In this document: positions 1-64,000 of the stretch, piece after piece
Position numbering within the stretch: the stretch's first letter is position 1
Layout of the letters: every line of letters begins with the position of its first letter
NCBI RefSeq assembly: GCF_022129445.1
Contig: NZ_JADQAQ010000019.1
Span: forward strand, 1 to 64,000
DNA length: 64,000 bases
Direction of reading: 5' to 3'
Origin: Photobacterium sp. Ph5
GTDB taxonomy: Bacteria > Pseudomonadota > Gammaproteobacteria > Enterobacterales > Vibrionaceae
Position numbers and translations under genes: made by a program
Notes under the pieces: model-generated
What the model saw: only the letters and a program-made list of their open reading frames with translations
Told to the model about the DNA's origin: nothing
Database searches by the model: none

Positions 1-296
<296 letters not shown>

Positions 297-306
297 TTTG
301 CTATAT

Positions 307-342
307 CTTATCTTCGTAGCAACTGCCTGCTACGAAGATAAG
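307..342. other. Perfect 15-bp inverted repeat downstream of adhC
   Basis: Positions 307-321 and 328-342 are exact reverse complements around a 6-nt loop, starting 11 nt after the adhC stop. No T-run follows on either strand, so it is not a standard intrinsic terminator; it could protect the 3' end of the mRNA or be a Rho-linked or processed end. Confidence 0.7.
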
Positions 343-484
343 CGAGATGTGTATATCTCAAACTTTGTTCAATACCATGCTATGGAATAGCACTTCCTCT
401 TTTAGCGAAAGTTATTATTAAACATATTCTTACTGTCGATTATTAAGACACCAGCTTATCGTTAATTGAGAATTGGCATTTGCC

Positions 485-520
485 ACGCTCTGGCACTTAT
501 TCAGTGACAGAGCGTTTTTT
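485..520 (+). terminator. Rho-independent terminator
   Basis: ACGCTCTG (485-492) pairs with CAGAGCGT (508-515), with an inner CACT/AGTG stem, followed by T516-520. It lies about 190 nt after the adhC stop and before the symporter gene, so it ends the adhC transcript or a short 3' RNA. Confidence 0.8.
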
Positions 521-588
521 ATTATAAGTATTATATTTTTATTATTGCGCCATTTTTTAATTTCTCAACGAACGTATAAGAGTTTCTC

Positions 589-1833
589 ATGCATCGTAGA
601 TTACTAAAATCACTACCTTTTCAATTACTCCTAGCAGGTCTATTAGCATGGACATTAGCATCTACACTGCCACTATCTGCAGGATTTGAAAGCTCCACGA
701 CATTTCAATTACTGATGTTGACGAAAACAACCTATATTGGTTTGTTAAAAATGCTCGTTGGTGCCGTTGTTTTATTCTCGCTATTACGCGGAATTACCAG
801 CATCGGCTCCACCTTACGTCTAAAAGAACTTGGTTTTAAAACCATCGCTTTCTATGCATTTACCTCAACACTTGCCATTGGCTTAGCCCTAGGTACATCA
901 TTATCCTTACCTAAATGGCCACAACTTATTGATACTTCAACTGTTAAAGTTGGCGAACATATACAGCTAATTGATCACACATCAGCATCTGGTGGGGCGA
1001 TTGTTGAGAAATTATTTAACATGGCTTTGGTTAATCCTTTTCAGGCGCTTGCAACAACTAATTTACTCGCTATTGTTGTTTTTTCATTGTTATTAGGTAT
1101 TGCGCTATTAGCCAGTCTGCCTGAAAAGCATCCTGTGTTTGAAGTTATTAATGGCTTGAATATAGCAGTCAATCGCGTTGTTTCATGGATCATTAAATTA
1201 GCACCATTAGCCGTATTTTCGATTGTATTTCAGTTTACACTACAAAGTGGCAATGCCATTTTTGGTGAATTAGCTCGTTTTGCATTATTGGTTTTTATCT
1301 TAACCTTTATTCACGGCGGTTTTGTTTTACCTATTATCGCAAAAGTAGTAACAGGCATTAAGTTTAAAGATTTATTTAAAGCACTATCAGCGCCAATGGC
1401 AATGGCTTTTGCAACATCATCGAGCTCTGCTACCTTGCCTCTTTCTATGCAAACAGCAGAAGAAGAACTAAATATTTCACAGTCCACCAGCAGTATGGTT
1501 TTACCGCTAGGTTCAATCATGAATATGGATGGTACAGCATTATTCGAAGGCGTTGCAGCTATATTCCTAGCACAACTCTACGGTATTGATTTAGGAACTG
1601 GTGGTTTGATTATGATTTTCATCATGGCAATGGTCTCTTCCATTGGTGCCCCTGGTATGCCGTCTGGCTCAATGTCAGGTATGCAGCTAGTTATGTTGGC
1701 TGTCGGTATTCCTTTAGAGGCCATAGCTATTTTATTAGTGATAGAGCGTCCATTAGATACATTTAGAACAGCTGTTAATGTCGAAGGTGACTTAATTGCC
1801 GCTCTTGTTATTGATAAATGGCAAAATAAATAG
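589..1833 (+). CDS. Dicarboxylate/amino acid:cation symporter (DAACS / SLC1 family)
   Basis: A 414-residue inner-membrane secondary transporter that takes up an acidic amino acid, dicarboxylate or serine/threonine with Na+ or H+. The family hallmarks are present: the serine-rich hairpin HP1 (ATSSSSA at about residues 275-281), the NMDGT signature (N312-T316) in TM7, and the HP2 loop GAPGMPSGSMSG from about residue 353. Multiple hydrophobic segments cover the first 240 residues, as expected for the trimeric fold. It starts at an ATG just after an AAGAGTTTCTC stretch and is a single-gene unit between two terminators. The exact substrate cannot be read from the sequence. Confidence 0.93.
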   Translation: MHRRLLKSLPFQLLLAGLLAWTLASTLPLSAGFESSTTFQLLMLTKTTYIGLLKMLVGAVVLFSLLRGITSIGSTLRLKELGFKTIAFYAFTSTLAIGLALGTSLSLPKWPQLIDTSTVKVGEHIQLIDHTSASGGAIVEKLFNMALVNPFQALATTNLLAIVVFSLLLGIALLASLPEKHPVFEVINGLNIAVNRVVSWIIKLAPLAVFSIVFQFTLQSGNAIFGELARFALLVFILTFIHGGFVLPIIAKVVTGIKFKDLFKALSAPMAMAFATSSSSATLPLSMQTAEEELNISQSTSSMVLPLGSIMNMDGTALFEGVAAIFLAQLYGIDLGTGGLIMIFIMAMVSSIGAPGMPSGSMSGMQLVMLAVGIPLEAIAILLVIERPLDTFRTAVNVEGDLIAALVIDKWQNK

Positions 1834-1850
1834 CTTAAAAGACAAATAAC

Positions 1851-1887
1851 AATGCATCATAATAAGACAATATTATGATGCATTTTT
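1851..1887 (+). terminator. Rho-independent terminator of the symporter gene
   Basis: A perfect 14-bp stem (1851-1864 with 1871-1884), 6-nt loop, then a short T-run, 18 nt after the stop codon. Confidence 0.85.
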
Positions 1888-2139
1888 CGATTTTGACATG
1901 GTAACTCTGGTTAATTAACATAAGTGTTATTGAGGTTATCCTCCCTTTTATATTTACCATTCTTAACATCCTCTATTGAATTAGGAAGTTCTATCCTGTG
2001 TTGTTTAATACAACTTAGGTTCAGAAACGGTTCGATATATTGAGTCTTAAATCGTATAAGACGGTTTAAATACGATGTTATCTTCATAACTGACAAAAGT
2101 GTTTTTATTATACAGCTATAAAAAATAAGTAGGTTTAGA

Positions 2140-2289
2140 ATGTTAAAACAATTACTTCACACCGTTTTTCATAAACGACAAATAAATAAATCACAACGAT
2201 TACGGTCTCGTCTTGAATTTGTTATTCAACAAAATTTAGGTCAGCGTGAAGCTCGATATAATAGGGAGCAACGTTACTTTGTTGATTAA
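2140..2289 (+). CDS. Small basic protein, paralogue of the one at 2656
   Basis: A 49-residue open frame with an ATG at 2140 and an AGG ribosome-binding sequence at 2131-2133 (spacing 6). It is rich in Arg/Lys/Gln and has no membrane segment or signal peptide. It aligns end to end with the 43-residue product of 2656-2787: both begin M-x-x-QLL and share a core of the form Q-x-L-(R/K)-x-RL-(E/D)-F-x-x-x-QN-x-G. That similarity and the ribosome-binding site are the evidence that it is translated. Function is unknown; the charge suggests nucleic-acid or ribosome binding, but this is inference. Confidence 0.6.
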   Translation: MLKQLLHTVFHKRQINKSQRLRSRLEFVIQQNLGQREARYNREQRYFVD

Positions 2290-2655
2290 TGATAGATTTG
2301 ACATTATAAAATCATCATTTAAACATCATTAAATTAAAATTCTTATTATTGATAATTAAGATAATAACTTAATTGTCGGTACCAATAAAAACATAACTAC
2401 ATATTTCATGATATAAAATGAGATTATCTTTATTAACTCTAAATGCAGCCATATATACTAATTAAAACTTTTTAATGAGATAAATAACTGAAATCAAGTT
2501 AATCTCAATAATGAGAAACGTTTTTAATAACTAATTTTTCTATTAAGAATAGCGTTTATAGTCCCATGACATAAATAATATTTTTGTTTAAAACTCTAAC
2601 TAACAATTACCGCCAAAATGTTATACAGTTGTTAAAAACAGATAGGGATAATTTT
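2290..2655. other. AT-rich gap between the two small-protein genes
   Basis: A 366-nt stretch, very AT-rich, without a credible gene on either strand. It presumably holds the promoter of the second small gene, but no -35/-10 pair stands out above the AT background and no strong terminator is seen after the first gene. Confidence 0.5.
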
Positions 2656-2787
2656 ATGATTAGACAATTACTCGCATCTATAATGAAGAAAAAGAAAAAA
2701 GAAAAAAAACAACAAGCATTAAAAAATCGTCTCGATTTTGCAATGTCACAAAATGCTGGTCATAAGACAGGTCATAACCATGAATAG
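2656..2787 (+). CDS. Small lysine-rich protein, paralogue of the one at 2140
   Basis: A 43-residue protein with a run of lysines near residues 11-18 and a histidine-containing tail (HKTGHNHE). The ATG at 2656 is chosen because AGGG (2644-2647) sits 8 nt upstream; an in-frame TTG at 2584 would add 24 residues but has no ribosome-binding site. The start M-x-x-QLL and the core (K/R)-x-RL-(D/E)-F-x-x-x-QN-x-G match the product of 2140-2289, so the pair looks like an old tandem duplication. Function unknown. It ends 37 nt from the convergent helicase gene. Confidence 0.65.
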   Translation: MIRQLLASIMKKKKKEKKQQALKNRLDFAMSQNAGHKTGHNHE

Positions 2788-2823
2788 CATTTCATCTATT
2801 ACGATTGTAAATGACTTATCTGT

Positions 2824-5145
2824 TTAGTTATATCTTCTTGCTTTTGCTTTAGCTATTACGATAAGTCGGTTTACCAACACTTTTTCCTTCGTAAAATCTG
2901 CTTTTTTTAATTCTCGTAATATTCTATTTAACTCTGTCTCTAAATATTTTGCTGTTTTAGTTTTCACCATTGATCGAACAAGTTTTTCTGCATTATCAGG
3001 TAATGGTTGTTCAACTGCCCACAAGTAACTGTAGCTTAACTGTCCATTCTTACCGGCTGCTGGCAGTTCTCTCTCTACAGGTTCCGGTGCTGCTTGCATC
3101 TGTTCAATACGCCCTAAGCGCTGGTAATACCCTTGAACAATCGGTGATTTATTAAATGGCAACGCCCCTTCCAGATAAAGCTGAGGACCAATGTCTTGTG
3201 CCAGTGTCGCCTTCGATTCAAGAATAAACTGACTCGCGTTTTTATCTTTACGAACATAATTATCTTTTTTACTGTTCTCAACTGAATAGTAGATATTAGC
3301 TTTATGTTTCGCACGTGTTATCGCAACATACGCCAATCGTCGTTCTTCTTCAGTATCAGCAGAAATGCCTACAGAAGATCGATTAACATAAGGAAAAGCA
3401 TCTTTATCCCAATACGGTAAATGTACTTGGCTATACTCACAACCTTTCGCTCTGAATATCGTGGTTAATTGCACATTGCTTGTGGTGGATTCAGATTGGC
3501 GTAACGAATCAGAACGTTGCGTATAATACTCAAAATACTGTAGTGCTTTTTCACAATCTTGATCCATCGAAGCCAATACTGTTTCCACACTATCAAGTCG
3601 TTCTACGGTTTCTTCTATTTCTGAAGCGGTCGCTTCTGTTTTCCAAATCCAATTATCTAACTCGCTGTCACGCCGATACTGACGATAAACGTCCAATGCT
3701 TTAAAGCTACCTTTACGGCGAAGCGTGATTAATAATTCTACTCGTGATGTAAACTTATCAAGATTTAATGCTGGCTGTAACTTTTCCGTTTTCTTTACAA
3801 TATCTAACCACTGCTCAATTGGCGTATTAGCAAGTTCATCACATAACGGTCGTAAACTGGCATTTGGCACATAGCAGTGTGGAAAAGACATCATATTAAA
3901 TACTAATGTCGCTTTCTCATGGGGTTGAAACTGATTGTAGCGTCCTGTGGCAAATCGCATCACATCAAGCAATAATTTCACTTCACGACTATTTGATAAC
4001 ACCGAGCCAACAGGCATATAAAAAGGAATATTTTTAGTTAAAAACGCTAATTCAAACAACATAGTTTGTGACCAACGACGAACTAAAATCGCAATATCAG
4101 AAGGTGTTCCACCTTGTTCGATATATTCAGCAATAGATTGTGCGATCTCGCCTACTTGGCGCGCAGTTCCTATCACTTCAATGGGTGTATCAGCAACTGA
4201 CTGATGAGAGATCGTTTGAAAATCGTGGAAACGTTGCTTGTTATTGGCAATCAAGTGACTCGCAGCTAACGCTAAGCTATGACCAAAACGAAATGTATGT
4301 GACAAGCTATAGGTGGTTGCAGGCGTAAAATCTTGTTCAAAGTTCAACATAAATTGGGGAGCGCTGCCACGCCATTTATAAATGCACTGATCGACATCAC
4401 CGACAGCAACTAATTGAGCTTGCGCTCCGAGTAACAGCTTTAATAAGCGATATTGTGCGGTATTTATATCCTGAAATTCATCAACGACCATAAATTGGAT
4501 TTGCTGATGATAATAAGCACGTAACGCCTCATCCTTTGTTAGTAAATTAACGGTTTCAACTAACCAATCATCAAAAAATAGTTGTTTTCGCTCTTTACGA
4601 ATAGTTTCAAAGTTCCAATACGCTTCAATGATGAAATGATATTCATCACTAATATCAGACAGCTCAAATACTTCCTTTGGTGGCAACATATGCGCTTTTA
4701 CCAAACCAATAAAACTCATCAGTAATTCAATGGTGCGCGGATCTTTGAATGTTTGTTGCTTTTGATATGACTTCTCTTGTGCTGCCATTTGCCGCAAAAT
4801 TTGTTTCGCGATGGTTTTATCACTTTCACCATGATTGAAATCAATTTGATAACCCGTCTCAGCTAAATAGCCTGATTGACGTAATAATTGATAACAAAAA
4901 CTGTGAAATGTATGCACAGGAACATTCACCCCATGACTATTTCGCTCTAACTTAGCTTTAAAATCGGTGCGAATATCACGGTTAAACATCAATACCAACA
5001 TATTTTGTGGTGCAATCGTCGCTAATTTTTTCTCAACTAACCCTACCAAAGTGGTGGTTTTACCCGTCCCCGCCCCTGCAACACATAATGCATTACCAGA
5101 TAGGTGATTAATAAAAGCCGTTTGTTCAGCTGTAAAGCTTGTCAT
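2824..5145 (-). CDS. Superfamily 1 UvrD/Rep-like ATP-dependent DNA helicase
   Basis: A 773-residue 3'-5' helicase-like protein. Visible SF1A motifs in order: Q-motif FTAEQ at the N-terminus, Walker A GAGTGKTT (24-31), motif II VVDEFQD (D222-E223), motif III GDVDQCIYKWRG, motif V-like TIFRAKGCEYSQV and motif VI YVAITRAKHK. It is longer than Rep or UvrD in its C-terminal part and lacks a RecB-type nuclease domain, so it is a paralogue and not the housekeeping UvrD. It stands alone, converging with the small-protein gene. DNA repair or replication restart is the likely setting; the specific role is unknown. Confidence 0.88.
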   Translation of the reverse strand: MTSFTAEQTAFINHLSGNALCVAGAGTGKTTTLVGLVEKKLATIAPQNMLVLMFNRDIRTDFKAKLERNSHGVNVPVHTFHSFCYQLLRQSGYLAETGYQIDFNHGESDKTIAKQILRQMAAQEKSYQKQQTFKDPRTIELLMSFIGLVKAHMLPPKEVFELSDISDEYHFIIEAYWNFETIRKERKQLFFDDWLVETVNLLTKDEALRAYYHQQIQFMVVDEFQDINTAQYRLLKLLLGAQAQLVAVGDVDQCIYKWRGSAPQFMLNFEQDFTPATTYSLSHTFRFGHSLALAASHLIANNKQRFHDFQTISHQSVADTPIEVIGTARQVGEIAQSIAEYIEQGGTPSDIAILVRRWSQTMLFELAFLTKNIPFYMPVGSVLSNSREVKLLLDVMRFATGRYNQFQPHEKATLVFNMMSFPHCYVPNASLRPLCDELANTPIEQWLDIVKKTEKLQPALNLDKFTSRVELLITLRRKGSFKALDVYRQYRRDSELDNWIWKTEATASEIEETVERLDSVETVLASMDQDCEKALQYFEYYTQRSDSLRQSESTTSNVQLTTIFRAKGCEYSQVHLPYWDKDAFPYVNRSSVGISADTEEERRLAYVAITRAKHKANIYYSVENSKKDNYVRKDKNASQFILESKATLAQDIGPQLYLEGALPFNKSPIVQGYYQRLGRIEQMQAAPEPVERELPAAGKNGQLSYSYLWAVEQPLPDNAEKLVRSMVKTKTAKYLETELNRILRELKKADFTKEKVLVNRLIVIAKAKARRYN

Positions 5146-5390
5146 GACAACACCACGTGATAGTAGATAAGTGAATGCGCGAGTATAACAATTCCTTAAT
5201 TAGGATTACATTCATTGCTGGTGATATATACAGCAGTTGAACATAACATATAGCTCACCATTACCTATCAATCTGCTAATTGTGGCATTGCGCATAGTCT
5301 GTTGTTAAAATCTGCCCTCTATAAGCCATCAAAGACTTGGCTCACCTCTTTTAAAATTAGCTGTGTGCTCCACACCGAGAATAAACCCGT

Positions 5391-6098
5391 ATGAATAAAA
5401 GCTTACTCACAAACCTTATTTCACTTATCTTGCTAGCTATTGGCTATGTTACTAACCAGCAAGTCATCCTTTATTGTGGCTTATTCGCATTCTCTGGTGC
5501 ATTAACAAACTGGCTTGCCATTCATATGCTATTTGAAAAGGTACCAGGACTCTATGGCTCAGGCGTTATTCCAGCTCGTTTTGAAGAATTTAAAACAGCC
5601 ATTAAAAATCTAATGATGGAGCAATTTTTTACTCAGGAAAACATTAGTCGTTTCCTTAATAAAGAAATGACAAGCTCAACTAATTTAAACTTGCAGCCTG
5701 TGATCCAAAAAATTGATTTTGCGCCAGCTTACGATTCGTTACTTGATGTGATCATGAATTCACAATTTGGTGGTATGTTAACCATGATGGGGGGTGTAGA
5801 AGCACTCCAACCATTACGCGAACCTTTCATTGAAAAAATGCAGGATTCTGTTAACGAAATCAGCCAACAAGATGACTTTAAAGCAGCACTTAAAGATCAA
5901 CTAGCTAAACCTGAATCACTCAATGATATCGAAGATACGATTGAAGAAATTATCGATCAACGTCTGAATGAATTAACCCCTAAGATGGTCAAAGAAATGG
6001 TGCAAAAGATGATCAGTGAACACTTAGGCTGGTTAGTTGTGTGGGGCGGTGTCTTTGGTGGTGTGATCGGTATTATCTCAGCATTTATCGCAGCATAA
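5391..6098 (+). CDS. DUF445 family membrane protein
   Basis: A 235-residue protein with an N-terminal pair of hydrophobic segments (about residues 5-45, containing the GALTNWLAIHMLFE signature), a long charged helical region, and one C-terminal transmembrane segment (about 213-233, glycine-rich). The motif FEKVPGLYGSGVIPARFEEFK is typical of DUF445. Biochemical function is not established. Single-gene unit with its own terminator. Confidence 0.88.
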   Translation: MNKSLLTNLISLILLAIGYVTNQQVILYCGLFAFSGALTNWLAIHMLFEKVPGLYGSGVIPARFEEFKTAIKNLMMEQFFTQENISRFLNKEMTSSTNLNLQPVIQKIDFAPAYDSLLDVIMNSQFGGMLTMMGGVEALQPLREPFIEKMQDSVNEISQQDDFKAALKDQLAKPESLNDIEDTIEEIIDQRLNELTPKMVKEMVQKMISEHLGWLVVWGGVFGGVIGIISAFIAA

Positions 6099-6120
6099 AT
6101 TTTCAACTCCTACTTAAAAG

Positions 6121-6161
6121 AGCCTTAGTTGAGTCACTCCGACTTTAATAAGGCTTTTTTT
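6121..6161 (+). terminator. Rho-independent terminator of the DUF445 gene
   Basis: AGCCTTA (6121-6127) pairs with TAAGGCT (6149-6155), followed by T6155-6161. Confidence 0.8.
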
Positions 6162-6334
6162 ATCTCTTATTCTCTCTTCCATCGTCGTAACACACTAGAC
6201 AGATAAATACTCCACTTCGTTGTTTATTTATCCGATCAAACATCAACTACGTGCTAGAATTGTGATATTGGTTGAAATTTATGACCATATAGTGATAAAC
6301 ACAACTGTATATAAACCCAGTTGGAATTTTCTTC

Positions 6335-7099
6335 TTGGCAAACTTTTCTACTCATTTTAGTGTTGCAGCCATTGCTAGTGGTTTAACTGCTACCGCCTTC
6401 TTATCGGCTGATCATATTTCGCCATCGATGGCTATTTGGATGACATTTCTTGGCACCATTGGTGGCCTATTACCTGACATAGATTCAGATCATTCAACAT
6501 CGATGAAAGCCTTGTTCAATATCTTGGCTGGTTTTTGCTGTTTCATTTTAATTAGTCATATTTATACTCAAGTAACGATGCTTGAGTTACTGCTTTATAC
6601 CTCAGCACTCTTTATTACTATTCGCTACATGGGAAAAGCGGTTTTTGAACGTCGTACGGTCCACCGTGGTTGCTGCCATTCAATTGCCTTTGTTGTGCTT
6701 ATTGCTCTTTGCTGTGTACATGTAAGTTCAATAATTGGACATACAGCTGAAACAAGCTGGCTAGCTGGCGGATTTGTTCTCTTTGGTGGTTTAGTCCACT
6801 TAGTATTGGATGAAATTTACAGTGTTGACCTTTCCAATCAACGTCTGAAAAAGTCGTTTGGAACGGCGTTAAAACCCATCTCTTTTAGCAACCCTCTCAT
6901 TAGCTTGGCACAAATAGCGGCAATTGTTTTACTTTTTACCACCGCACCGTCTTATTACAAGACACTGCATATTTTAACCAATTGGCACCACTTCAGATTT
7001 AGTCCAACGTGGTTTAACTGGACTGATATTCAAATGTGGGTAAACCACTTTATCCATCAAGCACCACAAAAATTAAGCAGTATTCATAAGCTATTTTAA
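6335..7099 (+). CDS. Membrane-bound metal-dependent hydrolase family protein (YdjM/DUF457-like)
   Basis: A 254-residue inner-membrane protein. The N-terminus MANFSTHFSVAAIASG, the GGLLPDIDSDHS motif at about residues 44-55 and the histidine cluster HRGCCHS at about residues 109-115 match the YdjM-like family of putative membrane metal-dependent hydrolases; the Asp and His residues are probable metal ligands. About five hydrophobic segments are visible. The start is TTG at 6335, selected because the conserved MANF-x-TH N-terminus begins there and no ATG fits; GGA lies about 10 nt upstream. E. coli ydjM is in the LexA regulon, but I see no SOS box here. Substrate unknown. Confidence 0.8.
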   Translation: MANFSTHFSVAAIASGLTATAFLSADHISPSMAIWMTFLGTIGGLLPDIDSDHSTSMKALFNILAGFCCFILISHIYTQVTMLELLLYTSALFITIRYMGKAVFERRTVHRGCCHSIAFVVLIALCCVHVSSIIGHTAETSWLAGGFVLFGGLVHLVLDEIYSVDLSNQRLKKSFGTALKPISFSNPLISLAQIAAIVLLFTTAPSYYKTLHILTNWHHFRFSPTWFNWTDIQMWVNHFIHQAPQKLSSIHKLF

Positions 7100-7107
7100 G
7101 TACAACG

Positions 7108-7146
7108 AAGGCGATAAACATCTCAGTGTCTATCGCCTTTTCTTTT
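7108..7146 (+). terminator. Rho-independent terminator
   Basis: AAGGCGATA (7108-7116) pairs with TATCGCCTT (7131-7139), followed by a T-rich tail. Ends the YdjM-like gene. Confidence 0.85.
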
Positions 7147-7158
7147 ACTTACGCCTCA

Positions 7159-7174
7159 AGGCAAACGTTTGCTT
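7159..7174. promoter_or_regulatory. PurR operator upstream of purC
   Basis: The 16-mer AGGCAAACGTTTGCTT fits the PurR consensus ANGCAANCGTTTNCNT at every specified position. It lies about 125 nt upstream of the purC start, consistent with purine repression of SAICAR synthase as known in E. coli. Confidence 0.8.
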
Positions 7175-7297
7175 TTTTACTGGTAGTCACCACCTTAACC
7201 TTGTATTATGCGATTACGATGATAGATAGCCTCCTGATTTCACTTATATCGCTATCCTTCTGCATTTCTGCGTAATCATTTGAATAGGACTTTCACG

Positions 7298-8401
7298 ATG
7301 AGCCTTGCCGATCAAGTTTTAGCTGTTAATGATGATCTCCCAATCCGTACTGACAAACCCGTTCATAGCGGTAAGGTACGCTCTGTTTACTGGCTTACAG
7401 AAGCTGACAGTCAACGTTTGATTAAAGAAAAAGGCTATAACGTTCAGCCAGACGCACCACTCGCGATTATGGTTATCAGCGACCGTATTTCTGCTTTTGA
7501 CTGCATCTGGCATGGTGAAGGGGATCTTAAAGGCGTACCTGGAAAAGGCGCCGCGCTAAATGCAATATCTAATCACTGGTTTCAATTATTTAAAGATAAT
7601 GGGTTAGCTGATAGTCATATTCTTGATATCCCCCACCCTTTTGTTTGGATTGTACAAAAAGCAAAGCCCGTTATGGTTGAAGCAATTTGTCGTCAATACA
7701 TTACAGGTTCAATGTGGCGAGCATACAGCAAAGGTGAGCGTAACTTCTGTGGTATTGAACTACCGGAAGGTCTAGAGAAAGACCAAAAGCTCCCAGAACT
7801 ACTCATGACACCATCAACTAAAGGTATTTTAAAAGGTATCCCGAACGTGCCTGAAGCGGATGATGTGAATGTCACCCGTGACGATTTGATAAATAACTAC
7901 GGTGCATTTAACTTCCGTAATACTGATGACATTACCCAGTATGAAAAGTTATTAGCAGAAGGGTTTAATGTTATCAGTGATGCACTTGCAAATATTGATC
8001 AAATCTTTGTTGATACTAAATTTGAATTTGGCTATGTGACAGATGCCAGTGGTAACGAAAAACTTATTTACATGGATGAAGTAGGCACACCTGATTCATC
8101 ACGTATTTGGGATGGCGCAGCTTACCGTGACGGTCAAATTATCGAAAACTCCAAAGAAGATTTCCGCCAAGTGCTGCTTAGTACCTTTCCTGAACCTGAT
8201 ATCTTATTAAATAAAGATCGTATGGAAGAGCGATTCGCCCTTGCACGTGATAACGAGTTACCACAAGACGTACTGATGCAGATCTCTAACGTTTATACAG
8301 GGATCGCTGAAAAAATCACCGGTGAGCCAATCAAACTAAGTCAAAATCCGAAAGCTGAAATCATTGAGATTTTGCACAATCAATATCAATTGATCGACTA
8401 A
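7298..8401 (+). CDS. purC: Phosphoribosylaminoimidazole-succinocarboxamide synthase (SAICAR synthase)
   Basis: Joins CAIR and aspartate with ATP in de novo purine synthesis. At 367 residues this is the long form found in Vibrionaceae and some other gammaproteobacteria, rather than the ~237-residue E. coli form. Recognisable segments are SGKVRSVYW (P-loop-like ATP contact), [23 protein letters not shown] and the signature [15 protein letters not shown]. The ATG at 7298 is chosen over an in-frame TTG six codons upstream because AGGAC lies 7 nt before it. A PurR operator lies upstream and a strong terminator downstream, so it is a single-gene unit. Confidence 0.97.
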
Positions 8402-8430
8402 TCACTTCAAAATCTTTTCTCTTACATAAA

Positions 8431-8458
8431 AACAGGCATTCATATATGCCTGTTTTTT
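8431..8458 (+). terminator. Rho-independent terminator of purC
   Basis: AACAGGCAT (8431-8439) pairs with ATGCCTGTT (8446-8454), followed by a T-run. Confidence 0.9.
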
Positions 8459-8479
8459 CGTCGCTATCAGCTATTAATA

Positions 8480-8489
8480 TTGTTCATAT
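8480..8489 (+). promoter_or_regulatory. TorR-box-like decamer 1
   Basis: TTGTTCATAT differs from the E. coli TorR decamer CTGTTCATAT at one position. It lies in the torE leader, about 370 nt before the torE start. TorR is the response regulator of the TMAO system; no torRST genes are in the window. Confidence 0.45.
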
Positions 8490-8572
8490 TTACGTTAATT
8501 TGAAATAAATTTGCTATTTTTATATTTATTACTAGTCTTATTCCATTGTATTAACCGATACGAACTTTAGCT

Positions 8573-8582
8573 CCTTTCATAA
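8573..8582 (+). promoter_or_regulatory. Weak TorR-box-like decamer
   Basis: CCTTTCATAA matches the TorR decamer at 7 of 10 positions and lies between the two better boxes in the same orientation. Weak on its own; listed because of its position. Confidence 0.2.
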
Positions 8583-8651
8583 CAATTACGATACAAATGG
8601 AACAATTAACACAACTAAACAACTCTTACGACCCTTTCACCTTGCACACAT

Positions 8652-8661
8652 CTCTTCATAT
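8652..8661 (+). promoter_or_regulatory. TorR-box-like decamer 2
   Basis: CTCTTCATAT differs from the TorR decamer CTGTTCATAT at one position and has the same orientation as the copy at 8480. It lies about 190 nt before torE in an AT-rich stretch where the promoter is expected. Confidence 0.4.
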
Positions 8662-8851
8662 TTCTTAATATTTTTATTTTTTATATTTTTTGCTATTAAT
8701 GTATGCGTTTAAAATCAAAAAATCCTATAAAACATAAGCATAACCCTAAAGTATTAATTGAATTGTATGTAGTGGTTACTTTATGATCGCAATATAAATA
8801 GATTTAATAAAAATATTTATAACTACTCATTTTTACAAATTAGGAGGTTGT

Positions 8852-9028
8852 ATGAGCAGTGCGACTGATCAAGAAACCAAGCAAACTCGTAGCCGAGAAT
8901 GGAAGATGTTCATTTTTATCGTCGTCTTTTTATTTCCAATTCTCAGCGTCATCTTTGTCGGAGGCTACGGCTTTACCGTTTGGATGCTTCAACTCTTCGT
9001 ATTTGGTCCACCAGGACATGGCGGTTAA
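8852..9028 (+). CDS. torE: TorE/NapE family small membrane protein
   Basis: A 58-residue protein with a charged N-terminus (about residues 1-18), one long hydrophobic segment (about 19-51) and a short FGPPGHGG tail, the standard layout of NapE/TorE proteins. AGGAGG at 8842-8847 sits 4 nt before the ATG. It is the first gene of torECA, 42 nt before torC. TorE is encoded in tor operons of Shewanella and Vibrionaceae but is absent from E. coli torCAD; its exact role is not established, presumably at the membrane with TorC. Confidence 0.9.
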   Translation: MSSATDQETKQTRSREWKMFIFIVVFLFPILSVIFVGGYGFTVWMLQLFVFGPPGHGG

Positions 9029-9070
9029 TCCCTAATTAATCACCGTTAGCATCATATAAGAGAATCTATA

Positions 9071-10249
9071 ATGAAATCATTTTTGCTTAAAGCTTGGCAG
9101 ACTCTATCACGTCCAAGCGTTCATATTAGCCTAGGTGTATTAACCCTTGGCGGCTTTATTGCTGGCGTTATTTTCTGGGGTGGTTTTAATACTGCACTAG
9201 AAGCAACCAATACCGAAGAGTTCTGTGTTGGCTGTCACGCTGAAAACGTTGCACCTGAATACGCAAACACTATTCATGACAAAAACCGTTCTGGTGTTCG
9301 TGCAACTTGTCCTGACTGTCATGTTCCGCACGACTGGACAGATAAAATCGCGCGTAAAATTCAAGCAAGTAAAGAAGTCTTCGCTCACGTCGCTGGCTTC
9401 ATTGATACCCCTGAAAAATTTGAAGACCGCCGTATTGTTTTGGCTCAACACGAATGGGAACGCTTTAAAGCGAATGGCTCTCAGGAATGTCGAGACTGTC
9501 ATGACTACAAAGGTATGGACTTTACTAAGATGTCTCCTGTTGCGCGTGTTCAAATGAAGAATGCGGCAGAGCGTGATCAAAGCTGTGTGGACTGTCATAA
9601 AGGCATTGCTCACCACCTACCTAAAAATATGGATACCAGTGGTGGCATGATTTCAGAGTTAGTACAGTTATCTCACGATACTAAGTACAACAAAGGCGAA
9701 GAAGTGTATAGCGTGCGTTTCCTTCCTGTTTATGAAGACAAAGACATGAAGGTAGAAGCTGGCCTATTAAACCCTGCTTCTGGCGTAAAAGTTATCGATG
9801 AAACTGACAACGCAGTTGAAGTTGAAATTGCAGGTTGGCGTAAAGACAAGGGCTATGGCCGAGTTATTCAAGAAGACTTCGGTATGAATATCCCTGTTGC
9901 GTCGCTCCTAAAAGAATCTGCGCAAAACGACAAGGTTGTTGATAAATACGAAGAGAAAGTAGATGACCTAACAGGTCTACCTTGGCAGCGTGTAACAGCG
10001 AAAGTATGGATGCCTAAAGATTCACTAGTAAACGACATTACTCCTGTTTGGGAAAAAGCAAAATCTGCTTACACCACTAACTGTTCAGTATGCCACACAC
10101 AACCAGCTGAAAGTCACTTCGATGCCAATACTTGGCCTGGAATGTTTAACGGTATGTTAGCGTTCGTTAACTTTGACCGTGATAGTGAAGCCGTAGTGCG
10201 TAAATACCTTCAGAAGCACTCTTCTGATTTTTCTGACGCACAACACTAA
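9071..10249 (+). CDS. torC: Pentahaem c-type cytochrome TorC (NapC/NirT family)
   Basis: A 392-residue membrane-anchored electron carrier passing electrons from menaquinol to periplasmic TorA. One N-terminal transmembrane segment (about residues 18-40) is followed by four NapC-type haem motifs, CVGCH, CPDCH, CRDCH and CVDCH, and a distal domain with a fifth motif CSVCH near residue 340, the arrangement that separates TorC from four-haem NapC. The C-terminal segment after the fifth haem ([17 protein letters not shown]) is also TorC-like. It lies between torE and torA, with 23 nt to torA. Confidence 0.95.
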
Positions 10250-10272
10250 GTATTGATGGAGTTAAAATAAAT

Positions 10273-12741
10273 ATGTCTGTATCAAGAAGAAGTTTTCTTA
10301 AAGGCCTTGCAACAACAAGTGCTGCTTCTGTTATCGGTCCTAGCCTACTCGCATCATCAAAAGTGTTTGCAGACGATCAAATTGGTCAAGGTACATGGCG
10401 TTACTCCGGCTCACACTGGGGCGCATTCCGCGCCCACATCTATGCCGGTAAAGTACAAGAAATCGAAGCAATTGAAATAGATAAAAACCCAACCGAGATG
10501 CTAAAAGGCATTAAGGGCGTAATCTACAATCCATCTCGTGTACGCTACCCTATGGTGCGTTTAGATTGGCTGAAGAAACACAAATTTAGTGGTGAAACTC
10601 GCGGTAATAACCGTTTCATCCGTGTTACATGGGATGAAGCGTTAGATTTGTTCTATCGTGAACTTGAACGTATTCAAAAAGATTACGGTCCATGGGCATT
10701 GCATGCAGGTCAAACGGGCTGGCGTCAAACAGGTCAATTCCATAGTTGTACTAGCCACATGCAACGTGCTGTGGGTATGCATGGTAACTACATCACTAAA
10801 GTAGGCGACTACTCAACAGGTGCTGGCCAAACCATCATGCCATACGTACTTGGCTCAACAGAAGTTTACGCACAAGGTACTTCTTGGTCTGAGATCCTTG
10901 ATCACAGTAAAAATGTGGTGCTATGGGCAAACGATCCGGTGAAAAACCTACAGGTAGGTTGGAACTGTGAAACCCACGAATCTTTCCCATACCTAGCTAA
11001 ACTGAAAGAGAAAGTCGATAACGGTGAGATCAATGTGATCTCTGTCGATCCGGTAAAGAACAAGACTCAACGTTATCTAAATAACAAACACCTATACATT
11101 AATCCACAAACCGATGTGGCATTTATGTTAGGTGTGGCGCATACCCTGTACAACGAGAACCTTTACGATAAAGAGTTCATCAAGATGTACTGCCTTGGTT
11201 TCGATGAGTTTATTGGTTACGTAAAAGGCGAAACCAAAGACAAAGTTGAGAAAACGCCTGAGTGGGCTGCTGAGATCTGTGGTGTTCCCGCCGATCAAAT
11301 TAAAGACTTTGCCCGTATGCTGGTTAAAGAGCGTACTCAAATTCTGTTTGGTTGGTGTATTCAACGTCAAGAGCACGGTGAGCAACCATACTGGATGGGT
11401 GCGGTTATTGCCGCTATGGTTGGTCAAATTGGTCTACCTGGTGGTGGTATTTCGTATGGTCACCACTACTCTGGTATCGGTGTACCTTCAACAGGTTTTG
11501 CAGCACCAGGCGGCTTCCCTCGTAACGTCGATGAAGGTCAAAAGCCAAAGTGGGATAACAATGATTTTAACGGTTACAGCCGCACTATCCCTGTTGCACG
11601 TTTTGTTGACTGTATTTTAGAGCCGGGTAAAGAGATTAAGTACAACGGTTCAAAAGTTATTCTTCCTGATTACAAAATGATGGTGATCAGTGGTAACAAC
11701 CCTTGGCATCACCACCAAGATCGTAACCGCATGAAAAAAGCGTTCCAAAAGCTACAAACTGTTGTAACGATTGATTTTGCTTGGACTGCAACCTGTCGTT
11801 TCTCAGATATTGTACTGCCAGCATGTACCCAGTTTGAACGAAATGATATTGATGTTATGGGTTCATACAGTGGTCGTGGTTTACTGGCCATGCATAAACT
11901 GGTTGACCCGCTTTACCAATCTAAAACTGACTTTGAAATCTTTACAGAATTGACACGTCGGTTTGGTAAGAACAACGAATACACCCGTGGTATGGATGAA
12001 ATGCAATGGGTTAGCATGCTTTATAACGATTGTCGTAAAGCGAACAAAGGCAAGTTTGATATGCCTGAGTTTGATGTGTTCTGGCAACAAGGTTTCTTAG
12101 ACTTTGGTACAGGTAAACCTTGGGTACGTCACGCTGATTTCCGTCAAGATCCTGAAATCAATGCCTTAGGCACACCATCAGGCTTTATTGAAATCACAAG
12201 TCGTAAGATTGGCCGTTACAAATACGAACACTGTCAGGAACACCCAATGTGGTTTGAAAAAACAGAACGTTCTCACGGTGGCCCTGGCTCTGATAAACAT
12301 CCATTCTGGCTGCAATCTTGTCACCCTGACAAGCGTTTGCACTCACAAATGTGTGAATCAGAAGAGTTCCGTGCCACTTATACCGTACAAGGCCGTGAAC
12401 CTATTTACATTAACCCTCAAGATGCGGCTGAAAAAGGCGTTAAAGATGGTGATGTCGTACGTGTATTTAACGACCGTGGACAGCTATTAGCGGGTGCAGT
12501 ACTGACTGACAGTTACCCTCGCGGTATCGTTCGTATCGAAGAAGGTGCATGGTATGGCCCTCTTAACGAAAAAATTGGGGCGATTGATACCTATGGCGAT
12601 CCGAATACACTGACAATTGATATTCCAACATCAGAGTTAGCGCAAGCAACAAGCGCACAAACCTGTATTGTGAACTTCGAGAAGTTTAAAGGTGAACTAC
12701 CACCGGTAACCGCCTTCGGCGGTCCAATTGAAGTAAGCTAA
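10273..12741 (+). CDS. torA: Trimethylamine-N-oxide reductase, molybdopterin subunit
   Basis: An 822-residue periplasmic terminal reductase converting TMAO to trimethylamine. The N-terminus has a Tat signal, SRRSFLKG (residues 4-11), then a short hydrophobic stretch and a probable cleavage after SKVFA near residue 34, so the folded enzyme is exported with its bis-MGD cofactor. The sequence is colinear with TorA/DMSO-reductase family enzymes; the YSTGAGQ segment near residue 180 is the region of the molybdenum-ligand serine. The C-terminal MGD-binding domain has [16 protein letters not shown]. No torD chaperone gene follows; it must be elsewhere. TMAO is abundant in fish, fitting a marine host-associated habitat. 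Confidence 0.96.
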
Positions 12742-12766
12742 TAACAATTAACTACTGAATAATATT

Positions 12767-12800
12767 AAGCCCTAACATCAAACACTGTTAGGGCTTTTTT
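12767..12800 (+). terminator. Rho-independent terminator of torECA
   Basis: AAGCCCTAACA (12767-12777) pairs with TGTTAGGGCTT (12786-12796), followed by T12795-12800. Confidence 0.9.
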
Positions 12801-12831
12801 CTATCCTAATGCTAAATAGACTTCCCTGCTA

Positions 12832-13269
12832 TTATTCAGTTTTCATCTGCTTTTGGGGTAAATAACACTGGGCTAATAGTTTTTTTTCTTTCGTGAGATC
12901 GAGAGAACAACTATATTCTGCGCTCTCTGTATTCAAATTGAAGTTAAGCGCCCCCTCCCCCCAACGAAAATGTTCAAACCACATACCGCCAATAGGATCA
13001 TCTAACACATTAACGACTGTTTGATCAGGCAATACCACACGACAAATTGAACGTGTTGATGTTAAGCCTTCACTCATTCCTTGCTGATAATTCTCTACGA
13101 TAAAACACGGATTATCTTCAGAATTAAACACCACAACTCGAAATGTTCCACGATGTTCTAGCCACTGAGTTGATACAAAATCAATCTTTGTTGGAATCAC
13201 TGGAACTGGCTTTGCTTGCACTTGGAAAGTAACTGCGACACATAACGCTAACCATTTAATTAGTTTCAC
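12832..13269 (-). CDS. Secreted protein of unknown function
   Basis: A 145-residue product with a clear signal peptide (MKLIKWLALCVAVTFQVQA, cleavage near residue 19) and three cysteines after it that could form a disulfide. The start is a GTG preceded by AAGG at 5-6 nt. The mature part looks like a small beta-rich domain (alternating hydrophobic residues, FRVVVFNSEDNPC). I do not recognise the family. It is a lone minus-strand gene between the tor terminator and the gnd terminator. Confidence 0.7.
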   Translation of the reverse strand: MKLIKWLALCVAVTFQVQAKPVPVIPTKIDFVSTQWLEHRGTFRVVVFNSEDNPCFIVENYQQGMSEGLTSTRSICRVVLPDQTVVNVLDDPIGGMWFEHFRWGEGALNFNLNTESAEYSCSLDLTKEKKLLAQCYLPQKQMKTE

Positions 13270-13326
13270 TTCGCCCTTCTATTATAAATCACAACAACTA
13301 AACCACATTTACCGTTAACAAGAAAT

Positions 13327-13352
13327 AAAAAAGCCACCGCAAACGGTGGCTT
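13327..13352 (-). terminator. Rho-independent terminator of zwf-pgl-gnd
   Basis: A 9-bp stem (13331-13339 with 13344-13352) reads as AAGCCACCG/CGGTGGCTT and is followed on the minus strand by a T-run (A-run 13327-13332 on the plus strand). Confidence 0.9.
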
Positions 13353-13375
13353 AGTATGCTTACTGTGTTTAGAAA

Positions 13376-14824
13376 TTAAACGTCGTAAGTAGTAGAAGCA
13401 GTATTACCGCCAGTTCCAGTCCAGTTAGTATGGAAGAACTGACCACGAGGCTGATCGATACGCTCGTAAGTGTGAGCACCGAAGTAGTCACGTTGTGCTT
13501 GGATCATATTTGCAGGTAGGCTTGCTGTTGTGTAGCCATCTAAGAATGTTAGCGCAGACGTCATTGTTGGCATTGGTAAACCAATCTCCATCGCTTTCGC
13601 TGCAACTTTACGCCATGCTGGCATGCTGTTTACTAGAATATCTTTGAAATACGGATCAGAGCCTAGGAATTGAATTTCAGGATTCACTTCGTACGCATCA
13701 CGGATATTACCTAGGAAGGCACTACGGATGATACAACCGCCACGCCACATTAGAGCTACGTTACCGTAGTTTAGATCCCAGTTAAATTCTTCAGATGCTT
13801 CACGGATCAACATGAAACCTTGAGCATAAGAAATGATCTTAGATGCTAGCAGTGCTTGACGTAGTGCATCAACCCACTCTTTCTTATCGCCATCAATCTT
13901 AGCGATTGTCTTACCAAATAAGCTTTCAGCTTCAACACGTTGCTCTTTCATTGAAGATACACAGCGTGCGAATACAGCTTCAGTAATCAGTGTTAGTGGA
14001 ATACCTAAATCAAGTGCGTTAATACCTGTCCACTTACCTGTACCTTTTTGACCAGCCGTGTCTAGGATCTTCTCAACAAGCGGTTGACCATCTTCATCTT
14101 TGTAACCAAGAATTTCAGATGTAATTTCAACTAGGTAGCTGTCTAGCTCAGTTTTATTCCACTCTTGGAAGATCGCTTGCATCTCATCGTGAGATAGATC
14201 CAGACCAGACTTCATGAAATGGTATGCTTCGCTGATAAGCTGCATATCACCATATTCGATACCGTTGTGTACCATCTTAACGAAGTGACCCGCACCATCT
14301 TTACCAACCCAATCACAACATGCTTCACCAGCATCTGTTTTTGCAGAGATCGCTTGGAAGATTGGCTTAATTGCAGGCCATGCAGCTTCTGAACCACCAG
14401 GCATGATTGAAGGTCCGAAACGTGCACCTTCTTCACCACCAGACACACCAGAACCTACGTATAAGATGCCTTTCTTCTCTAGTTCAGCAACACGACGGTT
14501 AGTATCTGGGTAGTTTGAGTTACCACCATCAATGATGATGTCGCCTTTATCTAGCAATGGAACTAGCTGATCAATAAATGCATCAACAACGTCACCAGCA
14601 CGTACCATTAGCATCACTTTACGTGGCGTTTCTAGCTTAGCCACTAGATCTTCTAGAGAAGTAGCGCCAATGATGTTTGTGCCTTTTGCTGGGCCTTCAA
14701 GGAATTCTTCCACTTTTGCTACAGTACGGTTGTAAGCAACAACTTTAAAGCCGTGGTCATTCATGTTTAGGATCAGGTTTTGGCCCATTACTGCCAAGCC
14801 AATTACACCGATATCGCCTTTCAT
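13376..14824 (-). CDS. gnd: 6-phosphogluconate dehydrogenase, decarboxylating
   Basis: Oxidatively decarboxylates 6-phosphogluconate to ribulose 5-phosphate with NADP; third step of the oxidative pentose phosphate pathway. At 482 residues it is of normal length. It has the N-terminal dinucleotide fold (GLAVMGQNLILNMND, from about residue 9), the substrate signature ILDTAGQKGTGKWT near residue 255, and a C-terminal tail with RIDQPRGQFFHTNWTG. One nucleotide separates it from the end of pgl upstream, so it is the last gene of a tight zwf-pgl-gnd operon. Confidence 0.98.
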   Translation of the reverse strand: MKGDIGVIGLAVMGQNLILNMNDHGFKVVAYNRTVAKVEEFLEGPAKGTNIIGATSLEDLVAKLETPRKVMLMVRAGDVVDAFIDQLVPLLDKGDIIIDGGNSNYPDTNRRVAELEKKGILYVGSGVSGGEEGARFGPSIMPGGSEAAWPAIKPIFQAISAKTDAGEACCDWVGKDGAGHFVKMVHNGIEYGDMQLISEAYHFMKSGLDLSHDEMQAIFQEWNKTELDSYLVEITSEILGYKDEDGQPLVEKILDTAGQKGTGKWTGINALDLGIPLTLITEAVFARCVSSMKEQRVEAESLFGKTIAKIDGDKKEWVDALRQALLASKIISYAQGFMLIREASEEFNWDLNYGNVALMWRGGCIIRSAFLGNIRDAYEVNPEIQFLGSDPYFKDILVNSMPAWRKVAAKAMEIGLPMPTMTSALTFLDGYTTASLPANMIQAQRDYFGAHTYERIDQPRGQFFHTNWTGTGGNTASTTYDV

Positions 14825-14825
14825 A

Positions 14826-15551
14826 TTATTCTCCTTGCGCCAGCAGTTTTGCCGCTGCTGAATCTAAAAACCATTCTGTTTTGCCATTTACGGCTTTAAT
14901 TTTCGCTGCAGGATAAGCTAGAGCTTCTGCAGACGTATTATTAATTTCTTGCAATACTTCAGCTTTACTCTCACCTAACACCAGGTAGGTAATACGATCC
15001 GCATTTTCAAGTAAGCGCGCTGTTTTTGAAATGCGTTTTTGACCACTATCTGGATGAGTTGCAATCACAGATAGCTCAGGATCGTCAAAGTCTGTTTGAT
15101 TAGGGAACAATGATGCAGTATGTCCATCGGTTCCCATACCTAATAAAATCCAATCAAATGCAGGCATCCCATTTTTATGTGGGATCTTTGCATCCATTTC
15201 CGCTGCAAATCGAACCACTTCTACCGTTGGATCATCTTCACCCTTGATACGATGAATATTACCGACTGGAATATCAATTTGCTGGAACAATAGCTCATTT
15301 GCTTCACCGAAATTACTTTCCGGATCGGTTGGCTCGACACAACGCTCATCGCCCCACCAAAAATGTAAGTTGCTCCAATTAACGCCTTTTGCATAAGGTG
15401 CTTGCGCTAATGTTTTAAACAACAATTTCGGTGTACTACCACCAGACAGCGATATATGTACAGGCTTCGCCTGTTTACTCATTACCATCATGGTGTCAGC
15501 TAATGAAACGACAACATCCTGCGGTGTTTCAAATATGCGATAATTAATCAT
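14826..15551 (-). CDS. pgl: 6-phosphogluconolactonase
   Basis: Hydrolyses 6-phosphogluconolactone, the middle step of the oxidative pentose phosphate branch. A 241-residue DevB-type enzyme with the sugar-phosphate isomerase-like fold: HISLSGGSTPKLLF near residue 32, WWGDERCV near residue 65, and GMGTDGHTASLFP near residue 137, all strongly conserved. It is 2 nt downstream of zwf and 1 nt upstream of gnd, so the three are almost certainly cotranscribed and translationally coupled. Confidence 0.97.
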   Translation of the reverse strand: MINYRIFETPQDVVVSLADTMMVMSKQAKPVHISLSGGSTPKLLFKTLAQAPYAKGVNWSNLHFWWGDERCVEPTDPESNFGEANELLFQQIDIPVGNIHRIKGEDDPTVEVVRFAAEMDAKIPHKNGMPAFDWILLGMGTDGHTASLFPNQTDFDDPELSVIATHPDSGQKRISKTARLLENADRITYLVLGESKAEVLQEINNTSAEALAYPAAKIKAVNGKTEWFLDSAAAKLLAQGE

Positions 15552-15553
15552 GC

Positions 15554-17053
15554 TTATAGCTCACAATAGTCAGTGTTTGCTAAGTTCTTACAAGGAAAAC
15601 GCCACTCACGATTACTTGATGCAAGTAAGTCATCAGCTTGTTTTGGTCCCCACGTACCTGCGGCATAACCAAATAAGTGTTCTGGGTTTTCTTTGTATTC
15701 AAGAATTGGTTGAACGAATTTCCAACAAGCGCGAACAGCATCAGTACGTGCAAACAAGGTTGCATCTTGCTTCATACAATCAAGAAGTAAGCGTTCGTAA
15801 GCCGTTAGCATGTTGGTTTCTTCAAGTTTATCGTAATGGAAGTCCATTGATACTTCTTGAGATTCGAAACCCGCCCCCGGTTTTTTAAGACCGAAGCTCA
15901 TTAGAATACCTTCATCAGGCTGAATACGGATAATCAGCTTGTTCTCAGGTGCATTTTCACCAAAGACTGGATGCGGTGTTTTCTTAAAGTGGATAACTAC
16001 TTCTGTCACACGTGTTGGTAGTCGTTTACCTGTACGTACATAGAATGGCACCCCATTCCAACGCCAGTTTTGGATAAACATCTTCATACCAACATAAGTC
16101 TCAGTACGTGAGTCTTCCGCTACGCCTGGCTCTTGACGATAACCTAAGAAATGCTTACCACGAGCATCTGACTCCGTGTACTGACCTAACACTAAGTTAT
16201 TTTTAAGATCATCTTCTGATAATGGTTTAAAGCTTTGCATCACTTTAACCACTTCATCACGAATTGAGTCAGCATTGATAGCAGCAGGTGATTCCATACC
16301 GACCATAGCTAATACCTGTAGCAAATGGTTTTGGAACATATCACGAACAGCACCTGCACCATCATAGTAGCCGCCACGATCTTCTACACCTAATGATTCA
16401 GATGCAGTGATTTCAACGTAATCAATAAAGTTACGATTCCAAAGCGGTTCAAACATACCGTTTGCAAAACGGAATACCAGAAGGTTTTGTACCGTTTCTT
16501 TACCAAGGTAGTGATCGATACGGTAAATTTGATGCTCTTGGAAACAAGCATGAATTTGCTTGTCTAGTGAGATCGCTGACGCTAGATCATAACCAAATGG
16601 TTTTTCAACAATCAGGTTTTTCCAACCGTCTGTTTCATCATTCAAGCCATGTGCAGCTAGGCATTCTGGGATCACGCCGTAAAGGCTTGGTGGTGTCGCG
16701 AGGTAGAAAACAGCATTACCTTGAGTATTATGCGTTTCTTTAAATGTCTCTAAGCGTTCTTTCAGTACTGCATATTCATCTTTATCAGACGTATTTAACG
16801 CTTGGTAGTATAGATGCTGACAAAAGTTAACCAATGTTTCTTCATCGATTTTTTCATTTTCTGTCAAAGATTGCTTTAACTTATCACGAAATTCTTGATC
16901 GCTATATGATGTACGACTTACCCCTAAAATTGCAAAATCTTCAGGTAATAAACCATTAGCATAAAGGTGATAAAACGCAGGTATTAACTTTCGGTGTGTC
17001 AAATCACCTGACGCACCAAAAATTACAATTGAGTTATTTTCTGGTTGAACCAT
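15554..17053 (-). CDS. zwf: Glucose-6-phosphate 1-dehydrogenase
   Basis: Oxidises glucose 6-phosphate to 6-phosphogluconolactone with NADP; first gene of zwf-pgl-gnd. At 499 residues it is of usual length. It has the nucleotide-binding motif [11 protein letters not shown] (from about residue 13), the active-site signature RIDHYLGKE near residue 177, and VRTGKRLP in the substrate-binding half. The gene is preceded by a 605-nt intergenic region that must carry the operon promoter; no SoxS-type or other operator is obvious to me. Confidence 0.98.
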
Positions 17054-17534
17054 ATCATTTTCCCATTAATTTCAGATCTTCAGACCTGCGGCAGCAATCA
17101 ATTGCTTGGTATAACGGGGCCTTATTATGCCGTATTTTTTTCATTCGTTACGAATAAATATGAAAAAAATAAAAAAATTTCGTTATACCTTATTATTTTT
17201 GTTAAAAAGTGTAATGACCATTAACATCAACCCGATGCATAACTCGCTGACGAAACAACGATAAAATCACTGACACTGAAATTTATTGAAGCTTATGTTA
17301 ACAACATTTGTTATCAGTACCAGTCGAAATTTTCTATTATGCTAATAGGCTAAGCCTTTGATTACCGTTTTTTCTATCAATTTTCTTTAAATTACTCATT
17401 ATTAGAAACGATCGTCAATCTAAAAGATACTCAGACTGACGCAAACGTTTAAACGTTCACCAATTCACATTCCGAATCATGGTTTATCTATCACTGATCA
17501 TTTAAAAATCCCTTAGAACGCACATGGGTAACTA

Positions 17535-17563
17535 TTGATAAGCTCACTAATGGCGGTTATTAT
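17535..17563 (+). promoter_or_regulatory. Probable sigma-70 promoter of the SEC-C gene
   Basis: TTGATA (17535-17540), exactly 17 nt, then TATTAT (17558-17563): each hexamer is one mismatch from consensus. Predicted transcription start is near 17570, leaving a leader of about 90 nt with two hairpins. Confidence 0.6.
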
Positions 17564-17575
17564 GCCCGCAATTTC

Positions 17576-17598
17576 AACCACCCTCGCGGTGGTTTTTT
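17576..17598 (+). terminator. Terminator-like hairpin in the SEC-C gene leader
   Basis: AACCACC (17576-17582) pairs with GGTGGTT (17588-17594), followed directly by five T. No plus-strand gene lies upstream, so it is either an attenuator, a 5' stabilising hairpin, or the end of an unannotated small RNA. Confidence 0.6.
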
Positions 17599-17608
17599 AT
17601 TCGTAACA

Positions 17609-17637
17609 ATTAACCCACTATTATGGTTTGGGTTAAT
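17609..17637 (+). other. Second leader hairpin before the SEC-C gene
   Basis: ATTAACCCA (17609-17617) pairs exactly with TGGGTTAAT (17629-17637), ending 21 nt before the ATG at 17659. It has no T-run and could affect ribosome access. Confidence 0.5.
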
Positions 17638-17658
17638 TCATGGTAAATAGGTTATCCC

Positions 17659-17994
17659 ATGTCTAAATTCTTCTATAAAGGTCGTATCGAAAAGAAACCA
17701 AAGTACGAAAGTTTTGGTTACAACACGAAACGCGAAACTAAACCTGGCACGGAAACCAACCCACTCACATTGATTGTGAACAGTGAAGAGCGTCAACAAG
17801 AAATACAACAGCTAGTTAATGACAACCACCTGTTTGCAAATATCACTATCAACGCAGACATTGCAGAAAATATTGCTGAACTTGAAGGTATTTTAAATAA
17901 ACCAAAAACCACTGTTTTTGAAAAAACGCCAAACCGTAATGACCCATGTTCGTGCGATAGCGGTAAAAAATACAAAAAGTGCTGTGGTAAGTAG
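17659..17994 (+). CDS. SWIM/SEC-C metal-binding motif protein, PBPRA1643 family
   Basis: A 111-residue protein whose C-terminus [19 protein letters not shown] is a SEC-C zinc-binding motif (C-x-C...CC) like the tail of SecA and YecA. The rest (basic N-terminus [23 protein letters not shown], then a mixed alpha/beta stretch with an acidic region) matches what I recall of the small family named after P. profundum PBPRA1643. Molecular function is unknown; the SEC-C element suggests ribosome, SecB or nucleic-acid contact, by analogy only. Stand-alone gene with a structured leader. Confidence 0.85.
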
Positions 17995-18006
17995 TAGCAA
18001 ACAAAA

Positions 18007-18034
18007 AAGCAGGTATTCGTACCTGCTTTGTTTT
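18007..18034. terminator. Bidirectional Rho-independent terminator
   Basis: AAGCAGGTA (18007-18015) and TACCTGCTT (18020-18028) around a TTCG tetraloop, with A-rich sequence before and TTTGTTTTT after. Confidence 0.9.
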
Positions 18035-18105
18035 TAGCTTCAAATAAATGTCTAACTGACACCTGTTAAACATTTATTTATCTGTAATTAAAAGTAGATA
18101 GAAGT

Positions 18106-18573
18106 ATGAGCAAAAAAAGCCAAGGCTATTCTTGTATTGGCCTATTTAATCCCAAAACACCTGAGAATGTTGGATCTGTTATGCGCGCAGCTGGCTGTTA
18201 TGGCGTTAACTCAGTGTTTTATACGGGAACACGTTATGATCATGCCGCACAGTTTTGTACTGATACTAAAAAAGCATCACTTGATATACCACTAATAGGT
18301 GTTGAAGACTTAAAGAAAATCATTCCTATCGGCTGTGTACCCGTTGCTGTTGATTTAATCGAAGGTGCAAAAGCATTACCTGACTATAAACATCCAAAAC
18401 GTGCTTTTTATATCTTTGGTCCTGAAGACGGTACCCTAAAAAAAGAAATTACTGATTTTTGTCGTGAAACAATTTATGTACCAACGAATGGTTCAATGAA
18501 CCTTGCCGCTGCCGTTAATGTGATTCTTTATGATCGTTTAGCTAAAGGCGACAATTTTTCAAACCACAAATAG
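18106..18573 (+). CDS. SpoU/TrmH-family RNA 2'-O-methyltransferase
   Basis: A 155-residue SPOUT methyltransferase. Three family motifs are clear: NVGSVMRAAGCYG (motif 1, near residue 21), YIFGPEDGTL (motif 2, near residue 102) and VPTNGSMNLAAAVNVILYDR (motif 3, near residue 125), which together form the knotted SAM site. It is a minimal catalytic domain without an N-terminal substrate-binding extension, like TrmL/YibK in size, but its sequence differs from TrmL, so the target RNA cannot be named. Single gene, terminator-flanked. Confidence 0.88.
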   Translation: MSKKSQGYSCIGLFNPKTPENVGSVMRAAGCYGVNSVFYTGTRYDHAAQFCTDTKKASLDIPLIGVEDLKKIIPIGCVPVAVDLIEGAKALPDYKHPKRAFYIFGPEDGTLKKEITDFCRETIYVPTNGSMNLAAAVNVILYDRLAKGDNFSNHK

Positions 18574-18587
18574 TACATCAAAAGAAA

Positions 18588-18606
18588 GCCTCGATAATTT
18601 CGAGGC
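18588..18606. terminator. Hairpin shared by convergent genes
   Basis: GCCTCGA (18588-18594) pairs with TCGAGGC (18600-18606). The minus strand continues TTTCTTTT, so it serves mainly the PepSY gene. Confidence 0.7.
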
Positions 18607-18614
18607 CTTTGATA

Positions 18615-19901
18615 CTAAGAAGTGATGGATATAGATTTTAGTGTTCTTTTCATGACTGTTGTAAGTAAAGATAAAATTAAAATCAGCAGTAAACTTATGC
18701 CAAACATGGGTAATACTATGGCAAACATTGCCATTGTTCCCCATAATAAAGGTCCTATTTTCTTATCTTGTGCCACCGTCGGTAAACCTAAACTCTTTTT
18801 AGGTTTACGTAAACAATATGATACTAAAGCACTCAGGCTTAATATTGCAGTCATCACACTAATGCCAAACATAAAGAACCAATTGGCTTGACCAAATAAT
18901 TCACCTTGGTGAATACGCATCACAATTTGCCGACCATGACTAAGAATCCCCACCTCATCCCACGAATATTCAGCAATTGTCTTACCATTATATTGATCAA
19001 CATGAATCTTTTTTTGTTGATATAGATCTTTTGCTCTATTACTAATACTGAATATACCGCTGGATTTTGTAGGTATAGATATTGTTACAGTTCCTGCTAA
19101 TTGTTTGTGTTGTGCTAGTAATACAATATCATCAAGCGCCTGAGAATTAGCGCCTTGTTGTTCACTTGATTTAAGTCCTTTACCGTTAAATCCTTTTGGA
19201 TACCCCGTCTCTGTTGTATCTCGTAACAGCTTATAATTACTGCCGAACAACTCTGTCCATGGCAATCCTCCCGCTAAGACAACTAACAATGCCATTGAAA
19301 GCCAAAATCCACTTACTGTATGAAGATCACGATAAAATATACGTTTTCCTTGTTTTACTCTGACAATAAATAACGACTTAATACCTGAAATCGAGCGAGG
19401 AAAGAATAAATACAGCCCAGTTATAATCAATACGACTAACCAACTGGCAATTAATTCTGTAATCCAACTTCCGCTTTTTCCTAACAATAATTCTCCGTGA
19501 AACTTACGTACTTTTTGCATTAAGGTATCTTTTCGAGCAAAAAGCCCAGTGACTTCACCAGTATATCGATCAACATAAATATAACTTTCAGATGAAAATC
19601 GCCCCGCAATAAATTTTGTTGCAGTATTCATCTGCTCTGGTAGTACCATTTTAGTAGGTATGGGTACGTTATTCTCTATTGCAGCCTGTTTTGCTGCTAA
19701 ATATTGTTGTTGATAAGAAAGAGAAGAAGAAGAACTTGAGTCAACATTCGTCACATTTTTATATGCTTGCTGCTCATAATCTGTTTTAAATAAATAGACA
19801 GCCCCAGTGACTGATAATAAAAAAATAAAAGGTAGCGATATTATTCCTGCAATAATATGCCATCGCCATAACCAATTATGAATATTTCGAGCACCTATCA
19901 T
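18615..19901 (-). CDS. PepSY-associated transmembrane protein (PiuB-like)
   Basis: A membrane protein of about 428 residues with the topology of PepSY-TM proteins: a first transmembrane helix near residues 10-34 after HNWLWRWHI, a PepSY-like periplasmic domain (YIYVDRYTGEVTG near residue 110), the KFHGELLLG motif followed by a second helix (about 145-165), the RDLHTVSGFWLS motif and third helix near 200, and further helices near the C-terminus. Family members are often tied to ferric siderophore reduction, but no Fur box or siderophore gene is visible here. The ATG at 19901 has GGA 8 nt upstream; an ATG at 19910 is also possible. Confidence 0.85.
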   Translation of the reverse strand: MIGARNIHNWLWRWHIIAGIISLPFIFLLSVTGAVYLFKTDYEQQAYKNVTNVDSSSSSSLSYQQQYLAAKQAAIENNVPIPTKMVLPEQMNTATKFIAGRFSSESYIYVDRYTGEVTGLFARKDTLMQKVRKFHGELLLGKSGSWITELIASWLVVLIITGLYLFFPRSISGIKSLFIVRVKQGKRIFYRDLHTVSGFWLSMALLVVLAGGLPWTELFGSNYKLLRDTTETGYPKGFNGKGLKSSEQQGANSQALDDIVLLAQHKQLAGTVTISIPTKSSGIFSISNRAKDLYQQKKIHVDQYNGKTIAEYSWDEVGILSHGRQIVMRIHQGELFGQANWFFMFGISVMTAILSLSALVSYCLRKPKKSLGLPTVAQDKKIGPLLWGTMAMFAIVLPMFGISLLLILILSLLTTVMKRTLKSISITS

Positions 19902-20053
19902 ATAACACATCCATGTGAATCATTTAAATTGTGCTACATAGTTTAACAGTTTGGCAATTAACTCACTATTTATAGAGGCTTATTTTTTAATTTGATACTA
20001 TACAAAAATCACAATATACAATTGTAGTTTTATAAGTAACAGGTAACATCTAA

Positions 20054-22120
20054 TTATCTCGGCTTTTTACCCATTTGATCATAATAAGCTTTCTTATCTA
20101 GATACATAGCTTTATCTGCGACTTGATAAATAGTATGAACATCATGAGATTCTGTACTTGCAGACCCCATCGCAAAATGAATACCTACTTTGTCACCAGG
20201 TGGTAAACTTGCATAATGATCTTCCATTAATAGCTGTAATAAACGTTCTTTTAGCTGATTACAGCCCGCATTATCACCGTGTTTTATAATAATTGCGTAT
20301 TCGTCACCACCTAGCCGATAAACCTTATCTGTACTACGACATACACTTTTAATTAACCGCCCTGTTTCGATAAGTAATTGATCCCCCATATGGTGTCCAT
20401 ATTCATCGTTAGCTTGTTTTAACCCATTTAAATCAATCATAAACAAGCCTAAATATTGCTCTGGGTAACGGTGTGTCACTTTTACCCATTCATCAAAATC
20501 AACATCAAAGGCTTTACGATTACTCAAGCCTGTTAATGGATCGGTAATTGCGCTTCGTTCTAACTCTTCGTTTAACAATCGCCCTTCAAGTTCTGCCGAT
20601 AATTGACGAATAAATAATGAAATAATTTCATAATCATCACGCTCAATATTGGGCGTTTTCATCACAATCACACCCAGTAACTTATTATGGGTATCTACAA
20701 TTTTAAAACATTGTAAAATGGTCTCATCACTATTCACACGAAAATAATCACTACAATGAGCATCAGCATCAATGCTATCTAAACAAATTTCAGAAACCCC
20801 TTCACAAACCCAATTATTATTCTGATTAACAAACAACTTCATTCCCCATCCAGCATAAGGATACAAACTGACTAACTGTGTCATTACAGTGGAATGAATA
20901 TCACCATGTTGTAACTTATTACTAAATGACAACAATGACTGAAGCATCGTTCGACGTTTTTCTTCACGTTGTAGAGAGTGGGTTAACTCTAATGTTTTTT
21001 CATGTACCTTATTTTCAAGTTGATCATTGAATGTCATTAACTTAGTATTTTTATCTTCTAAATCACTAAGTTGCGCTTTTATTGTCATCGCCATTTTTTG
21101 AATTAAGTTATTAACCATTATTAACTCAGAAAACCTAAGATCTTTACTTGGAATATTGTAATTACCCCCTAAACAGGCTCTCACACTATCCATAAGATAA
21201 GTTAAAGGCTTAGCGAACCAACGATACGAGATTGTCGCAGTCAATAATGCAAGGATAACGACAATAATAGCGACAATCGTTAATATTTTTAATGAATTCG
21301 TAAATGGGTTTTCACCCAAGTATTTATTCATAAAAACTTGCGCGTTATAAGACATCGGCTCTGTAATATACTTGTTATCTATCGTCACAACCTCTGTTTT
21401 AGAAACTGTTGGGGTCAATGGATCTATTTTCCCTTTATAGACAACTATTTTATCCATTCCATTATGATGAAAGATAACATGCTCTCCATCTTTTAAATAA
21501 GGACGAAGAACCTTAATAATGTTTTCAACAGGTACTACAACAATTAAATACCCTAACGGATTACGCTTCAGCCCCTCAGTTAACGTTGACTGATATATTG
21601 GTACACCAATAGCAATACCTTTATGACTGGGATTAAACCTATCAGGCATTAAAGACTCATCGGCATAATTGAATACCCATTGATCACCGGTATTTTTACT
21701 GGTACTTACCTTTTGATTTAGTAATACTTTTAACCCAGAGAATGAGTTAATTCCATTAATACCATTATAATTTTCGACTTCATTCCAGTTAGCATCAACT
21801 AAATAGGCTGCTTGTACTAGAGGTGTGTTATCAACTAAATTAGCCAGTGTCGCATCGACATGACTGGTTAGAAAGAAATCATCAATACCTTGCACTAATA
21901 GTCGATCACGAGATAAAACATCTAACGCCGTGGATAATAGATAAAAACGATAATTAAACTCTTGTTTTAACGTCGTTGATAATCGATCTATTAAATCTAC
22001 TCGATAATTTGTTTCAACTTCCGTTTGTTGTTTTATTAATAATCCACCGATAATTGAAGCAGGTAAAACCGCGACGAAAACCATTAGTAGTGCCAATGAC
22101 GACTTTAATTTTAATTTCAT
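20054..22120 (-). CDS. Membrane sensor diguanylate cyclase (Cache-like, GGDEF)
   Basis: A 688-residue protein predicted to make cyclic di-GMP. Layout: transmembrane helix near residues 7-29, a periplasmic sensor of about 250 residues of the Cache type, a second helix near 280-302, a HAMP-like/coiled-coil linker (about 305-400), a GAF-like region (about 405-530), and a C-terminal GGDEF domain. The active-site loop is GGDEY (604-608), a functional variant of GGDEF, and an intact RxxD inhibitory site (RSTD, 595-598) lies five residues before it. Its ATG overlaps the stop of the upstream binding-protein gene by 4 nt, so the two are translationally coupled and probably one sensing unit. Confidence 0.9.
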   Translation of the reverse strand: MKLKLKSSLALLMVFVAVLPASIIGGLLIKQQTEVETNYRVDLIDRLSTTLKQEFNYRFYLLSTALDVLSRDRLLVQGIDDFFLTSHVDATLANLVDNTPLVQAAYLVDANWNEVENYNGINGINSFSGLKVLLNQKVSTSKNTGDQWVFNYADESLMPDRFNPSHKGIAIGVPIYQSTLTEGLKRNPLGYLIVVVPVENIIKVLRPYLKDGEHVIFHHNGMDKIVVYKGKIDPLTPTVSKTEVVTIDNKYITEPMSYNAQVFMNKYLGENPFTNSLKILTIVAIIVVILALLTATISYRWFAKPLTYLMDSVRACLGGNYNIPSKDLRFSELIMVNNLIQKMAMTIKAQLSDLEDKNTKLMTFNDQLENKVHEKTLELTHSLQREEKRRTMLQSLLSFSNKLQHGDIHSTVMTQLVSLYPYAGWGMKLFVNQNNNWVCEGVSEICLDSIDADAHCSDYFRVNSDETILQCFKIVDTHNKLLGVIVMKTPNIERDDYEIISLFIRQLSAELEGRLLNEELERSAITDPLTGLSNRKAFDVDFDEWVKVTHRYPEQYLGLFMIDLNGLKQANDEYGHHMGDQLLIETGRLIKSVCRSTDKVYRLGGDEYAIIIKHGDNAGCNQLKERLLQLLMEDHYASLPPGDKVGIHFAMGSASTESHDVHTIYQVADKAMYLDKKAYYDQMGKKPR

Positions 22121-23310
22121 TTTTTGTTCAACCTATGCCACTGCTGAATAGCAATTTTCTGCATAAACTCTGCCGTTTTTTCTGCTGATAATCCATCTTC
22201 ATAACGCTTAAAACCAATAGCCATAGCCTGCCATGCTATCGACATTTTAATTGTTGACGGCATTGGTTTAGATAATTCAAATTGCTTAAATAAAATTTCA
22301 TCATCACCTGACGCTTGATGTCTAAACTCTTTCAATAACTTTGTTGAAACAGGCAATAGACGTGTATCTTCATATATTAAATGTTGAATCCTTTCCTGTT
22401 GAATAAACTTTGCAAACTTTTCTATTAATACTTTTTTGTCTACAGAATGATTTTTATAGTTTGGTAACGATAAAAGAAAGGTGCTACTCATAGGTTGCAT
22501 TTGTTTACCATTTAGCGTTGGCAATAATGCGACACCTAAATCATCTCCCATCGATTTTTTTAGATCTTGATATGCCCAATCACCATTAATCGCATAAGCT
22601 TCTTTTCCTTCGATAAAGTCACCTTGAGAACACACATAATCACATTCGCGATTAATGATTTTTTGCTCAGACAAATAACGATAATATTTTAATGCTTTAA
22701 CCATTTCTGGTGTATTCAGTGATATTTTCCCATCGCTAATTGGCCACCCATTAAATGCTGATAAAAATGGGATAAAGTAATACATATCAAGGTAATTCCA
22801 CCCAACAGGTAAAATATTTTTATCTAACCATATTTGCTTGGATGCTATTATTTCTTTCCAAGTACGTAATGGTTGAGAAACTAACTTATTATTATAATAT
22901 AACAATAAGTTATTCCCTTGAATAACGGGTATCCCCCAATATTTATCATTAACATAAGCTGTTAACATTGCTTTTTTAGATAACTCAGGCGATAACCAAT
23001 TTTTGGGAATACTCGATAATTTCATTAACCTATGTAAGCCAATAAAATCTGATGGGAAAATGACGAGATCAGGTAGACCACCGTACTGTGCCCCCAATAA
23101 TATTTCAGCTTTTATCTTTTCAGGTTCAAATTGAACAAGTGAAATATTGATATTGTTTTCTTTTTGAAATTCTTTCACTAACAATTCAATAAAACTATTA
23201 TCTTGATGAGAATACCAAAGCGTTAATTTTTCTTCTGCATTTACAGTGAAAGAAAAAAACATAACTAAAAACATAACTAAAAACAATGTAATACTTCTTA
23301 ACATAACCAC
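22117..23310 (-). CDS. Periplasmic ABC-type solute-binding protein (family 1), orphan
   Basis: A 397-residue protein with a signal peptide (hydrophobic to about residue 25, FTVNA-E). The mature part resembles sugar-type family 1 binding proteins: LTLWYSHQDNSFIELLVKEF at the start, GLPDLVIFPSDF, WGIPVIQGNNLLLYYN and a C-terminal helical region. No permease or ATPase gene is adjacent; instead the gene overlaps a membrane diguanylate cyclase by 4 nt. That suggests a ligand-presenting role, as NspS has for MbaA in Vibrio cholerae. Ligand unknown. GTG at 23310 is preceded by AAGG at 8 nt; an ATG two codons later is the alternative. Confidence 0.88.
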   Translation of the reverse strand: MVMLRSITLFLVMFLVMFFSFTVNAEEKLTLWYSHQDNSFIELLVKEFQKENNINISLVQFEPEKIKAEILLGAQYGGLPDLVIFPSDFIGLHRLMKLSSIPKNWLSPELSKKAMLTAYVNDKYWGIPVIQGNNLLLYYNNKLVSQPLRTWKEIIASKQIWLDKNILPVGWNYLDMYYFIPFLSAFNGWPISDGKISLNTPEMVKALKYYRYLSEQKIINRECDYVCSQGDFIEGKEAYAINGDWAYQDLKKSMGDDLGVALLPTLNGKQMQPMSSTFLLSLPNYKNHSVDKKVLIEKFAKFIQQERIQHLIYEDTRLLPVSTKLLKEFRHQASGDDEILFKQFELSKPMPSTIKMSIAWQAMAIGFKRYEDGLSAEKTAEFMQKIAIQQWHRLNKK

Positions 23311-23666
23311 ACTAAATACCTTTTGAGGATACTGATAAAAAGTGAATAATTATTATAAATATACTACACACTCATCGATTATATCTTAATCATAAATCAT
23401 TCCAAAAAAGAATTAAACAGCAAATAAATCAAGCTAAACAATACCAAGTTCGGTAAATGATATTAATTATAAATAACAAACTTTGACGTGCCACCTAACA
23501 AGATATTATCAATAGTCTATATTGCTCATTTCTTACGCTTTTTATAAAAACATTACTTATTTGTTTGAATGTGAAGTGATACGAGTAAAATAACTAACAT
23601 AAAAAAGTATCAACCGTTATCATTAACCTCTTTACCTTTTATCTAGACTGAAGCACAAATAGAGTT
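23311..23666. other. AT-rich divergent intergenic region
   Basis: A 356-nt gap between the binding-protein gene and the NlpC/P60 gene. It should hold two divergent promoters. No clear operator, hairpin or small gene stands out. Confidence 0.45.
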
Positions 23667-24233
23667 ATGACATTACCTAAATCCACAATGGCGCTTATCA
23701 GCTGTTCTTTTTTCTTTCTCGTTGCTTGTGAATCCACGGTAAATGCGTCACCACAACCAGAGAAGCTCTTAAAACAACCAGTTTCATCTAAAATAGTCGC
23801 TACACCTTTAGCGACGCATAGTTCAAAAGCCCAGATCAAAAAAGAACAAGATATGATCAACTTTGCACGTAAGTACCTTGGTACAAAGTATGTGTGGGGA
23901 GGAACAACACCGAAAGGCTTTGATTGTTCAGGCTTCATTAAATATGTTTATAACAAGTACGATATTTCCATACCTCGTACAACAGCGGCTTACCCTAATC
24001 TTTATGATAAAAAAATATCATTAAAACATGCCAAAGTAGGTGATCTCATTGTTTTTACAGGGACAAATCCAAAGGTTCGCAAACCAGGTCATGCCGGTAT
24101 TATTACTGAAGTAGGCAAGAACACATTGAAATTTGTTCATAGCTCATCATCAAAAAAACACTTTGGTGTCACTGAAACCGATTATTATAAAAGTGGTTAC
24201 CCAAAGCGTTACTTAACAGTTATCAAAATGTAA
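23667..24233 (+). CDS. NlpC/P60 family lipoprotein, cell-wall endopeptidase
   Basis: A 188-residue lipoprotein. A lipobox LVAC puts the lipidated cysteine near residue 20. The C-terminal ~120 residues are an NlpC/P60 (C40) domain: YVWGGTTPKGFDCSGF contains the catalytic cysteine, KPGHAGI the histidine, and KFVHSSSS the third polar residue. It probably cleaves D-Glu-mDAP-type bonds in peptidoglycan, like the NlpC/Spr group. Stand-alone gene with a strong terminator. Confidence 0.92.
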   Translation: MTLPKSTMALISCSFFFLVACESTVNASPQPEKLLKQPVSSKIVATPLATHSSKAQIKKEQDMINFARKYLGTKYVWGGTTPKGFDCSGFIKYVYNKYDISIPRTTAAYPNLYDKKISLKHAKVGDLIVFTGTNPKVRKPGHAGIITEVGKNTLKFVHSSSSKKHFGVTETDYYKSGYPKRYLTVIKM

Positions 24234-24258
24234 CCAAGATAGTCTGCTAATTTAGCTA

Positions 24259-24285
24259 AAAAAAGGAGCATCACGCTCCTTTTTT
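24259..24285 (+). terminator. Rho-independent terminator of the NlpC/P60 gene
   Basis: GGAGC (24265-24269) and GCTCC (24275-24279) extended by an A-run before and a T-run after. Confidence 0.85.
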
Positions 24286-24464
24286 GTAAGCTTTTCTTTA
24301 CATGGCTAGATTTTATAAAATTAACATCATCTAGCCCTACCAGCAGAAACTTTGTATTATTTATTAATAATAACAGTGTTCACTAGCGATACACCTATCG
24401 CACTCCAATAGTTATGCTCTGTTTGGTGTGTATAAGTCGGTCACTTAATACATACCTAGAATAA

Positions 24465-24496
24465 GGGGCTGATAGATCGGTCAATCTACCAGCCCC
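24465..24496 (-). terminator. Hairpin downstream of the TyrP-like gene
   Basis: A 13-bp stem with one G-T pair (24465-24477 with 24484-24496) and a 6-nt loop. The T-run after it on the minus strand is poor (TTATTCT). Confidence 0.6.
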
Positions 24497-24522
24497 ACAC
24501 TCTTTAGTTATATAGTGTTTAG

Positions 24523-25698
24523 TTAAATAACTTGCGCTCCAATCAGGAATAAACCAAACCCTAAACATAGCAGCATTGCTATTTGTCCACCTGCTACTTC
24601 ATATCCTATTTCATCACTTATCGTTACTTGCTGTTTGTCTTCAGTTTTTCGTAGGTTTAATACCATCATCATCGGAATAAAAATAGCAATAAATACAAGG
24701 ATTAAACCTGCATAACTCAACACTGATAAAAACTTATCAGCAGCAAACAATGCACCTAGTAACGGTAGAATAAACGTTAAAATATAAGTCACTACTCGGT
24801 TTTGTTTGAATAAATCAATATTTTGATCAAATAGAGATAACGCTACACCAAAAAATGATGTCAGTAGAGCTAAACCTGTAAACAAAGAAAGAATGACATG
24901 GATCCCTTCAAAACGAGTAGCTAGCACATTTATTAGCTCAGAAACATTATTAAATTGCGCCAACTGCTCATAAGATAAACTACCAACAACGGCATAAAGC
25001 CATAATAAGTAACACACAAGCGGAATAAACGAGCCCAGTAAAACCATATTACGTAATTGTGCATGTGTTGCTTTTTTGTTGTAAGACACTAATGTTGGGA
25101 TTACAGGGAAAAAGCCGAAGCTAGTAAACAACACCGCACTGGTTTTGATTAGATCAATATTGCTGTCATTTGTTGCAGTAAAAAAGTGTGCTAATGACAT
25201 ATTTGGTACTAAAGCAAATAACGTGATTATCAGCACTGCTAACATTAAGAGAAATAACACGCGATTAAGCTTGTCAATCACACCAGTACCAGCAGCGACA
25301 ATACCACCAGCAATAACAGCAAACAGAATTTGACTTTGAACTAACGAAATATCTAAACCTAAATTCAGTACCATTTTATGTACTAAGTCACCGGCACCAA
25401 TGATGTAGGCCATTAATAAACAGATCAACAGTGCGTATAACAATCCATTTGTGATTAACTGCCCTCCTTTTCCTAACGTTTGTCTAGCAATGCTGTTCAT
25501 CCCTAACCCACCGCCAACTTTAATGCTAGCCTCAAGCAGTAATAATGCGGCATACGTTGTACCACTCCAAATAACTAGCATTAATATGGTGCCTGACAAC
25601 AAGCCAAATTGCGCTAAGACCATTGGAATAGCGAGCATTCCTGCACCGAGTGCTGTGCCCGCAATAATCAGCGAACTACCTATTAATTTTAAATTCAC
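24523..25698 (-). CDS. tyrP: Aromatic amino acid transporter, TyrP-like (HAAAP family)
   Basis: A 391-residue inner-membrane proton symporter with about eleven hydrophobic helices. The N-terminus LIGSSLIIAGTALGAGMLAIPM is the conserved first helix of the Mtr/TnaB/TyrP group, and length and overall sequence favour TyrP (tyrosine) over Mtr or TnaB. SFGFFPVIPTLVSY near residue 190 is another family segment. No TyrR box pair (TGTAAA-N6-TTTACA) is visible upstream. Substrate assignment is by similarity only. Confidence 0.85.
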   Translation of the reverse strand: MNLKLIGSSLIIAGTALGAGMLAIPMVLAQFGLLSGTILMLVIWSGTTYAALLLLEASIKVGGGLGMNSIARQTLGKGGQLITNGLLYALLICLLMAYIIGAGDLVHKMVLNLGLDISLVQSQILFAVIAGGIVAAGTGVIDKLNRVLFLLMLAVLIITLFALVPNMSLAHFFTATNDSNIDLIKTSAVLFTSFGFFPVIPTLVSYNKKATHAQLRNMVLLGSFIPLVCYLLWLYAVVGSLSYEQLAQFNNVSELINVLATRFEGIHVILSLFTGLALLTSFFGVALSLFDQNIDLFKQNRVVTYILTFILPLLGALFAADKFLSVLSYAGLILVFIAIFIPMMMVLNLRKTEDKQQVTISDEIGYEVAGGQIAMLLCLGFGLFLIGAQVI

Positions 25699-26113
25699 AC
25701 AATACCCTTACTTTATATATGCACCACAAAGCCTCAGCTTATGGCTGCTCATTATCAAATGTTTTTAATCTTTAGATTGGCGGCTAATTAATAGCCGTGA
25801 CTAAATCGAGATGAATATAAAGATAGGTTTGAAAAGACAGTCAACGAGCGTTGTCGCTGTACTTGATGAATAGAAAAGTTTAACAACATTAATCGTACTC
25901 CAAAAACGATATTAATAATGATGAGTGGTCATGATGTTTCATTTCGGTCAAAACGAACATCGCTCATCTGTTGTCATACTAAAACACATTACTAAGGAAT
26001 GAAATAATAGATTATATCCTCAGACCAGCATTACACTTATATAAGCCTTCAGTAATTATAACCAAAGACTCATAGCGTGCTTTAACGAGAATATTGCTCA
26101 GAATAATGGTTTA
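25699..26113. other. Intergenic region upstream of the TyrP-like gene
   Basis: A 415-nt gap between two minus-strand genes. It holds a small palindrome CGGCTA-N5-TAGCCG (25781-25797) and a nested inverted repeat (GATGAG 25920-25925 with CTCATC 25963-25968; GATGTT 25933-25938 with AACATC 25956-25961). Neither matches a regulator I can name. No gene is seen. Confidence 0.45.
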
Positions 26114-26356
26114 TCACCCCATGTGCTTTTCTGAAGCAAGACTAACAAGGGTTAAACGGTTAAATGAACCTGGTTTTACAGCAATTAAACTGCCATCGCC
26201 GAACTGAATCCCATCAAAGAACTGAGAGCCCCATTTCACACGCTTAAAGTGTGCATAACGCGCTTTTGAATATACGGTTTCTAAGGCGTTCAAAGCACCC
26301 TCACGCTTTACTTGCTCTTGAATTGCTTTACTTAATAATTTATCAGCAATAAGCAT
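26114..26356 (-). CDS. Small conserved-looking protein of unknown function
   Basis: An 80-residue protein with an amphipathic N-terminal half (LLSKAIQEQVKREGALNALETVYSKARY) and a more beta-like second half (FFDGIQFGDGSLIAVKPG). The ATG is preceded by AGGAGG-type sequence on the minus strand (GTAGGAGGCAACG), which supports translation. No signal peptide or membrane segment. Family not recognised. Confidence 0.65.
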   Translation of the reverse strand: MLIADKLLSKAIQEQVKREGALNALETVYSKARYAHFKRVKWGSQFFDGIQFGDGSLIAVKPGSFNRLTLVSLASEKHMG

Positions 26357-26483
26357 CGTTGCCTCCTACAAAAATAACCGCGCTTTCCATATTCGCTCAT
26401 TTCTTTTTACCAAACGTACTAAGATATGCAAGGGTACGTTTAGCAATTTATACTTTTTTTAATTAGCTGATTAAATTTTAAGC

Positions 26484-26514
26484 GCAAAAAAGCCCAGAAC
26501 TTTTCTCTGAGCTT
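26484..26514 (-). terminator. Rho-independent terminator of the DUF805 gene
   Basis: A 9-bp stem with one wobble pair (26490-26498 with 26506-26514), followed on the minus strand by a T-run. Confidence 0.8.
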
Positions 26515-26543
26515 TTGAGTTAAATCTAATAGTTAGTTGGCAT

Positions 26544-26927
26544 TTATACGGTGAATGAACCTTCATTTTGCTTTGGATTTGGACCAAAACGGTTATCACC
26601 TGGATTGCTGTCTTGCACCATGAAGTAAATCAGCACTAAAATACCAATAATAGGTACAAACATGATCAGTGCCCACCAACCTGTACGGTCTTGATCATGC
26701 AACCGACGAATAATTACAGCAATATTAGGGATAACAATAAACAGTGAATATAACGCTGCTAATACTCCGTAGCCATCCCCAATGGTTGGTAAACTTAAAA
26801 CGCTATCGGCAAACCCTAGCGCCATACTTATCAAAGCGCTAAATAGCGTAAAAAACCAAAATTCTTTACGACGTGAACGCCCACCAAATTGTGCATATTT
26901 TTTTAAAACTGCAAGATACCAATCCAT
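26544..26927 (-). CDS. DUF805 family inner-membrane protein
   Basis: A 127-residue protein with four hydrophobic segments and the DUF805 features: N-terminal YLAVLKKYAQFGGRSRRKEFWFF, the RRLHDQDRTGWWAL motif near residue 68 and a C-terminal GDNRFGPNP. It resembles E. coli YhaH/YhaI. Function is not known. Single gene. Confidence 0.92.
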   Translation of the reverse strand: MDWYLAVLKKYAQFGGRSRRKEFWFFTLFSALISMALGFADSVLSLPTIGDGYGVLAALYSLFIVIPNIAVIIRRLHDQDRTGWWALIMFVPIIGILVLIYFMVQDSNPGDNRFGPNPKQNEGSFTV

Positions 26928-27027
26928 TTTTCTTCCTTTAGTCCGATATTTCTAAGCTAATAAGCCTCTTACACAAAATGTATTCCTTTTCATAACTCTA
27001 GCCAAGTAATTTTAGCGACCACTTTGA

Positions 27028-27043
27028 TGTGAGACTGCTCAAA
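27028..27043 (+). promoter_or_regulatory. Candidate CRP site upstream of the chitinase gene
   Basis: TGTGA-N6-TCAAA (27028-27043) matches the CRP core TGTGA-N6-TCACA at 9 of 10 positions. It is about 155 nt before the start codon. CRP activation of chitin-use genes is known in Vibrio cholerae. Confidence 0.5.
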
Positions 27044-27197
27044 AATAAAAATGACGGTCGCTTTGTATTTTATTTGCACTGTGAGTGACTTAATAAAGCC
27101 TAGAGAATATACATATTGTTTTAAACATTTTTTCATTTCCTCTCGCATTATTATTCTACTCACTTTCGAGGAATTTTAACTGCAATAGGGATAGACA

Positions 27198-29738
27198 ATG
27201 CAAAAGACACTTCTTACCTGTGCGTTAGCCGTCGCCTTTAGCACATCGCATGCTTATGCGGCAGATTGTTCTAATATCGCCGAATGGCAAGCAGATATAG
27301 CCTATAATGGCGGTAGCCAAGTCCAACAAGACAATAACATATATAATGCAAATTGGTGGTCTCAAGGCAATCAGCCAGCGAGCCACTCAGGGTCTTGGCA
27401 AGAATGGACATTCGTTGATAGCTGCATGAGCAGTGGAAATCAAGATCCATCCGTAACACTGATCTCACCGCTTAATAATGCACAATTAACAGCGCAAACA
27501 GATATTACGTTAGCTGCGAACGCAAGTGATAAAGACGGTTCTATTCAACATGTTGAGTTTTTCATAAACCAACAATCTATTGCAGTTGTCGATACAGCCC
27601 CATACCAAATTAATTGGACAACGGTGCTTGGTAACTACACCATTACTGCCACAGTAACGGATAATGAAAATGCCACTAAAACAGATGTTGTGAATATTAG
27701 TGTCGTTTCAGCGAGTGAAAACCTTGCGCCAAGTATTGCAATTAGTTCACCAACATCAGATACCACTATCTTTGAAGGCGATACAGTAACGATTACAGCC
27801 GATGCCGAAGATAAAGATGGCTCAGTCACTCAGGTAGAGTTCTTTGTTGATAACCAACTAATCGCAACAAGTTCTTCTGCCCCGTTCACAGCACAATGGA
27901 CATCAACGGCTGGTAATCATCAAATTACAGCCAAAGCAACAGACAATGAAAATAGTACAACCACATCAAGTGCGATAACTCTCACTGTTGATAACGTTAT
28001 TATTGGTGGTGGTTGTGGTGATATTCCAACCTTTAAATCTGGTACTGATTATCTAACTGGCGATTTAGTAGAGAGTAATAATCATAAATACCGTTGTGAC
28101 ATCGCAGGTTGGTGTTCCTCATCATCTGATTGGGCTTATAAGCCAGGTGAGGGACAGCATTGGACAGATGCATGGACAGATTTAGGTATTTGCGCCATTG
28201 CCCCTGACGTTAAGATCACTTCTCTTAATGCTCAACAAACAGTATTAGCAGGAACCACTTTAACGATTGATACTGATGCTACTGATGCCGATGGCACTAT
28301 AGAACAAGTCAGTTTTTATGCTAACGAACAACTTATTGACACCGATCTCACAGCCCCTTATAGCACACAGTGGTTAGCATCAGACTTAGGTAATACCACA
28401 ATTAAAGTCGTTGCGACTGATAATGAAGCGAACACTAATGAAGCAAGTGCTACGGTTACTGTAAGCGATCAAGCTCTTGTTACTAGCTTAACGTCTCCAA
28501 GTAGTGGCTCTGTTGTTACACTAGGGAAAGCACTCACCCTTTCAGCAACAGCGACGGCACTAACTGGTGATGTTCGACAAGTTGATTTCATTATTAACGG
28601 CAATGTTGTTGCAACTGATAAGACTGCGCCTTATAGCACTTTTTGGACGGCGCAATCTGCAGGTAATTACACTGTCACAGCCCTCGCTACGAATGGGAAC
28701 GGTGAAACCGCACTATCAACCGCAGCCAGTGTAAAAGTTCAAGAACCAATTGAGGCTCAACATAACTTAATTGGCTATTGGCACAACTTCGTTAATGGCT
28801 CTGGCTGTCCAATACGTCTTCGTGATATTTCGCCAGCTTGGGATATTATCGATATCGCATTTGCTGATAATGACCGCAACAGCGACGGTACTGTTCATTT
28901 TAATTTATACAACGGTGACATTCGCAGTAGCTGTGAACCGCTCGATCCACAACAATTTAAAGATGATGTTCGTGAATTACGCGCACAAGGTAAAATCATC
29001 GTTCTTTCGCTTGGTGGTGCTGAAGGTACTATCACTTTAAATAACGATGCAGACCAAGCAAACTTTGTTTCAAGCTTGACTGATATTATAAATGAGTGGG
29101 GATTTGACGGGCTAGATATTGACTTAGAAAGTGGGTCGAACTTACTTCATGGTACAGAGATCCAAGCTCGTTTGCCTGTTGCGTTAAAACAAATCGAAGC
29201 CAACATTGGTGGTGATATGTATTTAACCATGGCACCAGAACATCCTTATGTTCAAGGCGGCATGATTGCCTACTCAGGAATTTGGGGCGCTTACATCCCG
29301 ATGATAAATGAGTTACGTGACATGCTAAATCTGCTGCATGTACAGCTATATAACAACGGGGGGTTAGCAAATCCATATACGTCAGGAGTAGCCCCTGAAG
29401 GATCGGTTGATATGATGGTAGCTTCAGTCAAAATGTTAGTAGAAGGGTTTGAACTGGCAGATGGCAGTCAATTTGCACCACTTCGCGATGATCAAGTTGC
29501 GATTGGCTTGCCGTCAGGGCCAAGTTCCGCGAACTCTGGACAAGCTCCAACACAAAACATTATTGATGCACTAGATTGTGTAACTAAAGGCAGTAGTTGT
29601 GGCTCGGTAGTACCGACTAAGCTTTATCCAAACTTTGGTGGTGTAATGACATGGTCGATTAACTGGGATGTTCATGATGGCTTTAATTTCTCTGGTCCTA
29701 TAGGAGATAAGCTTCAACAAATGAATAGCCAACGTTAA
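27198..29738 (+). CDS. Secreted multidomain chitinase (GH18)
   Basis: An 846-residue extracellular enzyme. Domains in order: signal peptide (1-21, ending AYA), a CBM5/12-type chitin-binding module (about 22-76, with AYNGGSQVQQDNNIYNANWW), two Ig-like modules (about 84-172 and 177-265), a second CBM5/12-like module with extra cysteines (about 271-333), two more Ig-like modules (about 337-422 and 425-513), and a C-terminal GH18 barrel (about 520-846). The catalytic motif DGLDIDLE (D637, D640, D642, E644) is complete, so it should be active. Length and layout resemble the ChiA-type enzymes of Vibrio cholerae. A strong terminator follows; a CRP site lies upstream. Confidence 0.94.
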   Translation: MQKTLLTCALAVAFSTSHAYAADCSNIAEWQADIAYNGGSQVQQDNNIYNANWWSQGNQPASHSGSWQEWTFVDSCMSSGNQDPSVTLISPLNNAQLTAQTDITLAANASDKDGSIQHVEFFINQQSIAVVDTAPYQINWTTVLGNYTITATVTDNENATKTDVVNISVVSASENLAPSIAISSPTSDTTIFEGDTVTITADAEDKDGSVTQVEFFVDNQLIATSSSAPFTAQWTSTAGNHQITAKATDNENSTTTSSAITLTVDNVIIGGGCGDIPTFKSGTDYLTGDLVESNNHKYRCDIAGWCSSSSDWAYKPGEGQHWTDAWTDLGICAIAPDVKITSLNAQQTVLAGTTLTIDTDATDADGTIEQVSFYANEQLIDTDLTAPYSTQWLASDLGNTTIKVVATDNEANTNEASATVTVSDQALVTSLTSPSSGSVVTLGKALTLSATATALTGDVRQVDFIINGNVVATDKTAPYSTFWTAQSAGNYTVTALATNGNGETALSTAASVKVQEPIEAQHNLIGYWHNFVNGSGCPIRLRDISPAWDIIDIAFADNDRNSDGTVHFNLYNGDIRSSCEPLDPQQFKDDVRELRAQGKIIVLSLGGAEGTITLNNDADQANFVSSLTDIINEWGFDGLDIDLESGSNLLHGTEIQARLPVALKQIEANIGGDMYLTMAPEHPYVQGGMIAYSGIWGAYIPMINELRDMLNLLHVQLYNNGGLANPYTSGVAPEGSVDMMVASVKMLVEGFELADGSQFAPLRDDQVAIGLPSGPSSANSGQAPTQNIIDALDCVTKGSSCGSVVPTKLYPNFGGVMTWSINWDVHDGFNFSGPIGDKLQQMNSQR

Positions 29739-29762
29739 CCCGTATCCATATACGTGATAAAC

Positions 29763-29802
29763 AAACGCCAAGATTGCTATTTATGCATCTTGGCGTTTTA
29801 TT
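29763..29802 (+). terminator. Rho-independent terminator of the chitinase gene
   Basis: A 12-bp stem (29763-29774 with 29787-29798) and a T-rich tail. Confidence 0.85.
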
Positions 29803-29820
29803 CGAAATAAGGAAAATAAT

Positions 29821-30096
29821 TTAATAGCGCTTAATTCGAACCACTTTCATCGTTTCAACTTCAAACCCTGCCACAACCATCATTTCAGGGTAATACGTCA
29901 TATTCACTTTACAGCCATTTAAGCTTTTATATTTTTTCTTTCGTTTAAATTTAAATGGAACATCGTAACCTTCAATCATCAAAGTATGCAGGATCCACTC
30001 ACCGTCTTCTCGCTGAGTATGTGAGCGAACTTTCAATCCATCGCTATGAATGAGTTCAGCATGTTTTGCTACAAGCCTATCCACATCAGATTTCAT
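29821..30096 (-). CDS. Small basic protein of unknown function
   Basis: A 91-residue protein, basic, with no signal peptide or membrane segment. It looks like a small beta-rich fold (GEWILHTLMIEGYDVPFKFKRKKKYKSL then VNMTYYPEMMVVAGFEVETMKVVRIKRY). Upstream AAAAGGGAAACGC provides a ribosome-binding sequence 5-8 nt before the ATG. I do not recognise the family. It lies downstream of nupC, separated by a terminator. Confidence 0.7.
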   Translation of the reverse strand: MKSDVDRLVAKHAELIHSDGLKVRSHTQREDGEWILHTLMIEGYDVPFKFKRKKKYKSLNGCKVNMTYYPEMMVVAGFEVETMKVVRIKRY

Positions 30097-30138
30097 GATA
30101 TGCGTTTCCCTTTTATTTATTGTTCAAAAACCACATAT

Positions 30139-30168
30139 ACAAAAACAGAGAGCCTAAGCTCTCTGTTT
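30139..30168 (-). terminator. Rho-independent terminator of nupC
   Basis: AAACAGAGAGC (30143-30153) pairs with GCTCTCTGTTT (30158-30168); on the minus strand it is followed by a T-run. Confidence 0.88.
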
Positions 30169-30194
30169 GGTATTTTATTCTACTTTCTATATTA

Positions 30195-31457
30195 CTATGA
30201 AAGAGGGATAAATAAACCTGCCAATGTCGCACTCATTAAGTTTGCAAGTGTTGCAGCAAAAATAGCTTTCATACCTAAACGTGCAATCTCAGGACGACGT
30301 TGTGGAACAATACCACCTAAACCGCCCATTAACATTGCAATAGAGGTTAAGTTAGCAAAACCACACAATGCAAAGGTCACAATCGCTTGAGAGTGTTCGC
30401 TTAATTTAGCTACAGTTTCAGGCTTCATTAAATCAGCGAATGCAATGAATTCGTTAACCGCAATCTTAGTACCAATCAAACTTGCAGCCGTTGTTGCCTC
30501 AGACCATGGCACACCAATTAACCATGCAACAGGTGCAAATAGATAACCAAAGATCATATCAAGGCTTAGATGATGTAAACCATCCCAGTTAAAGCCTAAC
30601 CACTGACCAACAGAGGCTAACCAGTTACCAATATGACCTAAGCCACCATTCACAAGCGCGATTAAGCTGATAACCGCCAGTAAGCTTGCGCCAACTGCCA
30701 TTGCTATTTGTAAACCACTTAGCGCACCACGAGAAGCAGCATCAACCATATTAACAGGCTCGTCTTCTTCACCATCGTCTTCTTCTTCCATGGTGTGAAC
30801 ACCTTCAGTTTGAGGAACAAGCAATTTTGCCATCATCAAACCTGCAGGTGCTGACATAAAACTTGCCGCAATCAGGTATTTTAGTTGAACACCTAGCCCT
30901 GCGTAGCCAACCATAGTACCACCAGCAACAGACGCTAAACCGCCAACCATTACTGCAAATAATTCTGAACGTGTCATTCGAGCCAAGAATGGTCGAACAA
31001 CTAAAGGCGCTTCAACTGAACCGACAAAAATATTAGCGGTTGCAGACATTGATTCTGTACGTGTTGTACCCAGGAGTTTTTGTAAAATGCCACCAATAGT
31101 ACTAATTACCCACTTCATGACACCCAAATAGTATAGAACTGAAATTAACGCAGAGAAAAATACAATTGAAGGCAAAACGTTAACAGCAAAAATGAAGCCT
31201 AATTTAAATTGTGCTAATTGACCAAAAAGAAATTCAGTACCTTCATGACCGTATTCAAGAATACCGGATACAGCACCTGATACGCTGTTTAAAACTACAC
31301 GACCAACAGGAATGTATAAAATGAAGCCAGCAAAAATAACTTGAATGCAAAATGCGCCCAATACGCTGCGCCAATTAATTGCACGACGATTTTCTGAAAA
31401 TAAAAAACCAACGGCAAAAATAATAATAATGCCTAAGATGCCGACCAAATAATGCAT
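30195..31457 (-). CDS. nupC: Concentrative nucleoside transporter (NupC/CNT family)
   Basis: A 420-residue inner-membrane cation-coupled nucleoside carrier. It has the CNT core segments VFVGSVEAPLVVRPFLARMT, GLASVAGGTMVGYAGLG and NEFIAFADL, with about nine or more hydrophobic helices. An acidic loop (EEEDDGEEDEP near residue 220) is unusual-looking but sits between helices. The ATG at 31457 is chosen because GGAG on the minus strand lies 7 nt upstream; the ATG two codons earlier would be too close, and a longer frame to 31532 would run through the CRP site. CRP control fits known regulation of E. coli nupC. Confidence 0.93.
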   Translation of the reverse strand: MHYLVGILGIIIIFAVGFLFSENRRAINWRSVLGAFCIQVIFAGFILYIPVGRVVLNSVSGAVSGILEYGHEGTEFLFGQLAQFKLGFIFAVNVLPSIVFFSALISVLYYLGVMKWVISTIGGILQKLLGTTRTESMSATANIFVGSVEAPLVVRPFLARMTRSELFAVMVGGLASVAGGTMVGYAGLGVQLKYLIAASFMSAPAGLMMAKLLVPQTEGVHTMEEEDDGEEDEPVNMVDAASRGALSGLQIAMAVGASLLAVISLIALVNGGLGHIGNWLASVGQWLGFNWDGLHHLSLDMIFGYLFAPVAWLIGVPWSEATTAASLIGTKIAVNEFIAFADLMKPETVAKLSEHSQAIVTFALCGFANLTSIAMLMGGLGGIVPQRRPEIARLGMKAIFAATLANLMSATLAGLFIPLS

Positions 31458-31517
31458 GGTCATTCTCCAATGTGTAGTAGTAAACGATTGCGGGGGGATT
31501 CTATTGAGAAATAAAAA

Positions 31518-31533
31518 TGTGACAAGGATCAAA
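31518..31533 (-). promoter_or_regulatory. Candidate CRP site upstream of nupC
   Basis: TGTGA-N6-TCAAA (31518-31533) matches the CRP core at 9 of 10 positions within a good 22-mer context (AAATGTGA...TCAAATTG). It is centred about 68 nt before the nupC ATG. Confidence 0.6.
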
Positions 31534-31669
31534 TTGTTATTGCAATTAACAATTAGAAAACAAAAAACACGGAAAACGACGACTTTTCAAGCTAAGCAAA
31601 CGAAAAACGTCTAATTGGTTCCTATAGGGAATACTATTGTTTCCATAGTTTACAATAAGAAACATTTAA

Positions 31670-31712
31670 AACAGCGTTTAGCTAACCGTTTGCGTCACGC
31701 TGCTGTTTTTTA
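31670..31712. terminator. Bidirectional terminator downstream of the LysR gene
   Basis: AACAGCGT (31670-31677) pairs with ACGCTGCTGTT (31697-31707) with a small bulge. T-runs follow on both strands. It most likely ends the minus-strand LysR transcript. Confidence 0.6.
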
Positions 31713-31768
31713 CATCATATAATTGGTGAAAATAAAGACTTACCCATCATGCACAATTTAATCACTTA

Positions 31769-32683
31769 TTAGAGCTGACAAGAGATATTCCCTGACTCAA
31801 TATGATCACGAATAAACTCAATAAAAAGATTTACCTTCGACGGTAAATACTTATGACGAGGATAAACAGCATACAGTGGCATATGTTGCGTTAACTGCCA
31901 ATTAGGCATTAAACGGATTAATTTACCTTGGCGGATCTCATCTTTTAATAAATACGTTGCTAAGTACCCAATGCCATTACCTGAAATGGTCGCGTCACGT
32001 ATCGCATCAGCAGAATCCACGCGATAATTTCCAGTCACCTTTATATGTTGTTCTTCATTACCTAGACTGAAATTCCAAATATTGTCTTTACGCTCACGAC
32101 TAAAATACGTAATACAGTTGTGATGTTGTAAATCATCAGGATGATAAGGCACACCATGCTTTGCTAAATAATCAGGACTAGCGACTAAAACAAAATCACA
32201 ATTTGTCAGGTGGCGCGCAACAAAACCTTCAGGAGGAGAGTCCATAAAACCTATCCATAAGTCTAATTGCTCTGAGATCAAATCGACACGATGATCAAAT
32301 AAACTGAGTTCAAGATTAACTAACGGGTTTTGTTCATGAAATTCATTGATATAAGGTGCAACATGATTTGAAGCAAATGACTGGGCAATACCCACTCGTA
32401 ATGATCCTTGCTGACTATCACCAAAAATCAACAGCTCACTCTCAGCTTCATTAATTTCATCGACAACAGCTTCACAATGTTTGGCAAAAATTCGCCCCGA
32501 CTCCGTTAATGCAAAAGAACGTGTTGTACGCTGTACTAGCTGTACGCCAAGACGTTCCTCTAATTGCTGAACCAGTTTAGTCACTTGAGTACGCGAAATT
32601 TCCAATAATTGAGCAGCCTTTGTAAAACTCTTCTGCTTGGTTAGAGCATTAAACACCACCATCTGCTGCGCTTTTTTTAACAT
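31769..32683 (-). CDS. LysR-type transcriptional regulator
   Basis: A 304-residue regulator. The N-terminal winged helix-turn-helix (KSFTKAAQLLEISRTQVTKLVQQLEERLG, about residues 18-48) is followed by RTTRSFALTESG and a periplasmic-binding-like effector domain from about residue 90. It resembles the CrgA/DmlR-like subgroup. It is not adjacent to an obvious target: nupC lies downstream on the same strand with its own terminator and pstS is divergent. Effector unknown. Confidence 0.92.
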   Translation of the reverse strand: MLKKAQQMVVFNALTKQKSFTKAAQLLEISRTQVTKLVQQLEERLGVQLVQRTTRSFALTESGRIFAKHCEAVVDEINEAESELLIFGDSQQGSLRVGIAQSFASNHVAPYINEFHEQNPLVNLELSLFDHRVDLISEQLDLWIGFMDSPPEGFVARHLTNCDFVLVASPDYLAKHGVPYHPDDLQHHNCITYFSRERKDNIWNFSLGNEEQHIKVTGNYRVDSADAIRDATISGNGIGYLATYLLKDEIRQGKLIRLMPNWQLTQHMPLYAVYPRHKYLPSKVNLFIEFIRDHIESGNISCQL

Positions 32684-32771
32684 CGATAGCCTTTATTAAC
32701 ATAAAAAGTCTGATTGGGAAGTCATTACAATTTAACTATCCACTACAACCATTCATTTTACTATAGATAAA

Positions 32772-32789
32772 GTGTCAAACAACTTTCTG
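32772..32789 (+). promoter_or_regulatory. Upstream Pho-box-like element
   Basis: GTGTCAA-ACAA-CTTTCTG has the 7-4-7 layout of a Pho box and is nearly identical to the element at 33058. It lies about 345 nt upstream of pstS and about 90 nt upstream of the LysR gene. Confidence 0.35.
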
Positions 32790-33057
32790 ATATATAGGCT
32801 CAAATTCACTTCATAATTAAATTTTTATCTAACAACGATTAAGTATGACGCATCGAAACATTCAACCGTTGAGCATATAAATAGGTGAAAAATCGCTCAC
32901 AGCCAGCTGTACCTATATAAATTAATATATAACAACAAGATGCTAAATAACGATAAATTACTCCAATCGCTTTAATATCATTAAATTAAAGCCCCGGTTA
33001 ATCCCTACTAAGTATTTATGACAACATTCATAGAGTGTTCAAAGTTTTGAAACATAA

Positions 33058-33086
33058 GTGTCACACAACTTTCCTAATCTTTGTCA
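33058..33086 (+). promoter_or_regulatory. Pho box of the pst operon
   Basis: Three heptamers in 11-nt phase, GTGTCAC (33058), CTTTCCT (33069) and TTTGTCA (33080), separated by AT-rich 4-mers, resemble the PhoB consensus CTGTCAT-AWAW-CTGTCAY. A possible -10 (TACAGT, 33101-33106) lies about 14 nt downstream, and pstS starts at 33134. Confidence 0.6.
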
Positions 33087-33133
33087 CGTTCATTTAAATC
33101 TACAGTAATAAGCAACCACGAAGGACTAGGAAA

Positions 33134-33955
33134 ATGAAAACAAAGATTATCGGTGCAATCGCTTTAGCAGGAACAATGGTAGCTAGCACTGCAGCAATTG
33201 CAGGTGAAACTATCTCTGTTGTAGGTTCAAGCTCAGTAACACCGCTTATGGAAGTTTTTGGTGAAACTTACGCGAAAGCAAACGACGTAACAGTAGAAGT
33301 TCAAGGCCCAGGTTCATCAGCAGGTATTCGTACTGCACACGATGGCTCAGCCGATTTTGGTATGTCTTCTCGTGCGCTTAAAGCATCAGAAGAAGCACCT
33401 GAAGTAAAAGAAGTGGTTATTGCTCGTGACGGTATCGCTGTTGTTGTTAATAACAACAACCCGGTTTCTGGCCTAACAAAAGAGCAAGTTGCAAAAATCT
33501 ATAAAGGTGAAGTAACAAACTGGAAACAAGTTGGCGGTGAAGATAAGCCAATCGTTGTTGCTACACGTGATACAGCATCAGGTACTCGTGGTGCTTTTGA
33601 AGACATCATGAAACTAAAGAAAAAAATCAATGGCGTTAAAGTTTCAGCTATTTCACAGAAAGCACAAGTTGCAAGTGGTAATGGTCAGCTGAAAACAACA
33701 GTTGCAAACAACCCATTTGCTATTGGTTACATCTCTTTAGGTTCAGTAGATAACACAGTTAAACCGCTAGCTATCGACGGCCACAAACCTTCTGTTGCAG
33801 CAATCAAATCTGGTGACTACACAGTTCAGCGTCCATTCCTTGTTGTATACAAAGAAGGTCGTCCATCTGCTGAAGCTCTAAAATTCCTATCTTGGATGAA
33901 AACAGCTGACGCACAGAAACTTGTTGAGAACAAAGGCTTCATCTCTACACATTAA
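33134..33955 (+). CDS. pstS: Phosphate ABC transporter, periplasmic phosphate-binding protein
   Basis: A 273-residue secreted protein with a signal peptide (cleavage after IAG or ASTAAIA near residue 23). It is the short PstS form common in Vibrionaceae: ISVVGSSSVTPLMEVFGE, GPGSSAGIRTAHDGSADFGMSSR and RDTASGTRGAFE are the phosphate-contacting loops. It captures phosphate for PstCAB. AGGA lies 7-8 nt before the ATG. An internal terminator-like hairpin separates it from pstC, which probably gives higher PstS than permease levels. Confidence 0.96.
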   Translation: MKTKIIGAIALAGTMVASTAAIAGETISVVGSSSVTPLMEVFGETYAKANDVTVEVQGPGSSAGIRTAHDGSADFGMSSRALKASEEAPEVKEVVIARDGIAVVVNNNNPVSGLTKEQVAKIYKGEVTNWKQVGGEDKPIVVATRDTASGTRGAFEDIMKLKKKINGVKVSAISQKAQVASGNGQLKTTVANNPFAIGYISLGSVDNTVKPLAIDGHKPSVAAIKSGDYTVQRPFLVVYKEGRPSAEALKFLSWMKTADAQKLVENKGFISTH

Positions 33956-33965
33956 TTAGTATTTT

Positions 33966-33996
33966 ACGCTCAGCTCATATGGGCTGAGCGTTTTTT
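33966..33996 (+). terminator. Partial terminator between pstS and pstC
   Basis: ACGCTCAGC (33966-33974) pairs with GCTGAGCGT (33983-33991), followed by T-run 33991-33996. It lies inside the operon, so some read-through into pstCAB is expected. Confidence 0.8.
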
Positions 33997-34041
33997 GTTT
34001 GTCAGTAACTGGTCACTTTTGTACTGGTTCTGGAGTAAGTA

Positions 34042-34953
34042 ATGACCATCGCGAATATTGAAAAAACAGCAAAGAGCACTTCTTCGCTAAAATCAAAAAA
34101 ACGAATTGATTGGCGAGAAATATTCTTTAAAAATCTATTTATGTTAAGTGCCGCTATCGGCATTTTATCTCTGGTTACCATTGGCTACTTTATTTTCCGT
34201 GAAGGTTATGCAGCCTTTGCGCAAGCTGGTGTATCTGGCATCGTTCTTGGTACTGATTGGTTGCCACCAGCGCTATACGGTATAGCACCAATGATTGTCG
34301 CATCATTGGTTTCAACAGCTGGTGCTGTCGTATTAGGTGTACCTATTGGTGTTTTAACTGCTATTTTTATTGCAGAAGTAGCCCCAAAACGCCTAGCCGA
34401 TTTAATTCGTCCAATGATCGAACTACTAGCGGGTATTCCTTCTGTCGTTTATGGTTTCTTTGGCTTAGTTATTATCGTACCACTTATCCAAGATGTATTT
34501 AATGTTCCTGCTGGTAACACTATTCTGGCGGGTATCATCGTGCTTGCCGTAATGATCTTACCAACAGTTATTACGGTATCTGAAACCTCTATTCGCGCTG
34601 TACCTCGTGCGTATAAAGAGGGTTCTTTGGCATTGGGAGCATCATCGATGTTCACCATTTTCAAACTACTGGTTCCGGCAGCTCGCTCAGGCATCATGAC
34701 TGGCGTCATCTTAGGTGTTGCTCGTGCTCTGGGTGAAACGATGGCAATTATCATGGTGATGGGTAACTCCCCTGCTATGCCTGAAGGTCTACTAGAGTCT
34801 GCACGTACGTTAACAGCGAATATTGCAATCGAAATGTCTTACGCAACCGGTATTCACGCCAGCGCATTGTACGCTACAGGTATTGTCCTTCTGGTTTTCA
34901 TCATGATGCTAAACGGTGCGCTTTTGTTTTTAAACCGTGAGCGTGCGAGGTAA
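34042..34953 (+). CDS. pstC: Phosphate ABC transporter permease PstC
   Basis: A 303-residue inner-membrane permease with six main hydrophobic helices after a basic N-terminus of about 30 residues. The cytoplasmic coupling loop AVPRAYKEGSLALGAS and the ELLAGIPSVVYGFFGL segment are typical of PstC/PstA. Partner of PstA; together they form the channel energised by PstB. Lies 5 nt before pstA. Confidence 0.95.
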   Translation: MTIANIEKTAKSTSSLKSKKRIDWREIFFKNLFMLSAAIGILSLVTIGYFIFREGYAAFAQAGVSGIVLGTDWLPPALYGIAPMIVASLVSTAGAVVLGVPIGVLTAIFIAEVAPKRLADLIRPMIELLAGIPSVVYGFFGLVIIVPLIQDVFNVPAGNTILAGIIVLAVMILPTVITVSETSIRAVPRAYKEGSLALGASSMFTIFKLLVPAARSGIMTGVILGVARALGETMAIIMVMGNSPAMPEGLLESARTLTANIAIEMSYATGIHASALYATGIVLLVFIMMLNGALLFLNRERAR

Positions 34954-34958
34954 AAGTA

Positions 34959-35846
34959 ATGTCTTTAACAACAAATACATCGGCATTGGCTAAAGCCAAT
35001 CCTAAAGCACAAAAACGTAAAGATCAGATAGCCTTATCTTTGATTTGGTTATCAGCAGGCGTTACGGTTGGTTTTTTACTTTGGGTGATTTGGTACATTT
35101 TAAGTAATGGTCTTGCCCATGTTAATTGGTCCTTTATTACTTCTGACTACACCACTATTGATAAAGAGTCAGGAATTTGGCCGATGATCGTCTCAACTAT
35201 CTATATGGTTATTGCTTCTATCTCAGTTGCAGCACCATTAGGTATTATGACGGCTATCTACTTAACGGAATACGCAAAAGTAGGCAGTCGTTTAGTTAAA
35301 GTAATTCGATTCTGTACAGAATCACTCGCCGGTATTCCATCAATTATTTATGGTTTATTCGGTATGACATTCTTCGTTGTGGTAATGGGTTTTGGCTATT
35401 CAATTTTATCGGGTGCATTAACACTCAGTATTTTGATTCTGCCTGTTATTATTCGAACCACAGAAGAAGCACTAATGGCTGTTCCTCAAACCTACCGTGA
35501 AGGTTCATATGGTTTAGGCGCATCTAAAATCTACACCATCTGGCGACTTATTCTTCCTAGTGCAATGCCTGGAATTGTAACGTCTATCATCCTCAGTGTC
35601 GGTCGTGTAATTGGCGAATCCGCACCGGTATTTATGACCGCAGGTATGGTTGCACGTATACCTGAAAGTGTTTTTGACTCTGGTCGAACACTTACCGTGC
35701 ACCTTTATAAGTTAACCCAAGAACTTTACACCGTTCATGAATGGAATCAGGCATACGGTACTGCCACCGTTCTTATTGTTGTTGTTCTTATTATTAACTT
35801 AATTACCAAACTAATTGCCAGCCGTTTCAACACTGCGACTTACTAA
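34959..35846 (+). CDS. pstA: Phosphate ABC transporter permease PstA
   Basis: A 295-residue inner-membrane permease, second half of the PstCA channel. Helix-loop signatures [17 protein letters not shown] and [16 protein letters not shown] are present. The start has a GTAA spacer after the pstC stop, and the stop lies 16 nt before the pstB ATG, so pstC-pstA-pstB are cotranscribed. Confidence 0.95.
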
Positions 35847-35862
35847 TTTTGAGGAAGATAAA

Positions 35863-36612
35863 ATGAATAAATTTAATATTGAAAACCTAGATCTTTACTA
35901 CGGTCAGAACCAAGCGCTAAAACAAATTAACTTACCGATTCCTAATCGTCAGGTAACGGCTCTTATTGGCCCATCAGGTTGTGGTAAATCTACCCTACTT
36001 CGTTGCCTTAACCGCATGAATGATCTTATTGAAGGCGTAAGCATCAAAGGATCACTGACCATGGATAGCGAAGATGTTTATGGCAATATTGATGTGGCAC
36101 AGCTACGTATTAAAGTCGGCATGGTATTCCAAAAACCAAACCCATTCCCAATGAGCATTTACGAAAACGTTGCTTATGGTCTACGTGCACAAGGCGTTAA
36201 AGATAAAAAAAACCTTGATGAGATTGTAGAGCAATCTCTTCGTGGTGCCGCATTATGGGACGAAGTAAAAGATCGTTTGAAATCACACGCATTTGGCCTG
36301 TCGGGTGGTCAGCAGCAACGTTTATGTATTGCACGTACAATCGCAATGAAGCCTGAAGTTATTTTGATGGATGAACCAACATCCGCACTTGATCCTATTG
36401 CAACCAAGAAAATTGAAGATTTAATGGAGTCACTGAAGAAAGATTTCACCATTGTTATCGTTACTCACTCAATGCAGCAAGCACGTCGTATCTCGGATCG
36501 TACTGCATTTTTCCTTATGGGTGAATTAGTTGAACATGATGAAACACAAAACCTGTTTACTAACCCTCAAGATGATCGCACTCGTGGTTATGTAAATGGT
36601 GATTTTGGTTAA
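35863..36612 (+). CDS. pstB: Phosphate ABC transporter ATP-binding protein PstB
   Basis: A 249-residue ATPase with Walker [10 protein letters not shown] (36-44), Q-loop VFQKPNPFP, signature LSGGQQQR, Walker [14 protein letters not shown] and the switch histidine in VTHSMQQ. The ATG at 35863 follows GAGGAAG at a suitable distance; a longer frame overlapping pstA has no support. No phoU gene follows, as in one of the two pst loci found in many Vibrionaceae, so PhoU is expected elsewhere. Confidence 0.97.
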
Positions 36613-36679
36613 TTAATAGAAGTTAATTAACGTTCTTCCTCTTCGCATTTTTTAGAATAATAATAGCGATGGTACTTTT

Positions 36680-36706
36680 GCCTCTTCCTTGTGAAGAGGC
36701 TTTTTT
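36680..36706 (+). terminator. Rho-independent terminator of pstSCAB
   Basis: GCCTCTTC (36680-36687) pairs with GAAGAGGC (36693-36700), followed by six T. Confidence 0.92.
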
Positions 36707-36713
36707 ATATATG

Positions 36714-36730
36714 TTGCATTTGAAATGCTT
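36714..36730. promoter_or_regulatory. NsrR-like operator 1
   Basis: TTGCATTTGAAATGCTT fits the published gammaproteobacterial NsrR pattern ATGYATTTNAAATRCAT at 14 of 16 specified positions. It touches the -35 of the promoter at 36729-36756. Confidence 0.6.
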
Positions 36731-36756
36731 GTTTTAACAATTTAAAAATGTATTAT
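36729..36756 (+). promoter_or_regulatory. Probable promoter of the aox-yeaR operon
   Basis: TTGTTT (36729-36734), 16 nt, TATTAT (36751-36756). Start expected near 36763, giving a short leader. Both hexamers are touched by NsrR-like palindromes, the layout expected for repression. Confidence 0.5.
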
Positions 36757-36764
36757 TAATACAT
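36748..36764. promoter_or_regulatory. NsrR-like operator 2
   Basis: ATGTATTATTAATACAT matches ATGYATTTNAAATRCAT at 14 of 16 specified positions and is a perfect ATGTATT/AATACAT palindrome. It overlaps the predicted -10. Confidence 0.6.
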
Positions 36765-36788
36765 GTTTAAAAAAGAGCGAGTAGTCCA

Positions 36789-37424
36789 ATGTCAGATTTT
36801 GCTTTAACACACAGAGAAACCACTAAATTTTCTGAGCGCCTAGCGTATAAAATCACACAGCTTCTCAAGTATTCTCTTAATATTTTCTATGGCAAAAAAT
36901 ACGCTAAACGTGCTGTGATTTTAGAAACCATTGCTGCCGTACCAGGTATGGTTGCCGGTATGTTTAACCATTTAAAAGCCCTTCGCAGAATGAAAGATGA
37001 TGAGGGTTGGATCAAAGAATTATTAAGTGAAGCAGATAATGAACGTATGCACTTAATGATCTTTTTAGATATCGCTAAACCAAGCTGGGTTGAACGTGGA
37101 CTCGTCTTATTAGGGCAAGCCGTTTTCATCTGTGTCTACAGTATTATTTACCTCACTTCATCAAAGATTGCGCACCGTGTCGTGGGTTACTTTGAAGAGG
37201 AAGCTTGTAAAAGCTATACCGAATTTTTAGAAAAAATTGATAGTGGTGAACTTGAAAATGTCGCAGCGCCACAAATTGCAATTAACTACTATGAGTTACA
37301 TGATGATGCAAAACTGCGAGATGTTGTATTAAGAATCAGAGAAGATGAAGCTAAACATCGCGATCGTAATCATAACTTTGCTGATTGTTATCAGAACAAG
37401 GATTTACCAGCTCACCAAGCCTAA
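36789..37424 (+). CDS. aox: Alternative oxidase (cyanide/NO-insensitive ubiquinol oxidase)
   Basis: A 211-residue di-iron membrane enzyme that oxidises quinol with O2 without pumping protons. The four ligand motifs are in order: LETIAAVPGM (first Glu), NERMHL (Glu and His), FEEEA (Glu) and REDEAKHRD (Glu and His), so the active site is complete. A hydrophobic hairpin near residues 105-125 fits interfacial membrane binding. It is shorter than plant enzymes because it has no transit peptide. In Vibrio fischeri the homologue is induced by nitric oxide and controlled by NsrR; two NsrR-like operators lie upstream here. It is followed by a YeaR-like gene 25 nt downstream. Confidence 0.95.
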   Translation: MSDFALTHRETTKFSERLAYKITQLLKYSLNIFYGKKYAKRAVILETIAAVPGMVAGMFNHLKALRRMKDDEGWIKELLSEADNERMHLMIFLDIAKPSWVERGLVLLGQAVFICVYSIIYLTSSKIAHRVVGYFEEEACKSYTEFLEKIDSGELENVAAPQIAINYYELHDDAKLRDVVLRIREDEAKHRDRNHNFADCYQNKDLPAHQA

Positions 37425-37449
37425 TCAAAAATAATATTGGAGAGAACTT

Positions 37450-37785
37450 ATGGCATCTATTCCTAATAGCTTTATTAACTACAAATCAACCTCAGTATTT
37501 AATCGTGACACTGTGCCGAAAATGTTAGTTCATGAGCACAACACCCGTGAAGGTGTATACGGAAAAATTAGTGTTATATCTGGGACTCTGAAATTTTATG
37601 GCTTTACTGAAAGACGAGGAGAAATCGAACAAGAGGTTGTTATTCAGGCAAATGACTCACTTATCAGCCCGCCTCAATACTGGCATAAAGTTGAATTAAT
37701 GACGCCTGATACTCAATTTCAAGTACATTTCTATGCAGACAAAGACAGTGAGATAGCGCGCCAAAACTTAAATGAACGTTCATAA
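37450..37785 (+). CDS. YeaR-like DUF1971 cupin-type protein
   Basis: A 111-residue protein of the DUF1971 group (E. coli YeaR and the TehB-associated domain). Matching features are the IPNSFINYKSTSVFN start, VPKMLVHEHNTREGVYGKISVISG and SPPQYWHKVELMT with a cupin-like histidine. E. coli yeaR is induced by nitrate and NO through NarL and NsrR. It lies 25 nt after aox with AGAG as ribosome-binding sequence, so the two form a nitrosative-stress operon. Molecular function not established. Confidence 0.85.
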   Translation: MASIPNSFINYKSTSVFNRDTVPKMLVHEHNTREGVYGKISVISGTLKFYGFTERRGEIEQEVVIQANDSLISPPQYWHKVELMTPDTQFQVHFYADKDSEIARQNLNERS

Positions 37786-37797
37786 TAAAGTTACAAT

Positions 37798-37837
37798 AAA
37801 CCACGATAAGTCACTAAATTGTCGTGGTTTTCTATTT
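37798..37837 (+). terminator. Rho-independent terminator of aox-yeaR
   Basis: AAACCACGA (37798-37806) pairs with TCGTGGTTT (37822-37830), followed by TCTATTTTTC. Confidence 0.8.
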
Positions 37838-38029
37838 TTCATATCAACTTAAACAATTATTTGTACCATCCATTCTTCTTGTTGATTACTTGCAAATTTC
37901 TAACTTTCTGCCTTAAAACTAATATATAATCTGCGCCTATTTTTTATAGTCAGCAAAAATATACATGATAAAAAATGTATAATCTGACTTTTCTTGGTTA
38001 TGTTTACACCAGTAGGAGTTAATCGCATT

Positions 38030-39691
38030 ATGCGCTTTCTGGTATTAATCTTATTACTTGTGTCTTCCCTTAGCTTTGCAGAAACTAAAGTCGACACGCC
38101 GAAACAAACAACTAGCCCTCAAGTTGAACAACTTCAACAACTAAACACTGAAATATCATCACTGCAAAAAGAACAAGAAAGTGCTGTTAAAGACGGTTCT
38201 TCTTCTGCTGATGTGATTGGCTTACAGATTCTAAATAAGAATGATGAGCGTCGTGACATCTTAGCATCACTAATCAGTGAAAAAGACTCGGATAAAAAAC
38301 AACTACTTAAAGAAGTTAATCATCAAGTCGTTTTGATTAATCAGTTCAGTACTTTTCTTGATAAAAAGCTTAAACGAGATCAAGAAAAGCTTGATGACGC
38401 AAAAGATGCAGACAAGCTAATTGCATTGAAAAAGCTGGCAGAAACACGTCATTATTCGACATTAATCCTTAATGAAGAGTGGCAAAACTATCAGTGGCTA
38501 GAAAAACTTGATAAGCCTGCGCCAAAAGCTGTCAAAGAGCTTACAAGCAAAGTAGAACACCGCTTAGAGTTTATTTCTGCTTCACTTAACTTCGATAGCC
38601 AAGCACTTGATCTTGCAAGCAAACAGTTAAAATCTGCAACTGAAAGTGAGAAAAGTACGTTGCAGATGTCACAGATCCTTGCACAGCGACAAGTAGACAA
38701 CGACACTGAAAATCTAAAACAACTGATTGAAATTGCGGATAACATTGGTATTGATACCGCTAAATACAAAAAGCAATTATTCGAGCAAACGGGTAATGTG
38801 ACTGACGACTTACTTAACAGCAAAGTAATGTGGTCTATTGTATCTGGCTGGACATCAGATCTGAAAGATTGGTTATTTGATAACCTGCCACAAATGCTAT
38901 TTAAAGTATTTATTTTTGTTTTGATCATCTTTGCATTCAAAACATTAAAGAACATTGTTAGAAAAATGGTTAAGCGTGCCGTTTCTGCAAAGAACTTGCA
39001 AATGTCTATCCTGATGCAAGAATTCTTTATCTCTATGTCAGGTAAAGCCGTTTTTGCTATTGGTTTGCTTATTGCTTTATCTCAAATTGGCCTAAACCTA
39101 GCCCCTATCCTCACCGGTTTCGGTGTGGCTGGTATTATTGTTGGTTTCGCATTACAAGACACATTATCTAACTTTGCTGCGGGCATGATGCTGCTGATCT
39201 ACCGTCCATTTGATGTCGGTGATCTTGTTGAAGCCGGCGGTATTACAGGTAAAGTTAGTCACATGAGCCTTGTAAATACCACGATCAAAACGTTCAGTAA
39301 CGAAATGTTGATGATCCCAAATAGTAAAATTTGGGGTGACATCATCAAGAACGTAACTCACGAAAAAGTACGTCGTGTCGATATGATCTTTGGCATTGGT
39401 TACAGCGATGACATTGAAAAAACAGAACGTGTGTTAAATGAAATTGTATCTGAGCACCCTGCAGTGCTACGTAGCCCTGAGCCTACAATTAAACTACACA
39501 CACTGAATTCTTCATCTGTTGATTTCATTGTTCGCCCTTGGGTCAAGACAGATGATTACTGGGATGTTTACTGGGATATTACTCGTGAAGTGAAGATGCG
39601 CTTCGACCAAGAAAATATTTCGATTCCATTCCCACAACAAGATGTACATTTACACATGGTGGAAAAAGCGCTCGAATCTAAAAGTGCTTAA
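38030..39691 (+). CDS. MscS-family mechanosensitive channel with periplasmic coiled-coil domain
   Basis: A 553-residue protein. Signal peptide at about 1-19 (ends LSFA), then about 250 residues of charged, heptad-like helix (likely periplasmic coiled coil), then three or four hydrophobic helices (about 285-400) and the MscS core. The pore helix shows the glycine/alanine-rich pattern PILTGFGVAGIIVGFALQDTLSNFAAGMMLL, followed by the beta domain YRPFDVGDLVEAGGITGKV. It should release solutes under hypo-osmotic shock. The ATG at 38030 is chosen because AGGAG lies 11 nt upstream and the signal peptide then starts cleanly; a longer frame starts at 37994. Confidence 0.9.
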   Translation: MRFLVLILLLVSSLSFAETKVDTPKQTTSPQVEQLQQLNTEISSLQKEQESAVKDGSSSADVIGLQILNKNDERRDILASLISEKDSDKKQLLKEVNHQVVLINQFSTFLDKKLKRDQEKLDDAKDADKLIALKKLAETRHYSTLILNEEWQNYQWLEKLDKPAPKAVKELTSKVEHRLEFISASLNFDSQALDLASKQLKSATESEKSTLQMSQILAQRQVDNDTENLKQLIEIADNIGIDTAKYKKQLFEQTGNVTDDLLNSKVMWSIVSGWTSDLKDWLFDNLPQMLFKVFIFVLIIFAFKTLKNIVRKMVKRAVSAKNLQMSILMQEFFISMSGKAVFAIGLLIALSQIGLNLAPILTGFGVAGIIVGFALQDTLSNFAAGMMLLIYRPFDVGDLVEAGGITGKVSHMSLVNTTIKTFSNEMLMIPNSKIWGDIIKNVTHEKVRRVDMIFGIGYSDDIEKTERVLNEIVSEHPAVLRSPEPTIKLHTLNSSSVDFIVRPWVKTDDYWDVYWDITREVKMRFDQENISIPFPQQDVHLHMVEKALESKSA

Positions 39692-39716
39692 ATAGACCAA
39701 ATGAGTTAAATCAGGA

Positions 39717-39759
39717 GGGAAGGTATCACATTATTTATGTAATACCTTCCCCTTCTTTT
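39717..39759 (+). terminator. Rho-independent terminator of the mscS-like gene
   Basis: GGGAAGGTAT (39717-39726) pairs with ATACCTTCCC (39742-39751), T-rich tail. The rest of the gap to 40053 (about 290 nt) holds an AT-rich promoter region and a TTTACATTT/AAATGTAAA palindrome at 39888-39917, with no gene. Confidence 0.8.
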
Positions 39760-40053
39760 ATTGCTAACTTTATTCATTGTTTTATCCGCCTCTTCTTCCA
39801 AAACAATGATTCATCAGCCATAACACGCTACAATGTTATCGATTTTGAATAATTAAACCTTTCAATAATCTTTACTTAGCTTAAAGATTTACATTTGGTT
39901 ACGTAAAAAAATGTAAAGTAATACTCTGGTAGAGTGTTTTAAGTTATAGTTATTTACACAATGAAACAGCGTACAATAGCGCTGACATAAAAATAGAATG
40001 TGTTTATCACGCTTTGCTATTTTTAAAATAGACTTTATTCAGGAATGATGATT

Positions 40054-40503
40054 ATGAAAAAGCGTCTTTTATCAGTTTTGGTGCTTCCTATGATGCTAAC
40101 AGCTTGTGCCGGTAACAGTGCTATGAACTCAACACCGCATAAAGTAACAGCAAATGAAATCAGCAATGGCAGTTGGGAATTGGTTAAAATCGATAACCAA
40201 GACCTTACATTACCAGAACCTTTCCAAGCTCCTAGCCTAGAACTAGCTTCTGATCTTGCAGCTAACGGTAACGCAGGTTGTAACCGTTACTTTGGTCAAG
40301 CAGAGCTTAAAGATGGTCAACTACGCATTGAAAAAATGGGTATGACGATGATGCTATGCCCTGATGAAGCAATGAATGTTGAGCAAACATTCTCTGAGTC
40401 ATTATCAGACTGGAACAAAGTAGCTGTTTCTGACGATACGCTTACGCTAACCAATGCCAAACATACATTAACGTTCACTAAAAAAATTGCTGACGTTAAA
40501 TAA
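40054..40503 (+). CDS. META domain lipoprotein (HslJ-like)
   Basis: A 149-residue lipoprotein: short signal with lipobox LTAC (lipidated Cys near residue 18), then a META/HslJ domain starting at ISNGSWELVKIDNQDL, with GNAGCNRYFGQ and a LTLTNAKHTLTFTK C-terminus. HslJ-type proteins are heat-inducible and linked to novobiocin resistance in E. coli; the biochemical role is unclear. The ATG at 40054 is chosen from three closely spaced in-frame ATGs because AGGA lies 9 nt upstream. Confidence 0.9.
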   Translation: MKKRLLSVLVLPMMLTACAGNSAMNSTPHKVTANEISNGSWELVKIDNQDLTLPEPFQAPSLELASDLAANGNAGCNRYFGQAELKDGQLRIEKMGMTMMLCPDEAMNVEQTFSESLSDWNKVAVSDDTLTLTNAKHTLTFTKKIADVK

Positions 40504-40521
40504 GTATTACGCTAAACATTG

Positions 40522-40554
40522 AAAAGGCAGCCTAACAATGGGCTGCCTTTTTTA
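40522..40554 (+). terminator. Rho-independent terminator of the META gene
   Basis: AAAAGGCAGCC (40522-40532) pairs with GGCTGCCTTTT (40541-40551), followed by T-run. Confidence 0.9.
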
Positions 40555-40609
40555 TTTCTTATGTCGATAGTATGGCGATATAAATTAATTCACACCAACA
40601 TAGCCATTT

Positions 40610-40625
40610 AGCCGTCCAGATGTTT
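40610..40625. promoter_or_regulatory. Candidate tandem MetJ boxes upstream of metR
   Basis: AGCCGTCC and AGATGTTT are adjacent 8-mers, each matching the Met box AGACGTCT at 6 of 8 positions, about 65 nt before the metR ATG. E. coli metR is repressed by MetJ. Suggestive only. Confidence 0.35.
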
Positions 40626-40688
40626 ACTTTGATACCGTAAAACGATAAGTTGTTTAACACTACATATTTACAAGGACGGTAAATAAGC

Positions 40689-41600
40689 ATGATTGAATTA
40701 AAACACCTTAAGACATTATCTGTATTGCGGGATACTGGCTCATTAACAGCGACCGCCAATACATTATGCTTAACTCAATCAGCCCTTTCTCACCAATTAA
40801 AAGATCTGGAACAACGTCTTGGCGGCCAACTATTTTTACGAAAAACTCGACCTGTAAAATTTACCGCAGAAGGTGATATTTTATTAAACCTTGCAGATAC
40901 GATTATTCCTCAAGTTACTCATGCCGAGCATGAACTCGCTAATATAAAACAAGATGCCACTGGTCGCTTACATATGGCGATCGAATGCCATTCCTGTTTC
41001 CAATGGCTGATGCCTGCACTTAAGGAATACCAAATACAGTGGCCAGCAGTAACACTCGACTTCTCATCAGGCTTTGGCTTTGAACCGATCCCGGCTCTTG
41101 TTTGCGGTGAACTCGATCTAGTGATCACTTCCGATATTCAACCTCGGAGTGAAATCCATTATGAGCCTTTATTTGATTTTGAAATGCGATTAATCGTTAG
41201 TGTTAATTCTCCTTTAGCAGAAAAGCCTTTTATCACACCACAAGATATTGCCGATCAAACCATGCTCAGTTATCCCGTACAAAAAAATCGCTTAGATGTC
41301 GTCAAACATTTCCTACAACCTGCGGGCATAGAGCCAAAAGCTTGGAAACAGGCAGATAATACCTTGATGCTTGTACAAATGGTGTCAGCAGGATTAGGCG
41401 TTGCTGCACTACCCAATTGGGCTATTCATGATTTTGCGCAACAGGGTCTGGTAGTAAGTAAGCCGTTAGAACAAGGCTTGTGGCGACGTTTATTTGCTGC
41501 GATTAGAGCATCTGAACAACAGCGCCATTATCTACAGGCCTTTTTTGCAATCGCAAAGCAGCAATGCCAACTCCATTTAGAAGGTATTAAATCAGCCTGA
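40689..41600 (+). CDS. metR: LysR-type regulator of methionine biosynthesis, MetR
   Basis: A 303-residue LysR protein that aligns closely with E. coli MetR along its length: MIELKHLKTLSVLRDTGSL start, helix-turn-helix TANTLCLTQSALSHQLKDLEQRLG, and then IECHSCFQWLMPAL, GELDLVITSDI, SYPVQKNRLDVVKHFLQPAG and AALPNWA. MetR activates metE, metH and related genes with homocysteine as co-effector. Unlike in enterobacteria, metE is not divergent here; the upstream neighbour is a META lipoprotein gene. Confidence 0.95.
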   Translation: MIELKHLKTLSVLRDTGSLTATANTLCLTQSALSHQLKDLEQRLGGQLFLRKTRPVKFTAEGDILLNLADTIIPQVTHAEHELANIKQDATGRLHMAIECHSCFQWLMPALKEYQIQWPAVTLDFSSGFGFEPIPALVCGELDLVITSDIQPRSEIHYEPLFDFEMRLIVSVNSPLAEKPFITPQDIADQTMLSYPVQKNRLDVVKHFLQPAGIEPKAWKQADNTLMLVQMVSAGLGVAALPNWAIHDFAQQGLVVSKPLEQGLWRRLFAAIRASEQQRHYLQAFFAIAKQQCQLHLEGIKSA

Positions 41601-41616
41601 TTTTTTACAGCATAAA

Positions 41617-41634
41617 AGCCTCATTCGTGAGGCT
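41617..41634. terminator. Hairpin shared by metR and the DUF4250 gene
   Basis: AGCCTCA (41617-41623) and TGAGGCT (41628-41634) around a TTCG tetraloop. T-rich on the minus strand. Confidence 0.7.
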
Positions 41635-41652
41635 ACTTTATAGATGAATGTA

Positions 41653-41841
41653 CTATCGGAATTGATTGGTTATAGGATCATACTGATAACCTAGCTGTGC
41701 CAACTTATCTGTTAATTCGCCTTCATCTAGTTCATAACGGCTCAACAGCTCCGAAATACTACTGCACTCTAAACGTAAGCGCTCATTCACTATACCGATA
41801 ACAATATTGCCATCCATACTTAATAAATTGTTAATTTCCAT
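41653..41841 (-). CDS. DUF4250 family small protein
   Basis: A 62-residue acidic protein. Its pattern, MEINNLLSMDGNIVIGIVNERLRLECSSISELLSRYELDEGELTDKLAQLGYQYDPITNQFR in outline, matches DUF4250: a repeat-poor helical body with NxxL, LxxxxSSxxEL and a GYxYDxxTNQF end. The ATG is preceded by GGAGGATGA on the minus strand. Function unknown; no obvious operon partner. Confidence 0.8.
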   Translation of the reverse strand: MEINNLLSMDGNIVIGIVNERLRLECSSISELLSRYELDEGELTDKLAQLGYQYDPITNQFR

Positions 41842-41925
41842 TCATCCTCCAGATCCCAACATTAACAACTAAATCAAGATATATTAACTTTACTTATTAA
41901 GCATAGACGTAGAAAACAGATACGA

Positions 41926-41951
41926 AAAAGCCGCTTCAAAAAGCGGCTTTT
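41926..41951 (-). terminator. Rho-independent terminator
   Basis: AAAAGCCGCTT (41926-41936) and AAGCGGCTTTT (41941-41951), a strong stem with T-run on the minus strand. Ends the membrane-protein gene at 41973. Confidence 0.88.
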
Positions 41952-41972
41952 CACATTATTGTGTCCCGAATA

Positions 41973-42653
41973 TTAAAACAAGACTAACTGTAAACCTGCT
42001 GAAAACACCAGTACTGCAAGTGCAATCACTAACTGCCAGTTATTGGCTTTTTTATTTAATAATATGTGACCAGCCCAAATCACCAAGCCAATCACCATTA
42101 ATGCCAATGCTGTAATGATTTCTATCATATGGTGACTTGTTGTTACTTGCCCAAGAGTCATGATCTGCCAAATCATAAATAAAATCGTTAATATCGCACT
42201 AATAAAACCGACAAAAGGCAAAATACGGTGAAATGCCTGTAAACGCGTACGAGCAAAAGTCAGTAAAACATGGGCTAATGCACTACCATATAACGCGATA
42301 GCGACTAAGCTAATCGCAATTTCAGGCATATTTAACGTTGGTAATAATACTAGCCAACAAATAAACGCTAAGACATCACTGCCATATAAAACCTTAATCG
42401 GCCCTGCATCACGCGTTTTCCTTGTTTTCACCTTCATTGTAAAGAACGCTAATGACAATAAAGGCAATACAGCTAAAGGTTGCGCTATTGCGGCAAGTAA
42501 CCAACCAACAAGCAGTACAGGTAACATTTTATGAACACGACCACGTTGACCAGGACAAATTTCGCCCTTCATCAAAACAATGGTAAGGATAAACTGCGCA
42601 CCAAGTAGCGCGGGCACGAGAAAGGTTAAGTAGCCTGCCATAATAAACGTCAT
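41973..42653 (-). CDS. Integral membrane protein of unknown function
   Basis: A 226-residue very hydrophobic protein with about six or seven transmembrane segments and few charged residues, mostly in two loops (KGEICPGQRGRVHK near 30-43 and MKVKTRKTRDAG near 72-83). I do not recognise a named family. It is a lone gene with its own terminator. The first ATG in a short start region is used; a start at the next Met (residue 5) is possible. Confidence 0.75.
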   Translation of the reverse strand: MTFIMAGYLTFLVPALLGAQFILTIVLMKGEICPGQRGRVHKMLPVLLVGWLLAAIAQPLAVLPLLSLAFFTMKVKTRKTRDAGPIKVLYGSDVLAFICWLVLLPTLNMPEIAISLVAIALYGSALAHVLLTFARTRLQAFHRILPFVGFISAILTILFMIWQIMTLGQVTTSHHMIEIITALALMVIGLVIWAGHILLNKKANNWQLVIALAVLVFSAGLQLVLF

Positions 42654-42928
42654 TGAGTAGAGAAAATGTATTGCGATTATACCGAGTTATTCAGTGATGT
42701 GAATATATGACTATATTTTCTAAATTGAGGCAGCATTTTAAAATAGAACAATACTCTCATTTATTCTATTTGAGACGCATTTTGCATATTCCAATAAAAA
42801 TTTCTTAACTATAAGAAATTTTAGTAATTAAGCTATCTTTCATAGTGAAAAGGATAAAATTAAAATAGGTTTATCTATTTAACTTTACTTCTCATTATCA
42901 GTATTATTTCAAACAGCAGGAGGTTTAT

Positions 42929-43285
42929 ATGAGAAAGTCACCACTTCTCCCACTATTATTACTACTTAGCAGTACACCTGCATTGTCCGCCATTTATTCT
43001 TGTGCGGACATACCATCAGGTAAAAATACATTAGAAACCAATGACTCAGGTATTGATGCCTTTTATGTCATTAATTGTTCAGAGCAAACTTTAACCTATA
43101 GTTACCAATATAATCCCGCATCTTTTAACACTGAACAGTTGCATGGCTTGGCAAAAGAAATGCTTCAAAATATGCACTCAGATAAAGCAATTTTAAATAA
43201 GCAATACCCTTTTGTTAACTTTCTCAGTTTTAAAATCTATCACGGTTCAACCCTCTTAGATTCTGTTGTTGAGAAAATTAAATAA
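42929..43285 (+). CDS. Small secreted protein of unknown function
   Basis: A 118-residue product with a clear signal peptide (MRKSPLLPLLLLLSSTPALSA, cleavage near residue 21) and two cysteines in the mature part (YSCAD and VINCSE) that may pair. A strong AGGAGG lies 7 nt before the ATG. Family not recognised. It converges with the small gene at 43292, stops 6 nt apart, with no clear terminator between them. Confidence 0.75.
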   Translation: MRKSPLLPLLLLLSSTPALSAIYSCADIPSGKNTLETNDSGIDAFYVINCSEQTLTYSYQYNPASFNTEQLHGLAKEMLQNMHSDKAILNKQYPFVNFLSFKIYHGSTLLDSVVEKIK

Positions 43286-43291
43286 TGTATT

Positions 43292-43480
43292 TTATAGAGA
43301 CGATAGTAAATCTTCAGTGGCAGTATCGTCATCAATTAATATATCTAAATCATGCTCGCTCGCCACTTCTCTTACTCGACGATCAGGATCATTAATGAGG
43401 AATTCAATGTATTTTCCTTGCTCAGCCAGCGCTAAACGCTCTTTTACTGTTAAATGACCGAGTATGTTTTTATCTTCCAT
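43292..43480 (-). CDS. Small acidic HEAT-like repeat protein, unknown function
   Basis: A 62-residue acidic cytoplasmic protein. The segment YIEFLINDPDRRVREVASEHDLDILIDDD reads like one HEAT-type or variant repeat (NDPDRRVREVA). The ATG at 43480 follows GGTG at 5 nt; an upstream in-frame GTG would add two codons. Function unknown. Confidence 0.65.
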   Translation of the reverse strand: MEDKNILGHLTVKERLALAEQGKYIEFLINDPDRRVREVASEHDLDILIDDDTATEDLLSSL

Positions 43481-43666
43481 GAACACACCAATAGTACATA
43501 AACAACTTGCATATATTTTAGCTTAAAAAAGTCGTTTTGTTATTCAATTTTTTTGTCATCAAAAACAAAGTCATTTATCGTCGCTATTACGCATTCGCCT
43601 CTAGCATTGATATACTTGTCGTTAATTAATACTCGTTTCTCTGATTCAACTTAATTGGATATAACT

Positions 43667-44083
43667 ATGAAATTATTCTCTCGTACCAATGCTATTATTC
43701 TTACGCTATTCCTAAGCTTGTTTTCTTTCTCTGCGTTAGCTGCGAACAAAGTCCAAGATGTTCACTTTAAAAGAGGGGCAACCAGTGCTGAATATCCTGC
43801 AAAAATAACAGGCTATGATTTTAATGATTATGTTTTTTATGCAAAAAAAGGGCAGGCACTAACAGCAAAGCTTCTTACAAAAAGTACGAAATTATGGATT
43901 AACCTATCTAATCAGCACTTAGAATCAGGTGTTGATCTCAGTGAATACTCTGAATCGCTCAATAAACAAGGCGCTTATATTTTGCCATACAGCGGTAAAT
44001 ACACCATTCGTGTTGGTCAACATCGTGCCTTTGCTCGTCGTGGTGAGCATAGTGATTTCACATTATTGATTGAAATAAAATAG
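43667..44083 (+). CDS. Secreted PPC-like / g-type lysozyme inhibitor-like protein
   Basis: A 138-residue periplasmic protein with a signal peptide (about 1-25, ending ALAA). The mature domain (VHFKRGATSAEYPAKITGY, DYVFYAKKGQALTAKL, YILPYSGKYTIRVGQ, ARRGEHSDFTLLIEIK) has the layout of PliG-type inhibitors of g-type lysozyme and related pre-peptidase C-terminal domains. If the match holds, it protects peptidoglycan against animal lysozyme. Identification is by pattern, so moderate. The ATG at 43667 has GGA 7 nt upstream. Confidence 0.65.
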   Translation: MKLFSRTNAIILTLFLSLFSFSALAANKVQDVHFKRGATSAEYPAKITGYDFNDYVFYAKKGQALTAKLLTKSTKLWINLSNQHLESGVDLSEYSESLNKQGAYILPYSGKYTIRVGQHRAFARRGEHSDFTLLIEIK

Positions 44084-44088
44084 TTAAA

Positions 44089-44119
44089 AGTACGTTATAG
44101 ATCCTGTCTATAACGTACT
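44089..44119. terminator. 13-bp perfect hairpin between convergent genes
   Basis: Positions 44089-44101 and 44107-44119 are exact complements with a 5-nt loop. The minus strand continues TTTTAACTATTTT, so it suits the MFS gene best. Confidence 0.7.
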
Positions 44120-44138
44120 ATCAATAGGCACTAGATCT

Positions 44139-45347
44139 TTATCCAACTTGTTCCATCAATTGCATTTTACTTTTTTCAGCTTCTCGGGCTAATAAGCCAC
44201 ATAAAATGAACATTGCACTATAAAGTACCGTTCCACCAGCAACGACACTTTCCCACTGACCGTGCTGCCAACAGTAAATTAATACAAAGCCCCCTATACT
44301 ACCGCCCACATAGTAATGTACTAAATACATCGCTGTTGCTGTAGCTTTAGCAACTTGTGCATGTTTACTCACCCATGCATAAGCCAATGAATGAGTAAAG
44401 AACGCGCCAGAACTAATCAGTAACAAGCTAATGAGGATCATTTCACGTGATTCAACTAGACCTAACCACATTCCCAGTAAACTAATCACTCCACCAAAAA
44501 ACATGCCACTCACAGGACTAAATCTGTTAGCCCATTTACCGCTAAGTCGTGCTGTTAATGTCCCACTTAAATAGCACAGGAAAATTAAGGCTGCCCAACT
44601 CAATGGTAAATTAAACGGTGCTGCGACCAACCTAAAACCAGAGACAGAATAAAGGTTAACAAATAGCGCAAAATTAATACCGCCAATCAACATCGCTATC
44701 CATAATATCGGTTGCTTTATATGCTGTACCAAATGCTTACCATGAACGCGAAAACCTTGGCGATTAGGCCTAAAGTGTTGCTGTTTAGGTAATAACTTGA
44801 TCACAATGATTGCACCAACCAAGCTAAAACCAGCTAATCCTAACACGGCAAGATGCCAGCTATAATGCTCACTAATAATACCTCCATATAATCGCCCAAC
44901 TATCCCCCCTAATGAATTAGCACTAATATAGCTCCCCACTGCAACCATAAGCGCTTTTGGCGTAAATTCTTCTGCCATATAAGCAACAGCAACAGCAATA
45001 AAACCAGCAACAGAAACCCCCATTATCGCCCTTAAAATCGTGAGTGTGATTAAGCTATTACTAAAAGCCATGATACTGCCAACTACAGGTAATAATGACA
45101 AACTCACTAACATAATCACACGCCGTCCGACAATTTCAGAAGCAATCGCCCAAGGGATCAAACACACAGCTAACATTAATGTTGTTGCCGCTAATACCCA
45201 ATTTATTGCTGTCGCACTCACACCAAATTCTCGTGCCATAAGAGGCAGCATTGGTTGAAATAAATAGAGGTTACAAAACACAATAAACGAACCTAATGCC
45301 AGAGCAAAACAGGCTTTTTTATAATGCGATGAATGAAGTTCAATCAT
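44139..45347 (-). CDS. MFS transporter, YnfM-like
   Basis: A 402-residue major facilitator with twelve predicted helices. It has the motif-A-like loop SEIVGRRVIML between helices 2 and 3 and a start resembling E. coli YnfM (FCNLYLFQPMLPLMAREFGVSATAINW). It is probably a proton-driven exporter of a small molecule or drug. A LysR gene is divergent 159 nt away, the same arrangement as ynfM/ynfL in E. coli, so it is likely the regulator's target. Confidence 0.9.
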   Translation of the reverse strand: MIELHSSHYKKACFALALGSFIVFCNLYLFQPMLPLMAREFGVSATAINWVLAATTLMLAVCLIPWAIASEIVGRRVIMLVSLSLLPVVGSIMAFSNSLITLTILRAIMGVSVAGFIAVAVAYMAEEFTPKALMVAVGSYISANSLGGIVGRLYGGIISEHYSWHLAVLGLAGFSLVGAIIVIKLLPKQQHFRPNRQGFRVHGKHLVQHIKQPILWIAMLIGGINFALFVNLYSVSGFRLVAAPFNLPLSWAALIFLCYLSGTLTARLSGKWANRFSPVSGMFFGGVISLLGMWLGLVESREMILISLLLISSGAFFTHSLAYAWVSKHAQVAKATATAMYLVHYYVGGSIGGFVLIYCWQHGQWESVVAGGTVLYSAMFILCGLLAREAEKSKMQLMEQVG

Positions 45348-45506
45348 TTATTCACCAGAAAGTCATGCTCAATACAACGCTCATACCTGTGATGTAAGCA
45401 TTAACGTAGGAAAGAGTTATCTATCAAATTGCACTTACGGTATCAATTGCCTTGTGATAATGAAAATATATAATAAATATAATTATAATAACTTTGGTTT
45501 ATAGCC

Positions 45507-46385
45507 ATGGATTCTCGACAGCTTACCTATTTTGTCGCACTTGCAGAAACAACTAATTTTACGCGAGCAGCTGAAAAGCTACACATTGCTCAACCTGCGC
45601 TTAGCATGACAATCAAAAAACTAGAACAACAACTGGGCTTATGCTTATTTTCACGCAATGAACGCAAAGTAGAATTAACTGATGAAGGTAAAGTATTACT
45701 GCTACATGCAAAAGTGATTATTCAAAAAATTCATGATGCGCAAATTGCAATGGCTGAATTACGAGGATTAGAAAAAGGGGAAGTACGTGTCGGTATTCCA
45801 AGCATGCTAGGCTCATACTTCTTTCCAGAAATTATTATGGGCTTTAAAAGTCAATACCCAAATTTAAAGCTCAGCATTGTTGAAGCTGGCACTCAATCAA
45901 TTAGAAAAATGATTATTGATGGTGAGTTAGATTTTGGTGTGATAATTAATCATGATCTGCCTGATTCATTGCATCCAGAACCACTATTAAAATCACAAAT
46001 GGTTGCCGTTGTTTCAGAAAATCATGAATTCTCAAAATATAAATCCCTTTCTTTTGCTGATTTTTTTAACCAAGAGCTAGTGATGTTTAAACATGGCTAT
46101 TTTCATCGAGAAACAATCGATAGCATCTGTGAGAAATACCATTTCACACCTAACATTTCATTTGAAACTAACTTATTGGCGATGATTTTTAAAATCGTGA
46201 GACAAGATTTCGCCATCACTACATTGCTAGAAATGGTGACTGAGTATGAACCAAAACTTGTCCCTATTCCTTTTGAAGAACCGATCTTGCTTGATGTTGT
46301 AATGGCATGGCGTAAAACAGGATATTTATCAATAGCAGATCAAGCATTTATTGATTATGTAAAGCAACACTGCTGCCAACAATAA
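45507..46385 (+). CDS. LysR-type transcriptional regulator divergent from the MFS gene
   Basis: A 292-residue LysR protein. Helix-turn-helix at about residues 17-46 (NFTRAAEKLHIAQPALSMTIKKLEQQLG), then RNERKVELTDEG and an effector domain beginning GEVRVGIPSMLGSYFFPEI. It probably controls the divergent YnfM-like transporter by binding in the 159-nt intergenic region. Effector unknown. No clear terminator follows. Confidence 0.92.
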   Translation: MDSRQLTYFVALAETTNFTRAAEKLHIAQPALSMTIKKLEQQLGLCLFSRNERKVELTDEGKVLLLHAKVIIQKIHDAQIAMAELRGLEKGEVRVGIPSMLGSYFFPEIIMGFKSQYPNLKLSIVEAGTQSIRKMIIDGELDFGVIINHDLPDSLHPEPLLKSQMVAVVSENHEFSKYKSLSFADFFNQELVMFKHGYFHRETIDSICEKYHFTPNISFETNLLAMIFKIVRQDFAITTLLEMVTEYEPKLVPIPFEEPILLDVVMAWRKTGYLSIADQAFIDYVKQHCCQQ

Positions 46386-46705
46386 TTACGTTGTATAAAT
46401 ATCACTCAACAACTAAATAGTTAAGTCGCTTTATCTTATTAATTGATCTGATATTAAATCTTATTATCTTTTAATAGAAAACAATATGAATATCAATATG
46501 TAACGTTAAACAACCACAAACAGCAAATGCCTTTATCATTTATATATCAAATAATTAACATTAAACAGTAAATACTGCTTTAGATCATAACTTTTCTGAT
46601 TAAATCTCGTTAATAATTTTAGTTTTAGTTAAATTACTCGCAGCAAACACTACTACCCAGTAACAACTTTCTATAATTAGATTTAAAATGAAATAAGGAG
46701 TCTTC
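46386..46705. other. AT-rich region upstream of dcuC
   Basis: A 320-nt gap with no gene. I searched it for FNR (TTGAT-N4-ATCAA), CRP and NarL-type sites and found none convincing. A small palindrome CAGTAAATACTG lies near 46565. Confidence 0.45.
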
Positions 46706-48073
46706 ATGACGGAGCTATTAATAGGCTTGGTGATCACCATCGCCGTTGGCTATTACATTGTTAAAGGATATAAAGCTGCAGGAGTCTTATTAACTGCAGG
46801 AGTTTCGTTATTAATTATTGCCGGCTTATTAGGCCATTCGGTTTTACCTGCAAAAGTTGTATCAACTGGTAATTTATTCACCGATTCTCTTGAGTATGTA
46901 AAATACATGCTGCAGTACCGTGGTGGCGGCTTAGGTCTACAAATCATGTTGTTATGCGGTTTCGCATCATACATGACCCATATTGGTGCTAATAATGTCG
47001 TGGTAAAACAATTTTCAAAACCTTTGTCATTTATTAAATCGCCTTACGTATTATTAGTTGCGGCTTATATTGTTGCTTGTTTAATGTCTCTTGCCGTGAG
47101 CTCTGCAACTGGTCTTGGCGTGCTATTAATGGCAACACTATTCCCAATGATGACTGCAATGGGTATTTCTCGCCCTGCGGCAGCGGCAGTCTGTGCATCC
47201 CCTGCAGCAATCATTCTCTCGCCAACGTCAGGTGATGTGGTTGTTGCTGCAGAAAAAGCAGGTTTACCATTACACGTGTTCGCCGTTGAAACTGTATTAC
47301 CTGTTTCTATCAGCGCTATTATTGTCATGGCTGTGGCGGCATTCTTCTGGAATAAATACCTTGATAAGAAAAACAACACACCAATGGAGCGTGTTGATAT
47401 TTCTGAAATGGAAGTAACAGCGCCAGCCTATTACTCAATTTTACCTTTCATGCCAATCATTGGTGTATTCCTATTCAATGGCGAGACTATCCCTGGTCTA
47501 AAAATCGATATTTACACCATTGTTGTGTTATCTATTACTATTGGTGCGATTGTCGATTTTCTGACTAATCGCTTAAACGGTAAGGTTACACTTGAAAACC
47601 TAGAATCTTGCTACGCAGGTATGGGTGATGCATTCAAAGGCGTAGTGATGTTATTAGTCGCAGCAGGTGTGTTTGCACAAGGCTTAATGTCTGTTGGTGC
47701 CATTGATAACCTACTTGCATTGGCTGATAAAGCTGGTGCCGGTGGCGTCGCTCTAATGCTATTACTAACAGCACTAACGGTTGCCGCTGCAATTGCAACA
47801 GGATCGGGTAATGCGCCTTTCTATGCCTTTGTTGAACTTGCACCTCAACTTGCGGGTAAGTTAGGTTTAAGCCCTGCATTCCTTATTATTCCGATGCTTC
47901 AAGCATCAAACTTAGGTCGTACTATCTCACCGGTATCAGGTGTTATTGTTGCAACGTCTGGTATGGCGAAAATCAGCCCATTCGATGTGGTTAAACGTAC
48001 TGTTGTACCTGTGGTATGTGGCTTAATCACCGTTATTTTAGGTACCGTCGTGCTTGTACCTATGTACGCTTAA
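46706..48073 (+). CDS. dcuC: Anaerobic C4-dicarboxylate transporter, DcuC family
   Basis: A 455-residue inner-membrane carrier with about twelve helices. Characteristic stretches: IVKGYKAAGVLLTAGVSLL at the start, AVSSATGLGVLLMATLFPMM, CASPAAIILSPTSGDVVVAAEKAGL and GSGNAPFYAFVELAPQLAGKLG near residue 370. DcuC works mainly in succinate efflux during fermentation, and this fits the anaerobic theme of torECA. AAGGAG is well placed before the ATG. Confidence 0.94.
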   Translation: MTELLIGLVITIAVGYYIVKGYKAAGVLLTAGVSLLIIAGLLGHSVLPAKVVSTGNLFTDSLEYVKYMLQYRGGGLGLQIMLLCGFASYMTHIGANNVVVKQFSKPLSFIKSPYVLLVAAYIVACLMSLAVSSATGLGVLLMATLFPMMTAMGISRPAAAAVCASPAAIILSPTSGDVVVAAEKAGLPLHVFAVETVLPVSISAIIVMAVAAFFWNKYLDKKNNTPMERVDISEMEVTAPAYYSILPFMPIIGVFLFNGETIPGLKIDIYTIVVLSITIGAIVDFLTNRLNGKVTLENLESCYAGMGDAFKGVVMLLVAAGVFAQGLMSVGAIDNLLALADKAGAGGVALMLLLTALTVAAAIATGSGNAPFYAFVELAPQLAGKLGLSPAFLIIPMLQASNLGRTISPVSGVIVATSGMAKISPFDVVKRTVVPVVCGLITVILGTVVLVPMYA

Positions 48074-48095
48074 TAAAAACTGACATGATAAAACT

Positions 48096-48127
48096 AAAGC
48101 CTGTAGAGCGATCTACAGGCTTTTTTT
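48096..48127 (+). terminator. Rho-independent terminator of dcuC
   Basis: AAAGCCTGTAGA (from 48096) pairs with TCTACAGGCTTT around a GCGA tetraloop, followed by a long T-run. Confidence 0.93.
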
Positions 48128-48175
48128 ATTGCTTCTAAAACGGCAGAATAACCACTCAATCATCGATTAAAGATA

Positions 48176-48517
48176 ATGACTGTGGATAAACAACAAGCTA
48201 TTTATCAAATTATGAGTTTTGGTCCTGAACGTGACAGTGCCTTTTCTGTCTACCTTAATGCAGCGTCAGATCAAGACACACCATTTATTGTCACTAAACC
48301 TTTGCTCATTCAAGTACTGAATAAATACTTAACACAAGAGATTGATGATGATGATCTTGAGCAATGGGCTAATTTGATCAATTTTCGTGACGATATTGAT
48401 GGTGATGCAATTGAAGATTGGCTCTATGCATTAGCTAATACTGAAATGATGGGAAATAACGGAAATAAAAAAGCGAACATTGAACATATGCTCGCTTTAC
48501 TTAACTATCAAGAATGA
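48176..48517 (+). CDS. Small acidic protein of unknown function
   Basis: A 113-residue acidic cytoplasmic protein, mostly helical by eye (QAIYQIMSFGPERDSAFSVYL, LLIQVLNKYLTQEIDDDDLEQWANLI). No signal peptide or membrane segment. The ribosome-binding sequence is weak (AAAGATA before the ATG). I do not recognise the family. It converges with the RNase H gene 13 nt away. Confidence 0.65.
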   Translation: MTVDKQQAIYQIMSFGPERDSAFSVYLNAASDQDTPFIVTKPLLIQVLNKYLTQEIDDDDLEQWANLINFRDDIDGDAIEDWLYALANTEMMGNNGNKKANIEHMLALLNYQE

Positions 48518-48530
48518 TACATCACCGATT

Positions 48531-49298
48531 TTAGCCCGCTCTTAGGGCTAAAATTGCTTTAATATCTAAGGGTTGCTGATATAGCGAAAACGCAACCTCG
48601 CGCTCATCTACTGCAAGAATCGACATTCTATCAGCCAATTCATTACCTTCGATGCCAACGTGCCCATTTACATGGTGAATTTGGATCATCTCTTTTATTG
48701 CTTGATAGTGCTCAAACATTGGTTGGATCAAATCTAGGTTTTTGATCTCTCCCCCTACTTTTTTCCAACCATTCTTTTTCCACGATACAGCCCACTGAGT
48801 AATACACTGAATCGAGTATCTTGAATCACAAAATATCGCGACACTTATGCCACCAGCAATATACTTTTCAGCTTGGAGTAAAGCTTGATATAACGCATTT
48901 AGCTCAGCGGTATTATTGGTACCTTGCGGATTATATAAACCAAACCATAATTCACTTAATTGGTTTTCTCTATACAGCGCTAACCCCGATCCAGCTTTGC
49001 CAGGGTTGGGATCACAACCACCATCCGTGAAGATTTTAATCTCAGCTTTTACAGCATGTACTTGCTCTGCGGTCAAAGATCCTTTACTGGTTTTAGCTGC
49101 TTTCGCGATATTTTTTGTGGTAGAAGATGCCCTATGTGTGGGAGCTTTACCACCAAAAGCGGCTTGTGCTTCTTCTTGGCTAGGAAATGACTTGTATTTA
49201 GCACCTGCGAACTTGTCCACTTGCTGTTTACAACTAAGCCAATCGGTATATATTCCCGGCTCTCTTCCTTGCCATACAACATAAAACTTTTTTGCCAC
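48531..49298 (-). CDS. Ribonuclease HI with N-terminal hybrid-binding domain
   Basis: A 255-residue enzyme that cleaves RNA in RNA-DNA hybrids. Residues about 3-48 (AKKFYVVWQGREPGIYTDWLSCKQQV) form the viroplasmin-like hybrid-binding domain, then a ~40-residue Lys/Ser/Ala linker, then the RNase H fold with all catalytic acids: D92 in IFTDGG, the Glu in NNTAELNAL, the Asp in IFCDSRYS and the Asp in GNELADRMS. The GTG at 49298 is selected because GGAG lies 6 nt upstream and the domain begins there. The E. coli type RnhA lacks the extra domain, so this is probably a second RNase H. Confidence 0.9.
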   Translation of the reverse strand: MAKKFYVVWQGREPGIYTDWLSCKQQVDKFAGAKYKSFPSQEEAQAAFGGKAPTHRASSTTKNIAKAAKTSKGSLTAEQVHAVKAEIKIFTDGGCDPNPGKAGSGLALYRENQLSELWFGLYNPQGTNNTAELNALYQALLQAEKYIAGGISVAIFCDSRYSIQCITQWAVSWKKNGWKKVGGEIKNLDLIQPMFEHYQAIKEMIQIHHVNGHVGIEGNELADRMSILAVDEREVAFSLYQQPLDIKAILALRAG

Positions 49299-49417
49299 GC
49301 CAATCTCCAGCACATATCATTGAGTATTCAATTATATACTAACAGTCATTAGCTATTTTTTTCAGGTATGATGCGGTAATAATTTATTGTTTAAACGTTA
49401 TCAAGTGGAGTGAGCCT

Positions 49418-50677
49418 GTGAGCAAAGAAATTAGAGTTGATATCGCCCACATTCTGTCCGAAATTGGTGTCAATATTGAACCACATGACAATATATCAAC
49501 GGTCTTTTTCTTAGTGTTATGTAGTGGGGTCGCTTTTCTTTCTTATGTGATCGTTCGCTGGGGATTATTGAAAATTGTCAATGCCATGCTTAGACGCTCA
49601 AAAGCCTCATGGGGTTCAGTGATCGTCAAACATGCGGTATTTGAAAAACTGTCACTGATCATTCCTGCTGTGGTGCTTAACTTACTCATTCCACTAGTAC
49701 TTGATAAACACATTATTCTTAGTGGATTAATAGACCGTATTCTAAGTTTATGGCTTATTTTTGCTCTTATCCGAAGTAGTTATGCTTTTTTAGATGCCAG
49801 TAATGATATCGCTGATATCAAATTAATGAGCCGTGATCTGCCCATAAAAAGTTTCGTTCAATTATTTAAGTTAATCATCTTTTTAATTGGCTTAATCATC
49901 GCGATTTCAGTACTCGCCAATCGCTCTCCAGTCTATTTCTTAAGTGGTTTAGGTGTTGCGACAGGTCTAGTATTATTAGTCTTCCGCGATACTATTTTAG
50001 GTTTTGTTGCTGGTATCCAGCTATCTGCAAACCAAATGGTAAAAGTGGGTGATTGGATCCAAATGGATAAATATGGCGCTAATGGCAGTATTGAAGAAGT
50101 CTCATTAACCACAGTAAAAGTTAAAAACTGGGATAACACCGTAACCAATATTCCCGCTTATGCGTTAGTACAAGATTCCTTTATTAACTGGCGCCAAATG
50201 CAAGAATCAGGTGGTCGTCGTATTAAACGATCGGTGTTAATCGATATTGATACCATCAAGTTTATCGACAGCAATGATGAAGCACAGTTAGCAACAATAG
50301 ATTTTGTACCTACAATTCTGGCAAAGAAAAAACAAAACCTACCACCAAATACTGGCTTAACCAACGTCGCGATATTTCGTGGTTATCTTGATGTGTATCT
50401 CAAACAACATCCTCAAATACGCCAAGATATGACTTTTCTCGTGCGTGAATTAGAGCCGACCCCTAACGGATTACCGATCCAGATTTATGTTTTTGTGAAT
50501 GATACGCGATGGGCTTTTTATGAAGATGTGCAATCAGATATTTTTGACCATGTCTTTGCAATGATCCCTAAGTTTGGTCTGGCGGTTTACCAAAGCCCTG
50601 CCTCATCAGATATTAGAAGCTTGCAACCAACTATGGCAATAGAACAACAAACCATCGCTGAAAAACAAAACTTTTAA
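49418..50677 (+). CDS. MscS-family channel, YbdG-like
   Basis: A 419-residue inner-membrane protein with about five hydrophobic helices before the MscS core. It resembles E. coli YbdG (MscM-type): SGLGVATGLVLLVFRDTILGFVAGIQLSANQMVKVGDWI is the pore-helix and beta-domain junction, and VKNWDNTVTNIPAYALVQDSFINWRQM and GGRRIKRSV follow. The start is GTG at 49418 with GGAG 7 nt upstream. It probably has low gating activity in osmotic stress. It is the second MscS homologue in the window. Confidence 0.9.
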   Translation: MSKEIRVDIAHILSEIGVNIEPHDNISTVFFLVLCSGVAFLSYVIVRWGLLKIVNAMLRRSKASWGSVIVKHAVFEKLSLIIPAVVLNLLIPLVLDKHIILSGLIDRILSLWLIFALIRSSYAFLDASNDIADIKLMSRDLPIKSFVQLFKLIIFLIGLIIAISVLANRSPVYFLSGLGVATGLVLLVFRDTILGFVAGIQLSANQMVKVGDWIQMDKYGANGSIEEVSLTTVKVKNWDNTVTNIPAYALVQDSFINWRQMQESGGRRIKRSVLIDIDTIKFIDSNDEAQLATIDFVPTILAKKKQNLPPNTGLTNVAIFRGYLDVYLKQHPQIRQDMTFLVRELEPTPNGLPIQIYVFVNDTRWAFYEDVQSDIFDHVFAMIPKFGLAVYQSPASSDIRSLQPTMAIEQQTIAEKQNF

Positions 50678-50763
50678 TTATCGAACTTAGAAATGGCAAG
50701 CGATATAACGTTATGCACTCAGCGTTTATAGCTTGCTATTTTACTCAGAACGTTGCTAGTACA

Positions 50764-51360
50764 TTAAGGCGTTGTCACACAGCGTCTAAACAAATCCTGC
50801 ATCGGCTTATAGTTGCACACAACCCCTTGAATGTTAGCGTTAAGCCACTGATCTGCCGTTACGCCACTAAAATTAATGTTATAGCCACAATTAATGACGA
50901 TATGTTCAAACAGTATTCTCTGTGTCCGCCCATTTCCCTCTCGAAAAGGATGTAATACATTGATATCGCAATAATATTGTGCCAATCGCTCAATCAACTG
51001 TTCAAAGGGTAACCCGACCAGATAACGTTCAGCTTCAAGTTGGTTAAATAAACGAGTGGTTTCTTGCGGTAAACGACTCACGTGACAAAAACGTGTATCG
51101 TCTTTTGATATATCAATCGTACGGCACTGACCCGCCCACTCAAACAAATCATCAAAAAGCCATTTGTGTAGCTGACAAAAATACGCGAAATCATAAGGTG
51201 GCGAGTCAAATTCAATTCCCATCGCCGCCAATATATTAAATTGAGTTTCTGCCTCATCAAATAAAGCTTCATCTCTAATATTGAGCTTATTAATCAATAC
51301 ATAAGAATTTTCGTAAGTATAAGGATCTTGGTCTGTACCGTACTTATCGTCCACATTCAC
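50764..51360 (-). CDS. fic: Fic domain protein (probable AMP transferase)
   Basis: A 198-residue Fic protein. The catalytic motif HPFREGNGRTQR (137-148) has the full HPFx(D/E)GNGRxxR pattern, with the phosphate-binding and metal-coordinating residues intact, so it should transfer AMP from ATP to a target hydroxyl. No inhibitory (S/T)xxxE(G/N) helix is evident within it; that motif is instead in the small gene just upstream, whose stop overlaps this ATG by 4 nt. Length and N-terminus (YGTDQDPYTYENSYVLINKLNI) are like E. coli Fic. The target is unknown. Confidence 0.92.
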   Translation of the reverse strand: MNVDDKYGTDQDPYTYENSYVLINKLNIRDEALFDEAETQFNILAAMGIEFDSPPYDFAYFCQLHKWLFDDLFEWAGQCRTIDISKDDTRFCHVSRLPQETTRLFNQLEAERYLVGLPFEQLIERLAQYYCDINVLHPFREGNGRTQRILFEHIVINCGYNINFSGVTADQWLNANIQGVVCNYKPMQDLFRRCVTTP

Positions 51361-51620
51361 ACCTTTTCAGTGTTCTCTTGTTGATAATACCTAATCAGTT
51401 GTAGGCGCAATGCATTACGCTCTCGCGTATTTTTTATCGGTGAAGGCACACTAATGTCATAGCCTTCTAACCGCATACTTTGCGTAAAGTTAGCCATTTT
51501 AACTTGCTCACAATATGCATGCTTGTCTGCAAAGCTTGTTAATATCGGTAGCGATTTATTCTCCTGCTCATTACTCTTCATCCATTTTCTCACTTCTCTT
51601 TTTTCGTCCATTGTAAACAT
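51357..51620 (-). CDS. yhfG: YhfG-like partner/antitoxin of Fic
   Basis: An 87-residue protein upstream of and overlapping fic by 4 nt. It contains SMRLEG near residue 48, which matches the inhibitory-helix pattern (S/T)xxxE(G/N) of class I Fic antitoxins and the SRRLEG of E. coli YhfG; the preceding MANFTQ and following ISVPSP also resemble YhfG. In class I modules this helix blocks the ATP gamma-phosphate site of Fic. The start is uncertain: ATG at 51620 or 51611 have no ribosome-binding site, whereas ATG at 51581 has GAG 7 nt upstream. Confidence 0.75.
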   Translation of the reverse strand: MFTMDEKREVRKWMKSNEQENKSLPILTSFADKHAYCEQVKMANFTQSMRLEGYDISVPSPIKNTRERNALRLQLIRYYQQENTEKV

Positions 51621-51817
51621 TTTTATGTTTTATAATTCACAGTTCATTTAATACATCTAATTTAACGCTCTATATGAAATATTTTTAGCATAGTTAGCTA
51701 TTATAAAAATGTTGCTTCAGTAATGATTTATCCTTAAAAATTCTCTGGTTTTATAAGGGCTAGTCAGTGATACCGCTAACCGTTATAATTCCCGCCTCAA
51801 AATATAGAGGTCAAAAC

Positions 51818-54166
51818 ATGCACACGAAAGTAACACCTATTGATAGCTATCCTAAGTATTGGGCTGAATGCTATGGCACAGCGCCATTTTTACCAACATC
51901 TCGTAAAGAAATGGATGCTTTAGGTTGGGATAGTTGTGACATTATTATTGTTACTGGTGATGCGTATGTTGACCATCCTAGCTTTGGTATGGCAGTCATT
52001 GGGCGCCTACTAGAAGCCCAAGGTTTCCGCGTTGGTATTATTTCCCAGCCTAAATGGGACAATAAAGACGAATTTATGAAGCTGGGTAAACCGAATCTCT
52101 TTTTTGGTATTACTGCTGGTAACATGGATTCAATGATTAACCGCTATACCGCCGATCGTAAGCTTCGTCATGATGATGCTTACACCCCGAACAATGAAGG
52201 GGGCAAACGTCCCGATCGCGCAGTACTCGTATATTCTCAGCGCTGCCGTGAAGCATTTAAAGACGTTCCTATTGTATTAGGTGGTATTGAAGCAAGTCTT
52301 CGCCGTCTAGCACACTATGATTACTGGTCTGACAAAGTCCGTCGTTCAGTATTAATGGATGCAAAAGCCGACATTTTGTTGTTTGGTAACGCTGAACGTG
52401 CGCTGGTTGAAGTCGCGCACCGTTTAGGTAATGGCGAAGATATTAAATCATTAACGCGTATCGCAGGTACTGCGGTAATGGTGAAAGGAGTTCCTGAAGA
52501 GTATAAAGAAATTGACTCTTCACGTATTGAAAAACCAGGCCGCGCAATGGTAATGCCAAACCCATACGCGACCGAAGAAAACTGTGACACTAATAAACAA
52601 GAACAAAAAAACGAAGCTAAAGTAGTACGTGTACAGCCATCACGTCACGATGCAAAAACAACAGTTGTTCGTTTACCGTCATATGAAAAATTAGCCAATG
52701 ACCGTATTCTCTATGCCCACGCTAGCCGTGTGATGCATTTAGAAACCAACCCCTACTCTGGCCGTGCTCTAATTCAAAAACACGCTGATCGTGAGCTTTG
52801 GGTAAACCGTGCACCAATCCCACTTTCTACTGAAGAGATGGACTTTGTTTTCGGCTTACCATTTGCACGTGTGCCACACCCTAGCTACGGCAAAGCAAAG
52901 ATCCCAGCTTATGACATGATCAAAACCTCGGTTAATATCATGCGTGGTTGTTTTGGCGGTTGTTCTTTCTGTTCAATCACAGAGCACGAAGGTCGAATCA
53001 TCCAAAACCGTTCAAAAGAATCTATTTTGAACGAAATTAAAGATATTCAAGAAAAAGTACCTGGCTTTACAGGTACTATTTCTGATCTGGGTGGCCCAAC
53101 AGCAAACATGTATCGTTTAGGTTGTTCTGATGAACGTGCAGAAGCTAACTGTCGTCGTCCATCATGTATCTTCCCTAAGATCTGTGAAAAGCTAAATACT
53201 GACCATAAACATACTATCGATCTGTATCGTGAAGCGCGTAATCTAAAAGGCATTAAGAAGATTATGATTGCGTCAGGCGTGCGTTATGATTTAGCCGTTG
53301 AATCACCAGAATATGTCCGTGAGCTTGTGACTCACCACGTTGGTGGCTACTTAAAAATCGCTCCTGAGCATACCGAAAAAGGCACGCTTGATCTAATGAT
53401 GAAGCCTGGTATGGGTACATTTGATCGCTTTAAAGAAATGTTTGAACAATACAGTCAGGAAGCAGGCAAGAAGCAATACCTGATCCCTTACTTTATTTCA
53501 GCACACCCTGGCTCTACAGATGAAGACATGCTTAACCTTGCATTATGGTTAAAGCAAAATGATTACCAGTGTGATCAGGTTCAGAACTTCTATCCGTCTC
53601 CAATGTGTAATGCAACAGCGATGTATCACTCTGAAACAAACCCACTGAAAAAAGTGAAATATAAAGGTCGCGAAGATTTATCTGTTGCTAAAGGTGAACG
53701 TCAACGTCGCTTACACAAAGCGCTATTACGTTACCACGATCCAGCTAACTGGGCATTGATCCGTGATGCGCTAATTTCGATGGGTAAAAAGCACTTAATC
53801 GGTAATCGTCCGAGTTGTTTGGTACCACCACCAGGTACAGAAGCTGAGTTAACGCCAGCAGAGCGTCGTGGCTCAGGTCGTCATGGCGCTAAGCGATTTG
53901 CGACTAAGCACCCAAATCAACCAGATATCCGTAAAGATGGGAAGCGTAGCCCAACAACGCGTAACGGAAAGCCAACAGTAAAAGGTAAACCTTCAGCTAA
54001 TGGCAAACCTACTGGGACTAGCAACCGAAGTGAGACAAGCAGCAATAAACGCCCAAATAACAGCAACAATGCAGGTGCCCGCAATAGCAGACCTGCAGGC
54101 AATACAAATCGTAATGGAAAAGCGGGGCGACCAAACAAACCAGCACGCAGTCGAGCTGGCTCTTAA
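51818..54166 (+). CDS. ygiQ: YgiQ family radical SAM protein
   Basis: A 782-residue radical SAM enzyme. Three cysteines C378, C382 and C385 in CFGGCSFC bind the [4Fe-4S] cluster. Other YgiQ features are the N-terminal [52 protein letters not shown], and [18 protein letters not shown]. The last ~85 residues are a basic, low-complexity tail rich in Gly, Lys, Asn, Pro and Arg with GKPT-type repeats. ATG at 51818 has AGAGG 7 nt upstream; a longer frame from 51767 has no support. The reaction is not established. Confidence 0.94.
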
Positions 54167-54199
54167 TATTATAAATATTAATTAATATAGCCAATTGCA

Positions 54200-54231
54200 A
54201 AAAACGCCACTATCAAAGTGGCGTTTTTATT
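54200..54231 (+). terminator. Rho-independent terminator of ygiQ
   Basis: A 12-bp stem (54200-54211 with 54217-54228) ending in a T-run. Confidence 0.92.
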
Positions 54232-54354
54232 TAACCAAACATTGACATTTTGTAGGTATAATAGATAGTAATTGATACAAAACAAACAGTTCAAGTCTGC
54301 TTACTTAACTTTTTTATAACTTTCTTGTGCTTATTTCAGGGACATCGATTACTT

Positions 54355-55353
54355 GTGAAACCAGTATATAACTTCTGTTTATTAGCGATGTTTACAACCC
54401 CCTTTGTTGTAAATGCTGCACCTAATGACGACTATGAGGCATGTTTATTTGATGCAGTGAAACGTCAAAGTGGTGATTTAACACTTAGCCAAATTCGTAG
54501 TCGGTGTGAAAAGTTAATAGCTGAGGCTAAAAAAATCAATAACGAACCCATGATCTCGCAGCGTTTGCAACGTGAGCGTGCGACTACATTTGATCCGTTT
54601 GTTATTACCCCCCACCGAATGAATTACTTCCTTCCTGTTAGCTTAACCGACAGTGTTAATCGTGATGCATATAATGGTACAGAATGGGATAATCACTTAA
54701 AGAATGCAGAAGCTGAATTCCAGATAAGTTTTAAAACACCATTAAACTACGATGATTTATTCATTGATGGTGATGGCGTCTTTCTTGCTTTCACTCTAAA
54801 TTCTTACTGGCAGGTGTATGCCAGTGACATTTCACGCCCATTTAGAGAAACCAACTATCGCCCTGAAATGTTTTACCTAGCCCCTACGCCATGGAAGCCT
54901 CTAGGTGGTAATACGTGGGCGACAATAGGTATCGAGCATCAATCAAATGGCCGTACTCAAGGATTATCCCGTAGTTGGAATCGTGTATATACCGACTTTA
55001 TTTTTGAAAAGGGACATTTTGCCTTCTCCTTTAGACCGTGGTGGCGCATTCCTGAAGATAAGAAAAAAGAACCATTCTCTCCATCTGGTGATGATAACCC
55101 TGATATCGAGCATTACATGGGCCATTACCAAGTTGGTATGGTCTATAAATGGGATGACTATGAGTTCAGCTTTATTGGACGTGAAAACTTTGCTTCTCAT
55201 AAAGGTTATGGCGAGATTGGTTTAACATTCCCACTCTGGGGGAAACTACGCGGTTATACTAAATATTCAACAGGTTACGGTGAAAACCTAATTGATTATA
55301 ACCACAAACAGCAACGTATTGGTGTGGGGATAGCCCTAACTGATATTTTGTAA
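54355..55353 (+). CDS. pldA: Outer-membrane phospholipase A1 (OMPLA)
   Basis: A 332-residue outer-membrane beta-barrel lipase. After a signal peptide (about 1-21, ending VVNA) and a charged region it has the OMPLA barrel with the active-site motif IEHQSNGRTQGLSRSWNRVY: the His and Ser of HQSNG form the catalytic pair, with a downstream Asn. The C-terminus ends in a barrel strand (QQRIGVGIALTDIL) as expected for assembly. GTG at 54355 is chosen as start because a clean signal peptide follows; its ribosome-binding site is poor (AGGGA about 12 nt upstream). It acts when the outer-membrane asymmetry is disturbed. Confidence 0.93.
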   Translation: MKPVYNFCLLAMFTTPFVVNAAPNDDYEACLFDAVKRQSGDLTLSQIRSRCEKLIAEAKKINNEPMISQRLQRERATTFDPFVITPHRMNYFLPVSLTDSVNRDAYNGTEWDNHLKNAEAEFQISFKTPLNYDDLFIDGDGVFLAFTLNSYWQVYASDISRPFRETNYRPEMFYLAPTPWKPLGGNTWATIGIEHQSNGRTQGLSRSWNRVYTDFIFEKGHFAFSFRPWWRIPEDKKKEPFSPSGDDNPDIEHYMGHYQVGMVYKWDDYEFSFIGRENFASHKGYGEIGLTFPLWGKLRGYTKYSTGYGENLIDYNHKQQRIGVGIALTDIL

Positions 55354-55366
55354 TAATTAGAATCAT

Positions 55367-55409
55367 CATGACGCTTAGTGTTCTCATTAAAGCCCATATA
55401 AGCGTCATG
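55367..55409. terminator. Hairpin downstream of pldA
   Basis: CATGACGCTTA (55367-55377) pairs exactly with TAAGCGTCATG (55399-55409). The T-tail is weak, so it may end both pldA and the convergent small gene. Confidence 0.6.
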
Positions 55410-55415
55410 CTTGTT

Positions 55416-55571
55416 CTATCGAAATAATTCAAACCCCATAAAGATAATTGCAGCACTACCTAATACAGAAAAAAGACCTACAACAACCTTTCTTTGATTT
55501 GTCGGCGACATATAACGCATAACCCAATAAGCAAACAGTAACAGACCAATTATCACAGCAATCTTCAACAT
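55416..55571 (-). CDS. Small membrane protein of unknown function
   Basis: A 51-residue frame: MLKIAVIIGLLLFAYWVMRYM, a short SPTNQRK loop and a second hydrophobic stretch, so probably two transmembrane helices with a cytoplasmic basic loop. A GGGGATAA sequence lies 5-9 nt before the ATG on the minus strand, which supports translation. I do not recognise the family. It is convergent with pldA. Confidence 0.6.
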   Translation of the reverse strand: MLKIAVIIGLLLFAYWVMRYMSPTNQRKVVVGLFSVLGSAAIIFMGFELFR

Positions 55572-55703
55572 ATTTATCCCCTATTGGTCAAAGTGCGTTT
55601 CTAATGATGAAAATATCTTCCTTTAAATACACGATCTTATTACTTATTTTATCTTTTTAGCTTAACACATAGTTCATATTTAGGACAAAAAACACACAAA
55701 CAA

Positions 55704-55735
55704 AAAATAGCGCAGAGCTGCGCTATTTCTAAAAT
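55704..55735 (-). terminator. Rho-independent terminator of the yggN-like gene
   Basis: AAATAGCGCAG (55704-55714) and CTGCGCTATTT (55717-55727), with an A-rich tract before it on the plus strand giving a T-run on the minus strand. Confidence 0.8.
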
Positions 55736-55746
55736 AAAAGAGCTAA

Positions 55747-56490
55747 TTAAATTTCAAACATTGGCATATCTTTCAATTGTGGTATTACCTGTTGAAGCTG
55801 CTTCTCCTGTTCGGCCAGACCTTCAATAGAACCACATAAACTATCTGCTTTTACTTTCATTTGCTGACTACGTTGGGTCATTTGTTCACTTAATCGTGTT
55901 TTTAATTCAGCAAATTTTGATTGAAGCTGCGTAAAATCTACATCGCCATTTTTCATTTCATCAGAAAGCGCCGCAAATAAGCTCGCTATCGATTGAACAC
56001 TGACTTGTTTCATTGCCGATTCAAACTCAGTTTTCCAATTAGTATCCATATTAGAAAACACATCAGCAGGCATAACAAACTCCCCTTGCTGATTATAAAA
56101 TTTCTCATGAGCTTGCTGACCAAACTGAGCAATTAGCGTTTCAACGTTTTTAAAAGCATCTTGTGAATCAAAACTATTGGCAACTTCACCCAATACATCC
56201 GTTGCCATCCCAACACCTTCTTGTGCTAGTTGTGCCATCTGCGGTAGGTAAGTCTGAACATTCTGGCTATAGGCCTCGACTGCTTTTTGCTGCATTGCAG
56301 TTAAATCAACTTTTTCACCATTAATATAAACTTCATTATTTTTATCAATCAGTAACTTAGGCTTACCTTGTTCGTAAACAGAAATATTGCCATTATCAAT
56401 ATGAATAGGATTTGGTACATCTACAGGGCAACTCTGTGCCAATACTGAGCTTGAACTTAATAGTAGTGTGCCGATCAATAACTTGTTCAT
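55747..56490 (-). CDS. YggN family protein (DUF2884), secreted
   Basis: A 247-residue periplasmic protein with a signal peptide (cleavage near residue 18, ending VLAQ). The mature sequence begins CPVDVPNPIHIDNGNISVYEQG and KLLIDKNNEVYINGEKVDLTAMQ, typical of DUF2884/YggN, then long helical segments rich in Gln and Glu. The ATG at 56490 has AGAGA about 8 nt upstream; a GTG one codon earlier is the alternative. Function unknown. Confidence 0.88.
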   Translation of the reverse strand: MNKLLIGTLLLSSSSVLAQSCPVDVPNPIHIDNGNISVYEQGKPKLLIDKNNEVYINGEKVDLTAMQQKAVEAYSQNVQTYLPQMAQLAQEGVGMATDVLGEVANSFDSQDAFKNVETLIAQFGQQAHEKFYNQQGEFVMPADVFSNMDTNWKTEFESAMKQVSVQSIASLFAALSDEMKNGDVDFTQLQSKFAELKTRLSEQMTQRSQQMKVKADSLCGSIEGLAEQEKQLQQVIPQLKDMPMFEI

Positions 56491-56711
56491 CACTTTATCT
56501 CTTTAAATCATCTAGGCGAGTGATTGCCTTTTTATTAAGACATCAATTTTCTACTTTTATTCCATAATCTATCGCGATTTGTTGCTTGTAACGACTCGCC
56601 GTGTTTCTTTGAATAAAAAACCAACAATAACAACACATTGTTCAATAACAGTTGAATTATCCCCTCCATTTCTTCAACATAGCTTTTAAATTCAACCAAT
56701 TTGGAATTCTC

Positions 56712-57191
56712 GTGGAAAAAGTTGCAATCTTTGTTGATGTACAAAACATCTACTACACCGTAAAAGAAAAGTATCGCGCTAACTTCGACTACAATGCTTT
56801 TTGGGCGGAAGTTTCACAAGATAGAGAAATCATCGCAGCTTACGCTTATGCAATTCATAAAGGAGATGAAAAGCAAAGACAATTTCAAAATATTCTGCGA
56901 GCGATTGGCTTTGAAGTAAAACTAAAACCGTTTATCCAACGCAGTGATGGCTCTGCTAAGGGAGATTGGGATGTAGGTATTACGCTAGATGTTATCGAGC
57001 ATGCACAAGATGCTGATCGTATTATTTTATTATCAGGCGATGGTGATTTTGATTTGTTAGTTGATAAAGTACAAACCAAATATAATACCAAAGTAGAAAT
57101 TTATGGCGTACCTGGCTTAACGGCGACATCACTTATCAATACTGCCGCACATTACCGTGAAATTGAAGATACCCTTTTACTTGGACGTTAA
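56712..57191 (+). CDS. NYN domain protein (LabA/DUF88 family)
   Basis: A 159-residue PIN-like nuclease-fold protein. The acidic residues expected for the NYN active site are visible: VDVQNIYY (first Asp), GDWDVGITLDV (middle Asp pair), and LLSGDGDFDLLV (the SGDGDF motif). It probably is a metal-dependent ribonuclease or RNA-binding protein. The GTG at 56712 (TTGGA upstream, 6 nt) is chosen because the conserved EKVAIFVDVQN starts there; a longer frame reaches 56652. Confidence 0.9.
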   Translation: MEKVAIFVDVQNIYYTVKEKYRANFDYNAFWAEVSQDREIIAAYAYAIHKGDEKQRQFQNILRAIGFEVKLKPFIQRSDGSAKGDWDVGITLDVIEHAQDADRIILLSGDGDFDLLVDKVQTKYNTKVEIYGVPGLTATSLINTAAHYREIEDTLLLGR

Positions 57192-57210
57192 TCGTTGCTT
57201 GCAACAATAA

Positions 57211-57248
57211 ATAAGGCCAGCTCTATCAAATAATAAAGCTGGCCTTAT
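57211..57248. terminator. Hairpin between the NYN and CDF genes
   Basis: ATAAGGCCAGCT (57211-57222) pairs exactly with AGCTGGCCTTAT (57237-57248). Convergent genes share it. Confidence 0.75.
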
Positions 57249-57263
57249 CTCATTTACTTTTCT

Positions 57264-57944
57264 TTATTTACTCATTGCATGCGCCATTGGCTGACCATGA
57301 ATTTCTAATAGTTCATGTACTGAACGCCATACCATTTTCACAGGAACAATGATGAAATAAACCGATGCTAATACAACCATTGTTGGATCGGCATATACTG
57401 CATACTCTGCGTATTGCGTCATCATTAATAATTTAGCGATAAAGAAGCCAGCTAAAACAGCAACACTGATCACGGTATCCATAACCCACTGTTTTGCTTC
57501 AGCATCAGCTAACGCAGATTCAATATTCTCGCTCTTCAACTTAATATAACGATAAGTCGCATAACAGCCAGTAACACTTACCATACCAAATGCAAGTGCG
57601 ACACCTGCATTAATATCACGCCCACCGGCTAAAATTGCTTCAACGGCTGAATAAAAAGACCATAAACACATAACGGCAATAACAGAACCTTTAATCGCAA
57701 TAACAGCAGGCTCAATCATCGCAAATTGAGGAGTTGTCTTATCCACTTCAGGCTTATGAATATAATGCGCTGCACCCAGTGATAACATGGTTAACGCTAA
57801 GCTGACTAGTGAATAGGCACCATCAAACACAATTACTAACGAGCCAACAATAGACCCTAAAACAATCCCTATTACCGCAAATGAAAATGATGATATTGTT
57901 GACAACAATAGCAATCCACGCTCTTGTTGTATCTTGCTAGACAT
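57264..57944 (-). CDS. Cation diffusion facilitator family transporter
   Basis: A 226-residue inner-membrane protein with six hydrophobic segments. It has the short C-terminus of a minimal CDF protein without a large cytoplasmic domain. Helix 2 has VFDGAYSLVSLALTM and helix 5 has QWVMDTVISVAV; the canonical His/Asp metal quartet is only partly conserved, so metal specificity cannot be told. The ATG at 57944 has GAGG 5 nt upstream; a longer frame starts at 58001. A LysR gene is divergent 158 nt away and is a plausible regulator. Confidence 0.85.
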   Translation of the reverse strand: MSSKIQQERGLLLLSTISSFSFAVIGIVLGSIVGSLVIVFDGAYSLVSLALTMLSLGAAHYIHKPEVDKTTPQFAMIEPAVIAIKGSVIAVMCLWSFYSAVEAILAGGRDINAGVALAFGMVSVTGCYATYRYIKLKSENIESALADAEAKQWVMDTVISVAVLAGFFIAKLLMMTQYAEYAVYADPTMVVLASVYFIIVPVKMVWRSVHELLEIHGQPMAHAMSK

Positions 57945-58102
57945 ATAAACCTCAATCGACAAATTATTCGTCGTTTCTTGTTGTAGAATTAAACTAAGCA
58001 CATAATATCGTGGTTTATATTAATGATATAATCACTGAGCGGCAGTTTTTTCGTCGCTAGTATGAGCATATAAGTTCGTATTTCTACCAGGTGAAAAACT
58101 GT

Positions 58103-58987
58103 ATGAGAACCAACCAAATTGAGATGTATTTGTATGCAATTAAAACAGGATCTATTGCGGAAGCGGCAAGAAAATTAGGGAAAAGTCGTACTACTGTCAG
58201 TGCTGCTTTAAGTGCATTAGAGGATGAGCTCGGGATTGCACTTTTAAATCGAACCGGAAATCAAATTATTCCCACTGATATCGGTGATGCGATTGCTAAC
58301 GATTTTGAAAGAATGTTACTTATTGCCCGTGATATTGAAACCCGATGTGATCAACACTTAGCCGGTGTTGAGTCCACCATCCGTATCGCACGTGACGATT
58401 CATTACCAGAGTCTGTTTGGCGTAAATTATTACGAGATATTCGTAAACAATTCCCACAAACCAGTGTGTCGATTTATAGCGCACCACCGCAAGAACTCGA
58501 AGAAATGGTAACGCAAAATTTAGTCGACGTTGCCTACGGTTTAATACCTGAGACTCATCAACTATCACGTTTAAATCAAATCGATTTAGGGCAAATTCGT
58601 GTTATGTCTGTTGCCCACAAAGATCATCCCCTTAGTCAGTTACGTAAAGTGACAACCGCTGATCTGGAACGCTTTACTGAAATTGCCGTTGCTTATATCG
58701 ATGAAGAAAGCCTAAAAATTGTTACGCCTAAAGCAGGTAAATACATTGCTTTATCGTTTTACGAGCACCTTCGCGATGCCGTTTTAGATCAAACAGGTTG
58801 GTCTTATTTACCTGCGATTCTAATCAATCAATACCTGCGAGAAGGCACGCTGAAAGTCCTAAAGTATAACCGTGCTATGAACTGGCAAGCTTACGGTGAA
58901 GTAGTAGAAAGTGAATCACGCCGTACACCTGTAATAAAATGGCTTTCAGACCAAATCGAAACTTACTTGTTTGATGAAAGTGATTAA
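58103..58987 (+). CDS. LysR-type transcriptional regulator divergent from the CDF gene
   Basis: A 294-residue LysR protein with helix-turn-helix at about residues 16-45 (SIAEAARKLGKSRTTVSAALSALEDELG) and an effector domain from about residue 88. The ATG at 58103 has AGGTGA about 8 nt upstream. It may control the divergent CDF transporter. Effector unknown. Confidence 0.9.
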   Translation: MRTNQIEMYLYAIKTGSIAEAARKLGKSRTTVSAALSALEDELGIALLNRTGNQIIPTDIGDAIANDFERMLLIARDIETRCDQHLAGVESTIRIARDDSLPESVWRKLLRDIRKQFPQTSVSIYSAPPQELEEMVTQNLVDVAYGLIPETHQLSRLNQIDLGQIRVMSVAHKDHPLSQLRKVTTADLERFTEIAVAYIDEESLKIVTPKAGKYIALSFYEHLRDAVLDQTGWSYLPAILINQYLREGTLKVLKYNRAMNWQAYGEVVESESRRTPVIKWLSDQIETYLFDESD

Positions 58988-59088
58988 ATGTATAAAACGA
59001 TAACATTAGAAGTTAATAAAATAGCAACTGAAGAGTCATAAAACCGCGATAGCGTAAAAATTCATCCTAAAAAGAGTGTTTAAAAATC

Positions 59089-59904
59089 ATGAATATCAAT
59101 ACCTATCGCACCTTATGGCTATCTGATCTCCATTTAGGTAACCGTGATTGTAAAATTGATTATCTGCTCAATTTTTTTGAACATAACCAAGCTGAAACCA
59201 TTATTTTAGTTGGTGATATTATTGATTTGTGGTCTCAAAAAAATCGTACTTACTGGCCTCAAAGCCACCATGCTCTCCTCAATCTCTTACTTGATAAGGC
59301 CCATCACGGTTGTAAAATCATCTATATTCCAGGCAATCACGATGAAAAAATTCGTGACTTTCTACATTACGATTTTGGTCATATACAACTCGAACGCCAC
59401 TATATTCATATCACTGCGACTGGAGAAAAAATACTGGCATTACACGGTGATGAATTTGATGATTTAGTTACTGTTAATAGTTTTCATAGCTATTTAGGTG
59501 ATAAAGGCTATGACTTCCTACTTTTTCTCAATCGCTGGCTACACCATATTCGCAGAAAAATGAATAAACCTTACTGGTCCTTAGCAACATACATAAAACA
59601 GCGAGTCGACAAAGCACATCAAGCCATTGCTCGTTTTCGTCTAGCAGCGATAACTCATGCTAAAAACCATCAAGTTGATGGGATTATATGCGGCCATATC
59701 CACCAGCCAGATCTTCGACATTGTGACGGTATTATGTATGCCAATTGTGGTGATTGGGTTGAAAATTGCACCCTATTAACTGAAACACATGATGGTGCAA
59801 TTCAATTACGACACTGGACAGATACCCATAGTGAATTAATCGCTGATAGTCGAATCTTATTTAATCAGATTAAAGAACAATCACTTAAAAAACATGCCGC
59901 ATAA
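59089..59904 (+). CDS. Metallophosphoesterase, UDP-2,3-diacylglucosamine diphosphatase-like (LpxH-like)
   Basis: A 271-residue calcineurin-type phosphoesterase. All metal-site motifs are present: DLHLG (residues 13-17), GDIIDLW, GNHDE, HGDEFD and GHIHQPD. It resembles the LpxH-like family of UDP-2,3-diacylglucosamine pyrophosphatases, but is longer than LpxH (~240) and sits alone, so it is probably a paralogue of the lipid A enzyme and not the essential one. Confidence 0.82.
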   Translation: MNINTYRTLWLSDLHLGNRDCKIDYLLNFFEHNQAETIILVGDIIDLWSQKNRTYWPQSHHALLNLLLDKAHHGCKIIYIPGNHDEKIRDFLHYDFGHIQLERHYIHITATGEKILALHGDEFDDLVTVNSFHSYLGDKGYDFLLFLNRWLHHIRRKMNKPYWSLATYIKQRVDKAHQAIARFRLAAITHAKNHQVDGIICGHIHQPDLRHCDGIMYANCGDWVENCTLLTETHDGAIQLRHWTDTHSELIADSRILFNQIKEQSLKKHAA

Positions 59905-60001
59905 TAACAGAACATTCTAATTACACATAAGTCACTGATTTATTGAATTTATATCTGACAAACACAAATCGATTGCTACACTTATTATGCTTATAGCTAG
60001 T

Positions 60002-60019
60002 AATTCACTTCTGTGAATT
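60002..60019. repeat. AATTCAC/GTGAATT palindrome upstream of aqpZ
   Basis: AATTCAC (60002-60008), TTCT, GTGAATT (60013-60019). A perfect dyad, about 117 nt before the aqpZ ATG. Possible operator; no regulator recognised. Confidence 0.45.
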
Positions 60020-60135
60020 TAGTTGAATTAAGATAAATAAAGATAATTTATCTTTAAATTATATGGACATAGCTAGATTGAACGGTGTTTTTAATCCATT
60101 ATGTGCGTCGTTTTTATAAAATAAGGAAAAGAAAT

Positions 60136-60828
60136 ATGATGAGAAAATTGGTTGCCGAGTTTATCGGTACATTCTGGTTAGTGCTAGGTGGTTGTGGTAG
60201 TGCGGTTCTAGCTGCAGCTTATCCTGATCTAGGCATCGGCTTCCTTGGTGTAGCACTAGCATTCGGTTTGACTGTTGTAACTATGGCATACGCGATTGGT
60301 CATATTTCTGGCTGCCACTTAAACCCAGCGGTCACTGTCGGTCTATGGGCGGGTAATCGCTTCCCTACTGGTGAAGTTATTCCTTATGTTATTTCTCAAG
60401 TTCTTGGTGGTATCGCTGGTGCTGCTGTACTTTACGTTATTGCAAGTGGTCACGCAGGTTTCGATCTAGCAGGCGGTTTCGCATCAAACGGTTATGGCGA
60501 ACACTCACCAGGTCACTATTCATTATTATCTTCTTTTGTTACTGAAGTAGTAATGACATTTATGTTCCTATTCGTGATCTTAGGTGCGACCCATAAGCTA
60601 GCATCACCACAAATGGCTGGTTTAGCAATTGGTCTTGCGCTAACACTGATCCACCTAATCAGTATCCCTGTAACAAACACATCGGTTAACCCTGCACGTA
60701 GTACAGGTCCTGCTTTGTTTGTTGGTGACTGGGCAACATCTCAACTTTGGATGTTCTGGGTTGCACCACTTATCGGTGCATTACTTGCCGGTCTTGTTTA
60801 CCGTTGGTTAGCGCCAAATAACGATTAA
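60136..60828 (+). CDS. aqpZ: Aquaporin Z
   Basis: A 230-residue water channel with six transmembrane helices and two half-helices bearing the NPA motifs, HLNPAVT near residue 62 and SVNPARS near residue 184. The [23 protein letters not shown] start is the AqpZ signature. The pore constriction residues fit the water-specific class. The ATG at 60136 has AAGGA 8 nt upstream; an extra ATG lies one codon later. A longer frame from 60085 has no ribosome-binding sequence. Confidence 0.96.
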
Positions 60829-60892
60829 TATCATTGTTATTTACCGAAATTAGATATCTCTTTATATCAACTTATCTAGATTGAAGAGAGAC

Positions 60893-60921
60893 AAAAAAAG
60901 CGAGCTAAGCTCGCTTTTTTA
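60893..60921. terminator. Bidirectional Rho-independent terminator
   Basis: GCGAGC (60900-60905) and GCTCGC (60909-60914) around TAA, with an A-run before and a T-run after; it serves aqpZ and the convergent ydiJ gene. Confidence 0.88.
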
Positions 60922-60941
60922 TTATCTCGATATTAAGTTAA

Positions 60942-63900
60942 CTAAACATTTTGTACCGCTTGTAATAAAGCCTGTACTGGGTGCTTAAATTTAATATGCT
61001 CAAAACGCTTCACTTGGCTTCGACAAGAGTATCCAGTTGCCAGGCAACGTGCAGAGTCTAATTTATCGATATTCGGTTTCCAGCTTAAGTTATACACCCC
61101 TTTAGAGGTTTCTAACTTATCTTTTTCATGGCCGAATGTTCCAGCCATACCACAACAACCTACAGCAACAGATTGAAGCGCTATACCAAAGTGACTAAAT
61201 ATCGTCCCCCACTGCTTTTCAGCATTAGGCATCTTAGTTTTTTCAGTACAATGAGCAAATAAATACCAAGGTTGTCCATCTGTCGCTTGATATTGCTTTA
61301 ACTCTGGCAGTAATGGTAATAACCACTCATGTGCGGTTAACACTTCAAAGTTACCACGGGTTTCTTTTAGTACTTCGGCATATTCATCACGGTAACAAAG
61401 CACGAGCGCTGGATCGACACCCACCATTGGAATATTCAGCACCGCTAGTTGGTTTAGGAAATCAGCGGTGTTACGAGCGGTTTTCGCAAACTGACGCAAG
61501 AAACCTTTTACATGCTGCGCTTTACCATTTGGTTTAAATGGCACCAAAATTGGCTTTTTACCCAGTTTTTCAGTCAAAATAATGAAATCTTTTACCACTT
61601 CGGCATCATAGAAGCTGGTAAACGGATCTTGAACAATCAGTACATAATTCTGCCGCTCTTGCTCTGATAACGCTTGTAACCATTGCAGATCAAAACGTAG
61701 CGCATGGTGTCCATCAAGTTGCTCGGTTAATGTCGGCAACGACAATAACGGCATATCAACATAACCAATCGCTTTTTCAGTGAGTTTTTTCGACCACTCT
61801 GGGCGTGTTAAGGCATTCATCACCCCAGGTGCTTTTGCCATTAACGGTAAATAGTTTTCAACATACGCAACTAAATAATCTTTCGCTGGGCGTTGATAAC
61901 GGCTGTAATAGATATTCATAAAGCGTGAGCGGAAGCTTGGAACATCCACTTTGATTGGACACTGGCTTGCACATGCTTTACATGCTAAACAACCATTCAT
62001 CGCTTCCATCACTTCATGAGAGTAATCATATTGCTTACGACGTTCACCATAAGTATTTTTTAGACGATCAATGATCTGTTTAATCGTCGGTGTCGTGGTC
62101 AATAACTTATGTTCTAACTCGTCAGCGTTAACGCCCTGCTCTGCTAATTGACGTAGCCATTCACGAACCAGTCCTGCCCGCCCTTTCGGAGAATGACGAC
62201 GATCTGCGGTGATCTTCATCGATGGACACATAGGTGAGCTTGTGTCGTAGTTAAAACACAAGCCATTACCATTACATTCCATCGCTTGTTTAAAACTATC
62301 TCGTGTTGTTACGGGGATCTGACGATCATAAAAACCACGCTTACGATCATCAACCTTCACTAATTGATCATCGCTCTCTAATGGCGTACAAATTTTACCC
62401 GGGTTTAAACGATTGTGTGGATCAAACGCAGATTTTATTCGACGTAATTCTGTGAATAACTCATCACCAAAGAAAGCCGGACCATATTCAGAGCGGAAGC
62501 CTTTACCGTGTTCGCCCCACATCAATCCGCCATATTTTGCCACCAGCTCAACAACTTGATCAGAGACTTCTTTCATCAAGCGCTCTTGCTCTGGATCGCA
62601 CATATCAAGTGCAGGACGAACGTGTAAAACACCCGCATCAACGTGGCCAAACATGCCATAGTTTAATTGTTTTTCATTAAGTAGCTGACGGAATTCAGCA
62701 ATAAAATCAGCTAAATTTTCAGGAGGCACACAGGTATCTTCAGCAAATGCGATAGGTTTTTGACTACCTTTTGCTGCACCCAATAAACCTACGGCTTTTT
62801 TACGCATGGTGTAAATTTTTTGGATGCTCGCCAGCTCTTCACATACTTGATAGCCAATAATGCCTGCTTCATTAGCCGTTATCATGGCATCGAGTCGTTC
62901 ACATAATGCTTTTACCTGTTGTTGATTCTCGGCAATATCATTACTTGCATACTCAACCATATTGATCCCTAGCATTTCTTTGCCAGGAACATCGGTTAAT
63001 AAGTCGCTAACAGTATTCCAAACGATATCTTGTTTTGCGAGATTCAATACTTTGGAATCGATGGTTTCTACCGACAGCGCTTTAGCTTCAACCATCATTG
63101 GCGCATTACGTAGCGCTGAATCAAAGCTATCGTATTTAATATTTACAAGCGTTCGTGATTTCGGGATCGGCGTAATATTCAGTTTCGCTTCTGCAATAAA
63201 CGCAAGCGAACCTTCTGCACCACACAACAAACGACCAATATCAAATTGTGTTAGTTCATCGTCATAAACATTTTTTAAATCATAACCCGTTAAAAAGCGG
63301 TTAAGAGGGGGAAACTTATCAATAATTTGTTGGCGTTTTTCACGACATATTTGCGCAGAGGTTTTAACCACTTTTGCAGCGAGGTCATCACCTGATATCG
63401 ACTCTATTTGCGCCTCATCTAATGCTTCAGTTTTTAATACTGAGCCATCAACAAGAACTGCCGTTAAGGACAATACATGATCAGACGTTTTTCCGTATTT
63501 TAACGACCCTTGACCCGAAGCATCAGTGTTGATCATACCGCCCACGGTAGCGCGGTTACTGGTTGATAAATCAGGAGAGAAAAAATAACCATGAGGACGT
63601 AACGCATCGTTAAGTTGATCTTTTACGACACCTGTTTGTACTCGAACCCAACCTTGTTCAGGATTAACTTCCAGTACCTTATTCATATGGCGTGAAATAT
63701 CGACAACTACACCAGGAGTCAATGATTGGCCATTGGTTCCCGTACCGCCCCCACGAGGAGAAAAGGTGATTTTTTGATAGTTTTTCTGTTGACCAATTTG
63801 ACCAATTAACACCAGATCATCGATATCTTTAGGTAAGATAACGGCCTGAGGAATAACTTGATAGACGCTATTATCTGTCGCAACAGCGAGTCGACTCGCA

Positions 63901-64000
63901 TAGGTTTTCTCTATCTCGCCTCGAAAACCTGCCGCGGATAAATCGTCAAGGAATGACAGCACCAGTTGCTCGATACTGTGCTGATGGGTTAATGCTGGTA
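60942..64000 (-). CDS. ydiJ: FAD-linked oxidase with Fe-S domain, YdiJ (D-2-hydroxyglutarate dehydrogenase-like), 5'-partial
   Basis: About 1,020 codons are in the window and the frame is open to the right edge, so the start is outside; the in-frame codons before 63962 continue the similarity to E. coli YdiJ (QLVLSFLDDL). Layout: FAD-binding domain (TFSPRGGGTGTNGQSLTPG, GMINTDASGQGSLKYGKTSDH), oxidase C-terminal part (DAGVLHVRPALDMCDPEQE, AFDPHNRLNPGKIC), then a ferredoxin-type 4Fe-4S motif CLACKACASQCPIKVD near residue 670, and CCG-type motifs near the end (CCGMAGTFGHE, ATGYSCRSQ). It oxidises D-2-hydroxy acids; D-2-hydroxyglutarate is the known substrate of E. coli YdiJ. Confidence 0.93.
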   Translation of the reverse strand, partial: PALTHQHSIEQLVLSFLDDLSAAGFRGEIEKTYASRLAVATDNSVYQVIPQAVILPKDIDDLVLIGQIGQQKNYQKITFSPRGGGTGTNGQSLTPGVVVDISRHMNKVLEVNPEQGWVRVQTGVVKDQLNDALRPHGYFFSPDLSTSNRATVGGMINTDASGQGSLKYGKTSDHVLSLTAVLVDGSVLKTEALDEAQIESISGDDLAAKVVKTSAQICREKRQQIIDKFPPLNRFLTGYDLKNVYDDELTQFDIGRLLCGAEGSLAFIAEAKLNITPIPKSRTLVNIKYDSFDSALRNAPMMVEAKALSVETIDSKVLNLAKQDIVWNTVSDLLTDVPGKEMLGINMVEYASNDIAENQQQVKALCERLDAMITANEAGIIGYQVCEELASIQKIYTMRKKAVGLLGAAKGSQKPIAFAEDTCVPPENLADFIAEFRQLLNEKQLNYGMFGHVDAGVLHVRPALDMCDPEQERLMKEVSDQVVELVAKYGGLMWGEHGKGFRSEYGPAFFGDELFTELRRIKSAFDPHNRLNPGKICTPLESDDQLVKVDDRKRGFYDRQIPVTTRDSFKQAMECNGNGLCFNYDTSSPMCPSMKITADRRHSPKGRAGLVREWLRQLAEQGVNADELEHKLLTTTPTIKQIIDRLKNTYGERRKQYDYSHEVMEAMNGCLACKACASQCPIKVDVPSFRSRFMNIYYSRYQRPAKDYLVAYVENYLPLMAKAPGVMNALTRPEWSKKLTEKAIGYVDMPLLSLPTLTEQLDGHHALRFDLQWLQALSEQERQNYVLIVQDPFTSFYDAEVVKDFIILTEKLGKKPILVPFKPNGKAQHVKGFLRQFAKTARNTADFLNQLAVLNIPMVGVDPALVLCYRDEYAEVLKETRGNFEVLTAHEWLLPLLPELKQYQATDGQPWYLFAHCTEKTKMPNAEKQWGTIFSHFGIALQSVAVGCCGMAGTFGHEKDKLETSKGVYNLSWKPNIDKLDSARCLATGYSCRSQVKRFEHIKFKHPVQALLQAVQNV

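Follow-up and report, generated by a model that had tools for sequence, protein, structure and literature searches.

A MalE-like binding protein encoded with a predicted diguanylate cyclase in Photobacterium: a candidate two-protein receptor of the Vibrionaceae

Most diguanylate cyclases are, to our knowledge, without a known signal. In Photobacterium sp. Ph5, the gene for a membrane cyclase overlaps the gene for a periplasmic solute-binding protein (SBP) in the stretch of 64,000 nucleotides analysed here, which is referred to as the window. The question that this locus raises is whether the SBP belongs to the receptor that controls the cyclase, or whether the two genes are simply transcribed together.

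The two genes and their products

Both genes are on the minus strand. The SBP gene (22117-23310) has a GTG start and encodes 397 amino acids; the cyclase gene (20054-22120) has an ATG start and encodes 688 amino acids, including two transmembrane (TM) helices. The start of the cyclase gene and the stop of the SBP gene share the four nucleotides ATGA (22117-22120). Both open reading frames (ORFs) and their 4-nt overlap were found exactly where the initial annotation had placed them. The overlap by itself is unremarkable; its conservation across 71 of 72 loci is not.

The SBP had been assigned to family 1 and indeed matches Pfam SBP_bac_1 (4.8e-14; 53.5 bits against a cut-off of 26), as well as SBP_bac_8 (2.7e-18; 67.2 bits against a cut-off of 27), passing both curated cut-offs. 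Among NCBIfam models, MalE matches the SBP best (1.7e-30); its identification as MalE proper was rejected because its 106 bits miss the equivalog cut-off of 291 bits. A structural model of moderate confidence (pLDDT 65) gave chains of maltose-binding protein (MBP) as the top Foldseek rows. Hydropathy and the sequence predict a signal peptide in residues 1-25 (23236-23310, minus strand), with a probable cleavage site between VNA and EE; on reading of this region, no lipobox was seen.

The ligand site was aligned with that of MBP, using what we take to be the residue numbers of the latter. D88 (23047-23049) aligns with MBP D65, Y177 (22780-22782) with Y155, and W245 (22576-22578) with W230, all on the minus strand and each identical in 66 of 66 intact pairs, and W360 (22231-22233, minus strand) aligns with W340 and is W in 65 of 66. 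Two further ligand-site positions, N133 and M350, are kept in 65 and 64 of the 66. As judged by alignment, MBP-like ligand-site residues are nearly invariant among the paired SBPs, which are mostly 20-30% identical to the window SBP. Thus, the SBP is like MalE in its fold and in several ligand-contact residues, but is unlike it in that no MalF/MalG partner was found and in that the places of MBP W62, R66 and E111 are occupied by other residues. As F89 replaces R66 and N133 replaces E111, binding of maltose is unlikely. The initial annotation had also set the SBP apart from the family of NspS, the polyamine-sensing protein discussed below. This is correct at the level of the subfamily (MalE-like rather than PotD-like, NspS being presumably PotD-like), but not at the level of PF13416, which also matches apparent PotD-type proteins in the genome. 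The name PotD-type for these proteins is our own reading.

The cyclase, again on the minus strand, comprises a Cache-like periplasmic sensor part between the TM helices (residues 30-271; 21308-22033), delimited by hydropathy and the secondary structure of an AlphaFold2 (AF2) model, a second globular domain (residues about 404-493; 20642-20911), which from the order of its AF2 elements is probably GAF-like, and a GGDEF domain (residues 520-684; 20069-20563), defined by profile matches and a fold search. The inhibitory RxxD site and the intact GGDEY site noted previously are both readable, as RSTD-x5-GGDEY: RSTD at residues 595-598 (20327-20338) and the active-site motif at residues 604-608 (20297-20311). 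GGDEF is the sole Pfam match (5.5e-31, 108 bits), and the active-site motif, as GGDEF/Y/L, occurs in 68 of 72 first cyclase ORFs, the remaining four being broken or short. By its GGDEF domain with an intact active-site motif, the protein is a predicted diguanylate cyclase. The Cache label previously given to the sensor fared less well: the window cyclase has no such Pfam match, whereas dCache_1 is matched by three of 29 aligned sensor sequences (best 4.1e-6), and the order of helices and strands in the AF2 model is, on our reading, Cache-like. The sensor profile had no match below E 0.07 among PDB sequences, and the rows that Foldseek and VIA gave for the model of the cyclase fall mainly on residues 408-680, in the cytoplasmic part. 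The sensor fold may be weakly graded as Cache-like and no further.

Conservation of the pair and the search for a transporter

A conservation check across Photobacterium and Vibrio genomes, which had been proposed with the initial annotation, was strongly positive. Among 329 Vibrionaceae genomes, with up to five first-look candidates scored per genome, the SBP was found in 73, the cyclase sensor in 72 and both in 71, leaving two genomes with the SBP only and one with the sensor only. In all 71 pairs, the genes are adjacent, on the same strand and with overlapping frames (by 4 nt in 59, 1 nt in 9 and more in 3, for ORFs taken from their first start); an orphan SBP gene is kept beside a receptor gene in 71 of 72 loci. 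The pair, described from a Photobacterium, is confirmed there and extends beyond that genus to Vibrio and Aliivibrio, including MifB of V. fischeri. A scan of named genomes with two peptide patterns found 18 loci, every one in Photobacterium, probably because both patterns came from close relatives. In 368 other genomes of the class, a thin sample with up to five candidates scored per genome in which remote or additional members could have escaped detection, there was no full-length sensor at E ≤ 1e-10 and no SBP at E ≤ 1e-40. In three genomes, the wide sensor profile was matched in part only, within positions 235-384 (the HAMP and coiled-coil part). The alignments were A2 (23 of 24 rows, the broken cyclase of G021 being left out), A3 (15 of 24 genus sensors), A4 (29 of 72) and A5 (31 paired SBPs and that of G166).

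The genes flanking the pair vary: no neighbour family is common to more than 25 of the 71 loci, and the loci form four groups (64, 3, 2 and 2) between which no neighbour family is shared. One Photobacterium genome, G005, has copies of both genes that are of the g12 type, with 69% and 59% identity to locus L140, 27% and 26% to the window, and a fork supported at 100/99 in the SBP tree (35 paired SBPs and six others), so the two genes appear to have travelled together.

It had been claimed that no permease or ATPase is nearby. This holds for sugar transporters; the nearest ABC genes seen, about 10 kb away (33134-36612), form a set that we read as Pst-type (phosphate). A dedicated permease encoded elsewhere would have spoken against the proposed signalling link. 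When MalG was used to query the whole genome (116 contigs), no dedicated sugar permease was found, the best match being 3.7e-8, to permeases of 235-257 amino acids. Likewise, BLAST of all ORFs of the 72 loci with MalG, MalF, PstC, PstA, ProW and two other permeases found no MalF/MalG-like protein; the only matches were single PstC-type ORFs in L071 and L073. ABC ATPase queries matched L156 and L179 (CydDC-like) and L184 (Opp-like), the names being our own reading. A regex scan for permeases was rejected as a poor detector: of nine permease controls, it recognised only the two MalG proteins. Three genomes (G009, G017 and G051) each have a further MalE-like gene next to what we read as MalF/MalG-like genes, and maltose import there is therefore not the role of the pair.

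These data bear on plain co-transcription, in which the SBP would feed another transporter, the cyclase would sense a ligand of its own, and the overlap would give equal expression. Operons often contain overlapping genes, an SBP can work with a permease whose gene lies at another locus, and in a genome of 116 contigs a permease could have been missed. Nevertheless, the lack of a MalG-like permease in the genome search and of MalF/MalG-like proteins at the 72 loci, the retention of the pair through varied neighbourhoods, the separate MalE-like genes of the three genomes above, and one locus in which a histidine kinase replaces the cyclase all count against it, and we regard it as unlikely.

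Exceptions, correlated divergence and a proposed model for signalling

The locus with the kinase is in G166, where the SBP gene adjoins it in the cyclase's place. The N-terminal half of the kinase matches the sensor profile over its full length (i-Evalue 4.7e-15, among three sequences with filters off). The match is remote, at 45.6 bits versus 20.1 and 7.5 for two unrelated control receptors, the better of which matched within the HAMP part of the profile. In the SBP tree, the branching order of MalE, the C43 SBP and the Photobacterium SBPs is not resolved, and a single clade of paired SBPs is not settled. Two of the three unpaired cases look decayed. At four loci (G021, G106, G252 and G065), an open SBP ORF is accompanied by a broken or short cyclase ORF. 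In G121, the cyclase is present without an SBP gene, and in G055, which has the best match to the mifB primers (see below), the cyclase is whole and the reading frame of the SBP is broken close to its start; for these reasons, the cyclase may have functions that are independent of the SBP.

Divergence was compared in 66 of the 71 pairs (L065, L156, L160, L172 and L187 were dropped as broken or short). The distances of the SBP correlate with those of the sensor (0.970) and of the GGDEF domain (0.947), values which partly reflect the shared ancestry of neighbouring genes; the partial correlations are 0.717 and 0.377, respectively, a contrast given without a significance test. If the SBP were a reservoir that concentrates or sequesters a ligand without docking, and the cyclase's own domain bound that ligand, then co-occurrence would need no interface, and the retention of the cyclase alone in G121 would be explained. 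However, the SBP diverges more closely with the sensor than with the cyclase's own GGDEF domain, and for this reason contact is favoured over a reservoir, which we consider the least probable of the alternatives.

The reading preferred here, at a probability of roughly three in four, is that the SBP and the cyclase form a two-protein receptor of the NspS-MbaA kind, in which the SBP is of the MalE type and the only output is a cyclase, with docking, ligand and sign of control presumed. The exported SBP would bind a small periplasmic ligand, most likely a carbohydrate and probably not maltose, and would dock, liganded or unliganded, on the Cache-like domain. The change would pass via the second TM helix and the coiled coil to the GGDEF domain, altering cyclic-di-GMP synthesis and hence, in one direction or the other, motility or attachment.

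In NspS-MbaA of Vibrio cholerae (with homologues in Sinorhizobium meliloti), as in the window pair, there is a binding protein and a membrane c-di-GMP enzyme; the former controls the latter through interaction [PMC8967002, PMC9993111], NspS senses polyamines, and MbaA carries GGDEF and EAL domains [PMC8967002]. The window pair differs in its MalE-like SBP and GGDEF-only output, and the cyclase was rejected as a member of NspS-MbaA proper, as the Pfam scan found GGDEF without EAL. In Salmonella, the L-arginine response of STM1987, a dCACHE-type diguanylate cyclase, is reported to need the periplasmic binding protein ArtI [PMC8846402]. ArtI is an arginine-binding protein, whereas the window SBP is MalE-like and encoded together with its cyclase.

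MifB of Vibrio fischeri and the wider family

MifB is described as a diguanylate cyclase tied to magnesium-dependent motility in V. fischeri, the squid symbiont, and its overexpression increased the signal of a c-di-GMP reporter and reduced motility [PMC11575326]. By placement of published primers, the Aliivibrio member of the family is identified as mifB (VF_A0959): L160 carries the sites of six mifB primers, five matching exactly and one with a single mismatch, and an outer knockout primer falls within the SBP gene. In L160, L161 and L163, the gene of the MifB-type cyclase follows an SBP gene that overlaps it, and members of g2 (the MifB group) were recovered by the same sensor profile and have the same genetic arrangement. 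MifB is of the same family as the window cyclase (24-25% identical over about 710 aligned columns), but has no RxxD at the spacing tested. In the portions of the literature searched, its cue is magnesium rather than a sugar, no SBP partner is named, and VF_A0960 or VFA0960 is not mentioned; the original MifB paper (O'Shea 2006), outside the search, may mention the upstream gene. Among the matches listed, titles and the starts of abstracts contained no description that we recognised as being of this pair.

The published tie of MifB to magnesium suits a reading in which the SBP is a ligand-free partner for structure or stability and the Cache-like domain of the cyclase senses the signal, e.g. 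divalent cations, directly; Cache domains often bind ligands directly. A scaffold would not need the MBP-contact positions, which are nearly invariant despite an identity of mostly 20-30% to the window SBP, and this reading is likewise unlikely, seeming slightly less probable than co-transcription. Extending the preferred two-protein receptor, the MalE-type SBP could be the dedicated signalling subunit of a carbohydrate-gated family of Vibrionaceae c-di-GMP receptors whose outputs, cyclase or histidine kinase, are interchangeable. MifB would then be included, and its role in magnesium-dependent flagellation would really, or also, be control by an unrecognised partner that binds a ligand in the periplasm. 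This extension is tentative, with odds a little short of even.

For MifB, whose input beyond magnesium is unexplained in the literature passages available, the SBP is a concrete candidate partner. More generally, a cyclase family present in 72 of 329 Vibrionaceae genomes brings with it a probable ligand-binding subunit, so that a screen on a soluble protein could be used to look for its signal.

The overlapping gene pair and its surroundings

The gene for the MalE-like solute-binding protein (SBP; 22117-23310, minus strand) begins with GTG and encodes an exported protein of 397 aa, and the cyclase gene (20054-22120, minus strand) encodes a 688-aa membrane protein (ORF reading). The SBP stop codon and the cyclase start codon share ATGA, which bears out the overlap claimed in the initial annotation. 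The SBP matches SBP_bac_8 and SBP_bac_1 (Pfam), and the best curated NCBI model is MalE, with a score far under the MalE cut-off. Hydropathy places two strongly hydrophobic stretches in the cyclase at about residues 1-31 and 271-303; between them lies a long periplasmic part (the sensor), followed by a coiled coil, a second globular domain and a GGDEF domain. The latter carries RSTD and GGDEY, i.e., the RxxD and GGDEY sites described previously. The claim of a Cache sensor is weakly supported: Cache is found in 3 of 29 aligned sequences and agrees with the predicted order of elements, and GGDEF is the sole Pfam match in the window cyclase.

By domain match, the next gene downstream of the pair encodes a PepSY-type protein, and a divergent gene upstream encodes an NlpC/P60 protein. 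The nearest ABC genes seen are about 10 kb away and read as PstSCAB; for sugar transporters, this agrees with the earlier claim that no permease or ATPase is nearby. BLAST with MalG and MalF as queries on every ORF of the 72 sensor loci gave no match at 1e-4. In the window genome (116 contigs), SBP_bac_8 matches at nine places and the general ABC permease family at 35; a MalG query gave 3.7e-8 at best, to permeases of 235-257 aa. Three further Photobacterium genomes (loci L083-L085) have, at another locus, a MalE-like gene next to MalF/MalG-like genes (reading of genes); thus, the SBP pair is distinct from maltose import there.

A second orphan SBP_bac_1-type protein of the window genome (locus L089, contig C60, 7113-10687) has an 8-nt overlap with a histidine kinase (first-start ORFs); a response-regulator-like gene lies upstream, with ABC genes farther out that look to be of glycine-betaine type, and no sugar permease is alongside. 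A third (L088, contig C1, 409-3737) directly follows a methyl-accepting chemotaxis protein. Thus, this genome has orphan SBPs beside a cyclase, a kinase and a chemoreceptor. An SBP_bac_8 protein of 405 aa (L087, contig C43, 5358-8762) follows a 715-aa membrane protein, with no directly adjoining permease. In the window itself, the protein encoded at 27198-29738 is secreted, 846 aa long, and contains repeated Ig-like stretches along with, by reading, a putative chitinase-type (GH18) domain.

Distribution and divergence of the unit

Among 52 Photobacterium genomes, the SBP occurs in 22 others at an identity of at least 49%, and as one 28% copy in genome G005; the cyclase minus its GGDEF part occurs in the same 23 and the window genome (24/52). 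The two genes are adjacent on one strand in all 23 fetched Photobacterium loci. A scan of named genomes found sensor members in 18 Photobacterium loci, each with an SBP ORF, from Photobacterium angustum, lucens, piscicola, kishitanii, phosphoreum, carnosum, iliopiscarium, aquimaris, malacitanum, damselae, lipolyticum, profundum, frigidiphilum and indicum; the remaining four are further strains or metagenome bins. On this basis, the window probably derives from a Photobacterium closely related to strain SKA34 and P. angustum.

Family-wide profile searches, scoring at most five first-look candidates per genome, found the sensor in 72 of 329 Vibrionaceae genomes, in 3 of 13 genera (15-row profile, E <= 1e-15), and the SBP in 73 (24-row profile, E <= 1e-50); 71 genomes have both. 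At 71 of the 72 sensor loci the genes are adjacent, on the same strand, and their frames overlap (4 nt in 59, 1 nt in 9, longer in 3; first-start rule). The exception, G121, has a cyclase without an SBP, located after a serC-like gene. Of the two SBP-only genomes, G127 carries a truncated SBP behind that serC-like gene and gave no match to the sensor; the other is G166 (see below). At four loci (L065, L156, L172 and L187) the first cyclase ORF is broken or short and the SBP ORF open, reflecting either recent decay or sequencing error.

For the 71 pairs, the flanking ORFs (at most two per side, >=100 aa, picked by length) formed 59 families. No family occurred at over 25 loci, and four groups of loci (64, 3, 2 and 2) have no neighbour family in common. 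It is the SBP-cyclase unit that is conserved, not the surrounding region. The pair of G005, Photobacterium by genus label, is 69% (SBP) and 59% (cyclase) identical to that of L140, a locus of genus group g12, versus about 27% and 26% to the window pair, and its SBP nests among g12 SBPs (support 100/99); the two genes therefore seem to have moved together.

Distance correlations over 66 intact pairs were 0.970 for SBP and sensor (a value reached by 0/999 permutations), 0.957 for SBP and the part between sensor and GGDEF, and 0.947 for SBP and GGDEF, all of them inflated by common ancestry. Because shared descent raises every value, the contrast between them is the informative part: the partial correlation is 0.717 for SBP-sensor given GGDEF, 0.377 for SBP-GGDEF given sensor and 0.443 for SBP-middle part given sensor, the sensor-versus-GGDEF contrast carrying no significance test.

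Ligand site and a probable exchange of output

With an SBP structure model of moderate quality (pLDDT 65) as query, Foldseek places chains containing maltose-binding protein (MBP) at the top. In the alignment with MBP chains, contact positions D65, Y155, W230, M330 and W340 (mature MBP numbering) correspond to window D88, Y177, W245, M350 and W360, kept in 66, 66, 66, 64 and 65 of the 66 intact pairs. As the SBPs compared at these positions are mostly 20-30% identical to the window SBP, this conservation argues for a retained ligand, and the site has the stacking aromatics that are typical of carbohydrate sites. The places of MBP W62, R66 and E111 differ (R66 to F89 in 63/66, E111 to N133 in 65/66), which argues for a specificity other than maltose.

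In genome G166 (locus L189, 3616-6710), an SBP 34% identical to that of the window has, 2 nt farther on, a histidine kinase in the cyclase's place. The N-terminal half of this kinase matches positions 4-397 of the 29-row sensor profile with 45.6 bits (best-domain i-Evalue 4.7e-15; three-sequence search, filters off), versus 20.1 and 7.5 bits for two control receptors, the former with its best domain at profile positions 219-361. With moderate confidence, these sequence matches suggest one exchange of output behind a retained SBP-sensor pair. The G166 row in the SBP tree is long and its position unsure; a single clade of all paired SBPs apart from MalE is neither supported nor excluded by this tree.

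MifB and the proposed mechanism

Two loci of genus group g2, L160 and L163, match exactly the cloning primers of Vibrio fischeri mifB (VF_A0959); the mifB primers are from PMC11575326 and PMC9426504. L160 also matches three of four mifB deletion primers exactly and one with a single mismatch, and outer primer 2753 falls within the upstream SBP ORF. The SBP frame of L160 (about 6955-8100; genome G055, the best primer match) is interrupted near the N-terminus, and the cyclase frame of this locus is whole; the SBP frame is open in L161 and L163. Across about 710 columns, the MifB-type cyclases of L160 and L163 share 24-25% identity with that of the window, and their SBPs about 30% with the window SBP; the link to MifB is therefore one of family membership, not close orthology. 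According to PMC11575326, MifB controls motility that depends on magnesium (after O'Shea 2006), and its overexpression lowers motility and raises a c-di-GMP reporter, with no significant effect on cellulose; PMC10804989 reports mifB to be down-regulated in both biofilm models compared there.

SBP-controlled c-di-GMP enzymes are already known, so the kind of system is not new. Among the matches listed by literature searches, which covered few subscription papers, the listings and passages gave no description of a MalE-type SBP as dedicated partner, of a cyclase-only output, of the Vibrionaceae-wide distribution, of the kinase-output case or of the MifB link.

The RxxD motif is present in the Photobacterium cyclases, except those of G005 and the broken gene of G021, and at the tested spacing in 0/48 other loci; product feedback therefore probably differs between cyclase groups. 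According to PMC8967002, NspS carrying its ligand probably associates with MbaA and favours cyclase activity. By analogy, the SBP would dock on the cyclase sensor and set the activity of the GGDEF domain.
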